NCBI RefSeq assembly: GCF_000422545.1
Contig: NZ_AULZ01000030.1
Coordinates: forward strand, 1 to 41,522
Direction: 5' to 3'
Length of the DNA stretch: 41,522 nt
From: Desulfocurvibacter africanus subsp. africanus DSM 2603
Lineage (GTDB): Bacteria; Desulfobacterota; Desulfovibrionia; Desulfovibrionales; Desulfovibrionaceae
Shown here: piece by piece, positions 1-41,522 of the stretch
Layout: every line of letters starts with the position of its first letter
How positions within the stretch are numbered: position 1 is the first letter of the stretch
Notes under the pieces: generated by a model
Seen by the model: the letters and a program-made list of their open reading frames with translations, nothing else
Databases searched by the model: none
Told to the model about the DNA's origin: nothing
Made by a program: the position numbers and the translations under genes

Positions 1-189
1 ACCAAGCAATGTGCAGCCAGACCCACCGTCTCCATCACGCACGCAGAAGGCCTGCTTCATGGCGAGTAACTGCCGCAAGGCTTCCTGGAACGAAGTCTCG
101 TCAGCCATGGGCCCAAAGAGGTGTTCAACCTCGCGAGCGAGGATCAACCAGTCATCATAGTCTTGCATTGTCGCCAAGCACACATCCAT
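1..189 (-). CDS. GNAT-like N-acetyltransferase, N-terminal part (runs off window)
   Basis: An open frame of 63 codons reads leftwards off the window edge without a stop. Its ATG at 189 has a good AGGAG ribosome binding site seven bases upstream. The translation begins MDVCLATMQDYDDWL and continues with a short helical, acidic stretch (EVEHLFGPM) and FCVRDGDG. This resembles the N-terminus of GNAT-fold acetyltransferases, which transfer an acetyl group from acetyl-CoA to an amine. The acetyl-CoA-binding motif would lie outside the window, so the family call rests on N-terminal resemblance only. Repeat family A copy 1 begins immediately upstream of the ribosome binding site, so the whole 5' leader is repeat sequence. 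Confidence 0.5.
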   Translation of the reverse strand, partial: MDVCLATMQDYDDWLILAREVEHLFGPMADETSFQEALRQLLAMKQAFCVRDGDGGSGCTLLG

Positions 190-200
190 CGTCAGCTCCT

Positions 201-327
201 AGAGCAGATTGCTTTTAAGACGCCCGCTCCGGCGTTGACGGCGCAAGTGAATTGCGCCTACGCCGAAGCTAGCGGCAAGCCATGCCGACGCATGGCTTGC
301 AGAGCATTTTCAAAAGCAAAATGCTCT
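201..327 (+). repeat. Palindromic repeat family A, copy 1 (MITE-like, about 126 bp)
   Basis: First of five near-identical elements in the window (others at 8397, 12900, 33237, 41149). The ends are imperfect inverted repeats (AGAGCAGATTGCTTTT against AGAGCATTTTGCTTTT) and TA flanks both sides. It holds three hairpins: arms GGCGCAA/TTGCGCC at 240-258; arms GCAAGCCATGC/GCATGGCTTGC; and a terminal one with arms AGAGCATTTT/AAAATGCTCT. It lies between the GNAT-like gene and the end of the ABC transporter operon. Confidence 0.9.
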
Positions 328-388
328 AAGGGAAACATTGCTGGGATCTCGTGGTCTTTGTCTGTCGGCAGCCAAAAATATGTTCAAA

Positions 389-418
389 GGCCCGGAATCT
401 ATTCGGGGATTCCGGGCC
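389..418 (-). terminator. Stem-loop downstream of the ABC transporter operon
   Basis: A perfect 11-bp stem (GGCCCGGAATC pairing with GATTCCGGGCC) with an 8-nt loop. Read on the minus strand, the stem is followed by TTTG. It lies about 95 bases after the stop of the last transporter gene and is a candidate intrinsic terminator. The T-tract is short, so it may instead be a simple RNA 3' end stabiliser. Confidence 0.45.
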
Positions 419-434
419 GCGATGAAACCAAAAA

Positions 435-501
435 GTTTAGGAAGGGGTGGGGTTCGGGGAGGGGAGAACCCTTTTCAAAGGGTTTCCCCTCCCCGATTCT
501 C
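435..501 (-). repeat. Palindromic repeat family C, copy 1
   Basis: A G/C-tract hairpin whose arms contain GGGGAGGGG and CCCCTCCCC around a CCCTTTTCAAAGGG core. The same arrangement, including the flanking GTTTAGGA and GATTC ends, recurs in opposite orientation at 15592-15665. It is 13 bases from the stop codon of the last transporter gene, so it probably forms the 3' end hairpin of that mRNA. Confidence 0.75.
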
Positions 502-513
502 TTCCTCTGCGTC

Positions 514-1524
514 TCACACCAATCCTTCCTCCGCCGCGTGACAGGCCACGAACACGCCTCCGCCGTGGTCCACTGGAATCGGGACCTCCTTGATGCAGCG
601 CTCGTGGACCTTGGGACAGCGGCCGTGGAATACGCAGCCTTCGGGCAGGTTGATGGGCGTGGGGATTTCGCCTTTGAGGCGGACGTGCTCGAAGCCTTTG
701 TTGCCCAGGCGCGGGATGGCCGACAGCAGCGCGCGGGTGTACGGGTGGCGCGGGTTGTCGAACAGTTCCTTGACCGGGGCCAGTTCGCAGAGCGTGCCCA
801 GGTACATGACGGCCACGCGGGTGGAAATGTGCCGCACCACCGACAGGTCGTGGCTGATGAACAGATAGGTCAGGCCGCGAGACTCCTGGGCGTCCATGAG
901 CAGGTTCAAGATCTGGGCCTGGATGGACACGTCGAGCGCTGCGATGGGCTCGTCGGCCACGATGAACTCGGGGTCCACGACCAGGGCTCGTGCAATGGAA
1001 ATGCGTTGGCGCTGCCCGCCGGAGAACTCGTGCGGGAAACGGTCGGCCCAGTCCGGGTCAACGCCGACCTGCAGCATGACGTCGGCCACGCGGTCCTTGA
1101 CCTCGTTGTCCTGGATTCCCCGGTTGTGGAAGCGCACGGGCTCTTCCAGGATCTTGCGCACGGGCATGCGCGGGTTGAGCGAGGCGTACGGGTCCTGGAA
1201 GACCATCTGCATGCGCGTGCGGTACGGCAGCCAGCCCTTTGGGGGCAGGTTGTCGATGCGCCGTCCCCGGTAGTGGATCGTGCCGTCGGTTGGCGGGTAG
1301 ATGCCCAGAACAGTGCGGCCCAGGGTTGACTTGCCGCAGCCCGACTCGCCCACCACGCTCAGGGTTTCGCCCGAGCGGATGTCGAAGGACACGGAGTTCA
1401 CGGCGCGCACCAGGGTGCGAGTGCGCGTCAGCCGGCCGCCGGACAGCGAGAGCTGGTCCAGCAGACCGCCGGAGATGTCGAAATGCTTGCTGACGTTCTG
1501 TATGGAGACAAGGGTTTCACGCAT
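514..1524 (-). CDS. Opp/Dpp-type ABC transporter ATPase (DppF-like)
   Basis: One of two ATPases that would power peptide-type import at the inner membrane. 336 residues, the usual length for the family. Walker A is GESGCGKST (59-67), the ABC signature FSGGQRQ (167-173), and Walker B FIVADEP (187-193). The C-terminal extension carries the family's cysteine pattern (CVFHGRC, ERC, ACH). It is the last gene of the operon and begins 4 bases after the stop of the other ATPase. Membership of the Opp/Dpp/Nik ATPase family is clear. The transported substrate cannot be read from the sequence. Confidence 0.93.
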   Translation of the reverse strand: MRETLVSIQNVSKHFDISGGLLDQLSLSGGRLTRTRTLVRAVNSVSFDIRSGETLSVVGESGCGKSTLGRTVLGIYPPTDGTIHYRGRRIDNLPPKGWLPYRTRMQMVFQDPYASLNPRMPVRKILEEPVRFHNRGIQDNEVKDRVADVMLQVGVDPDWADRFPHEFSGGQRQRISIARALVVDPEFIVADEPIAALDVSIQAQILNLLMDAQESRGLTYLFISHDLSVVRHISTRVAVMYLGTLCELAPVKELFDNPRHPYTRALLSAIPRLGNKGFEHVRLKGEIPTPINLPEGCVFHGRCPKVHERCIKEVPIPVDHGGGVFVACHAAEEGLV

Positions 1525-1528
1525 AATC

Positions 1529-2494
1529 TTAGTCCAGGAGATGGCAGGCGGCCAGGCAGCCCTTTTGCTTGGGTTCGAGGATCGGCACCGAGCCGCGACA
1601 GACCTCCTCGCAGGAGGAACAGCGGTTCTGGAAGGCGCAGCCAGACGGGATGGAGCGCAGGCTCGGCATGGAGCCGGGGATCTGGTTCAGCCGCCGGCCG
1701 TTGGCGGATTGGGGAAGCGCGGCGAGCAGGCCGCGCGTGTAGGGGTGGCTAGGATAGCCGATGATGTCGGCCGTCTTGCCCATCTCGACGATGGTGCCGG
1801 CATACATGACCGCGATACGTTCGGTTACCTGCGAGACCACGGCCAGGTCGTGAGTGATGAGGATAAGGCCCATGCGCTCTGCGCGGCACAGGTGCAGCAG
1901 CAGGTCCATGATCTCGGCTTGGATGGTCACGTCCAGCGCCGTGGTGGGCTCGTCGGCGATGATAAGCGCAGGTTCGGTGAGCAGGGCGATGGCGATGACG
2001 ATGCGCTGGCGCATGCCGCCCGACAGTTCGTGCGGGTACTGCTTCAGCCGACGCTCGGGCGAAGAAATGTGAACCTTCCTGAGCTTGTCCAGGGCGATGA
2101 TCTCGGCGTCCCGGCGCGTGATGCGGCGGTGGGCCATGAGCGTCTCGACCATCTGCGTGCCAATGGTCAGTACGGGGTTGAGCGTCATCATGGGGTCCTG
2201 GAAGATCATGGAGATACGGTTGCCGCGTATGTCGCGCAACTGCTCCTGGCTCATGGAGGCCAAGTCGACGCCCTGGAAGAGCACTTGGCCGCCGGCGATG
2301 TAGCCTGGTTTGCTGACCAGCCCCAGTATGGAGAAGCCGGTCACGGACTTGCCAGCGCCGGACTCGCCAACCAGCCCGAGGCGCTCGCCCTGGGCCAGAT
2401 CGAAGCTCACGTTGCGCACGGCGGGCAGGTCGCCGTGGCGCAGGCGGAAATTGACGCTCAGATCGCGGACCGAGAGGATGTTCTTGTTGTCCAT
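1529..2494 (-). CDS. Opp/Dpp-type ABC transporter ATPase (DppD-like)
   Basis: The first ATPase of the importer, 321 residues from the ATG at 2494. This start is chosen because AAGGAG lies six bases upstream and the next residues ([16 protein letters not shown]) match the usual family N-terminus; the open frame extends further upstream but overlaps the permease gene. Walker A is GESGAGKS (43-50), the signature LSGGM (157-161), and Walker B LIIADEP (about 177-183). The C-terminus has the cysteine cluster [14 protein letters not shown] typical of Opp/Dpp ATPases; in at least one structurally studied Dpp system this region binds an iron-sulfur cluster. It starts 10 bases after the upstream permease stop, so translation is probably coupled. 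Confidence 0.93.
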
Positions 2495-2504
2495 GGTCCG
2501 CTCC

Positions 2505-3422
2505 TTAGCCCTTGTAAAGCTTGGGGTTGAGGAAATCGCGCAGCCAGTCGCCCAGCAGGTTGATGGACAGGATGAGCACGACCAGCGCAATGCCGGGGAA
2601 GATGGTGATCCACCACGAGCCGGAGAAGATGTAGTCGAAGCCGGCCTTGATGAGCGAGCCGAGCGACGGCTTGTGCACGGGCATGCCCAGGCCGATGAAG
2701 GACAGGGCCGCCTCGCTCATGATGGCGTTGGCCACCTGCACCGTGGAGATGACCAGCACGGGCGTGAGCGTGTTAGGCAGGATGTGTCGCCACATGATGC
2801 GCGTGGGGGACAGGCCGATGACCTTGGCCGCTTCTACGTACTCCTTCCTCTTCTCGGCCAGCACCGAGGCACGCACGGTGCGCGCGTACTGCGGCCACTC
2901 GGCGAAGCCGATGACCACGATGAGCATGGGCACGGCCAGGTCGGCGTATGCGCCCATGCCGAAGGTGGCCTGGAACAGCGCTCCGAAGAAGATGGCCACC
3001 ATGTAGGTGGAGAAGGACAGTTGCACGTCAGCCATGCGCATGAGCACGGAATCGATGCGCCCGCCGCGATAGCCGGCCAGCAGCCCCACGATGATGCCCA
3101 TGGCCGCCTGCAGGGCCACAGCGCCGAAGCCGATGAGGATGGACACGCGCATGCCGTAGAGCATGGTGGAGAACATGTCGCGGCCCTGGGTGTCGGTGCC
3201 CAGCACGAAGCGCGTGTCACCGCCCGGTTGCCAGACAGGAGGCTTCTCGGAGTCGAGTAGCTCGATGGTGTGCATGTCGTAGGGGCTGTAGGGCGCGATG
3301 AGCGGAGCCGCGAAGCTGGCCACGCCCAGGATCAGCAGCACCGTGAAGCTGGTCACGGCCACGGGGTCGCGCAGGAAGGAGAACAGCAGGTAGGAGTTGG
3401 CGAAACGTTTTATGAACTGCAT
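2505..3422 (-). CDS. Opp/Dpp-type ABC transporter permease (DppC-like)
   Basis: Inner-membrane permease of 305 residues. An N-terminal transmembrane segment (about 22-42) is followed by a periplasmic stretch with GTDTQGRDMFS, typical of OppC/DppC proteins. Five further hydrophobic segments follow. The EAA-type ATPase-contact loop reads EYVEAAKVIGLSPTRIMWRHILPN. It is preceded by the other permease with a single base between stop and start, so the two are almost certainly co-translated. It would pair with the DppB-like protein to form the channel. Confidence 0.93.
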   Translation of the reverse strand: MQFIKRFANSYLLFSFLRDPVAVTSFTVLLILGVASFAAPLIAPYSPYDMHTIELLDSEKPPVWQPGGDTRFVLGTDTQGRDMFSTMLYGMRVSILIGFGAVALQAAMGIIVGLLAGYRGGRIDSVLMRMADVQLSFSTYMVAIFFGALFQATFGMGAYADLAVPMLIVVIGFAEWPQYARTVRASVLAEKRKEYVEAAKVIGLSPTRIMWRHILPNTLTPVLVISTVQVANAIMSEAALSFIGLGMPVHKPSLGSLIKAGFDYIFSGSWWITIFPGIALVVLILSINLLGDWLRDFLNPKLYKG

Positions 3423-3423
3423 G

Positions 3424-4401
3424 CTACTTCCTCCCAGCCACGCGGACCATGGGGTTCACCAGTCCGTAGATCAGGTCGACCACGGTGTTCACCGTCACGA
3501 ACACGAAGCCCACGAACACGAGATAGGCGACCATGAGCGAGGAGTCCGCGCGCTCCACGGCCTCGATGAACATGGAGCCCATGCCCTTCCACTGGAAGAC
3601 CGTCTCGGTGAGAATGGTGAAGGCGATCATGGTGCCGAGCTGCACGCCGCCCACGGTGATGACTGGCATGAGCGTGTTCTTGAAGCCGTGCACCAGCAGC
3701 ACGCGCCAGGGCCGCAAGCCCTTGGCGATGGCGAATTTGATGTACTCGCTTTCCAGGACTTCCTTCATCTCCGCGCGGATGAGCCGGATGAACAGCGGGA
3801 GCATGATGGAAGTCAGGGCCAGCGAGGGCATGACGAGGTGCAGCAGGCCGTCCTTGGTCAGAAAGCCCGTGTCCCAGCCGGGGAAGAGCGTGACCAGTTG
3901 GCCGCGGCCGTAGGAGGGCAGCCAGCCGAGGCCGACGGAAAATATGTAGATGAGCAGGATGGCCGTGAGGAACACGGGGATTGATACGCCCACGATGCTA
4001 GCGCCCATGAAGATGCGCGACAGCCAGGACTTGGGCTTGACCGCCGCGTAGATGCCCATGGGCACCGACAGGAGCACGATGATGATGGACGTGGCCAGCA
4101 CGAGCTCCAGGGTTGCCGGAGCCTTGGACAGGATGACCTCCAAGGCGGGCCGCTTGAAGTAGAAGGAGTTGCCGAGGTCGCCCTGGACGGCTTTGCCCAG
4201 GAAACGGGCCCACTGCACTGGGAACGGGTCGTTGAGGCCCAGTTGATCGCGCAGCTGCTCGCGCTCGGCGGCGGAAACGGAAATCCCGGTGATCTCGCGG
4301 ACTGGGTCGCCCACGTTCTGCTTGATGGCGAAACCGATCACGCTGATGACCAGCATGACCAGCACGGCCTGGCTGATGCGTCTGATAATGAAGGCAAACA
4401 T
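3424..4401 (-). CDS. Opp/Dpp-type ABC transporter permease (DppB-like)
   Basis: Inner-membrane permease of 325 residues beginning MFAFIIRRISQ. An ATG at 4407 is also in frame, but AGGA is placed five bases upstream of the ATG at 4401 and directly against the one at 4407, so 4401 is preferred. Features typical of OppB/DppB are the N-terminal RRI(S)QAVLVMLVISVIGF membrane segment, the periplasmic motif around LRDQLGLNDPFPVQWARF, and the EAA loop EYIKFAIAKGLRPWRVLLVHGFKN. It lies downstream of the binding-protein gene and is separated from it by a strong stem-loop. Confidence 0.92.
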   Translation of the reverse strand: MFAFIIRRISQAVLVMLVISVIGFAIKQNVGDPVREITGISVSAAEREQLRDQLGLNDPFPVQWARFLGKAVQGDLGNSFYFKRPALEVILSKAPATLELVLATSIIIVLLSVPMGIYAAVKPKSWLSRIFMGASIVGVSIPVFLTAILLIYIFSVGLGWLPSYGRGQLVTLFPGWDTGFLTKDGLLHLVMPSLALTSIMLPLFIRLIRAEMKEVLESEYIKFAIAKGLRPWRVLLVHGFKNTLMPVITVGGVQLGTMIAFTILTETVFQWKGMGSMFIEAVERADSSLMVAYLVFVGFVFVTVNTVVDLIYGLVNPMVRVAGRK

Positions 4402-4419
4402 AGGCATCCTGCGTGGAGC

Positions 4420-4454
4420 GGCGCCGGGAGGGCGATTGGCGTCCTCCCGGCGCC
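4420..4454 (-). promoter_or_regulatory. Intra-operon stem-loop between binding-protein and permease genes
   Basis: A perfect 12-bp stem (GGCGCCGGGAGG pairing with CCTCCCGGCGCC) with an 11-nt loop lies between the stop of the binding-protein gene and the start of the permease genes. No T-tract follows. In other importer operons such hairpins protect the upstream mRNA segment, so that the binding protein is made in excess over the membrane parts. The same role is inferred here. Confidence 0.7.
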
Positions 4455-4485
4455 GCCGGGGTTCAATCGGAAGCGGGCTGCGGCC

Positions 4486-6084
4486 CTATTCCATGTTCAG
4501 GTCCCCGAAGTAGGGGAAGTCCATGACATTGACGATCTCCTCGGCGTTGGCGACCTTGTTGGAGGCGGCCCAGGAGAGCATCTGCCAGTGCAGGGGAATG
4601 AAAGCGAAGTCGTCGTACAGCATCCGCTCGGCTTCCTGCAGCATGGCCGCGCGCTTGGCCATATCCGTTTCGCCGCCGGCGGCCAGGACCAGCTCGTCGA
4701 CCTTGGCGTTGCAGTAGTTGGCGGAGTTGTACTGGCCCCAGCCGGTTTCCTTGTTGGGGCAGGCGTTGAGGTACTCGATGTAGTTGGCCGAGTCCTCGGT
4801 ATCCGCGTGCCAGCCGATCATCTGCACGTCGGCCACCTGGGCGTCGAACTCATCCCAGAACTGGGCCTTGGGCATGGTGCGCAGCTCGACCTTGACGTTG
4901 ATCTTGGCCAGCATGGCCGCCACGGCCTGGGCGATCTTCTCGTCGTTCACGTAACGGTTGTTGGGGGCGATCATGCTCACGACGAAGCCCTGCTCGTAGC
5001 CGGCTTCTTTCATGAGCTGCTTGGCTTTCTCCAGGTCGTAGAGCGGCGCCAGGTCGGCGATGTGGCCGGCGTAGCCCTGCGGAGAGTTCTGGAAGGCCGG
5101 GGTGGCGTCGCCCTTCATGATGGTCTGGACGATGCCTACGTTGTTCACGGCGCGCACGAAGGCTTCACGCACGCGCTTGTCCTTGAAGGCTTCAACACGG
5201 TTTACGTTCATCTGGAAGGTGATGACGCGCGTGCCGGGCATGGTGATGAGCTTCACCTTTTCGGTGGCGCGGATGCGCTCATAATCCTGGGGCGGAACAG
5301 GCATGATCCAGTCCACGTCGCCGGCCAGCAGGGCGGCCACGCGGGTGGCGTCCTCGGTGATGGGCGTGAGCACGATTTCGGACACGTTGCCGGTGTCCTT
5401 GTCCCAGTAGTTCTGGAAACGCTTGAGCACCCACTTCTGGCCCGGCTCGTAGCTGGTCACCATGAAGGGGCCGGTGCCAGACTCGTTGCCGTTGGCGAAG
5501 GAATACTCGGTCTTGACGTTGGCGTCCTTGGGCAGGCCCTTGTCGTCGGTGCCGGTGTAGAATACCGAATCCATGGGGAAGATGTAGGTGCACATGTTGA
5601 GCGTCAGGCCGTAAGGGCGCACGGTCTTGATGTCGATGGTATGGTCGTCGACGATGACCGGCTCGCCGAAGGGCTCATACAGGCCCTTGTAGTCGATGGC
5701 CTGCTTCAGGCGGGCCAGGGTCCAGGCCACGTCCTTGGCGGTGAAGGGATTGCCGCTATGGAAGGTAACGCCCTTGCGCAGGTGGAAACGCAGGGTCGTG
5801 GGATCGATCTGCTCCCAGCTCTCGGCCAGGCGCGGTTCGAACTTCATGTCCTTGGTCCAGCGGACGAGCGGGTCGAAGACCATGTGAGAATACTGCAGCA
5901 TGCCGCCCGAAAGCTGGACGTGCGGGTCCAGGGATACGGGGTCGGCGTCGATGGCCAACCGCAGGGTCTTGCCGGCGGCCGCGGATTCGGCCTTGGAAGC
6001 TTCTTCCTTCTTCTGCTCGCCGCATCCGGCAACGGCCAGGCCCAACAGGGCGGCGGACAGCGCTAACAATAGCAATCGTTTCAC
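4486..6084 (-). CDS. Extracellular solute-binding lipoprotein, family 5 (Opp/Dpp-type)
   Basis: The periplasmic substrate-binding component, 532 residues. It starts at GTG, with GGAGGT five to six bases upstream. A lipoprotein signal peptide ends in LAVAGC, with the lipidated Cys at residue 21, and is followed by a charged linker. Family 5 hallmarks are visible: SLDPHVQ near residue 50, the region LRFHLRKGVTFHSGNPFTAKDV, and GTGPFMVTSYEPG. It is the first gene of the operon, as is common for this family. Peptides are the usual ligands, but nickel, oligosaccharides and other solutes are also bound by relatives, so the ligand is open. Confidence 0.92.
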   Translation of the reverse strand: MKRLLLLALSAALLGLAVAGCGEQKKEEASKAESAAAGKTLRLAIDADPVSLDPHVQLSGGMLQYSHMVFDPLVRWTKDMKFEPRLAESWEQIDPTTLRFHLRKGVTFHSGNPFTAKDVAWTLARLKQAIDYKGLYEPFGEPVIVDDHTIDIKTVRPYGLTLNMCTYIFPMDSVFYTGTDDKGLPKDANVKTEYSFANGNESGTGPFMVTSYEPGQKWVLKRFQNYWDKDTGNVSEIVLTPITEDATRVAALLAGDVDWIMPVPPQDYERIRATEKVKLITMPGTRVITFQMNVNRVEAFKDKRVREAFVRAVNNVGIVQTIMKGDATPAFQNSPQGYAGHIADLAPLYDLEKAKQLMKEAGYEQGFVVSMIAPNNRYVNDEKIAQAVAAMLAKINVKVELRTMPKAQFWDEFDAQVADVQMIGWHADTEDSANYIEYLNACPNKETGWGQYNSANYCNAKVDELVLAAGGETDMAKRAAMLQEAERMLYDDFAFIPLHWQMLSWAASNKVANAEEIVNVMDFPYFGDLNME

Positions 6085-6433
6085 GAAACACCTCCGCGCT
6101 AAATAATGGTGTATGGTTCCAAAGGCTTGAGCAAATAGCCTCGCTATTCCTAGATCTTTCGGGGAAGTGATGTACCCTTAAATAGTCAGCAAGTCAAAAG
6201 TTTGAGGTGTAAAACATCCTTTGTGCTCAAAGCATGTGTTAGCGGCAAGTCTGCATTGGCTGAAAGAAAATATTGATAATATTACATTGCTGCCATGCAG
6301 TGGTCAGAATAAAGCTATATGCATCACTATTCTGAACAGATTGTCTGGATCTCGCGATAAAGCCTTGCCAAGAAAATAAGTTGATTCACCGCGGTGATGT
6401 TCACACACCACGGGTCAGCTCAGTAGCATTCAA
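6085..6433. other. AT-rich intergenic region upstream of the importer operon
   Basis: About 350 bases with no credible gene, AT-rich compared with its surroundings. It should carry the promoter of the importer operon, but I see no convincing -35/-10 pair. It holds a long-loop inverted repeat (TCAGAATA / TATTCTGA) at about 6305-6334 and a perfect 12-bp dyad at 6386-6397. Confidence 0.5.
6386..6397. promoter_or_regulatory. Perfect 12-bp dyad TCACCGCGGTGA
   Basis: A perfect palindrome about 300 bases upstream of the importer operon and about 40 bases beyond the stop of the next gene. Its size and symmetry would suit a dimeric repressor, but it is far from the operon start and could be chance. 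No regulator is assigned. Confidence 0.25.
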
Positions 6434-7228
6434 TCACGGAATGTAGGCTCTGGCCACCAGATAGAGTGTCTCATAATCGAACTCGGCGCGGATAGACCGG
6501 CAGAGTTCCAGCGACATATCCATCTTGCGCCGAGTTTCATCGAGAAGTGTGCGCGCAAGCGTTTCCATGTGCGCATCCACGAACGGCGCATCAAACCCGT
6601 CGGCGGCCAGCGAAAGGCCCTCCAACAGCAGATAGGCGCGCGCATAGGGCAACAGACCGCGGCAGCCGTCGCGGCCCTCCTTGCGGCCAAGGGTCACGTA
6701 AGCCATCAGCTTGACCATCAGGCGGTCGGCCTTGGTGCGGCTGTCGATTTCCAGCAACACGGCCTTGTCCGCGTCGGGCATAGCCAAGCCACGCAGGAGA
6801 GATTGAGCCAGTTCGGCGGCCTTGGCTTCGGGTATGGGAGGGGCAGGGAAGTGGGAGAGCATGCGGATGAGTGAAAGGCGTGGGCTCTCGGCCTCGATGA
6901 TGGCGCGCACGGCAGTGCGCATGCAGGCGAAACGTCGGCGGTAGCCTTCCAGAAGTATGTCCTGGCGGGCCTTGCCAAGGCGCACGGCCCGTTCTTCGTC
7001 CAGGGCCGAAAAAGCCGTCTCCAGCAGGTGGCGGACGTACGGCTCGTTGGTATAGGCGGCTTCTTCCAACAGGAAGTTGGTGTCCTGCTTTTCGTCCAGG
7101 AGCTTCTTGAGTGATAGCCAATACGCGGCCAAACCCTCGTAAGGCATCTCCAGAATGTCCAACTCGGGCCTGCGCAGGGGCGTCTCGGGCACGCTTTCGG
7201 CCTGGAGTACTTTGCGGCTGATTTTCAT
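6434..7228 (-). CDS. Hypothetical protein, mostly helical
   Basis: 264 residues that I do not recognise. The sequence is soluble, with no signal peptide or membrane segment, and is predicted almost wholly helical, with many Leu/Ala/Arg/Glu heptad-like stretches (for example EERAVRLGKARQDILLEGYR). It contains two isolated cysteines (CMRTAVRAII and ELCRSIRAEF) and no obvious catalytic motif. Codon use is like that of its neighbours, with strong GC in third positions, which supports a real gene. The ribosome binding site upstream of the ATG is weak. It reads in the same direction as the importer operon, but 349 bases separate them, so co-transcription is not implied. Confidence 0.7.
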   Translation of the reverse strand: MKISRKVLQAESVPETPLRRPELDILEMPYEGLAAYWLSLKKLLDEKQDTNFLLEEAAYTNEPYVRHLLETAFSALDEERAVRLGKARQDILLEGYRRRFACMRTAVRAIIEAESPRLSLIRMLSHFPAPPIPEAKAAELAQSLLRGLAMPDADKAVLLEIDSRTKADRLMVKLMAYVTLGRKEGRDGCRGLLPYARAYLLLEGLSLAADGFDAPFVDAHMETLARTLLDETRRKMDMSLELCRSIRAEFDYETLYLVARAYIP

Positions 7229-7501
7229 GCACTGCGCTCGCTTGGCTTTTGAAAGGATTATGTAGCCATTAGGTTAAGCCGAGCAGCGCGTCAACTGCCT
7301 ACGACCCGCACTTGGCGATGACTCGTCGCAAAGTGCTTTCGAGGTGCGCCGAATACTGGTTGGCAGTGGTGTTGAAAAAAACGGTCCGGTACTTTCAATC
7401 CCGCAGTGAGTGAATCAAGATAAACCATTGCGCCATTGCTGCAGAATGATTCGTAACCGGCGCGTTGTCCTGCTCTACATTGATCGCTATTCAACGGGCG
7501 G

Positions 7502-8251
7502 TTATCGCAGCTCCAGCTCGTAAAGAAAGGCCCACAGCTTGCCCGTGACGAGCAGACGGCCCGTGGAGGAGTCGTAGGCTATACCGTTGGCCACGGCATC
7601 GCGTTTGCCGCCTCCGGCCTCGGCCGTAAGCGGCGACAAATCCAGCCAGCCCCGCACCTGTCCGTTGGCGGGATCAATGACCGCGATGCGTTCGGCCAGC
7701 CAGACGTTGGCCAGCAGCATGCCCGCCAGAACGCCGGCCTTAGGTTCAGGGGGAATCCACTCCAGCTCGTTGAGCAGGCGAACGGGCTGGCCCTGATCGG
7801 TCACCTGCAGCCGTCCCAAGGGGACGAAAGTGTCGGGGTGGCGCAGGATGAGAAACGCGGACCCGTCGCTTTGGATTAAGCGTTGGCCGTCGAAAGCCAG
7901 ACCCCAGCCCTGGTTGCGGTAGGCGAAGGAGCCACGCGGGGCCAAGGTGCGCATGTCGAAGCGCAAGGCCATACTCTCACGCCACGTCAGCAGCACTATT
8001 TCATTGCCGGCAAGAGCCAAGCCTTCGGCGAACAAACGGCGATCCAGGGGCGTCTCACGCAGTGCACGGCCCGTGGACAGGTCCCATACGCGCAGGTATG
8101 AGCGGCCGTAGAGACCGGAGGACTGGTAGACCAGCCCATCGCGAAATTGCAGGCCCTGGGTGAAGCATTGCGGATCATGAGCGTGCACCGCCGCGATGCG
8201 GTAGTTCAGGAAGGGCGCGGCGAGTCCCAGGCTGGGGCACGACAGGATCAT
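7502..8251 (-). CDS. Glutaminyl-peptide cyclotransferase (glutamine cyclotransferase family), exported
   Basis: This family converts an N-terminal glutamine of a peptide or protein into pyroglutamate, here probably in the periplasm. The match to the plant/bacterial-type family (five-bladed beta-propeller) is good: FTQGLQF and SSGLYGRS near the N-terminus, FAEGLAL, NELEWIPP, VWLAERIAVIDPANG, and VANGIAYD near the end. The start is uncertain. The ATG at 8251 gives 249 residues with a short signal-like segment. A hydrophobic stretch (LLAGVIVALFW) continues upstream in frame, so a TTG at 8266 or a further non-ATG start could give a better signal peptide. The frame stays open upstream through repeat family A copy 2. 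No good ribosome binding site is visible for any candidate. Confidence 0.82.
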   Translation of the reverse strand: MILSCPSLGLAAPFLNYRIAAVHAHDPQCFTQGLQFRDGLVYQSSGLYGRSYLRVWDLSTGRALRETPLDRRLFAEGLALAGNEIVLLTWRESMALRFDMRTLAPRGSFAYRNQGWGLAFDGQRLIQSDGSAFLILRHPDTFVPLGRLQVTDQGQPVRLLNELEWIPPEPKAGVLAGMLLANVWLAERIAVIDPANGQVRGWLDLSPLTAEAGGGKRDAVANGIAYDSSTGRLLVTGKLWAFLYELELR

Positions 8252-8396
8252 AAGGTTCCAAAACAAGGCGACGATAACGCCGGCGAGCAGGCCATTCCAA
8301 GAGCGGTTTCCTGAGGAAGTGCGCGAAATCTCTCCCAATGGGGAGGCGTCCGCCTTCAGTGGGCGGGGTTCAGGGAAGGCAGGGTTCTTCCCGGCT

Positions 8397-8522
8397 AGAG
8401 CATTTTGCTTTTGAAAATGCTCTGCAAGCCATGCGTCGGCATGGCTTGCCGCCGCGTAGGCGTAGGCGCAATTCACTTGCGCCGTCAACGCCGGAGCGGG
8501 CGTCTTAAAAGTAATCTGCTCT
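8397..8522 (-). repeat. Palindromic repeat family A, copy 2
   Basis: A 126-bp copy in the opposite orientation to copy 1, flanked by TA on both sides. It lies between the divergent cyclotransferase and GAPDH genes. All three hairpins are intact. Terminal inverted repeats are AGAGCATTTTGCTTTT at one end and AAAAGTAATCTGCTCT at the other. Whatever promoted the cyclotransferase gene must lie within the 145 bases between this repeat and the gene, or within the repeat itself. Confidence 0.9.
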
Positions 8523-8795
8523 ATGGAGCAGCACGTTCCAGCGGGCGACATCCCGGCGACTCTAAGCGCACTCCCGGTGCGAGGCAATGATTCCGCGGGG
8601 CCTAAGCCTGTCAGATACTCCCGTTCTGCCCTGGCTGCGGCATCCTGTTTGACATGGCTGGACTCTAGGGGCAGAAACCAAATCCTCGGCCCAACCGCAC
8701 AGCTCCCATCAACATTCCGGTTATCGAGCCGTGCCGCGCTTTGGCCAAGATTCACCAGGCCTGACAGGGCAAGGGTTTGCCAAGGATCTGCAAGG

Positions 8796-9812
8796 ATGAG
8801 CACCATACGCATTGGAATCAACGGCTTCGGCCGTATCGGCCGGCAGACGCTGCGGGCTATTCAGGAACGTTACAGCGGGCGCATGCAGGTCGTGGCGATC
8901 AACGATCTGCACGGCGCCAAAACCATGGCCCATCTTCTGGAGCACGACACATGCTTCGGCCGGCCGTCCTGGGCTGTGGGCCTGGACGGGTCGGACGTCA
9001 TTTTCGGAGAGTGGCGCATCCGGGGGCTGTCCGAGCGCGAGCCGGCCAGAATTCCTTGGGGCGAACTTGGCGTGGATGTGATCGTCGAGGCCTCGGGCAA
9101 TTTCCGCTCCGGCCCGGCTGCGGCCGCGCACCTGCGCGCGGGCGCGCGCAAGGTGGTCATCAGCGCCCCGGCCGAGGACGAGGACTTCACCGTGGTCCTG
9201 GGAGTCAACGAGCAGGCTTACGATCCCGCCCGCCACCACGTGATCTCCAACTCCTCCTGCACCACCAACTGCCTGGCGCCCGCCGCCAAGCTCGTGCACG
9301 AGCGTTTCGGCATACGCACCGGGACCTTGTGCACCGTGCATCCCTACACCAACGACCAGCGTCTGCTGGACCGGGCGCATGCAGATTTGCGCCGGGCGCG
9401 CGCGGCCGCACAGAACATCATCCCTACGACTTCGAGCGCTGTGCAGTCCGTGATGCGCGTGCTGCCCGAGTTGGCGGGCAAGGTCCAGGGCTATGCCGTG
9501 CGCGTGCCCACGCTCTTGGTTGCCCTGGTGGACTTCACCTGTGTCCTGGAGCGCGAGTCCGACACCGAGGAATTGCGTCTCCTTCTGCGCAGCGCGGCGG
9601 AAGGCCCGCTCAAGGGCATTCTCGGCTACACGGATACGCCCCTGGTTTCCTCGGATTTCCAGGCCGATTCACGCTCGGGCGTCGTGGACGAGGAATACAC
9701 GCTCGTGCAGAACGGTTGTCTGGCCAAGCTCGTGCTCTGGCACGACAACGAATGGGGCTACGCCTGCCGCATCGCCGATCTGCTCGGGCTCATCCAGGAA
9801 CGCGGCATTTAA
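8796..9812 (+). CDS. gap: Type I glyceraldehyde-3-phosphate dehydrogenase, divergent variant
   Basis: NAD-dependent oxidation of glyceraldehyde 3-phosphate to 1,3-bisphosphoglycerate. 338 residues from the ATG at 8796, with AAGGA upstream. The Rossmann start GINGFGRIGRQ is intact, and Asp in AINDL suggests NAD preference. The catalytic Cys155 lies in SNSSCTTNCLAP (usually SNASCTTNCLAP), the general-base His182 in VHPYTNDQ, and the C-terminal WHDNEWGYACR is conserved. The segment that normally reads PTTTGAAKAV, which helps bind inorganic phosphate, here reads PTTSSAVQSV, so the usual Gly and Lys are replaced. The enzyme may be a second, specialised GAPDH or may act on a related aldehyde. It stands alone, not in a glycolytic operon. 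Confidence 0.9.
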   Translation: MSTIRIGINGFGRIGRQTLRAIQERYSGRMQVVAINDLHGAKTMAHLLEHDTCFGRPSWAVGLDGSDVIFGEWRIRGLSEREPARIPWGELGVDVIVEASGNFRSGPAAAAHLRAGARKVVISAPAEDEDFTVVLGVNEQAYDPARHHVISNSSCTTNCLAPAAKLVHERFGIRTGTLCTVHPYTNDQRLLDRAHADLRRARAAAQNIIPTTSSAVQSVMRVLPELAGKVQGYAVRVPTLLVALVDFTCVLERESDTEELRLLLRSAAEGPLKGILGYTDTPLVSSDFQADSRSGVVDEEYTLVQNGCLAKLVLWHDNEWGYACRIADLLGLIQERGI

Positions 9813-9857
9813 GTTCGCATATCTGGAAGATTGATTAGAGCAACTTGCATTTGACCT

Positions 9858-9914
9858 GAGAGAGGGCGCTGCCCTCTCTCAGACTCTCTCCCGCCAGGGA
9901 AATGATTTCCCTGG
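9858..9914 (+). repeat. Palindromic repeat family B, copy 1
   Basis: Two adjacent hairpins: arms GAGAGAGGGC/GCCCTCTCTC (9858-9880, 3-nt loop), and a 21-nt perfect dyad with arms CCAGGGAAAT/ATTTCCCTGG (9894-9914), joined by a short pyrimidine spacer. The same unit is at 33497-33553 (opposite orientation) and, diverged, at 15774-15838. It sits between the convergent GAPDH and MerR-type genes and may act as a two-way 3' end structure. Confidence 0.85.
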
Positions 9915-9948
9915 ACCCGCGATGTCATAGGAGTTTGGCAAACGGCTG

Positions 9949-10281
9949 CTATCGCTCCAGCAGCCGCTTGATCTGCAGCAGCTCGGCTTCGATCTTCTTG
10001 AGCAGGCCGCGGCGGCCGTTTTCCTCCAGAGCCTTGCGCGCACCCTCGATTGTCAGGCCCTGCTCGTACAGCAGGTGCTGGATGCGGCGCACTAGCTCGA
10101 TGTGCTCGTGCGTGTACATCCGTTGGCCCGAAGCCGTGCGGACAGGCTGGAGCTGGGGGAATTCGGATTCCCAGAAGCGCAGCACGAAGGGCTTGACCCC
10201 AAGCAGGTCGGCGGCTTGGCCGATCTTGTAGAGTCTTGCGCTGTCGGGCGGCTTGCCTGCTGGGAAATCCTGAGCGTCCAT
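9949..10281 (-). CDS. MerR-family transcriptional regulator
   Basis: 110 residues. The N-terminal winged-helix DNA-binding domain (about 17-85) has the MerR pattern: YKIGQAADLLGVKPFVLRFWESEFP, then an RMYTHEHIELVRRIQHLLYEQGLTI wing-helix. A C-terminal amphipathic helix ending IEAELLQIKRLLER should form the dimer coiled coil. No cysteine or other metal-sensing ligand is present, so an effector cannot be assigned. In many proteobacteria a small MerR-type gene lies directly after pheT. Here it is on the same strand but about 2.9 kb beyond pheT, with a FabH-like gene and two small genes between. Confidence 0.88.
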   Translation of the reverse strand: MDAQDFPAGKPPDSARLYKIGQAADLLGVKPFVLRFWESEFPQLQPVRTASGQRMYTHEHIELVRRIQHLLYEQGLTIEGARKALEENGRRGLLKKIEAELLQIKRLLER

Positions 10282-10366
10282 GCCCGGACTTGTAGCCGAG
10301 GAGCGCTATCCAGGCAACAAACCGTGATCTCTGCGGATTGGTTTTAGCCGTTGGCTCAGCCGTGCG

Positions 10367-11407
10367 TCAGGCCCACTGGAGTACGGTTCCGGCCCAGGAG
10401 TAGCCCACGCCGTAGCCTACCAGCATGACGCGCAGGCCAGGCTTCAGGCGGCCGTCGTCCACGGCCCGGCGAAGGGCGATGGGGATGGTTGCGCTGACAG
10501 TGTTCCCGCAGTCGGCCATGTTCACGTAGAAGCGTTCCTCGGGAATGCCTATCTTCTCGCGAAGGCCCTCCAGCATGTAGGCATTAGCCTGGTGGAAGAC
10601 GAACAGGTCCACGTCGGACATGGTCAGGCCGTTGCGCGCCAGGGTCTCGTTTACGCAGACCGGCACGACCTGCATGGTGAACTTGAAGATCTCCGGGCCG
10701 TCCATGAACAGGTGGTCTTGGCTGCGCGTGTTGCCGAACTTGTCCGTGCATTCCCTGGCAGTCTCGGCACAGCGCGGCAGCCTGGCCCCGCCCGAGGCGA
10801 TCAGGAGATTCTTGTAGCCCGCGCCGTCGGTGCCGTAGACCATCTGGCCGATGCTGCCCGACGCTTCATCGGCACTGTCGGCGGGAACTCCGCTTGCCTC
10901 GATGAGGGTCGCGGCCGCGCCGTCCCCGAACAATGTGCGCACGCTCTTGTCGCCGGGATGCACATGGCGGCTGTAGGTGTCCGCCGTGAGCAGCAGCACC
11001 TTGCGCGCCTGACCTGTGAGCAGCAGCCCCTTGGCCATCCCCAGGCCGTACACGAAGCCGGAGCAGCCCAGGTTGAAATCCAGGGCCCCTGCCGTCGTGG
11101 GCAGCCCCAGGCGGTCCTGCAGCAGGCAGGCCGTGGTTGGCAGGAGATAGTCCGGCGACTGCGTGCAGAAGAGCAGGAAATCAACCTCCCGTGGAGTGCA
11201 GGCTGCCTCGGCGAACAGGGCGCGCGCGGCTGCGCAGGCCAGGTCCGAGGCGCACTCGCCGGGCGCTGCTATGTGCCTGGCGTGGATGCCGGTCTTGCGT
11301 ACGATCTTTTCCGCCGACCAGCCGTTGTTCATTTCGCGGGCCAGATCATCGACCGTGCTCACGGCTTGGGGCAGGTGATAGGCAACATGTCGGATGCGCG
11401 CGTTCAT
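10367..11407 (-). CDS. Beta-ketoacyl-ACP synthase III (FabH-like)
   Basis: Thiolase-fold condensing enzyme of 346 residues that joins an acyl-CoA starter with malonyl-ACP. The catalytic triad is visible: Cys115 in NLGCSGFVYGL, His272 in FHQAN, and Asn302 in CGNTVSATIP. The C-terminal GYGVGYSWAGTVL matches the family end. The ATG at 11407 has GGAG upstream. The gene is not next to other fab genes, which suggests an accessory role such as starter selection for an unusual fatty acid or a secondary acyl product, rather than the housekeeping enzyme. This is inference. It is 85 bases upstream of the MerR-type gene on the same strand. Confidence 0.9.
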   Translation of the reverse strand: MNARIRHVAYHLPQAVSTVDDLAREMNNGWSAEKIVRKTGIHARHIAAPGECASDLACAAARALFAEAACTPREVDFLLFCTQSPDYLLPTTACLLQDRLGLPTTAGALDFNLGCSGFVYGLGMAKGLLLTGQARKVLLLTADTYSRHVHPGDKSVRTLFGDGAAATLIEASGVPADSADEASGSIGQMVYGTDGAGYKNLLIASGGARLPRCAETARECTDKFGNTRSQDHLFMDGPEIFKFTMQVVPVCVNETLARNGLTMSDVDLFVFHQANAYMLEGLREKIGIPEERFYVNMADCGNTVSATIPIALRRAVDDGRLKPGLRVMLVGYGVGYSWAGTVLQWA

Positions 11408-11622
11408 TCCTGCTCCGGATGGTTTGATCGGCTGTAGATGCGGGGCCTGGTTGTGAAGTCTGACTGATGGGGTGTTGAGAGCGGCTGCATAGGCCGCAAA
11501 TAATTATTCGAAGAGTGGATAATTTACAAGTCTTACAATTTTGAACCGGAATCGTAACGGAAGGGTGTCGTTCTTGGCTCAAGTCAGCGGAAAAGCATGT
11601 ACAGTCTTTACGGGTGGGGTAG

Positions 11623-11964
11623 TCAGCAGAGTTGGAAGCGCCCCGCGAGGTAAACCCAGGCGAAATAGGACGCGATGAAAAGTAGAACGATCTGTGCACC
11701 GAGCCTAGCGCGACTTTTGAGTCCAGCCGCCGGGGGAAGTGCTTCGTTCTGTTGTCCAAAAACATACAGCAGGATGCAGCCTTTTGTCCTGGGTGGAGAA
11801 TTGAACTCCGTATGTCGACCTGGAAGTCCCGTGCGTAAAAGGACGTCAAGCTGTTGGACTCTGCGGCCGCCTACCAAGAGCGCGCAAAGCACCCCCAGAC
11901 AGAAAAGTCCGGCGCCGATAATTATGAGGATCATGGGATCGGTCGGCATGGCAGCTTGGCCCAT
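11623..11964 (-). CDS. Small membrane protein, two transmembrane segments
   Basis: 113 residues with no recognised family. Two hydrophobic segments are clear: MILIIIGAGLFCLGVLCALLV near the N-terminus (about 11-31) and LGAQIVLLFIASYFAWVYLAG near the C-terminus. A polar, basic loop (GGRRVQQLDVLL, RHTEFNSPPRTKG) joins them, so by the positive-inside rule the loop is probably cytoplasmic. Three in-frame ATGs exist (11964, 11949, 11934) and none has a good ribosome binding site, so the start is uncertain. It lies 215 bases upstream of the FabH-like gene on the same strand. Confidence 0.5.
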   Translation of the reverse strand: MGQAAMPTDPMILIIIGAGLFCLGVLCALLVGGRRVQQLDVLLRTGLPGRHTEFNSPPRTKGCILLYVFGQQNEALPPAAGLKSRARLGAQIVLLFIASYFAWVYLAGRFQLC

Positions 11965-12033
11965 TCAGGTTTCGCTACGCAGGGCGCGAACCAGTCAGGA
12001 TCAAAGGGATTGCGGAGCACATGTTTGCAGGCC

Positions 12034-12054
12034 GGGGCACAAGGCCTGTGCCCC
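12034..12054 (-). terminator. Stem-loop after the small secreted protein gene
   Basis: A perfect 8-bp GC-rich stem (GGGGCACA pairing with TGTGCCCC) with a 5-nt loop, 10 bases after the stop of the gene at 12065-12418. No T-tract follows, so it may be a 3' end stabiliser rather than an intrinsic terminator. Confidence 0.45.
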
Positions 12055-12064
12055 ACCGCCAAAG

Positions 12065-12418
12065 CTACTGCACGCGCGGGAAGCGGGTGAACTTGCCCTC
12101 TTCGACTGCGCCGCATTTGTTCATGGAACTGCGCAGGAGCACATAACCAGCCTGAACTTCGAAGTTGTAGGTTCTGGTTCCGTTACAGCTGTTATCCTGA
12201 TCCGTGGCGAAAGTGGCGGTAAGATTCTTGCCGTCGAAGGCTCCGCCCATGCACCGCCAGCGGAAGTGCTGGTCGCGGGCCACGCCGCCGACCACAATGC
12301 CGTCGGTGATTTGCATCAGGAAGTAATGGCCTTGGCCGAATTCGATGGATTCGGCGTTCTGGCCTCGCGCCACATTGGGTACTAGAAGCAGGGCAACAAG
12401 CAGTACGGCTACTTTCAT
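12065..12418 (-). CDS. Small secreted protein of unknown function
   Basis: 117 residues from the ATG at 12418, chosen because GGGGAGG lies seven bases upstream. The N-terminus MKVAVLLVALLLVPNVARG is a classic Sec signal peptide with probable cleavage near the Gly-Gln junction. The mature part of about 98 residues has three cysteines (WRCMGG, NSCNGT, NKCGAV) and a beta-rich pattern with many Phe, Tyr and Gly, as in small periplasmic or secreted beta-sandwich proteins. I do not recognise the family. It stands alone, followed by a stem-loop. Confidence 0.72.
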   Translation of the reverse strand: MKVAVLLVALLLVPNVARGQNAESIEFGQGHYFLMQITDGIVVGGVARDQHFRWRCMGGAFDGKNLTATFATDQDNSCNGTRTYNFEVQAGYVLLRSSMNKCGAVEEGKFTRFPRVQ

Positions 12419-12853
12419 GTTCAAGCCTCCCCTATTCGCATGAGCTTGCACAACGTCGGTTCTTGACCATCTGGTTGGAACCGCTGCGCACGCCGGACAA
12501 ATCCCCCCTTATCCCCTGGGACCATGCGGTATGCTCAGCGATGATCAAGTTTTGATGGGCCAGCGCCAGACTAAGCGACTTTTTGCGAACGCTTTCAACA
12601 ATCTGTACGCTGAACATCAATACTCTGCACGATTGATGCCTACGAGGGAGGATCGGGAAGACCTTTTGTCGGATTAGGCAGGCCGTAGGGTATCTCTGAA
12701 GAGAAGCATATCGGTGTCTACTGGCAATAGATTAGGCGTATGAAATGTGTCCATAATGTCACAGATTTGTTGCAAGGCAGCCCCGCTTGGAATGCTTGCC
12801 GAACACATGCGGGGGCGGAAGACCGCTGCTTGCGGGCAGGATAAGGCCGAAAA
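12419..12853. other. Intergenic stretch without a convincing gene
   Basis: About 430 bases upstream of the small secreted protein gene. Short open frames exist, but none combines a ribosome binding site with convincing codon use. The promoter of the secreted-protein gene should lie here on the minus strand; I could not pick one with confidence. Confidence 0.5.
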
Positions 12854-12881
12854 GAGCGCCGCTCGAATTCGAGCGGTGCTC
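12854..12881 (-). terminator. Intrinsic terminator of the pheT end of the translation operon
   Basis: A 28-base hairpin, perfect apart from one G-T pair, centred on CGAATTCG with outer arms GAGC/GCTC. On the minus strand it is followed by TTTTCGG, as in an intrinsic terminator. It lies 266 bases beyond the pheT stop. Two inserted elements fill almost all of that distance; without them it would be about 30 bases from the stop codon. Confidence 0.75.
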
Positions 12882-12899
12882 TGAGTCCATAAATAATCT

Positions 12900-13025
12900 A
12901 GAGCAGATTGCTTTTAAGACGACCGCTCCGGCGTTGACGGCGCAAGTGAATTGCGCCTACGCCTACGCGGCGGCAAGCCATGCTGACGCATGGCTTGCAA
13001 AGCATTTTCAAAAGCAAAATGCTCT
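12900..13025 (+). repeat. Palindromic repeat family A, copy 3
   Basis: A 126-bp copy in the same orientation as copy 1, starting AGAGCAGATTGC and ending AAAATGCTCT. The second hairpin loop has CTGA instead of CCGA, and one outer pair of the third hairpin is lost. Its right end abuts the 110-bp IS-derived element with only one base between. Confidence 0.9.
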
Positions 13026-13026
13026 A

Positions 13027-13136
13027 GGGCCTGTTAACGCTATATAAGAACAAAAGTTATTATAGCGGCTTACGTTTGAAGCAATTTCTCTGGGCCCTTA
13101 TCTTCATTCATAAACTGCTTTAGTGTGAACAGGCCC
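13027..13136. mobile_element. 110-bp non-autonomous derivative (MITE) of the IS5-family element
   Basis: Terminal inverted repeats are GGGCCTGTTAACGCTA on the left and the complement of GGGCCTGTTCACACTA on the right (14 of 16 positions match). TA lies on each side. The first 17 bases, GGGCCTGTTAACGCTAT, are identical to the end of the IS at 41276. The interior is AT-rich and non-coding. It lies 11 bases after the pheT stop codon. It could have been mobilised by the transposase of the full-length IS. Confidence 0.85.
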
Positions 13137-13147
13137 TAAACTAGGCC

Positions 13148-15568
13148 CTAAGCGGCCTGGAATTTCACGGGGCAGGCGCTCGTGACGTGCTTGCCAACGC
13201 CGGCATGAGCCTTGTCCACGTCCTGGTCCGTGAGCGTGCGCTCGGCGGCGCGATAGGTCAGGCGGAAGGTCAGGTTTCGCTCGCTGGCGTCCTTGGGCTT
13301 GTACTCGTCCACCAGCTCCACGTCTTCCAGGAGCTTCTGGCCCGAGGCGCGCAGCGCGGACATGATGCCCGACACCGGGAAGCCCAGCGGGGCCACCAAG
13401 GTCATGTCGCGCCAGGAGGCCGGGAACTTGGGCAACTGATGGAAGCAGGGCACGAGGTCCGCGCTCAGGCTCCAGATGGCCTCCAGGTCCAATTCGGCCA
13501 TCCAGACGGCGTGGCGGGCCTTGTAATCCTCGGCAACGGCGGGCTTTAGCTTGCCCATGACGCCGATGTCCCGGCCCTGCACGGTTATGGCCACGCACGG
13601 CTCAAGCCAGGCATGCGTCTGGCCGAGCGCCACCTCGGGCGCAGGCAGGCCCAGGAAAGCCAGCAGGTGTTCGACTATGCCCTTGATGTCGGGATAGTCG
13701 AACTGCGCGTCGCGCGGCCAGGGAAAGCTGGGGAAGCGTCGGCCGTGCAGCAGCACGCCCAGGCGCAACCGCTCGCAGGCCGAGGTCTCGCTCGTTTCGT
13801 CGTGGAGGAAGACCCGCGCGGCCTCGAACAGACGCAGCCCCTCGTCGCCTTGGCCCACGTTCGTGCGCAGGTTCTGGAGCAGGCCCGGCGCAACGGTCGT
13901 GCGCATGACGTTCTGCTCCTCGGTGAGCGGGTTGGCCACGTCGATGCGACCTTGCTTGGGCAGGCCCAGCAGATCCAGATCCTTGTGGCCTACAAAGCTG
14001 TAATTGATGGCCTCGCGCAGGCCCACGCCCTGGCCCCATTTCTTGATGCGCGTCAGGAAGGCGAATTCGCCGGTGCGCACGGACAGGGTCTCGGCGGGCG
14101 CCTCGGAAAGCGACTTTTTCACGTGCGGCAGCACGGCCGGGATGCGGTCCAGACCGTACACGCGGCCGACCTCCTCGATGAGATCCACCTCGCGCTCCAG
14201 GTCGGACCTGTGCGAGGGCGACTCAACCTGCCAAGCCGCGCCCTTGGTCTCGACGGCGCAGCCAAGGCCGGTCAGGGTCTTGCGACAGAACTCGGACGAA
14301 AGCTCCACGCCCAGCAGGTCGGCGGCGCGCGACAGCCGGAACGTGTGCACGCGCTTTTGCCAGGGCTTGGGCTCTGCCTTGGCCATGCCCGCCAACACGC
14401 GGCCGCCGGTCAGCTCGGCGATGAGCGCGCTCACGCGGTCGCAGGCAAAGGGGGAAAGCTTCTGGTCCAAGCCGCGTTCCATGCGGTACGCTGCTTCGCT
14501 GGGCAGGCTCAGGCGGCGCGCGGTTTTGCGCACGGTCCCGGGCCGGAAGACCGCGGCTTCCAGGAGCACGTTGCTGCTCTCGGCGTGGATCTCGGTTTCC
14601 GAGCCGCCCATGACGCCGGCCAGGGCCACGGGGCGCTCGGCGTCCCAGATGAGCAGGTCGTCGGCCGTGAGCTTGCGCTGCTGGCCGTCGAGCGTGGTCA
14701 GGGTCGAGCCGTCGACTGCGCGCTTGACTTGGATGACGCCGCCCTTGAGGAGGTCCTCGTCGAAGGCGTGCGTGGGCTGGCCGAGCTCGAGCATGACGTA
14801 GTTCGTGGCGTCCACCACGTTGTTGATGGGCCTAAGCCCCATGGCGATGAGCCGGTACTTGAGCCAGTCCGGGCTCTGCCCCAGCGTGCAGCCGCGGATG
14901 ACGCGCGCTTGGTACAGCGGGCACAACTCGCCCTCGGGGATGTCGATGCGCCAGAAGCTATCGGCGCGCTCGCTCATGTCCTCGTTGAGCCGGACTTCCG
15001 GCAGCTTAAGCGGCAGGCCGTAGGCCATGGCCACCTCGCGGGCCAGGCCCAGGATGCTCAGGCAGTCACCGCGGTTGGGCGTGAGGTCCACGTTGATGAC
15101 CGCGCTGTCGAGCTCCAGGGACTCGCAGAAAAGCACTCCCGGCTTGCTGGTGTCGGGCAGGACCATGATGCCCTTGTGCTCCTCGGTCAGGGCCAGTTCG
15201 CGCTCGGAGCAGATCATGCCCATGGACTGCACGCCGCGCAGCTTGGCTTTGCCGATCTTGAGGCCGCCCGGGAGCGTCGTGCCCACCATGGCCACGGGGA
15301 CCTTCTGGCCGGCCGCCACATTGGGCGCGCCGCACACGATAGTCAGCAGCTCGGGGCCGCCGACATCGACCTTGCACACGGACAGTTTGTCGGCCTCGGG
15401 ATGCTTCTCGCGCTCCAAGACATGGCCCACGACCACGCCGCGTATCTCGGCGAACGGATCGTAGACTTCGTCCACCTCAAGGCCGAGCATGGTCAGCCGG
15501 TCGGCCAACTCCTGGGCCGTGCCTTCGTACGGCGTGAACTCGCGCAACCAATCGAGGCTCAACAGCAT
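13148..15568 (-). CDS. pheT: Phenylalanine--tRNA ligase, beta subunit
   Basis: The large subunit of the cytoplasmic alpha2-beta2 enzyme that charges tRNA-Phe, including editing of mischarged Tyr. 806 residues, the normal bacterial length. Domains in order are the N-terminal MLLSLDWLREF start, the EMAP/tRNA-binding-like domain (about 40-150, with KVDVGGPELLTIVCGAPNV), the B3/B4 editing domain (about 210-370), the B5 domain (about 400-475), the catalytic-like core, and the C-terminal ferredoxin-fold anticodon-binding domain (last 95 residues, FPASWRDMTLVAPLG). GGAGG is placed seven bases before the ATG. It is last in the operon, but 301 bases with two palindromic repeats separate it from pheS, which is unusual. 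Confidence 0.97.
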   Translation of the reverse strand: MLLSLDWLREFTPYEGTAQELADRLTMLGLEVDEVYDPFAEIRGVVVGHVLEREKHPEADKLSVCKVDVGGPELLTIVCGAPNVAAGQKVPVAMVGTTLPGGLKIGKAKLRGVQSMGMICSERELALTEEHKGIMVLPDTSKPGVLFCESLELDSAVINVDLTPNRGDCLSILGLAREVAMAYGLPLKLPEVRLNEDMSERADSFWRIDIPEGELCPLYQARVIRGCTLGQSPDWLKYRLIAMGLRPINNVVDATNYVMLELGQPTHAFDEDLLKGGVIQVKRAVDGSTLTTLDGQQRKLTADDLLIWDAERPVALAGVMGGSETEIHAESSNVLLEAAVFRPGTVRKTARRLSLPSEAAYRMERGLDQKLSPFACDRVSALIAELTGGRVLAGMAKAEPKPWQKRVHTFRLSRAADLLGVELSSEFCRKTLTGLGCAVETKGAAWQVESPSHRSDLEREVDLIEEVGRVYGLDRIPAVLPHVKKSLSEAPAETLSVRTGEFAFLTRIKKWGQGVGLREAINYSFVGHKDLDLLGLPKQGRIDVANPLTEEQNVMRTTVAPGLLQNLRTNVGQGDEGLRLFEAARVFLHDETSETSACERLRLGVLLHGRRFPSFPWPRDAQFDYPDIKGIVEHLLAFLGLPAPEVALGQTHAWLEPCVAITVQGRDIGVMGKLKPAVAEDYKARHAVWMAELDLEAIWSLSADLVPCFHQLPKFPASWRDMTLVAPLGFPVSGIMSALRASGQKLLEDVELVDEYKPKDASERNLTFRLTYRAAERTLTDQDVDKAHAGVGKHVTSACPVKFQAA

Positions 15569-15591
15569 GGGAATCCTCCGGAGAAAAGAGT

Positions 15592-15665
15592 GGGAGGGGA
15601 ATCGGGGGAGGGGGACCCCTTTGAAAAGGGCTTCCCCTTCCCCCGAACCCCCAACCCTCCTAAAC
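15592..15665 (+). repeat. Palindromic repeat family C, copy 2
   Basis: The inverted counterpart of the element at 435-501: G-tract arms (CGGGGGAGGGGG and CCCCTTCCCCCG) around a CCCCTTTGAAAAGGG core, ending in CCTCCTAAAC. It lies 24 bases upstream of the pheT start codon, inside the pheS-pheT gap, so it will be transcribed as part of the operon. Confidence 0.75.
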
Positions 15666-15773
15666 TATTTATGTCGCGAAAGCCGATAACGGCGTTCGCG
15701 ATGCACTTTTCGACCTCACGGTTTGCGCGATAGACGCTGGCCGTGGATCGGGCTTGGGCCGCAACGCGGGGGG

Positions 15774-15838
15774 CCGGGAGGGAATGATTTCCCCCGGACG
15801 GGGCGAGAGTCCGGGAGAGGGGCAGTCACCCCCTCTCC
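15774..15838 (-). repeat. Palindromic repeat family B, copy 2 (diverged)
   Basis: A GC-richer version of the two-hairpin unit at 9858 and 33497. The first dyad is CCGGGAGGGAATG followed by ATTTCCCCCGG (imperfect). The second has arms GGAGAGGGG/CCCCTCTCC with a 6- or 7-nt loop. It is 32 bases after the pheS stop codon, within the pheS-pheT gap. Confidence 0.7.
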
Positions 15839-15869
15839 TGGCGGGGTGCGGGGCGGCGCCCTGCGTTGC

Positions 15870-16922
15870 CTAAAAAAACTGCCCGAGGAAGCGGACGTCG
15901 TTCTCGAAGAACATGCGCAGGTCCGTGACCCCGTACTTGAGCATGGCCACGCGCTCTATGCCTAGGCCGAAGGCGAAGCCCGTGTACTCTTCCGGGTCGA
16001 TGCCGGCGGAGGCGAAGACGTTGGGATCGACCATGCCGCAGCCCAGGATCTCGATCCAGCCGGTGGTCTTGCACACGCGGCAGGCTTCGCTCGCGCAGGA
16101 GCCCGTGCCCTTGCACATGAAGCAGGAGATATCCACCTCGGCGCTGGGCTCGGTGAAGGGGAAGAAGCTCGGCCGGAAGCGCACGCGCGTATCGGGCCCG
16201 AACACGCGGCGCACGAAGGCCGTCAGCGTGCCGCGCAGGTCGGCCATGGACACCTTGCGGTCCACGAGCAGCCCTTCGATCTGGTGGAACATGGGCGTGT
16301 GCGTCAGGTCCGAGTCGCGGCGGTAGACCTTGCCCGGCGCGATGACTGCCATGGGCGGCTTGCGCGTGAGCATGGAGCGCACCTGCAGGGGCGAGGTGTG
16401 CGTGCGCAACAGGACTTTGTCCCGGATGTACAGGGTGTCCTGCATGTCGCGGGCAGGGTGCTCGTCGGGAAAGTTCAGGGACGAGAAATTGTAGAAGTCC
16501 GTCTCGATCTCCGGGCCCATGACCACGTCGTAGCCCAGGGCCTGCAGGGTCTCGCAGACTTCCTGCATGACCAGCGTGATGGGGTGCAGAGAGCCCAGCC
16601 AGGGCGCGCGGCCCGGCACGCTCGGGTCGAAGGCGGCCAGCTCGGCCTGGGCCTGAGCCTGCTCAAGAGCGGTTTGCCGCTCGGAGAGCAGAGTGGTCAG
16701 GCGCTCCTTGACCGTGTTGGCGGTCTTGCCAGCGAGGGGACGCTCCTGCGGCGAGAGGCCGGCCATGGCCGACATGGCCTGGGCCAGGCGGCCCTTGCGG
16801 CCCAGGTATTCGACGCGTGCCGATTCCAGGTCTTGAAGCGAGGAAACCTGGCCCAGGGCGCTTTCACACGCCTGGACCAGGTTCTCCAGATCTTGGATCA
16901 GCGATTTCGAATCGCCGGACAT
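15870..16922 (-). CDS. pheS: Phenylalanine--tRNA ligase, alpha subunit
   Basis: Catalytic subunit of phenylalanyl-tRNA synthetase, 350 residues. An N-terminal coiled coil (about 1-90) binds tRNA-Phe. The class II catalytic core follows, with motif 1 around [18 protein letters not shown], motif 2 around [21 protein letters not shown], and motif 3 [15 protein letters not shown]. The start is one base after the rplT stop, so translation is coupled to the ribosomal protein genes. The protein seems intact. The usual tight coupling to pheT is broken by a 301-bp gap. Confidence 0.97.
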
Positions 16923-16923
16923 T

Positions 16924-17277
16924 CTACGCGACCTTTGATTTGGCCAGTTCGACGAGCTTGGCGAAGCTGTCCTTCTCGCGCACGGCCATTTCGGCCAGCA
17001 TCTTGCGGTTGATGCTGATTCCGGCCTGGGTCAGGCCGTTGATGAAGCGGCTGTAGGACAGGCCGTACTGGCGGGCTCCGGCGCCAATGCGCTGGATCCA
17101 CAGCCTGCGGAACTCGCGCTTCTTCTGCTTGCGGTCGCGGAAAGCATAGGCCAAGGCGCGCTCGACGGACTCGCGCGCTACGCGATAAAGGCGATGGCGC
17201 GCGCCGCGGTGGCCTTTGGCAAGCTTCAAATATTTTTTGTGACGGCGATGTGAGGCGAGGCCTCTCTTGACACGCAT
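16924..17277 (-). CDS. rplT: 50S ribosomal protein L20 (bL20)
   Basis: 117 residues, standard length, strongly basic, beginning [22 protein letters not shown] with the typical extended helical N-terminal arm and a globular C-terminal half ([23 protein letters not shown]). L20 binds 23S rRNA early in 50S assembly, and in several bacteria it also represses its own operon by binding the mRNA leader. GAGGAGG is placed before the ATG. It lies between rpmI (131-bp gap) and pheS (1-bp gap). Confidence 0.98.
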
Positions 17278-17408
17278 TTTCGTTCCTCCTCAGGTTGGCC
17301 GTGAGCCTGAGCGTTTCTCATACCTTACGCATGGACGCCCGGCCTTGGGCAGCGTGCTTCGTGATCTCGAAGATCGACTAAGCGGTTTGGGTGTGTCCTG
17401 CTGGCGGC

Positions 17409-17606
17409 TTACAGGTAAGGCAGGAGCATGCGCACCTGACCCTCGTTGGCCTTGTCCACCAGGGCGGAGCCGCGCAGCTGACGCTTACGCTTGGGGCTCT
17501 TCTTGGTCAGAATGTGCCGCTTGTTCTGCTGGCGGCGCTTGATCTTGCCGGAGCCGGTCTTGGAAAAACGCTTGGCCGCGCTCCGGTTGGTCTTCATCTT
17601 GGGCAT
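17409..17606 (-). CDS. rpmI: 50S ribosomal protein L35 (bL35)
   Basis: 65 residues, standard length, very basic, beginning [20 protein letters not shown] and including the family segment [20 protein letters not shown]. The ribosome binding site GAGGAGG lies six bases upstream of the ATG. It is in the canonical order infC-rpmI-rplT. The 87-bp gap to infC holds an imperfect hairpin (around 17646-17665) that could take part in L20-type autoregulation, although this is only a suggestion. Confidence 0.98.
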
Positions 17607-17693
17607 GACGTCCTCCTCGAGAGTATCTGAAATGCATGCTCCGAGCGCGTGGGATATTCCCGCGCCCAGTGCTTGGCGTCCGAACGAATCTCT

Positions 17694-18221
17694 TTATGCT
17701 TTCTTGACCAGGGGCACAAGCATCATGTTCATGGTGCGGCCCTCGAACTGAGGTTCCTGCTCCACCTTGGCGATGTCTTTGAGATCCTCGGCGACACGCT
17801 TGAGGATGACCAGGCCCCGGTCCTTGTGCACGATCTCTCGTCCGCGGAAGAAGATGACCGCCTTGCAACGGTCGCCGTCTTCGATGAAGCGCCGTATGTG
17901 CTTCACCTTTGTCTGGTAATCATGCTCGTCGGTCTTGGGCCGGAACTTGATCTCTTTGATCTGGACCTGGCTGGACTTTTTCCGAGCGCCTTGCGTCTTC
18001 TTCTGCTGCTCGTACTTGTACTTGCCATAATCCATGATCCGGCAAACTGGCGGCTCGGAGTTGGGAGCAACCTCCACCAGATCAAGTCCCTGTTCTTGGG
18101 CCGTACGCAGGGCGTCCAGCGTGGCCATGACCCCGAGTTGACTGCCGTCGTCAGCAATGACTCGAACGTCGCGCGCGCGAATCTGTCTATTGACCCGAGT
18201 CTGTTGCTGCTGCTGCTGCAT
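17694..18221 (-). CDS. infC: Translation initiation factor IF-3
   Basis: IF-3 binds the 30S subunit and checks start codon and initiator tRNA pairing. From the ATG at 18221 it has 175 residues, with an N-terminal domain ([23 protein letters not shown]), a linker, and a C-terminal domain ([29 protein letters not shown]). The ATG has no ribosome binding site. An in-frame ATA four codons upstream (18233-18231) sits eight bases from a good GGAGG and is probably the true start, giving 179 residues. IF-3 genes often use rare start codons for autoregulation. The 5' end overlaps the thrS 3' end by 35 bases (47 with ATA). Confidence 0.96.
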
Positions 18222-20154
18222 AGGTGAAGCTATAGCGCATTCCTCCGCGTTTGAAAGGTTCCATTCCCTCGTCGTGTATCATCGCGGCGACCTCGGCGGG
18301 AGTCTTGACCCCCAGGTTCTCACCGGAGCGGGTCCGCACGTTGACCACTCCAGCCTCGACTTCCTTGTCGCCGACCACGAGCATGTAAGGTATCTTTTCC
18401 AACTGGGCTTCGCGGACCTTGTAGCCCAGCTTCTCATTGCGTAAGTCCGCCTCGGCCCGGATGCCTTGCTCGCGCAGTGCGTCCAATACCTTGGAGGTAT
18501 ACTCGGCCTGCGCGTCCGTAACGTTCAGTATCCTGACTTGCTCCGGAGCCAGCCAGACCGGGAATGCCCCCGCGAAGTGCTCGGTGAGCACGCCGATGAA
18601 CCGTTCCAGGGATCCCAGGATAACTCGGTGCACCATCACTGGGCGATGGCGCTCGCCGTCCTGGCCGACGTAGGCGAGGTCGAAGCGCTCGGGCAGGGTG
18701 AAATCACACTGAATTGTCGCGCACTGCCAGCGTCGATCTAAAGCATCTTTTATAACGATGTCAATCTTTGGGCCGTAGAATGCGCCATCGCCTTCGTTGA
18801 TGCCATATTTGAGACCCGCTTTGTCCAGGGCTTTCATCAGCGCATTGGTCGCGCGCTCCCAGTCTGCGTCCGAGCCGATGGACTTTTCGGGTCTGGTGCT
18901 GATCTCGGCCTCGAAGTTGAAGCCGAAGATGCCCATGACGTCGCGTACGAAATGCACCACGCCGATGATCTCATCTTCCAACTGATCAGGCCGGCAGATG
19001 ATGTGCGCGTCGTCCTGCGTGAACTGGCGCACGCGCAACAGTCCGTGCAGCACGCCGGACTTCTCGTGGCGATGCACCACGCCCAGTTCGAACAGGCGCA
19101 GGGGCAGGTCACGGTAGCTGCGGACCTTGGACTTGTAGATGAGCATGTGCGACAGGCAGTTCATGGGCTTGACGCCGTAGGCCTGCTCGTCGATCTCCGT
19201 GAAGTACATGTTCTGGCGGTAGTGCTCGTAGTGTCCCGAGCGCTCCCACAACTCGCGCTTGAGCAACTGCGGTCCCTGCACGATGTGGTAGCCGCGGCGC
19301 AGGTGCTCCTTGCGCTCGAAATCCTCTATGATGGTGCGGATGAGCGCGCCCTTGGGGTGCCAGATGACCATGCCTGCGCCGGCCTCGTCGCAGAAGCTGA
19401 ACAGGTCCAGCTGCGTGCCGAGCTTGCGGTGGTCGCGCTTCTTGGCTTCCTCGATGCGCTCCAGGTGCTTCTTGAGGTCCTTGGGGCTGGCGAAGGCCGT
19501 GCCGTAGATGCGCTGGAGCTGCTGGCGCTTCTCGTCGCCGCGCCAGTACGCGCCGGCCACGCTCATGAGCTTGAAGGCCTTGATGCGCCCGCTGGAGGGC
19601 ACGTGAGGGCCGCGGCACAGGTCCACGAACGTGCCGTTGGTGTAGAGGGACACGGTTTCCGCGCCCAGGTCCTCGATGATCTCAATCTTGTAGGGTTCGC
19701 CCATGGACTCGAACAGGTCCTTGGCCTCGTCGGCGGGCAGCACGCGGCACTCGAAGGGCTCGTCCTTGCCGGCCAGGCGCAGCATCTCCTGCTCGATCTT
19801 CTCCAGGTCCTCGGGCGTGAAGGTGCGCTCGAACTCGAAGTCGTAGTAGAAGCCGCTCGCGATGGCCGGACCGATGGTCACCTTGGCCGTGGGGAACAGC
19901 TTCTTGACCGCCTCGGCCATGAGGTGCGCGGCCGAGTGGCGGATGATGTCCAGGCCTTCCGGCGAGTCCTCGAAGACCGGCTCCAGGGCTGCGCAGTCAG
20001 TGGGCACGGTTCGGGAAAGGTCCAGAGTCTGGCCGTTGCACTTGGCCGCCAGAACTTCCTTGAGCTTCTTTTTGCTCACAACCTGGGAAAGCGCCTCTCC
20101 GACGCTCACCCCGGACTGAACCTCGATCTGCTGACCAGCTATCTCGATCTGCAC
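18187..20154 (-). CDS. thrS: Threonine--tRNA ligase
   Basis: Charges tRNA-Thr, with editing of Ser. 655 residues from the GTG at 20154, chosen because AAGGGGG is eight bases upstream and the protein then begins [17 protein letters not shown], the usual TGS-domain start. Domains are TGS (1-60), the N2 editing domain (with [16 protein letters not shown]), the class II catalytic core with zinc ligands Cys in MNCLSHM and His residues in DDAHIIC and [13 protein letters not shown], and the C-terminal anticodon-binding domain. The C-terminus runs into infC. A terminator-like hairpin and tRNA-Val lie immediately upstream, leaving almost no room for a normal promoter. Confidence 0.97.
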
Positions 20155-20177
20155 AGCAAACGCCCCCTTACGGCAAA

Positions 20178-20209
20178 TAAAAAACAAGGGAGGCCCTCAA
20201 GCCTCCCTT
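20178..20209 (-). terminator. Intrinsic-terminator-like hairpin between tRNA-Val and thrS
   Basis: On the minus strand the stem AAGGGAGGC/GCCTCCCTT (9 bp, 6-nt loop) is followed by G and TTTTTT. It lies 12 bases after the tRNA 3' end and 23 bases before the thrS start codon. By sequence it is a good intrinsic terminator for the tRNA transcript, but it is also the entire leader of thrS. Confidence 0.8.
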
Positions 20210-20215
20210 CACTGA

Positions 20216-20244
20216 AAAATATGGTAGGCACGAGGAGATTTGAA
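20216..20244 (-). promoter_or_regulatory. Possible thrS promoter overlapping the tRNA-Val 3' end
   Basis: On the minus strand TTCAAA (20244-20239, in the tRNA T-arm) and TATTTT (20221-20216) are separated by exactly 17 bases; each matches the sigma-70 consensus at four of six positions. The transcript would start near 20209, the first base of the hairpin. Because TTCAAA is part of the conserved tRNA T-loop, the match may be accidental. Confidence 0.35.
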
Positions 20245-20296
20245 CTCCTGACCCCTTGCGTGTCAAGCAAGTGCTCTCCCCCTGAGCTACGCGCCT
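20222..20296 (-). tRNA. tRNA-Val (anticodon GAC)
   Basis: A 75-nt gene that folds into a full cloverleaf. The acceptor stem is AGGCGCG/CGTGCCT with one G-T pair, followed by discriminator A and an encoded CCA. The D-arm holds GCTCAGGGGGAGAGC. The anticodon stem is CTTGC/GCAAG with loop TTGACAC, so the anticodon is GAC, reading GUC and GUU valine codons. The T-arm is AGGAG TTCAAAT CTCCT. The gene is 67 bases upstream of the thrS start and in the same direction. Confidence 0.96.
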
Positions 20297-20321
20297 TCAT
20301 CAGCTCAATGCAGACGCGTTG

Positions 20322-20348
20322 TTTATATCCCAGCCGTTGGCCTGTCAA
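20322..20348 (-). promoter_or_regulatory. Promoter of tRNA-Val
   Basis: On the minus strand a perfect -35 TTGACA (20348-20343) and a -10 TATAAA (20327-20322) are separated by 15 bases, slightly short. Transcription would begin about 20 bases before the tRNA 5' end, which is a normal leader for RNase P processing. Confidence 0.65.
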
Positions 20349-20858
20349 GGGCAAACCCAATTTTCAGTAAATATCACGACCAGCCCGAATGTCCATATGG
20401 AAAGGGATGACGGAGGTATGGGCGAAGGGCGGCGTTTCTGATATACTTTGTAAAAATAGAAGGGGTCGCCATGGGGATGGCGGGACGTGGCAATAGCGAA
20501 CGCGGAAAAGCCGGTTCAATTCATGCCTATTTGTCGCGGTAGTGGCCTGAAGGGTGCGGAGCGCACAGCGCCGAGTTCATTGGTGGCTGCTTCGCGCATG
20601 CTTGGGCATCGCATCCTGGCTAAGATGGAAAGATGTCTGCGTCATTCGCAGGTTGCTTTGCAGGTTGTTTGAGATATTTGTGTCTCTTTGCGCATTGAGC
20701 CAGTTTTTGTGCCTGTGCTAGCCTAAATAGTAAAGGGTGTGATGCGCCCTGTGAGGATAGGCGTTTTTGAGCGCTTTATCCTTTTTTGTAATTAAGCTAT
20801 GTAAATGCTTGGATTTTTTGTATGGGCTTGCTGCTTGGGATATGTGGAGGTGGGGGGC
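20349..20858. other. Intergenic region upstream of the AT-rich lipoprotein gene
   Basis: About 510 bases without a credible gene. Near 20753-20788 on the plus strand, AGGATA and TATCCT flank a G/T-rich loop and are followed by TTTTTT. This looks like a weak intrinsic terminator, perhaps of a short leader or small RNA. Composition becomes AT-rich from about 20640 onward, matching the gene that follows. Confidence 0.4.
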
Positions 20859-21692
20859 ATGAGGTTGTTTGTTGCGGTGGCGCTTGGCTTGCTTCTGTTT
20901 TGTGGCTCTGGATGCAGCTATGAAAAAATACTCAATGAATTTGTATCAAATGAAGAATTAGCATTCTCCGAACATTATTTTGAGATGTTTAGGGAAAAGA
21001 ACTTCGAAGAAATAGTAAAGCCCCTAAATCCAAATCTATTAGTTGAGGATCTCCATTCGCAGCTTGCACAAATGGCCCAGTTCTTTCCTACGGATGAACC
21101 GATGAAAGTCGAGGTGGTCGATTGGGCTATAACATATAAAGATGGTAATAAGCAGGTTGGCATTACGTTACAGTATGAGTTTAAAACGTCATGGTTATTG
21201 GCTAATATAAATTTCGAGAGAGCTAAAGATGACAGTTTTATTGTAAATGGTGTCCATGTTAGGCCTGCCCAGGGTTCTCTTGCAGAAATTTACAAAACTA
21301 AAGTGTATCAAAATAATTCAATATACTATGCACTCCTACCTATTTATGTTGCCATCCCAGTTTTTATTATAGTTACGGTTATCTGCTGCCTTCGTGCGCC
21401 AATCAAAAAAAGGAAATGGCTTTGGGCTATCTTTGTCCTATTGGGCTTTGGGCAAGTATCGATAAATCTGCATTCTGGTTTGGTGAATATAAATCCCTTA
21501 AGCGTCTATCTCTTTGGTGTAGGGTTCATGTCCCCCACAAAATATGGTCCTTGGATTCTAATTATGACTATACCGCTGGGCGCAATCATGTTCTGGGTTA
21601 GGAGAGCAGCATTGATTAAAAGGAATGATCCCAGAGTTGGTAAGTTGCCTGAAGAAGCAGATTCTCAGGACAGGACAGGTCTCACGGAATAG
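20859..21692 (+). CDS. AT-rich membrane lipoprotein of unknown function
   Basis: 277 residues from the ATG at 20859, which has GGAGG eight bases upstream. The N-terminus MRLFVAVALGLLLFCGSGC looks like a lipoprotein signal peptide with the lipidated Cys at residue 19, although the -3 position (Gly) is unusual. A soluble domain of about 140 residues follows (SEHYFEMFREKNFEEIVKPLNPNLL, then a beta-rich part). Three hydrophobic segments close the protein (IYYALLPIYVAIPVFIIVTVI, LWAIFVLLGFGQVSI, PWILIMTIPLGAIMFWV), ending in a charged tail. Codon use is far more AT-rich than in every neighbour, which points to recent horizontal transfer. I do not recognise the family. Confidence 0.75.
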   Translation: MRLFVAVALGLLLFCGSGCSYEKILNEFVSNEELAFSEHYFEMFREKNFEEIVKPLNPNLLVEDLHSQLAQMAQFFPTDEPMKVEVVDWAITYKDGNKQVGITLQYEFKTSWLLANINFERAKDDSFIVNGVHVRPAQGSLAEIYKTKVYQNNSIYYALLPIYVAIPVFIIVTVICCLRAPIKKRKWLWAIFVLLGFGQVSINLHSGLVNINPLSVYLFGVGFMSPTKYGPWILIMTIPLGAIMFWVRRAALIKRNDPRVGKLPEEADSQDRTGLTE

Positions 21693-22002
21693 CTCATTGT
21701 CAAAACGTAGCCTATTGAAATGCGTGAGATTGGATGAGCTCTAGGGCCGTTCACCAATGTCGCCTTGCTCTCAGATCGCATGAGCGTTGCGACAAGTCTC
21801 TCCTCTATCCCCCGGCAGGCTAACCTAAACGCGGACAGTGACAACTTGCCTGTGAACCAACTCCGACATTGTCTTTGGGCCTTTAACTGTTATTAGTAAT
21901 TAATGATGAGCGACTTGCGCCAATCGGCTGATCCTCATCATCTTAAATTGTGGCTAGAGGAGCCATTCTTCCATAAATCCTGAGCTGGGCAAAGGAGATG
22001 CG
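21693..22002. other. Intergenic region, 310 bp, no gene seen
   Basis: Non-coding transition from the AT-rich gene to normal composition. One short stretch, GCTCTAGGGCCGTTCACC at about 21738-21755, resembles the boundary between a family A repeat end and the IS5-family terminal repeat (GGGCCTGTTCAC) with one base missing. It may be a relic or chance. Confidence 0.4.
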
Positions 22003-22515
22003 GTGGCGACGCTGATAATTAATGATGCCATTGGCCAGATTCTGGCCGTGCTCCGGGAGGCTTTCGAAGGGGTCGAGCATTGGAGCTACTTCCTCGACCA
22101 CGGCCCGCAATTCGGCCTGCTGGGTACGCTGCGTGGGCTCGATGCGGCCACGGCCTCCCGCTTGAGCGGCGGTAAGTCGAATATCTATGGAGCCACGGCC
22201 AGCGGTCCTGTGCAAGCCTCCATCGCCTCCCATGCCTTTCATGTGGCTGTCGGCCTTGAGATCGCCGCCGCCTGGGTCAGGAAGAAGGAACAGAACGATC
22301 AGGAGTGGGATAAGAGTTGGGCTGTCTCAGCCGCGGACGATGCGGAATGGGCTGCGTTGCTGAAACGGTTGGAACAGGCCTACGCCGACATGAAAGTCGC
22401 CATCGAACAGCATGGCGTGGACAGCATCGAATCCTTCGGTGGCGGAATGGGGGCCGTCGTCCATGCGGCGTATCATTTGGGCAGGATACAGGAGAAGTTG
22501 GATGGGATGGGGTAG
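22003..22515 (+). CDS. DinB-like four-helix protein
   Basis: 170 residues starting at GTG with AAGGAG six bases upstream. The arrangement resembles the DinB/YfiT superfamily, four-helix bundles that often bind a divalent metal through three histidines and include thiol-S-transferases and damage-inducible proteins. Histidines in suitable places are SHAFHVAVG (about 76-80) and HAAYHLGRIQEKL near the C-terminus; the latter matches the typical final helix (H-x3-H-x-x-Q/R-I). There is no signal peptide. Substrate and role cannot be read. It stands alone between non-coding regions. Confidence 0.65.
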   Translation: MATLIINDAIGQILAVLREAFEGVEHWSYFLDHGPQFGLLGTLRGLDAATASRLSGGKSNIYGATASGPVQASIASHAFHVAVGLEIAAAWVRKKEQNDQEWDKSWAVSAADDAEWAALLKRLEQAYADMKVAIEQHGVDSIESFGGGMGAVVHAAYHLGRIQEKLDGMG

Positions 22516-22640
22516 CGATAAGAGCGAGTGTTAACTGATACGTTTGCGCTCAATAGTAATTGCGAAACAAACCCAATTGACCACTTAGCCCTACAGCCCA
22601 TGGCTTCCCGGCATTTCGCCTTCAGCGGCTTTCCGCCCCT

Positions 22641-23111
22641 TCACTCCGGTAACGGCACATCGAGGATGCGCTTGGGCAACTCCTTTTCGGCCTGCCCCCG
22701 CAGCGCCATGGCTTCCTGCTCGGGCAGGCCCGCGCCCAACCTCTCCAGCCGGGCCGGACCTTCCCTTTGGCAATAAGCCGGGCCGATGACGTAGCTCAAG
22801 GGTCTGGTGCGCCTGGTGCGCTCGGTGGCCGCCAGGTAGCAGCTCACGCGCAGGGCTGCGTAGGCGTCCGCGTAAGCCGGACGGATGCGGCCCTGTTCTT
22901 CGTTGCAGAGGGAGCGGAAATAATAGGACCGGGCCAACTCATGGTCGCTGCCAGGGTGCTCCATGGCTTGCGTGTATTCCTGCACTGCCTCGTCGCAACG
23001 GCCAGCCTGCCTGTGCTCCTCGGCTGCCTCGTAGGAGTTCATGCCTGCGCAAGCCATGGCGCCCATGGCGTAAAGCGCGGCGGTCAGTATGCATGTGGTG
23101 GATTTGCGCAT
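22641..23111 (-). CDS. Small lipoprotein with TPR-like repeats
   Basis: 156 residues. The N-terminus MRKSTTCILTAALYAMGAMAC is a lipoprotein signal with lipobox AMAC at Cys21. The mature part begins with helices resembling one or two tetratricopeptide units (YEAAEEHRQAGRCDEAVQEYTQAM, ARSYYFRSLCNEEQGRIRPAYADAYAAL), suggesting a protein-interaction surface at the periplasmic face. It is cysteine-rich, with six Cys beyond the first few residues of the signal. AGGAG lies upstream of the ATG. It forms a same-strand group with the two glycine-zipper lipoproteins upstream (gaps 189 and 144 bases). Confidence 0.7.
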   Translation of the reverse strand: MRKSTTCILTAALYAMGAMACAGMNSYEAAEEHRQAGRCDEAVQEYTQAMEHPGSDHELARSYYFRSLCNEEQGRIRPAYADAYAALRVSCYLAATERTRRTRPLSYVIGPAYCQREGPARLERLGAGLPEQEAMALRGQAEKELPKRILDVPLPE

Positions 23112-23300
23112 GGTCCGTGTTCTCCTGTCGTCACGCTCCCGGCTGCAGCCGAAGGGCCATGCTATACCACTTAGGCCAGATGGCGGCCTGCCGCAATGAT
23201 GAACAAGGGTCTTATCTCGAAGGGGTCCAACCCGGTGAGCGTCGGGCGATAAACTGCCCGCGTGGATCGTTACGGCTGTCGGCGGGCGCGTTGTCCGCGC

Positions 23301-23714
23301 CTACTTCCAGCCCATGGGCTCGTAGCCCTTCTCGCGCAGGCAGCGGTCCACGTAGTTGCGATAGACCGGGTCCGGCCCCCGGTCGAACATTCCGCTGAAC
23401 AGCCCGCCCACGGCGCCGGCGGCAGCTCCGGCGGCGGCTCCTCGGCCAGGGCTGCCGAAGATGGCCCCGCCCGCCGCGCCGCCAGCGGCGCCGACGCCCG
23501 CGCCGACAGCCGTGCGCTTGGCTGTGTCGCCCGCCTCGCTTTCCTTGCCGGCGTACCGCTCGGCAAGCTGTGAGCATTCATCGATATCGGCTTGGGCCTG
23601 CTGTTGACCAACGGACTGGAGCTTCGTGTTGGGATAGAGCTGCGGCTTTTTGGAACCGCAGGCAGTGATGGCAAGGGCCGCGATCAACAAAATTGCTAGG
23701 GTGCGAAAGGGCAT
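23301..23714 (-). CDS. Glycine-zipper lipoprotein
   Basis: 137 residues from the ATG at 23714, with GGGAG upstream. Lipobox ITAC places the lipidated Cys at residue 19. The middle is a glycine zipper of GxxxG/AxxxG repeats (AVGAGVGAAGGAAGG, then RGAAAGAAAGAVGG) that should form a membrane-associated helical hairpin. The C-terminal YVDRCLREKGYEPMGWK motif recurs in many outer-membrane glycine-zipper lipoproteins. The likely location is the inner face of the outer membrane. A specific function is not known for this family. Confidence 0.78.
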   Translation of the reverse strand: MPFRTLAILLIAALAITACGSKKPQLYPNTKLQSVGQQQAQADIDECSQLAERYAGKESEAGDTAKRTAVGAGVGAAGGAAGGAIFGSPGRGAAAGAAAGAVGGLFSGMFDRGPDPVYRNYVDRCLREKGYEPMGWK

Positions 23715-23858
23715 GACGGCTTCTCCCTTCTGGGGCTGTCCTGGCCGCGCCGGGCGGCATGCCCGAACGGCCAGGAGGTCCACGAAAGTCTGTAGACCGG
23801 CCCAGACTTCCTGGCAACCCGAAACAGGCTTGACTGAGAAGCTCTTGCCTTTGCGGCC

Positions 23859-24332
23859 CTAACCGTCCACCAGCCTCCAGGCTCCATTCTCGTCGCGGCA
23901 GGCCCTGGCCATGACCGGCTCGCCCGAGCCGTCCGCTGGCTGGATGCGCACGTCGCGGCAGGGCTGGTCGCCCTGGGTGTAGGTCTTGGTCGGCGTAGCC
24001 TGGTATGCGTTGCCCGTATTGGGATTGGTCCAGGTGTCTGTCTGGCCTTCGGGGTTGTTTTCCAGTGTGTCGTAAAGATTGCGCTTGTCGTATTCCTCCC
24101 AGCCGCGCCCGGCCAGGTAGCCAAGTCCGGCGCCGATCAGGCCTCCCCACAGCGCGCCCGTTGTGCCGCTGGTGGCCCCGCCGATGACCGCGCCGCCGGC
24201 ACCGCCCAGCACCGCGCCTTGTTGTCCCTTGGAGCCAGGCAGGTCGCTGCAGGCCATGAGGCTGGAAAGGATTAGAAGCAGGCCCGAGGCCACGAAGCGC
24301 CTGAAGCTCCAGCCGGTCGCGAATTTTCGCAT
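23859..24332 (-). CDS. Glycine-zipper surface-antigen-like lipoprotein (17-kDa antigen family)
   Basis: 157 residues from the ATG at 24332, with AGGAG nine bases upstream. The signal peptide ends in lipobox LMAC at Cys28. A glycine zipper (AVLGGAGGAVIGGATSG, then GGLIGAGLGYLAG) is followed by a C-terminal domain with YQATPTKTYTQGDQPCRDV and VMARACRDENGAWRLV, the pattern of the rickettsial 17-kDa surface antigen family. It is probably an outer-membrane lipoprotein. Similar domain order and position suggest it is a functional partner or distant paralogue of the downstream glycine-zipper gene. Confidence 0.8.
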   Translation of the reverse strand: MRKFATGWSFRRFVASGLLLILSSLMACSDLPGSKGQQGAVLGGAGGAVIGGATSGTTGALWGGLIGAGLGYLAGRGWEEYDKRNLYDTLENNPEGQTDTWTNPNTGNAYQATPTKTYTQGDQPCRDVRIQPADGSGEPVMARACRDENGAWRLVDG

Positions 24333-24698
24333 GGTGTGCTCCTGTTGCCAAAAGGTGAGCCGGATCGGGGCCTGTGGCCCCGCCAAGACCTCTTGCATCA
24401 GGATAATATGTCGCGCGCTTTAGAGGCCATGAGAGATAATGCCCTGTAGCCTTAATCAGGAAGCTGAGCCGCTGAGCGGCAAGGCGAGTCGGGCAAGAGC
24501 GAGTCGGAGTTGGAAAGCGGAGCCGCGCGCGTAGGGATGGTCCGGCCACGGCTTGGCTGTTGATTCATACCCGCGAACCGCAAAGAGCGCACAAAACGAA
24601 GCAGCGCAGCCTCGGAGAAGACTATGGCTGAAGGGCCTGAGCGAAGTGGGCTCGGGAGAGCGAGGTCCGCTCGGACGGGAGACATCTCCCTGGGGGCG
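24333..24698. other. Intergenic region, 366 bp, hairpins only
   Basis: No gene with a ribosome binding site and proper codon use is visible. A short perfect hairpin GGGAGA-CA-TCTCCC at 24679-24692 lies just after the stop of the gene at 24699-25046 and may be its 3' end. CCGCT-G-AGCGG near 24470 is another small dyad. Confidence 0.4.
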
Positions 24699-25046
24699 CT
24701 AGGCTTTGAACTTGTCGCGCAGGAAGGCCTCGGCCTTGTCCGGGTCCAGGATGTTGGCGTAGGCTGCGGCCATGTCGGGTATGCCGGCGCGGTACTCTTC
24801 CTTCTCCTGCTCGCGCACGGCCAGGACATGACGGCCGTTTACGTCTTGGCCCAGGTAGAGGCTGCGGCGCACGACGTTGGTTTCCTCGGTGTAGATCCTC
24901 ATGCCCGTGGGCGAGAAGAAAGGAGCCGCGAATTCGATTTCATCCTCGCCCCATTGGTAGATGATCTCGTTCGGCTTTTCAGGGAGACAGCCTTGAAATT
25001 TGGACTTCCAGGAGCAGCGGTCGAAGAGTTCCTTGAGAGTGGTCAT
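24699..25046 (-). CDS. Hypothetical protein, soluble
   Basis: 115 residues that I do not recognise. It is cytoplasmic by lack of a signal peptide. It begins MTTLKELFDRCSWKSKFQGC and continues with an alternating hydrophobic pattern (DEIEFAAPFFSPTGMRIYTEETNVVRRSLYLGQDV) suggesting a small beta-sheet domain, then a C-terminal helix with acidic and basic residues (DPDKAEAFLRDKF). Codon use fits the genome and GGGGGA precedes the ATG, so it is likely a real gene. It stands between the lipoprotein group and cheX, with a 94-bp gap to cheX's stop. Confidence 0.6.
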   Translation of the reverse strand: MTTLKELFDRCSWKSKFQGCLPEKPNEIIYQWGEDEIEFAAPFFSPTGMRIYTEETNVVRRSLYLGQDVNGRHVLAVREQEKEEYRAGIPDMAAAYANILDPDKAEAFLRDKFKA

Positions 25047-25140
25047 CGGGGTCCCCCAGGGTTAAAGTCCTGAAAAAATGATAGCCTGTACTGAAGCCGG
25101 GGGCAAGATCGCGGATGGAAGGAGCGGGCGGTCGTGAATC

Positions 25141-25629
25141 CTAACGTTTGAAGCTGCTGGCCTCCAGGCAGATCTCGACTACGATCTCGCCCTCGGTCGT
25201 ATTGAAGGGAATGGCAAGGATGGGACCGGTAGCCTTGTGGTTGATGATGTGCTCCTTGCCGACGACTATTTCGGGGATGGCCGCGTCAAAGTGATGACCC
25301 ATGTCGGCCAGTACTCGTCGGCCCTGGCCTGAGATGATGTTGGTCATCTCACCCACCAGGTCGCGTACGTCGGTGTCGATTTCTTGCTTGGGCGCGCCCA
25401 TCAGGCCTTGCACAGCGGCCAAGGCCACACTTTCGCTCAGGGTCAGGGCGATGGAGCCCTTGAGCTTGCCCTTGATTGCGATGATGCCGGAAATGTCGCC
25501 GCGCGGAGCGCCCTTTTCCTTAACAAAAGGCTTGCCAGGCGTAAGGTTCATATTCGCCAGCTTTAGGAACGTGTCCATGACCGCTTGGAGGAACGGGTTA
25601 ATAAAGTTCACATCATAGCGGATGGCCAT
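25141..25629 (-). CDS. cheX: Chemotaxis phosphatase CheX-like protein
   Basis: 162 residues. CheX and CheC proteins remove the phosphate from CheY-P and so reset the flagellar switch. The phosphatase motif ExxN is visible in GEMTNIISGQGRRVL (Glu94, Asn97), once per chain as in CheX, which works as a dimer. The rest fits the CheC/CheX fold: DISGIIAIKGKLKGSIALTLS and PEIVVGKEHIINHK, with a terminal VEICLEA strand. AGGA precedes the ATG. It is not near other che genes here, but a chemoreceptor and a sigma-28-type promoter elsewhere in the window support a motile host. Confidence 0.85.
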   Translation of the reverse strand: MAIRYDVNFINPFLQAVMDTFLKLANMNLTPGKPFVKEKGAPRGDISGIIAIKGKLKGSIALTLSESVALAAVQGLMGAPKQEIDTDVRDLVGEMTNIISGQGRRVLADMGHHFDAAIPEIVVGKEHIINHKATGPILAIPFNTTEGEIVVEICLEASSFKR

Positions 25630-25800
25630 TACCTATCCTGCCGCATCGCGGAGTCGATCACTGCGATTTATCTTTTGCGTTTTCAGAAATCTACGCGAAC
25701 GGAAAGTGGTTAGCAACGCCTATACCATTGCATCGACGGCAAACGTAACGCCGAAAGAAGATGTGAAAAATCATTGACCAACGAAAAGGAGATGGGCGTG

Positions 25801-27516
25801 CTATTCTTCCCACAGGGAACTATATTCGAATCGAGCCACATCCACCAGACCCTTGTCCGTGAGTTTCAAGGTTGGGATGACCGGCAGCGCGAGAAAGCTC
25901 AGGGCTGCAAATGGATTTGCCAAGCCCATGCCAAGTTCGGCCAGGGCACGGTTGACCTCCGCTTCGCCGGCAGCCACCTCGGCCGCGGGCGCATCGCTCA
26001 TGAGTCCGGCCACGGGCAATGCCAGCTTGGCCAGGATTCGGCCCTGAAAGGCCACTGCCAGGCCGCCGCCCATGCGCTGAACCTCACGCGCGGCCGTGAG
26101 CATGTCCGCATCGCTTGCGCCGGCCACGATGAGGTTATGCGAATCATGGGCCACGCTGCAGGCCATGGCCCCGCGCTTTAGTCCCAGCCCGGTGACGAAG
26201 CCCAGTCCCACGTTGCCGGTGGCGCGGTGGCGCTCAAAGACAGCCAGCTTGGCCAGGTCGCGTTGCGGATCGGCCAGGGCTTGGCCATCCTCCAGGCGCG
26301 GCTCCATGAGCAGGTGTTGCGTCACGATCTGGCCGGGCTGTACGCCGATGACCCGCAGGCGGCCACGGCCCGCGGGGATGCGCAGAGAGATTTTATCCAA
26401 ATCTTTGACGCGCATGGAATTGCCCGGCGCGGCCAAGCGCGAGGAGAAGTCCAAGTCGAGCACGTCCCGGCCGCCCAGGTAGCAGGCCCGGATGCGGAAG
26501 GACTCCAAATCGTCCAGCAGCATGAAGTCGGCGCGAAAGCCGGGAGCCACCGCGCCGTGGCCAGCCAACCTGTCCAGGCCGAAGTAACGCGCGGTATTGA
26601 TCGTGGCCATCTGCACCGCGCGCATTGGCGGCAAGCCCAGGGACATGGCCCGGCGCAGGGTCGCGTCCAGATGCCCGCGCTTCAGCAGGTCCGAGGCCAG
26701 GCGGTCGTCGGAAACGAAGGAAGCCCGCTGGCTGTTGTACTCGTTCACCGCCGGCAGCAGGTCGGCCATGTTGTGTTCCTGGGTGCCCTCGCGCAACATG
26801 AGATGCATGCCTTTGCGCAGCTTTTCGAGCGCCTCGTCCGCACTGATGCACTCGTGGTCGCTGGCCGGCCCGGCCAAAACGTAGGCCGACAGGTCGCGGC
26901 CCGAGAGCAGCGGGGCGTGGCCGTCGATGACGCGGCCGCGAGCGGTTTCGAGCTTGGCCAGCACAGAGGGGTCGCTCGCTAGCAGGCTGGGGTAGTTCAT
27001 CATCTCGCCCAGGCCGGGCATGCGCCGGGGGTATTTCTCCAACAGCCTCCGGATATCCCCGGCGTCGAGCTGCGCGCCCGAGGTCTCCAGATGCGTGGCC
27101 GGCACGCAGGATGGGGCCATGAAATAAAAGGCCAGCGGCAGGCTCTCGCTCACGTCGAGCATGTACTCGACGCCGGGCGCGCCGAGCACGTTGGCGATTT
27201 CGTGCGGATCGCAGACCACGGCCGCCGTGCCGTGGGCTGCGGCGGCCTCGGCAAAGCGCGGCGGGGTCAGCAGGCTGGACTCGATATGGATATGACCGTC
27301 CAGCAATCCCGGGCAGCAGAATCGGCCTCGCGCGTCCAGGACTTCCCGGGCTTCGATCTCCTCGAAGCCGACCACCAGGCCGTCCGCCACGGCCACGTGG
27401 GCCGGGTGGATCTCTCCCGAGAGTACGTTGACCAAATGCACGTCCCTGACCAGCAGGTCGGCGGGCTCCTGACCACGGGCGATGCGGATGTGTCTGGCGA
27501 GTCCTGCGTGCGTCAT
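25801..27516 (-). CDS. ade: Adenine deaminase
   Basis: Converts adenine to hypoxanthine and ammonia for purine salvage. 571 residues from the ATG at 27516, chosen for AGGAG seven bases upstream. Amidohydrolase features are clear: the metal ligands His75 and His77 in GLLDGHIHIESS, CDPHEIANVLG, SDHECI, and FVSDDRLASDLL. The C-terminal part, with VAHDSHNLIVAGASDADM, is typical of the Ade family and separates it from the adenosine-deaminase-like adenine deaminases. It is divergent from the ADP-forming ligase gene, with 249 bases between the two starts. Confidence 0.93.
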   Translation of the reverse strand: MTHAGLARHIRIARGQEPADLLVRDVHLVNVLSGEIHPAHVAVADGLVVGFEEIEAREVLDARGRFCCPGLLDGHIHIESSLLTPPRFAEAAAAHGTAAVVCDPHEIANVLGAPGVEYMLDVSESLPLAFYFMAPSCVPATHLETSGAQLDAGDIRRLLEKYPRRMPGLGEMMNYPSLLASDPSVLAKLETARGRVIDGHAPLLSGRDLSAYVLAGPASDHECISADEALEKLRKGMHLMLREGTQEHNMADLLPAVNEYNSQRASFVSDDRLASDLLKRGHLDATLRRAMSLGLPPMRAVQMATINTARYFGLDRLAGHGAVAPGFRADFMLLDDLESFRIRACYLGGRDVLDLDFSSRLAAPGNSMRVKDLDKISLRIPAGRGRLRVIGVQPGQIVTQHLLMEPRLEDGQALADPQRDLAKLAVFERHRATGNVGLGFVTGLGLKRGAMACSVAHDSHNLIVAGASDADMLTAAREVQRMGGGLAVAFQGRILAKLALPVAGLMSDAPAAEVAAGEAEVNRALAELGMGLANPFAALSFLALPVIPTLKLTDKGLVDVARFEYSSLWEE

Positions 27517-27765
27517 GCTTTCTCCTGCGGCGTATGCTCCATCACGATTGCGCGGGCGCGATCCGGGCGAGCATAGGGCAGCAGGCGCGCAACCACAATC
27601 GGCAAGGCCATGCAGGGGAGAACGGGAGCGGTCCTGGGCTGCCCGACTCACCGGCGTGGTGTACGAAAAGGCTTTCCCACATTCGTCGAGTCATATATTC
27701 TGTTCGCAAGGCTGCCTTTTTACAGATATTGCCGCAGATACACCGAGGACAAGGCGAACCGGAGT

Positions 27766-29859
27766 ATGGACCTGCAAGCCCTTTTCTCGCCGCAAAGCGT
27801 CGCAGTCATCGGCGCTTCGGCCACTCCCGGCAAGATCGGGCACACGGTGCTCAAGAACATGATCGACGCCGGGTTCCCTGGCCGGCTCATCCCGGTCAAC
27901 CCCAAGGGCGGGGAGATCGAGGGCCTGCCGGCGGTCACGTCCGTGGCCGAGCTGTCCAGGGGCCTGGACTTGGGGGTCATCTGCATTCCGCGCCAGTTCG
28001 TGCTGGACAGCCTGCGCGAGTTGGCGGCCATCGGCGCGCGCGCGGCCATCGTCATCACGGCCGGCTTCAAGGAAGTCGGCCGCTCCGGCTATCACCTGGA
28101 GCAGGAGATGGCCGGGATAGCCCGCGAGCACGGCATGGCCCTGCTGGGTCCCAACTGCCTGGGGCTCATCGACACGGCCGCCCGCGTCAACGCCACCTTT
28201 GCCACGGGCAAGCCGCAGCCTGGCTCCATCGCCTTCTTTTCCCAGTCCGGGGCCCTGTGCGTGGCCATCCTGGACTGGGCCGCCGGCGCGGGCGTCGGCT
28301 TTTCCTCCTTCGTCAGCCTGGGCAACAAGGCCGTGCTGGACGAAGCCGACATGCTCCAGTGGCTGGGCAGGGACGATAAGACGCGGGTCATTCTGGGCTA
28401 CTTGGAGAACGTGCAGGACGGCCAGACCTTTTTGGCCAGGGCAACCGAGGTCACGCGCAACAAGCCCATAATCATGCTCAAGTCCGGCACAACGGCGGCT
28501 GGCGCGCGGGCCGCCTCCAGCCACACGGGCGCCATTGCCGGGTCGGATCAGGCCTATGGCGCGGCATTCCACAAGGCGGGCATCATCCGCGCCGAGCGCG
28601 TGTCCGAACTGTTCGACTTGGCGCGCGCCTTCGCCACCCAGCCCCTGCCCAAGGGACCCAATCTGGCCGTCGTGACCAACGCGGGCGGACCGGGCATCCT
28701 GGCCGCGGACGCGGCCGAGCGCTCGCGGCTGATCATGGCCAGCCTGTCGCCGTCCACGCTGGACAAGCTCAAGGCATTCCTGCCGGCCTATGCCTCGCTC
28801 TACAATCCCATAGATATCATCGGCGACGCCGATGCCGAGCGCTTCCGCAAGACGCTCGCCGCCGTGGCCGCCGACGAGCATGTGCACAGCCTGCTGGTCG
28901 TGCTCGCGCCAACGGCCACGGCCGATGTTGAGGCCATCGCCAAAGCCGTGACGCGGATCGCCCGGGAGAGCGGCAAGCCAGTCTTCGGCTGTTTCATGGG
29001 CAGCCAGGGCGTCGCGGCGGGTCAAAGCATCCTCATGGATGCCGGCGTGCCGGTCTACCAGTTCCCGGAGCCGGCCATCGCCAGTATCGAGGCCCTGGCC
29101 CGCTACGCCGAATGGCGGGCCAGCCCCGAGCCCGAAAGGGTCGAAATCACGCGCGATCTGAATGAGGCCCGGCGCATCATAGAGGAAGCCCGGCGCTGGG
29201 GCGTGCGCGAGATCGTCGAGTTCCAGGCTCAAGAGCTGCTGCGGGCCTACAATCTGCCCACGCCACAGACGCGCCTGGCGCGCAGCTCCGAGGAGGCGGC
29301 CACGGCCGCGGGCGAGATCGGCTATCCCGTGGTGCTCAAGATCGCCTCGGCGCAGATCTCGCACAAAAGCGACGTGGGCGGCGTGGCTGTGGGCCTTAAG
29401 AATCTCAAGGAAGTCCTGCACGCATTTACGGACATCACCTCGCGCGCCCAGCGCATGCGGCCCGAGGCCTACATCATGGGCTGTCTGGTGCAGGCCATGG
29501 CGCCCAAGGGCTCGCGCGAGGTCATTGTGGGCTTCAAGCGCGACGACCAGTTCGGGCCGCTGGTCATGTTCGGCCTGGGCGGGATCTACGTGGAAGTGCT
29601 CAAGGACATCTCCTTCCGCCTGGCGCCGCTCAGCCTGGCCGATGCGCGCGACATGATCCGCGAGGTGCGCTCGTACATGCTGCTCAAGGGTTTTCGCGGC
29701 GAGCCGGCCGTGAACTTCCAGGCCTTGGAGCGCATCATCTTGACCATGTCGGCCCTGGCCATGGATTTCCCGGAGATCTACGAAGCCGAGTTCAATCCCG
29801 TGCTGGCGGGCGAGCAGGGCGCCATCGTGGCCGATGTGCGCCTGTCCTTGTCGTCCTGA
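27766..29859 (+). CDS. ADP-forming acetate/acyl--CoA ligase, fused alpha and beta subunits
   Basis: Reversibly converts acyl-CoA, ADP and phosphate to acid, CoA and ATP. 697 residues from the ATG at 27766. The order is a CoA-binding Rossmann domain (SVAVIGASATPGKIG, about 10-135), a succinyl-CoA-synthetase-like domain with the phosphohistidine candidate His253 in SSHTGAIAGSD, a linker domain, and a C-terminal ATP-grasp domain (from about 485: FQAQELLRAYNLPTPQTRLA, then HKSDVGGV). In some bacteria alpha and beta are separate; here they are one chain. Just downstream, and probably co-transcribed, is a BioD/DRTGG protein, a pairing that suggests a shared acetyl-CoA/acetate role. Confidence 0.92.
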   Translation: MDLQALFSPQSVAVIGASATPGKIGHTVLKNMIDAGFPGRLIPVNPKGGEIEGLPAVTSVAELSRGLDLGVICIPRQFVLDSLRELAAIGARAAIVITAGFKEVGRSGYHLEQEMAGIAREHGMALLGPNCLGLIDTAARVNATFATGKPQPGSIAFFSQSGALCVAILDWAAGAGVGFSSFVSLGNKAVLDEADMLQWLGRDDKTRVILGYLENVQDGQTFLARATEVTRNKPIIMLKSGTTAAGARAASSHTGAIAGSDQAYGAAFHKAGIIRAERVSELFDLARAFATQPLPKGPNLAVVTNAGGPGILAADAAERSRLIMASLSPSTLDKLKAFLPAYASLYNPIDIIGDADAERFRKTLAAVAADEHVHSLLVVLAPTATADVEAIAKAVTRIARESGKPVFGCFMGSQGVAAGQSILMDAGVPVYQFPEPAIASIEALARYAEWRASPEPERVEITRDLNEARRIIEEARRWGVREIVEFQAQELLRAYNLPTPQTRLARSSEEAATAAGEIGYPVVLKIASAQISHKSDVGGVAVGLKNLKEVLHAFTDITSRAQRMRPEAYIMGCLVQAMAPKGSREVIVGFKRDDQFGPLVMFGLGGIYVEVLKDISFRLAPLSLADARDMIREVRSYMLLKGFRGEPAVNFQALERIILTMSALAMDFPEIYEAEFNPVLAGEQGAIVADVRLSLSS

Positions 29860-29898
29860 TCCGCCAGCCGGCGGTTATGAATCATAAGGAGAGCGATC

Positions 29899-30960
29899 AT
29901 GGCAGGCATCTACGTGGGCTCCACCTCGTCCTACTCCGGAAAGAACCTGTTCGTCCTGGGCCTGGGATTGTGGTTCAAGAGCCGCGGCTATTCCGTGGGC
30001 TACATGAAGCCCGTGGGCGCGCTGCCCATCGAGAAGAACGGCCGCATGGGCGATGAGGACGCCTTTTTCGTGCAGGACGTGCTCGGCTTGTCCCAGGATC
30101 CGGCCGAAGTCACGCCCGTGCTCGTGACCCAGGACTTCAAGGCCAGGGCCTTCGCCGCGCCCTGCGAAGGGTTGCGTGAGCTGTGCGTCGAAGCCTACGA
30201 AAAGCTCTCCGAGGACAAGGATATAATGCTCGTGGGCGGCTCGGGCAGCATGTATTCGGGCCGCTACTGCGATGTTGACGGCGTATCCCTGGTCAAACGG
30301 CTGGGCATCCACGCCGTGATCATCGACCGCTTCGACAAGGAGCTCAACTACGACTACCTGCTTGTACTCGGCGAAGCCCTGGGCGATCGGCTGGCCGGAG
30401 TGATAATCAACGACGTGCCCCAGGGCGCCATGGAGGAAATCGAGGGCATGATCGCACCGCTCCTGGAACGCCAAGGCGTCAAGGTCCTGGGTATCCTGCC
30501 GCGCGATCCGCTGCTCGGGGCCATCAAGGTTGCGGACCTGGCCGAGCGCATGGGCGGGCGCATCATCACCGCGCACCACAAGGCTGACCGCGTGGTGGAG
30601 GACTTCCTCATAGGCACCATGCAGGTGGAGAATTTCCTGACCCACTTCCGCCGGCGGCGCAACGCGGCGATCATCGTGGGGGGCGACCGCTCGGACGTGC
30701 AGCTCGTGGCCCTGGAGGGCGACGCGCCTTGTCTCATCCTGACGGGCAACCTGTATCCCAACGACATCATTCTTACCCGCGCGGAGGTCTTGGAGATCCC
30801 CATGGTTGTGGTGCGCGAGGACACCTTTTCCGTGGCCAAGAAGATGGAAGACATCCTGTCGCGACATAAGCTGCGCGACAAGGTCAAGATTCAGCAAGGC
30901 GCGCAACTTGTGAGTTCCAGGCTTGATCTGGAACAGTTGCGCAAGACGCTCGGGATTTAA
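29899..30960 (+). CDS. BioD-like/DRTGG-domain protein (phosphotransacetylase N-terminal-like)
   Basis: 353 residues, AGGAG eight bases before the ATG. The N-terminal half (1-200) resembles the dethiobiotin-synthetase-like P-loop domain found at the front of long phosphotransacetylases (GSTSSYSGKNLFVLGLGL, with YMKPVGALP). The C-terminal half carries a DRTGG domain (about 215-325, HFRRRRNAAIIVGGDRSDVQLVALEG). The catalytic phosphotransacetylase domain is absent, so it is unlikely to transfer acetyl groups itself; a regulatory or sensory role is inferred. It starts 39 bases after the ADP-forming ligase stop. Confidence 0.85.
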   Translation: MAGIYVGSTSSYSGKNLFVLGLGLWFKSRGYSVGYMKPVGALPIEKNGRMGDEDAFFVQDVLGLSQDPAEVTPVLVTQDFKARAFAAPCEGLRELCVEAYEKLSEDKDIMLVGGSGSMYSGRYCDVDGVSLVKRLGIHAVIIDRFDKELNYDYLLVLGEALGDRLAGVIINDVPQGAMEEIEGMIAPLLERQGVKVLGILPRDPLLGAIKVADLAERMGGRIITAHHKADRVVEDFLIGTMQVENFLTHFRRRRNAAIIVGGDRSDVQLVALEGDAPCLILTGNLYPNDIILTRAEVLEIPMVVVREDTFSVAKKMEDILSRHKLRDKVKIQQGAQLVSSRLDLEQLRKTLGI

Positions 30961-31241
30961 GGCGACCTGCGGTTAGCTAAGTCTGTATGTCGTTAAGCTT
31001 GGGGTAAACGATTTCAATTTCCTGTATGCATCTACGCGGTCATGCACTGCTTGCTTCAACACAATACCTGCCGGAAGCACTGATTTAATTTCAAATTACT
31101 ATCGCAACCCCGATTTTGCCTTCTTGAACATATGCCGCAATACCGCTTGCCTTGAAGCATGTTTTGGTGGCAAAATCGTTACAAATAGTTTCAGCGTATA
31201 GCGGATTGCAATCTTCAATGCTGCACGGAACGGGGTAAGGC

Positions 31242-33065
31242 ATGTTCAGGCGCTTTTCCATCGGTAAGCGTATATATTTTCTGCTCTTTGTAATGATCGT
31301 GTTCGTGGCCGGAGTCATCCTGGCCTTCCTGAGCAACTCGCTGCGTGTTGCGGAGCTCGGAGTTTCCGAGGTGCAGGAAGTCATGATCAAGGATCACAAG
31401 AACCGGCTGTACGTGGCTACGCACTCCATGGCCCTGGCTCTGGGCGAAGCAGTGCGCGGTGCCGCCACCGAGGAGCAGGTGGAGATCATCCGCAGGCTCG
31501 TGGATCCCATCCGTTTCGAGGAGGATAAGTCCGGCTACTACTTCGTCTACCGCGGCACCATCAACGTGGCCCTGCCCACCAAGAAGGAACTGCAGGGCAA
31601 GGACCTGAGCCAGGCCAAGGATGCCAACGGCGTGTACTTCGTGCGGGAGCTGGACCGCCTGGCCAAGGCCGGCGGCGGATTCCTGACCTGGATTTTCCCC
31701 AAGCCGGGCCAAGGCGACCAGCCCAAGCTTGGCTACGCCCAAATGATTCCTGGCACGGACATGTGGATCGGTACGGGTGTGTACATCGACAACGTGGATA
31801 GTCAGAAGGCGACAATCGCGAATGACCTCCAGGGTGAAACCAAGGCCTTCACTTACGTTCTTCTGTCCGCTCTTGCCGTAATCTTCCTGGTGGCCGTGCT
31901 GCCCTTGTGCCTGCTCATCATCCGCAGCATCGTGCAGCCCCTGCGCCAGACCACGGACGCGGCCAACGAGATGGCCACGGGCAACCTGGACGTGACCTTG
32001 GACGCGAGAGGCCATGACGAGACCGCCATGCTGCAGTCGGCCTTAGTGACCATGGTTCGGCGGCTCAAGGAAAATATACAGGATCTGCGGCTGCAGGAGG
32101 AGCAGGCTCGCCTGCTGACGCAGGAAGCCGAGAAGGCCGCCCAGGAGGCCCGCGACGCCGGTACTCGGGCCGAGAAGGCCAGGCACGAAGGGCTGTGCCA
32201 CGCCACGGAGCGGCTGGAGGGCGCCATCAACGCCATCAGCCAGGCCTCGGAGCGCATCGACCGTCTGGCGGGCACGACCCATGAGGCCACCGTGACCCAG
32301 CGCATGCGCATCGGCGAAACCGCCACGGCCATCGAGGAGATGAACGCCACGGTGCTTGAGGTCGCCCGCAACGCCAGCCAGGCGGCGTCCGACGCCGATG
32401 CCTCGCGCGGCAAGGCCAGCGAGGGCGAGCAGGAAATGGCCCACAGCCTGAAGGCCATGGAGGCCCTCAAGGTCCGCACCGAGACTCTCAAAGACAACAT
32501 GCACGGCCTGGGTCGCCGGGCCGAGGCAGTAGGCCAGGTCATGAACGTCATCACGGACATCGCCGACCAGACCAACCTGCTGGCCCTCAACGCGGCCATC
32601 GAGGCCGCCCGCGCGGGCGAGGCCGGGCGCGGTTTCGCCGTGGTGGCCGACGAGGTGCGCAAGCTGGCCGAGAAGACCATGGCCGCCACCAAGGAAGTCG
32701 GCGCCACTATCCAGGCCATCCAGCAGGAGACCCGCCGCAACATGACGGACATGGACGAAGCTGCTTCGGCCATCCTGTCCATGGCCGAGATGTCCACGAA
32801 TTCGGGCAAGAGCCTGTCCGAGATCGTCCAACTCATCGACAGGGCCGCGGGCCAGGTGCAGGCCATTGCCGCTGCCACCCAGCAGCAGTCGGCGGCCAGC
32901 GAGGAGATCAACAAGAGCATCGAGGAGGTCAACAGCCTGGCCGACGCCACGGCCGGGGGCATGGAGGAGGCCGCGAGCGCCATCCAGGAACTTACCCGCC
33001 AGACCCGCGAGCTGATGGCCCTGCTCGATGATCTCAAGCGCGAGAACGCGACCTGTTCGCTCTGA
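31242..33065 (+). CDS. Methyl-accepting chemotaxis protein with a periplasmic single-Cache domain
   Basis: Chemoreceptor of 607 residues. TM1 is about residues 11-31, a periplasmic sCache-type sensor about 35-200 ([27 protein letters not shown], ending [13 protein letters not shown]), TM2 about 203-227, and HAMP about 230-282. A long signalling coiled coil follows, with the highly conserved hairpin tip [20 protein letters not shown] and [18 protein letters not shown]. No CheR/CheB-tethering pentapeptide is present at the C-terminus. The ligand is unknown; sCache sensors often bind small carboxylates, which would fit the acetate-related genes upstream, but this is speculation. A strong terminator follows. 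Confidence 0.95.
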
Positions 33066-33092
33066 TTCCGCCGCTCTAAATTGTGCTACGTG

Positions 33093-33124
33093 CCGCCCCG
33101 GCTATGCCATGCCGGGGCGGTTTA
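33093..33124 (+). terminator. Intrinsic terminator of the chemoreceptor gene
   Basis: A perfect 10-bp GC stem (CCGCCCCGGC pairing with GCCGGGGCGG), 8-nt loop, then TTTACT, beginning 27 bases after the chemoreceptor stop codon. Strong stem, moderate T-tract. Confidence 0.8.
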
Positions 33125-33236
33125 CTCCCTGCCCACGCTCTATGTTGCCAGCATGTTTGCATAAGGCACGCCCAGAACCTGCGCGATGCGTTGGCAGGTT
33201 GCCATGCGTCGCGCGAAGCATGTCTGTCTGGTCTTA

Positions 33237-33361
33237 AAGCATTTTGCATTTCAGACGCTCCCTTCGGCGTTGACGGCGGAATTACATTCCGCCTACGCCT
33301 GCAGGGCGACAAGCCATGCCGACGCATGGCTTGCAGAGCATTTTCAAAAGCAAAATGCTCT
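33237..33361 (+). repeat. Palindromic repeat family A, copy 4 (most diverged)
   Basis: A 125-bp copy between the convergent chemoreceptor and GGDEF-EAL genes. Its left end reads AAGCATTTTGCATTTC rather than AGAGCAGATTGC. The first hairpin has arms GGCGGAA/TTCCGCC in place of GGCGCAA/TTGCGCC, so both sides of one base pair have changed together. The second and third hairpins are as in copy 1 except for one outer mismatch. Confidence 0.88.
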
Positions 33362-33496
33362 AGTCGTCAAGTTCTTGAAAAATCTATTTATTATAGTTGC
33401 TTGCCAATTGAATTGCAGGGTCCAGGGAGCAAAGCCCTTCCCAGCTCTTATCGGGATGGTCTATAGCAGTTTGCAAACGAAACAAAAAATGTAGGT

Positions 33497-33553
33497 CCAG
33501 GGAAATCATTTCCCTGGCGGGTGAGAGTCCGAGAGAGGGCAGCGCCCTCTCTC
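33497..33553 (-). repeat. Palindromic repeat family B, copy 3
   Basis: Same two-hairpin unit as at 9858, in opposite orientation: arms CCAGGGAAAT/ATTTCCCTGG at 33497-33517 and GAGAGAGGGC/GCCCTCTCTC at 33531-33553. It begins 20 bases beyond the stop of the GGDEF-EAL gene. Confidence 0.85.
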
Positions 33554-33572
33554 GGTTCATCTGCGAAATACT

Positions 33573-35783
33573 CTAGTAAGTCAGGACGAGGCCGGCCGGC
33601 TTGGCCAGCAGATCCATCACGTCGCTGGCCGGCATGGGCCGGAAGTAGAAATAACCCTGGGCGAAGTCGCAGCCCCACTCCCTGAGTTTGGCGGCCTGCT
33701 CCAGCGTCTCCACGCCTTCGGCCACCACTTCCAGGCCGAGGTTCTTCCCGAGCGCCAGCACGGACTGCACGATAGCCAAGTCGCCGGACTTTTCCAGCAT
33801 GCTGAGGATGAAGCTCCGATCGATCTTGATGGCGTCAAACGGATAGCGCACGAGGTAGCTGAGGGAGGAATAGCCGGTGCCGAAGTCGTCCAGGGCCAGG
33901 CTTACGCCCATGGCGCGCAGCTTGAGCAGCTTGCCCGTTACGTGCTCGTCGCCGTCCAGGATAAGGTTCTCGGTGATCTCCAGGCGCAGGCGCGAGGGCC
34001 GTACACCGGTCACGCGCAGGATTTCACTGAAATCGTCCACCGCATCGCGCTTGAGGAAGTATTTGGCCGACAGGTTGATATTGAGCAGAAGGTCGTGCGC
34101 CGCGGTATAGCGCTCGCTCCACAGGTCGAGGATCGAGCAGGCGTTTGCCAGCACCCAGCGGTCGATATCGAAGATGAGGCCGGCCTCCTCGGCTTGGGGA
34201 ATGAACTCGCCAGGACTCACCAAGCCACGCTCGGGGTGGCGCCAGCGTATGAGCGCCTCCATGCCCGTAATGCGATTGCCGCGCAGGGATATGATGGGCT
34301 GGAAATAGAGTTCGAACTCGCCGCGCTCCAGGGCCTTGCGCAGGTCCGTTTCCATGCGCAACACTTCCCTGGCCTGTTCGTGCATGCGGCTGTCGAATAT
34401 CTCGTAGACCGCGTTCCCGTTCTCCTTGGCGCGGTACATGGCGATGTCCGCGTCGCGCACGATCTCCTCGGGGCTGTCGTAGCGCTCGGTGTCGAGCACC
34501 ACGCCGATGCTTGCGCCGGCAAACAGCTCGTGGTCGTCCAGAAAGAAGGGGCGAGCCAGGGCCTTGCGGATACGCTCGATGATCTTGAGCGTCTCCAATG
34601 GGTCGCTCAAACCGTCCAGCAGGATAGCGAATTCATCGCCTCCGAAGCGGGCCAGGGTGTCGCTGTCGCGGACGCACTCCGTGAGCCTGGCGGCGATCTC
34701 GCACAGCATGGCATCGCCGGCCGGGTGCCCCAGGCTGTCGTTGACCAGCTTGAAGCGGTCCAGATCCAGGAAGAGCACGGAAAAAATGAAATCAGGGTTG
34801 CGCTTGCCGCGCCGGATGGCTGTTCCGAGACGGTCCAGGAACAGGGCTCTGTTGGCAAGCTCGGTGAGCGCGTCGTGGAAGGCCAGATGGCGGAGCATGT
34901 CATCAGCTCGCCTGTGCTCGGTGATGTCCTCGAGCATGGAGATGAAGTAGTCCGGCTCGTCGTTCTCCTTGCGCACAAGGGTCACAATCTGTCTGCCCCA
35001 AACCAACGCGCCATCCTTGCGCAGGTAGCGCTTGGTCAGTTCGAAGTAGTCCCGGCGTCCCGCCTGCAGTTCATGGAAAAACTGCTTTGTACGTTGAACA
35101 TCGTCGGGATAGATGTAGTCCGAGTAATGTAAAGCCCGAATCTCGTTCAGGCTGTAACCCAGAATGGCCACGCCGGCCTTGTTCATGTCCAGAATACGGC
35201 CATTCGGATCAATGAGAGCTATGCCGAAGCCGGCGTGCTCGAAAAGGGTGCTAAAACGCTGCTCGCTGCCCAGGAGCCGCCGTTTAACCCGCCTGCTTTC
35301 CGTCACATCCTGCACGATGCAGCACTGCAGGTCGCGGCCGTCATGGCTGAAGCGTGAAGAGTAGACCTCGACATCGCGCACCGAACCATCGGCCCGGCGG
35401 TGTCTGACGCTTGCATTGCCGCCGTTGGAGCCCAACGCCTCGGCCGGGAAATGTGCAGGGCAATCGGATGGATCGACGAGCAAGGCACGCAGGTCCATGG
35501 CAATCAGAGTCGAGCGGGAGTGTCCGTAGTAGAGCGCAGCGCTCTGGTTGCAGTCCATGATGCGCAGGGACTGAGCATCGACCAGGAGCATGACTGCGGC
35601 GTGTTCCGCAAAGGCTCTAGCCAGGAGGTCGCAGGGCAGGCTGCATTCCCCGTTGTTTCCACTGCGGCATGCAGTGGGATTTACCGCAGGGAAAGACTCT
35701 GGCGCGTGCCCAGGCTCGCGCTCCAGTGGACCCGCGCTTCCCTGCCCCTGGGCTAGGCCGTCTGAAGATTCGTCCTGCCTCAT
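33573..35783 (-). CDS. PAS-PAS-GGDEF-EAL protein (cyclic di-GMP synthesis/degradation)
   Basis: 736 residues, no signal peptide or membrane segment, so a cytoplasmic sensor. Two PAS domains lie at about 55-165 and 172-292, each followed by the usual short linker (DVTESRR, DITEHRR). The diguanylate cyclase domain has an intact GGDEF (381-385) and, five residues before it, the inhibitory RxxD site RDSD (372-375). The phosphodiesterase domain has EAL (509-511), LDDFGTGYSSL and KIDRSFI. Both activities could therefore be present, with product feedback on the cyclase. The PAS ligand is unknown; cysteines in the N-terminal 50 residues and around QCC (154-155) might matter. Confidence 0.95.
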   Translation of the reverse strand: MRQDESSDGLAQGQGSAGPLEREPGHAPESFPAVNPTACRSGNNGECSLPCDLLARAFAEHAAVMLLVDAQSLRIMDCNQSAALYYGHSRSTLIAMDLRALLVDPSDCPAHFPAEALGSNGGNASVRHRRADGSVRDVEVYSSRFSHDGRDLQCCIVQDVTESRRVKRRLLGSEQRFSTLFEHAGFGIALIDPNGRILDMNKAGVAILGYSLNEIRALHYSDYIYPDDVQRTKQFFHELQAGRRDYFELTKRYLRKDGALVWGRQIVTLVRKENDEPDYFISMLEDITEHRRADDMLRHLAFHDALTELANRALFLDRLGTAIRRGKRNPDFIFSVLFLDLDRFKLVNDSLGHPAGDAMLCEIAARLTECVRDSDTLARFGGDEFAILLDGLSDPLETLKIIERIRKALARPFFLDDHELFAGASIGVVLDTERYDSPEEIVRDADIAMYRAKENGNAVYEIFDSRMHEQAREVLRMETDLRKALERGEFELYFQPIISLRGNRITGMEALIRWRHPERGLVSPGEFIPQAEEAGLIFDIDRWVLANACSILDLWSERYTAAHDLLLNINLSAKYFLKRDAVDDFSEILRVTGVRPSRLRLEITENLILDGDEHVTGKLLKLRAMGVSLALDDFGTGYSSLSYLVRYPFDAIKIDRSFILSMLEKSGDLAIVQSVLALGKNLGLEVVAEGVETLEQAAKLREWGCDFAQGYFYFRPMPASDVMDLLAKPAGLVLTY

Positions 35784-35916
35784 GCGTAGCTCGTCCCCGG
35801 CTGATCGTGCAAGTTTGAGAAGATCTGGACTGCAAAGTCCCTAAACTAATTTTTTATCCGGTAAACTATTGCGCCCTTTTTCTCAAATAACAATATCCAG
35901 GGCAGCATGCAGTAAT

Positions 35917-35930
35917 GTGATGTAGATCAA
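35917..35930 (+). promoter_or_regulatory. FNR/CRP-family binding site upstream of the Fe-S membrane protein
   Basis: GTGAT-GTAG-ATCAA matches the FNR consensus TTGAT-N4-ATCAA at nine of ten positions, and partly the TGTGA-N6-TCACA pattern of HcpR-like regulators. A -10-like TACAAT lies at 35953-35958 with no good -35, which suits an activator-dependent promoter. The site centre is about 41.5 bases before the predicted transcription start. Confidence 0.6.
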
Positions 35931-35966
35931 TGCCAGGGTCTTAAACTGATCTTACAATCAAACATC

Positions 35967-37307
35967 ATGAGCAAAAGAATTTCTGTCTTTCAACGCATTC
36001 TGCAGGCGCCAACCCTGGCCGCAACGCTCGCGTGCCTGCTTCTGTCGGCGCACTTTCTGCGCCTGGGCCAGCCGGGGCTCACGGCGGCCTGGGCGGGCAT
36101 GGCGGCTTTGGCCTTGTCGCCATGGGCCTTTGTGCGACCGGTTCTGTGCCTGGCTCTGGCCGCCGGCGCGCTCGTGTGGATCGACACGGGGGTGAATCTG
36201 CTCCAGTTCCGCCTGGCCGCCGGATTGGACTGGCTGCGTATGGCCGCTATTCTTGGCGGAGTGAGCCTGTTCACGCTCGGCTCGTCCGTGCTCATGGTCA
36301 GGCGCGCCGGTCAGGACGCCTACCCATTCTGGGAGGAACGCGCCGCGCCCATGGCCGCGGCCTTTCTGCTTACGGCCGGACTGTTGGGAATTGTCCAGGC
36401 CATGGCTCCTCTGCCTCTGCTCCTGGCCGAGCGCTACCTGCCGGGTTGGGGCCATGCCGAGATATTTCTTCTGTCGCTCTATGCCGCCTGGATCTGCGGC
36501 CTGTTGTTGGATCCCCATAAGAGTCCGCGCGTGCGGCCGCGAATCTGGCTGTTCTTCTCGGTCGCGTTTTTTCTCCAGCTTGTCCTGGGACTTGCCGGCC
36601 TGGAGCGCATGCTCATGACCGGCAAGCTGCACCTGCCCGTGCCGGCGCTCATCGCCGCGGGTCCAATCTATCGCGGAGGCGGTTTGTTCATGGCTATCCT
36701 GTTCGGGATTTCGGCGCTCCTGGCAGGTCCGGCCTGGTGCAGCCACCTGTGCTACATCGGGGCCTGGGACGACCAGGCCAGCCGTCGATCGGGCAGACGG
36801 CCCAAGCCCATGACCAGGACCGCCTGGGCAGTGCGAGCGGCCATTGCCGCATTTGCGTTTCTGGCCGCCTGGCTCATGCGCCAACTAGGGGTGCCGGTCG
36901 GCGTCGCCGTCTGGTCAGCCGCCGCCTTCGGGCTGGCCGGCGTGGGCGTCATGCTCCTGCTCTCACGGCGTCGTGGCTCCATGGTCCACTGCACGACATA
37001 CTGCCCGATGGGCTTGGCGGCAAACCTGCTGGGCAAGCTTTCTCCCTGGCGGCTGCGCATCGACAAAGATTGCGGCCATTGCGGCAAATGTGCCGCAGCT
37101 TGCCGTTACGGCGCCCTCGATGGCTCAGCCTTCACGCGCGGCAAGCCCGGCTTGTCCTGCAGCTTGTGCGGCGACTGCCTGCCGCGCTGCCCCCACGGAT
37201 TCATCCGCTACAGCTTCCCCGGAGTATCCTCCTCCACTGCCCGTGCCGCCTTCCTGGTAGCCATGAGTGTTCTGCACGCTACCTTTCTAGGAGTGGCGCG
37301 CATGTAA
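35967..37307 (+). CDS. NapH/NosR-like membrane protein with 4Fe-4S clusters
   Basis: 446 residues, polytopic inner-membrane protein with about eight hydrophobic segments and a cytoplasmic C-terminal ferredoxin domain. Between membrane segments are two cysteine pairs, WCSHLCYIG (Cys258, Cys262) and CTTYCPMG (Cys342, Cys346), as in the NapH/NosR/RdxA family. The C-terminus has two 4Fe-4S motifs, CGHCGKCAAAC and CSLCGDCLPRCP. Such proteins move electrons between quinol or cytoplasmic donors and periplasmic enzymes. No partner enzyme is adjacent. There is no ribosome binding site; the predicted transcript starts about two bases before the ATG, so the mRNA may be leaderless. Confidence 0.85.
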   Translation: MSKRISVFQRILQAPTLAATLACLLLSAHFLRLGQPGLTAAWAGMAALALSPWAFVRPVLCLALAAGALVWIDTGVNLLQFRLAAGLDWLRMAAILGGVSLFTLGSSVLMVRRAGQDAYPFWEERAAPMAAAFLLTAGLLGIVQAMAPLPLLLAERYLPGWGHAEIFLLSLYAAWICGLLLDPHKSPRVRPRIWLFFSVAFFLQLVLGLAGLERMLMTGKLHLPVPALIAAGPIYRGGGLFMAILFGISALLAGPAWCSHLCYIGAWDDQASRRSGRRPKPMTRTAWAVRAAIAAFAFLAAWLMRQLGVPVGVAVWSAAAFGLAGVGVMLLLSRRRGSMVHCTTYCPMGLAANLLGKLSPWRLRIDKDCGHCGKCAAACRYGALDGSAFTRGKPGLSCSLCGDCLPRCPHGFIRYSFPGVSSSTARAAFLVAMSVLHATFLGVARM

Positions 37308-37371
37308 CAGCACTGTGCGGACCTCACCATGAGATGAGTTGAGCCGTATGGAATAAAGCAACGGCAATGGC

Positions 37372-37400
37372 TTGCACTTGAAACCAATTGGTTGTATAAG
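37372..37400 (+). promoter_or_regulatory. Promoter and dyad operator of the response regulator gene
   Basis: TTGCAC (37372-37377) and TATAAG (37395-37400) are separated by 17 bases. The -10 is good and the -35 weak. The spacer holds a perfect 12-bp palindrome, AACCAATTGGTT (37382-37393), well placed for a repressor or other regulator. The predicted transcript starts about 60 bases before the gene. Confidence 0.5.
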
Positions 37401-37468
37401 AAATCTTGTTTGAATATGCGAATGCTCACACGGTAAACGTATTTATTGTGTCCTTTTCAGAGGTGGCC

Positions 37469-37954
37469 ATGCCTGCTCTGATTCCTTGCATGGTGGTCGA
37501 GGATGACCCCATACAGAACTTTGTCCTGCGGGAGCAGCTCAAGTTTATGGGTTATGCATCCCAAGGGGCGGAGAATGCGTTTCAGGCCTTGGACATGTTG
37601 GAACGGCGAGACTTCGCGGTTGCGCTCATGGATGTGCGCATGCCCGGAATGAACGGCTGGCAAGCCACGGAGACCATCCGCGCAAGCCCACGGCCATGGC
37701 GGGATATCCCAATCATTTGCGTCACGGCCTTTGCCTTTTTAAGCGACATCAAGCGCGCCTTTGCTTCAGGCATGGACGCCTATATCTCAAAGCCCTACGC
37801 TTACGAAACCTTGCGCAAGCTCATCCAGATGGTGCTGCGCGAGTCTGCCGAAGGCCGCATGTCGAACTGTGGCGAGCTGGCCTGCATCGAACATCTCACT
37901 CCCTCATGTTGCTATCGGCGTCGGCGCAGGCATGGCGCGGCTGTCTGCTTCTGA
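37469..37954 (+). CDS. Single-domain response regulator (CheY-like receiver)
   Basis: 161 residues from the ATG at 37469, with GAGGTGG upstream. Receiver residues are all present: acidic pair Glu11-Asp12, phospho-acceptor Asp55 in LMDVRMPGMNGW, Thr86 in CVTAFAF, and Lys108 in ISKPYAY. No DNA-binding or enzymatic output domain follows; the last 35 residues are a basic, cysteine-containing tail (CCYRRRRRHG). It should act through protein contact, as in phosphorelays or chemotaxis. No histidine kinase is adjacent. Confidence 0.85.
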   Translation: MPALIPCMVVEDDPIQNFVLREQLKFMGYASQGAENAFQALDMLERRDFAVALMDVRMPGMNGWQATETIRASPRPWRDIPIICVTAFAFLSDIKRAFASGMDAYISKPYAYETLRKLIQMVLRESAEGRMSNCGELACIEHLTPSCCYRRRRRHGAAVCF

Positions 37955-38214
37955 TGCCTCTCCTGGCCTTGTCCACTCGATCGTCATGCATGTAAACCGC
38001 CCGGCGAAACGCCACGTCTAGCACACCCGCAACGGCAGATACGAAGCCGCCTGCACTGTGGGCTGTGCTGATTGTTTCGCCCAACGTCTTCCGCTAATAT
38101 CTCCGACATAGGTTCGGACTACTTCCATAAAGCAAATCTAGCTTGCTAGCCCGCTTCAAGGGTCTTTCCCCCTCATAAGCCAGCCGCAGGCAATCCCCAT
38201 CAAGGAGCCCGCAC

Positions 38215-38667
38215 ATGAACGCACAGGAAATGGAATCCTTCCGCGACTTGATCGAAAACCAGCTTCCCTTCAACAAGTTCATCGGCATCAAGCTGCTGTC
38301 CCTGGAGGCCGGGACCTGCAAGCTGTACATTCCCTACAAGGACGAGCTGATCGGTGACACTCGGCGCGGGGCGCTGCACGGCGGGGTCATCTCGACCCTG
38401 ATCGATACCTGCGGCGGGTTCGCGGTCTGGAGCATGTGCGACATCACGGACAGGCTGTCGACCATCGACATGCGCGTGGACTACCTTAAGCCCGCGTTCG
38501 GCGACGACCTCGTGGCCGAGTCGCAGGTCAAGCTGCTGGGCAACAGAGTTGGTAACGCATCCACTGTCCTATATTCGCGCAACAATCCGGGGGGCATCCT
38601 GGCCGAAGGCAGATCGGTCTACAACATCCGCAGGGGCGAACCGACCGGCTCCGGCGCCAGCGCATAG
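38215..38667 (+). CDS. PaaI-family thioesterase (hotdog fold)
   Basis: 150 residues. Hydrolyses acyl-CoA thioesters, substrate undetermined. The family signature is clear: GALHGGVISTLIDTCGG (HGG at 55-57, candidate catalytic Asp64), followed by the strand TIDMRVDYLKPAFGDDLVAESQV. AAGGAG is eight bases upstream of the ATG. Proteins of this type act as dimers or tetramers in the cytoplasm. It is convergent with methylglyoxal synthase, with a 44-bp gap. Confidence 0.88.
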   Translation: MNAQEMESFRDLIENQLPFNKFIGIKLLSLEAGTCKLYIPYKDELIGDTRRGALHGGVISTLIDTCGGFAVWSMCDITDRLSTIDMRVDYLKPAFGDDLVAESQVKLLGNRVGNASTVLYSRNNPGGILAEGRSVYNIRRGEPTGSGASA

Positions 38668-38711
38668 CAACGCACGAGCGGGGCAGCATGGCCGCGACGG
38701 GGCCGCCTCGC

Positions 38712-39146
38712 TCACTCCTTCAACCTCCCCAAATGTTCGGAAAAGTCCCTCCTCCCCGGCTTATACGCGCTCCCGAACAGTCGGCTTTCAACAAGATAAT
38801 CGGCCGTGGCGATATTGAACGCCGCCGGTACGTTGTGCAGCACGGCCATGCGCAGCAGCGTCCGCACATCCACGTCATGCGGCTGCGGGCTCATGGGATC
38901 GATGAGGAACACGAGTAAGGCGAGGCGGTCCTCGGCGATCATGGTCGCGAGCTGGGCGTCGCCGCCCAGGGGACCAGAGAGGAGTTGCGTAACGGACAAT
39001 TCGGGAAAGGCCCTGGCCAGCAGGCCGCCGGTAGTCCCGGTAGCCACGATCTTGTGGTCGCGGAAACGCTCTTTATGGGTTGAAACCCAGGCCAGCAGAT
39101 CGTCCTTGCAGGCGTCATGGGCCACGAAGCCGATGAATTGCGGCAT
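38712..39146 (-). CDS. mgsA: Methylglyoxal synthase
   Basis: Converts dihydroxyacetone phosphate to methylglyoxal and phosphate, a bypass of lower glycolysis used when phosphate is short. 144 residues from the ATG at 39146, chosen for AGGAG seven bases upstream; the frame extends further upstream without a better start. Residues matching the E. coli active site are visible: His10 and Lys14 in AHDACKDDL, phosphate loop GTTGG (37-41), Asp63 in GPLGGDAQ, Asp83 in LIDP, and His90/Asp93 in PHDVDV. Confidence 0.93.
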   Translation of the reverse strand: MPQFIGFVAHDACKDDLLAWVSTHKERFRDHKIVATGTTGGLLARAFPELSVTQLLSGPLGGDAQLATMIAEDRLALLVFLIDPMSPQPHDVDVRTLLRMAVLHNVPAAFNIATADYLVESRLFGSAYKPGRRDFSEHLGRLKE

Positions 39147-39297
39147 GTTCTTCTCCTGAATGTGCATTAGGTCAGGCGCGGCCTCCAACCATGCTATCAG
39201 CAAAGGACAACATGCAGCCAGCCGCAAACGCCGCCAGCCCTGACGGTTTGCAGACAGTCGTCTTAATAATCTTAACTATATAATCACACTAAATATT

Positions 39298-39325
39298 TAA
39301 TCATAATCAGCTTAATGGCCGATAC
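39298..39325 (+). promoter_or_regulatory. Sigma-28 (FliA)-type promoter
   Basis: GCCGATAC (39318-39325) matches the sigma-28 -10 consensus GCCGATAA at seven of eight positions. A TAAT (39298-39301), 16 bases upstream, is a partial match to the -35 TAAA. It lies 40 bases upstream of the FlxA-like gene, in a locally AT-rich region, and supports flagellar-class regulation. Confidence 0.55.
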
Positions 39326-39364
39326 GTCTTTAAACGGGAACTTAATTACCTGGAGGTATTCGCC

Positions 39365-39871
39365 ATGGTATCAATCAATGCTGAGTACATTACCGGCTCG
39401 GGCGCGTCGCAATTGCTAGAAGGCGTGAACAGTACCGCTGCTTCCGCGACCAAGATAACCGAACAGGCAACAGGCGACTCTGTGGAAATCTCGGACGAGG
39501 CCTATGCCATGTACCAAGCGCAATCGAGCACGTCCAAGACCCAATCGGCCCAAGATTCATCCACGGAGCAGAACAAGAAGGAAGACACGGCCCAGGACGA
39601 AACCGAGAGCGACGATGCCGAAAAGACGGCAAGCGGCTCCGGCAGCGCATCCAAGCAAGCCGGCGGTTCGAGCCAGGCGGCAAGCTCGACAAGCAGTGAG
39701 GACGAAATCGAGGATCTCGAGCAGGAGATAGAAGAGCTGGAAAAGGAAATTCAGGCCCTGCAGGCCAAGGCTGCCAGTGACGAGGATGCCAAGACGCAGC
39801 TCCAGTCAAAGCGCGTGCAGCTTCAGCTCAAGCAGGCGGAATTGGTCCTTCTTGAGGACTCGCAGGAGTAA
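39365..39871 (+). CDS. FlxA-like acidic coiled-coil protein, probable flagellar regulon member
   Basis: 168 residues, GGAGG eight to nine bases before the ATG. The N-terminal part contains DSVEISDEAYAMY, a motif similar to those in FlgM/FlxA-like proteins. The middle (about 50-115) is low-complexity and rich in Ser, Thr, Gln, Glu and Asp, probably disordered. The C-terminal 55 residues form a clear coiled coil (DEIEDLEQEIEELEKEIQAL). There is no signal peptide. The upstream sigma-28-type promoter supports expression with late flagellar genes. The exact role is unknown. A strong terminator follows. Confidence 0.65.
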   Translation: MVSINAEYITGSGASQLLEGVNSTAASATKITEQATGDSVEISDEAYAMYQAQSSTSKTQSAQDSSTEQNKKEDTAQDETESDDAEKTASGSGSASKQAGGSSQAASSTSSEDEIEDLEQEIEELEKEIQALQAKAASDEDAKTQLQSKRVQLQLKQAELVLLEDSQE

Positions 39872-39957
39872 CGTTTTCGTACGCTTGCCCGTTTGCACGG
39901 ACGACAGCGCCAACCGGGAGCACGAGGCTCCGGCCCAAACGCGACGAGAAACTACAG

Positions 39958-39988
39958 GGCCGGCCAGCGCGATGTTGGCCGGCCTTTT
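39958..39988 (+). terminator. Intrinsic terminator after the FlxA-like gene
   Basis: A perfect 9-bp stem (GGCCGGCCA pairing with TGGCCGGCC), 9-nt loop, followed by TTTT. It is 86 bases after the stop codon. Confidence 0.8.
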
Positions 39989-40158
39989 CGCTTCAGTTCA
40001 TGCCGCCTTGCCATGCGCCGACAAGTCATTAGAATCGGTGTTTCGCACTATGAATGCACCAGCCGCCCTCCCGATATTCGCGCAAGCGGAGCACGAACAG
40101 CTCATGTCGAACCGCTCGCAATCGACCGGGACTCGGCGGCACTGATACGGAGATTGCA

Positions 40159-40611
40159 ATGACCGAAGCGACGCGCCTTTTCATGTACGGTAAGATCCAC
40201 CGCGCCACAGTGACCGGCGCGGATGTCGATTATGTCGGTTCCATCACCGTGGACCCGCTGCTGCTGGCCGCCGCCGGCATCTATCCGCACACCATGGTCG
40301 ACGTGGTCAGCGTGACCAGCGGCGAGCGCATCCAGACCTATGTCATCGAGGGTCCGGCGGGCGGCGGGGACATCTGCCTCAACGGCGCGGCTGCCCACAA
40401 GTTCCGCGCGGGCGACCTGGCCATCATCATGGCCTACGAGCAGGTCCCGTTGAGCCAGCTTCCAGGCCGCGTCAGCCGGGCCGTGCACGTGGACGGCCGC
40501 AACCGACTTGTGTCCGTAGACAAGCACGTAACCCCCAGCCTGGACGACCTGGGGCGCAACAGCCGCTTGGGCGAGAAGTACCGGAGCGTCCCGGAAGCCG
40601 AAAAAGCCTGA
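40159..40611 (+). CDS. panD: Aspartate 1-decarboxylase precursor
   Basis: Makes beta-alanine from aspartate for pantothenate and CoA. It is made as an inactive chain that cuts itself between Gly and Ser and forms a pyruvoyl group from the Ser. Here the site is Gly27-Ser28 in YVGSITVD, after the conserved KIHRATVTGADVDY. GAAAHKFRAGDLAIIMAYEQV is also typical. 150 residues, somewhat longer than the usual 120-130, with an extra polar C-terminal tail (about 120-150). GGAG precedes the ATG. panB and panC are not nearby. Confidence 0.93.
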   Translation: MTEATRLFMYGKIHRATVTGADVDYVGSITVDPLLLAAAGIYPHTMVDVVSVTSGERIQTYVIEGPAGGGDICLNGAAAHKFRAGDLAIIMAYEQVPLSQLPGRVSRAVHVDGRNRLVSVDKHVTPSLDDLGRNSRLGEKYRSVPEAEKA

Positions 40612-40751
40612 GCAGCCCTGGCCGCGCTACCGGGCTTTACTCTACCGGCGTGTTCCCTTAGCAAGGGCCGGTCGCATTCATAGCGCGGGAGAGCCGGCCT
40701 GATGACAGGCGCACGTTCCTCGCGCCGACCACAATAAAGGACGCGCTTGCC

Positions 40752-41042
40752 ATGTTCATCGTATCCGTGACCTACACCGCCGATCTCTCCCAGATCGACG
40801 CGCACCTGCCTGCCCATATCGAGTTCCTGAAGAAGCACTTCGACGCCGGGAACTTCCTGCTCTCCGGCCGCAAGCAGCCGCGCACCGGCGGGATCATCAT
40901 CGCAGCCATGCACAACGAGCAGGAGCTTTGGTCCATTCTGCGCCAGGACCCTTTTCACCTGCACGGAGTGGCCGAGTACGCGCTGACCCGCTTCCTGCCT
41001 ACCATGTCCCGCGAGGACGTGGCGTTCCTGAGGGAAGTGTAG
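40752..41042 (+). CDS. YCII-family protein
   Basis: 96 residues, a typical length for the YCII (YciI-like) family of small ferredoxin-fold dimers. The conserved His-Asp pair thought to form the active or binding site is visible: AHIEFLKKHFDAG and LRQDPFHLHGVAEY. The general segment GNFLLSGRKQPRTGGIIIA also fits. Substrates are known for few members, so none is assigned. AAAGGA lies 10 bases before the ATG. It stands 140 bases after panD on the same strand. Confidence 0.85.
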   Translation: MFIVSVTYTADLSQIDAHLPAHIEFLKKHFDAGNFLLSGRKQPRTGGIIIAAMHNEQELWSILRQDPFHLHGVAEYALTRFLPTMSREDVAFLREV

Positions 41043-41148
41043 AGGCGCCCTGCAGACCGGAGGCGCTTTTCATCCAATGGCTGGATTCATCCCAAACGGG
41101 TGATGCGATCTGCCATGGCTTTGCCCGGTTTGAAGTTCTTCTCCAATT

Positions 41149-41274
41149 AGAGCATTTTGCTTTTGAAAATGCTCTGTAAGCCATGCGTCGGCATGGCTTA
41201 CCGCCGCATAGGCGTAGGCGCAATTCACTTGCGCCGTCAACGCCGGAGCGGGCGTCTTAAAAGCAATCTGCTCT
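41149..41274 (-). repeat. Palindromic repeat family A, copy 5
   Basis: A 126-bp copy oriented like copy 2, flanked by TA. The second hairpin has arms GTAAGCCATGC/GCATGGCTTAC, where copies 1-3 have GCAAGCC/GGCTTGC: both bases of the pair at 41177/41200 have changed from C-G to T-A. Its right end abuts the IS5-family element with one base between. Confidence 0.9.
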
Positions 41275-41275
41275 A

Positions 41276-41522
41276 GGGCCTGTTAACGCTATCTGAGCGC
41301 CTCTACAATTAGTGCCAAGGTGAGAAAGCCAAGGTACATGACATCGAGCTTGTCGTAGCGGGTAAAAATGCGCCTGTAACCTTTGAGTCGTCTGAATAGA
41401 CGCTCTATCTCATTGCGCTTTTTGTACAGCTCCTTGTCATATTCCCAGGGTTCCAAGCGATTGGGGTTTGGAGGAACCACGGGAACAAAACCCAAATCTC
41501 GGCTCAGAGTTCTTGTTTCATT
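41276..41522 (-). mobile_element. IS5-family insertion sequence, right-hand (3') end, runs off window
   Basis: It begins with the terminal repeat GGGCCTGTTAACGCTAT, identical over 17 bases to the left end of the 110-bp element at 13027, and contains the 3' end of a transposase gene reading inwards from the right. The other end and the copy's length lie outside the window. Confidence 0.85.
41289..41522 (-). CDS. IS5-family transposase, C-terminal part (runs off window)
   Basis: 78 codons are open to the window edge. The translation includes DKELYKKRNEIERLFRRLKG, with the Glu of the DDE catalytic triad in NEIERLF, then YRRIFTRYDKLDVMYLGFL, the classic C-terminus of IS5-family (IS427-like) transposases. 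It stops 13 bases from the IS end. The catalytic Asp residues would lie outside the window, so activity cannot be judged. No frameshift or stop is seen in the part present. Confidence 0.88.
   Translation of the reverse strand, partial: NETRTLSRDLGFVPVVPPNPNRLEPWEYDKELYKKRNEIERLFRRLKGYRRIFTRYDKLDVMYLGFLTLALIVEALR

Follow-up and report, generated by a model that had tools for sequence, protein, structure and literature searches.

Does an IS5-family element that sits against the tip of a palindromic repeat, and a MITE that does the same elsewhere on the same contig, owe this position to chance, to joint movement with the repeat or to target choice? The question arises from two contacts in the window, the whole 41,522-nucleotide stretch analysed here, from Desulfocurvibacter africanus subsp. 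africanus DSM 2603 (the home genome). The original prediction had TGCTCTA of a family A repeat end followed directly by GGGCCTGTTAACGCTAT at both contacts, and a direct reading bears this out, TGCTCTA ending at 13026 and at 41275 and GGGCCTGTTAACGCTAT beginning at 13027 and 41276. A single TA is common to the repeat and the element at each contact (13026/13027 for the MITE, 41275/41276 for the IS), and this boundary TA is part of the target-site duplications of both. The two cases involve opposite ends of the repeat, as also foreseen, namely the right-type tip of copy 3 and the left-type tip of the reverse-lying copy 5. The end of the window MITE distal to family A is not at a repeat (TAAACTAGG). 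The parts of the window are as follows:

200..328, plus strand: family A repeat copy 1, tips without IS or MITE
8396..8523, minus strand: family A repeat copy 2, tips without IS or MITE
9836..9920, plus strand: family B repeat with the same TAGAGCANNTTGC tip as family A, far end approximate
12899..13026, plus strand: family A repeat copy 3, 128 bp, TAGAGCAGATTGC...CAAAATGCTCTA, right-type tip adjoining the MITE
13025..13026, no strand: TA in which the A tip and the left MITE end overlap, target-site duplication (direct reading)
13027..13136, plus strand: 110-bp MITE, GGGCCTGTTAACGCTAT...TTAGTGTGAACAGGCCC
13137..13138, no strand: TA beyond the distal MITE end, the other copy of the duplicated target site, both sides implying a CTAA target (direct reading)
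33235..33362, plus strand: family A repeat copy 4, diverged, 84% to copy 3
33462..33575, minus strand: second family B repeat, limits approximate
41148..41275, minus strand: family A repeat copy 5, left-type tip adjoining the IS
41276..41522, minus strand: IS5-family element, right end, carrying the C-terminal portion of the transposase; the contig ends inside the IS

The window also holds a tRNA-Val (gac) gene at 20222-20296 on the minus strand.

Family A is a 128-bp repeat (TAGAGCAGATTGCTTTTAAGAC...CAAAATGCTCTA) with terminal inverted repeats of about 20 bp, TA duplications and strong single-strand folding (z -7.0), and family B, another repeat, shares its tip, which as a sequence reads TAGAGCATTTTGC. 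Allowing up to 2 mismatches, the family A end motif had 674 matches in the genome against 0 for the reversed control, from which we estimate roughly 340 family A copies; matches to family A were found in 30 of 199 genomes searched. Around 38 of 50 distinct A copies not adjoining an IS or MITE the pattern YTA..TAR was present, with TA on both sides, and one orientation relative to the target was preferred (CTA..TAA in 19 against TTA..TAG in 3 among the 50 copies). Both the 110-bp element and family A have the properties of MITEs, being short, non-coding and present in many copies, with a target duplication and terminal inverted repeats (the inverted ends judged partly by eye). That family A duplicates TA speaks against its being a REP. 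One family A copy lies inside a decayed IS copy in contig C8 (locus L022, about 73257-74153), in the transposase gene, at TTC-TA-GAAC with the TA duplicated, which is strong evidence that A has moved, and another A element lies inside a further A element (locus L075, contig C40, 78177-78416). A decayed IS5-like gene between TAGAGCA-like ends (locus L198, contig C7) was tried as the parent of family A and dropped because the ends of its relatives read TCCATAAATAA or TCCGTAATTAA (an end pair found in 3 of 30 loci); when the stretches were scanned for other parents of 0.7-1.9 kb with TAGAGC ends, no transposon was recognised by eye.

The contig-edge ends GTTAACTCTAC and GTTAACGCTAT were initially read as belonging to two ISs, a reading that was dropped; they are assigned to one IS, as its left and right end, because their translations correspond to the N- and C-terminal parts of a putative IS5-type transposase. 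The N-terminal part is carried by the contig-edge ends with GGGCCTGTTAACTCTAC and the C-terminal part by the element at 41276. The C-terminal piece matched DDE_Tnp_1 above cut-off (30.5 vs 23) and DDE_Tnp_1_2 below its own cut-off, the N-terminal piece matched DUF4096 (79.8 vs 34.3), and the sole NCBIfam match of both pieces was NF033580 (83.3 and 96.8 bits, the cut-off of 110 applying to the whole protein). By these profile matches the product is a predicted DDE transposase of the IS4/IS5 type. At contig edges lie six left and five right IS ends, in addition to the decayed copy in C8, so that the genome holds at least six IS copies. The five right ends are identical over the 201-331 bases compared, apart from a single base in one copy, and across 143-355 bases the six left ends show no difference at all, although identity at contig edges may partly reflect assembly collapse. 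The MITE, of which the genome has 8 full copies plus a fragment at a contig edge, shares with the IS only its left 17 bp, which match the IS right end, where the transposase C-terminus lies; the opposite MITE end, GGGCCTGTTCACACTAA, differs from the IS left end, GGGCCTGTTAACTCTAC. The IS5-family element and the MITEs have inverted ends (GGGCCTGTTAAC) and duplicate TA at YTAR: TA was seen on both flanks of MITEs, and each home IS end, read singly at its contig edge, has its TA.

The other copies of these elements in the home genome were counted and their positions compared with random sites. Six of 8 MITE events lie at an A/B-type tip, or 7 of 8 by the looser TARAGCR motif. MITEs adjoin family A at C26:13027, C7:10110, C1:401527 and C34:9864 (A on both sides) and in the C25 fragment, whereas C5:181537 adjoins a B tip. 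A further MITE, C34:13098, adjoins A, and its other flank copies the C5 locus; it and C5:181537 were counted as a single event, since the terminal part of contig C34 matches C5 exactly until the contig stops. The last 310 or so bases of C34 (locus L074) equal the C5 locus, the assembly joint or duplication lying in the MITE. The copy at C1:188200 adjoins TAAAGCAACATGC, a degenerate tip that counts by TARAGCR only, and the most diverged copy, C5:147228 (85%), adjoins no tip. As to the IS, 3 of at least 6 copies are at an A tip (3/7 with the decayed C8 copy, which was left out of the IS count), these being 3/5 right ends and 0/6 left ends.

Against this stand the sites on offer. Background was taken from 400 kb of the home genome and from 200 kb each of two other genomes of the family, G202 and G086, with intergenic limits in all three set by our own simple hexamer gene finder. 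The home sample contained 1008 YTAR sites, of which 44 were tips; among intergenic YTAR sites the tips numbered 40/558 by the A/B-tip criterion, 34/391 (8.7%) once TTAA was excluded, and 46/545 (8.4%) by TARAGCR. The 9 of 14 IS and MITE events found at A/B tips thus compare with an 8.7% null (binomial probability about 4e-7), and the probability was still 0.002 with the null raised to 25%, a level meant to allow for a common bias towards harmless places; taken by itself, the IS gives a weak result (3/6, p 0.01). The preference proposed from two contacts therefore recurs among the other copies, as an excess at A/B tips in the home genome and as a strong one in G202, described below.

These counts bear on a simpler account, in which no repeat is recognised and the elements need only YTAR, best CTAG, in places that tolerate insertion, many of which happen to be supplied by tips. 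All of these elements do use YTAR with TA. Yet tips make up only 5-9% of intergenic YTAR sites in the home genome and G202, whereas they received 3/6 IS events, 6-7/8 home MITE events and 23/41 G202 MITEs (among the matches listed). Plain choice of YTAR is also rejected locally around the tips: of the YTAR sites within 200 bp of a tip, 44/119 are tips themselves, and the contact was exactly at the tip in all 9 events (9/9, probability 1e-4). At the non-tip ends no A/B tip lay nearer than 654 bp on the outer side (flanks of 620-1500 bases were covered), and the events therefore do not merely fall near repeats. We consider this account improbable, for these reasons and for those given by G202 below, where the target at tips is mostly not CTAG.

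Two adjoining elements may also travel together. Ten A copies touch an IS or MITE, six by a right-type and four by a left-type tip; both MITE ends meet both A ends, the IS right end likewise meets both A ends, and the outer flanks differ. Since both ends of the MITE occur with both ends of A, A plus MITE is not one moving unit, and the contacts are independent insertions rather than one duplicated unit, as the original prediction had it. A composite of repeat and MITE or IS, duplicated or mobile as a whole, would find some footing in the end of contig C34, which repeats the C5 locus, and in genome G255, where the tip was always at the same MITE end and the repeats were similar (4/4 tips). It is already contradicted for the home genome by the exchange of ends just described and for G202 by the use of both MITE ends and several kinds of repeat, and we give it almost no weight.

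G202 is a closed genome from the same family and another genus, with a MITE of 134-146 bp that has the ends GGGCCTGTTAACGC and GGGTCTGTTAACAC. Out of 105 matches counted, 41 MITEs readable on both sides were obtained among the matches listed, pairs outside 130-150 bp being left out. Among these, 23/41 were at TARAGCR tips, compared with 19/362 (5%) of intergenic YTAR sites (binomial 3e-19). The target at the 23 tips was TTAG in 15 cases and CTAG in 8, so that most tip insertions here used a site other than the CTAG which a plain site choice would favour. Eleven MITEs met the tip with one end, 11 with the other and 1 with both (the orientation being arbitrary for 2), and the adjoining repeats fell into several unlike kinds that ranged from short hairpins to long repeats. 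Placement at tips is thus independent of the MITE end and of the repeat family. Several of the 18 other events resemble decayed tips by eye and stand outside the count, and one of the counted tips (TAGAGCGCCTGC) is unlike a repeat.

G202 also speaks to the order of events. In 18 of the 23 tip-adjoining MITEs the sequence had 0-1 differences from the consensus (about 145 bases), the rest having 2, 5, 13, 71 and 72. Near-identical, young MITEs beside unlike repeats mean that in this genome the MITE moved to standing repeats. The opposite order, with family A and similar repeats moving into the TA at IS or MITE ends, is conceivable because the repeats and the IS/MITEs both use YTAR and regenerate YTAR at their ends, and because an A copy did insert into the IS in contig C8; the A copies adjoining an element tend, if at all, to differ a little less from the consensus (0-7 differences, mean 2.8, n=10) than the others (mean 3.9, median 2, n=50). 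Weighing against it are the near-uniform G202 MITEs with their many unlike neighbours and, in the home genome, the near-identical IS right ends, at which the three touched A copies differ from the consensus by 2-4/128. We regard the reverse order as very unlikely.

The original prediction had left a choice between the TGCTCTA boundary and the terminal hairpin as the feature recognised by the transposase. The boundary sequence fits: touched tips in G202 read TAGAGCR, followed mostly by T at positions 9-11 and by G, A and A at positions 18-20 in 20/23 each. The hairpin fared less well, as 10/23 of these tips fold at -6.0 kcal/mol or weaker over their first 34 bases (RNA parameters, no shuffle control), and left-type A tips, judged by eye, are without a local hairpin of their own; a strong hairpin thus does not look required, and the common denominator is the tip TAGAGCR.

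Our preferred reading, to which we assign a probability of roughly 0.7, is that in the home genome and G202 integration into YTAR favours the TAGAGCR tips of abundant palindromic repeats. The IS5-family element and the related 110-145 bp MITEs (ends GGGCCTGTTNAC) would transpose into YTAR and duplicate the TA, with an integration machinery that strongly favours YTAR sites having a TAGAGCR repeat terminus on one side; the element would land exactly on the TA of the repeat tip, so that the ends of element and repeat face each other across a single TA. Ends placed head to head across a TA much resemble a transposon circle junction. The tip GAGCATTTT agrees with the element end GGGCCTGTT in 6/9 letters (chance about 0.01 for one comparison), and a possible route would be that the tip, through this resemblance, is bound as a partner end would be at the junction of a circle or dimer. 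Direct reading of the tip by the transposase is an inference, and the notion of the tip as a substitute for an element end is a guess. A bolder version, which we find rather doubtful, would have the transposase take the terminal repeat (about 22 bp) common to the entire class of TAGAGCR-ended repeats as a stand-in end and insert head to head across the TA, the repeats serving as a docking platform for ISs and MITEs across the bacterial family; the same rule could explain the preference of IS711 for Bru-RS.

The generality of the tip preference is limited. An end-pattern search matched 48 of 288 family genomes, the home genome included, from which G202, G249 and G255 were chosen among genomes with many copies and G086 for the presence of family A, and not by random draw. 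For G249 and G255, 30 loci per genome were considered, ends whose partner was unreadable (20 and 23) were set aside, and the background came from the loci themselves (4/58 and 16/113 YTAR, not restricted to intergenic sites). In G255, 4/7 paired events were at tips (p about 0.01), and since it was always the same MITE end that met the tip, a composite may be at work in that genome. G249 had 1/9 paired events at a strict tip, a rate without preference that suits plain YTAR choice; three further flanks look by eye like decayed tips. Among all distinct ends, strict tips numbered 1/36 in G249 and 3/33 in G255. In G086, 5/10 stretches were at tips, with p 0.08 against 31/125 intergenic YTAR, and tips are 20/44 CTAG sites in 200 kb, so that plain CTAG choice suffices for 5/10 there. 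Several unlike palindromic repeats in G086 all begin TAGAGCR (loci L267-L276), and together they account for those 20/44 CTAG sites; a transposase that spreads them did not come to light. Tips were found in 0/2 stretches of G145 and at 2/27 ends when each genome across the family contributed a single locus.

For related ISs in named hosts, the majority of them beta- and gammaproteobacteria, the best 80 of 506 matches were followed, 6/80 being without a readable TA flank. Among these best 80, G stood at position 3 in 59/74 readable right flanks, as an account without repeat recognition would have it, and 1/74 flanks begins TAGAGC or TAAAGC and looks like another IS end. Taken with the family counts, these flanks suggest that YTAR, best CTAG, is the common rule, with a bias towards TAGAGCR tips superimposed on it in some genomes. 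Two related IS copies in Ottowia thiooxydans (L107, L110) are followed by nearly the same sequence, with an AGAGCAT..TGCTCT inverted repeat, and are possibly another repeat-tip case. At L112 and L344 an IS or MITE adjoins the apparent end of another such element across one TA.

Among the systems to which these contacts can be compared, the Bru-RS repeats of Brucella may have ends that look like the tips described here. If repeat tips are preferred, a safe-landing route is suggested, as elements docking on intergenic repeats would seldom break genes. We came across no open-access paper that deals with this IS, with these MITEs or with TAGAGC repeats in the studied hosts. The kind of target choice is already known from IS711 and from the REP-targeting ISs. 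IS711 (IS6501) duplicates TA at YTAR and, in the portions of the literature consulted, is reported to prefer the palindromic repeats Bru-RS1 and Bru-RS2 of about 103-106 bp (PMC2266754, PMC3163539, PMC10800456), a new copy having been found in a Bru-RS1 element (PMC2266754, PMC3163539). The part of one report that we consulted calls the determinants of IS711 integration specificity undetermined and its YTAR site choice unexplained (PMC2266754), and the TAGAGCR tip is a concrete candidate for such a determinant. The TA duplication at YTAR and the excess at palindromic repeats are alike in the home genome and G202, while this type of target choice was not encountered in G249 and did not go beyond CTAG choice in G086; different here are the host group, the contact exactly at the tip, the several repeat kinds with TAGAGCR and the use of tips by MITEs too. 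According to the sections consulted of a further report, IS1397, ISKpn1, IS621, ISPpu9/10, ISRm22 and ISPsy8 insert into abundant intergenic palindromes, the REPs (PMC1525189); those ISs mostly belong to the IS3, IS110 or IS4 families, and REPs are another class of repeat, family A having terminal inverted repeats of about 20 bp and TA duplications. The same sections place ISNm1106 of Neisseria, like ours an IS5-family element next to palindromic repeats, beside type-2 REP repeats in 4/7 and 7/14 copies (PMC1525189), although the Neisseria repeats are other ones and are likened by description. To these systems the present analysis adds a tip motif common to unlike repeats, MITEs as its users, and counts given together with their counter-examples.
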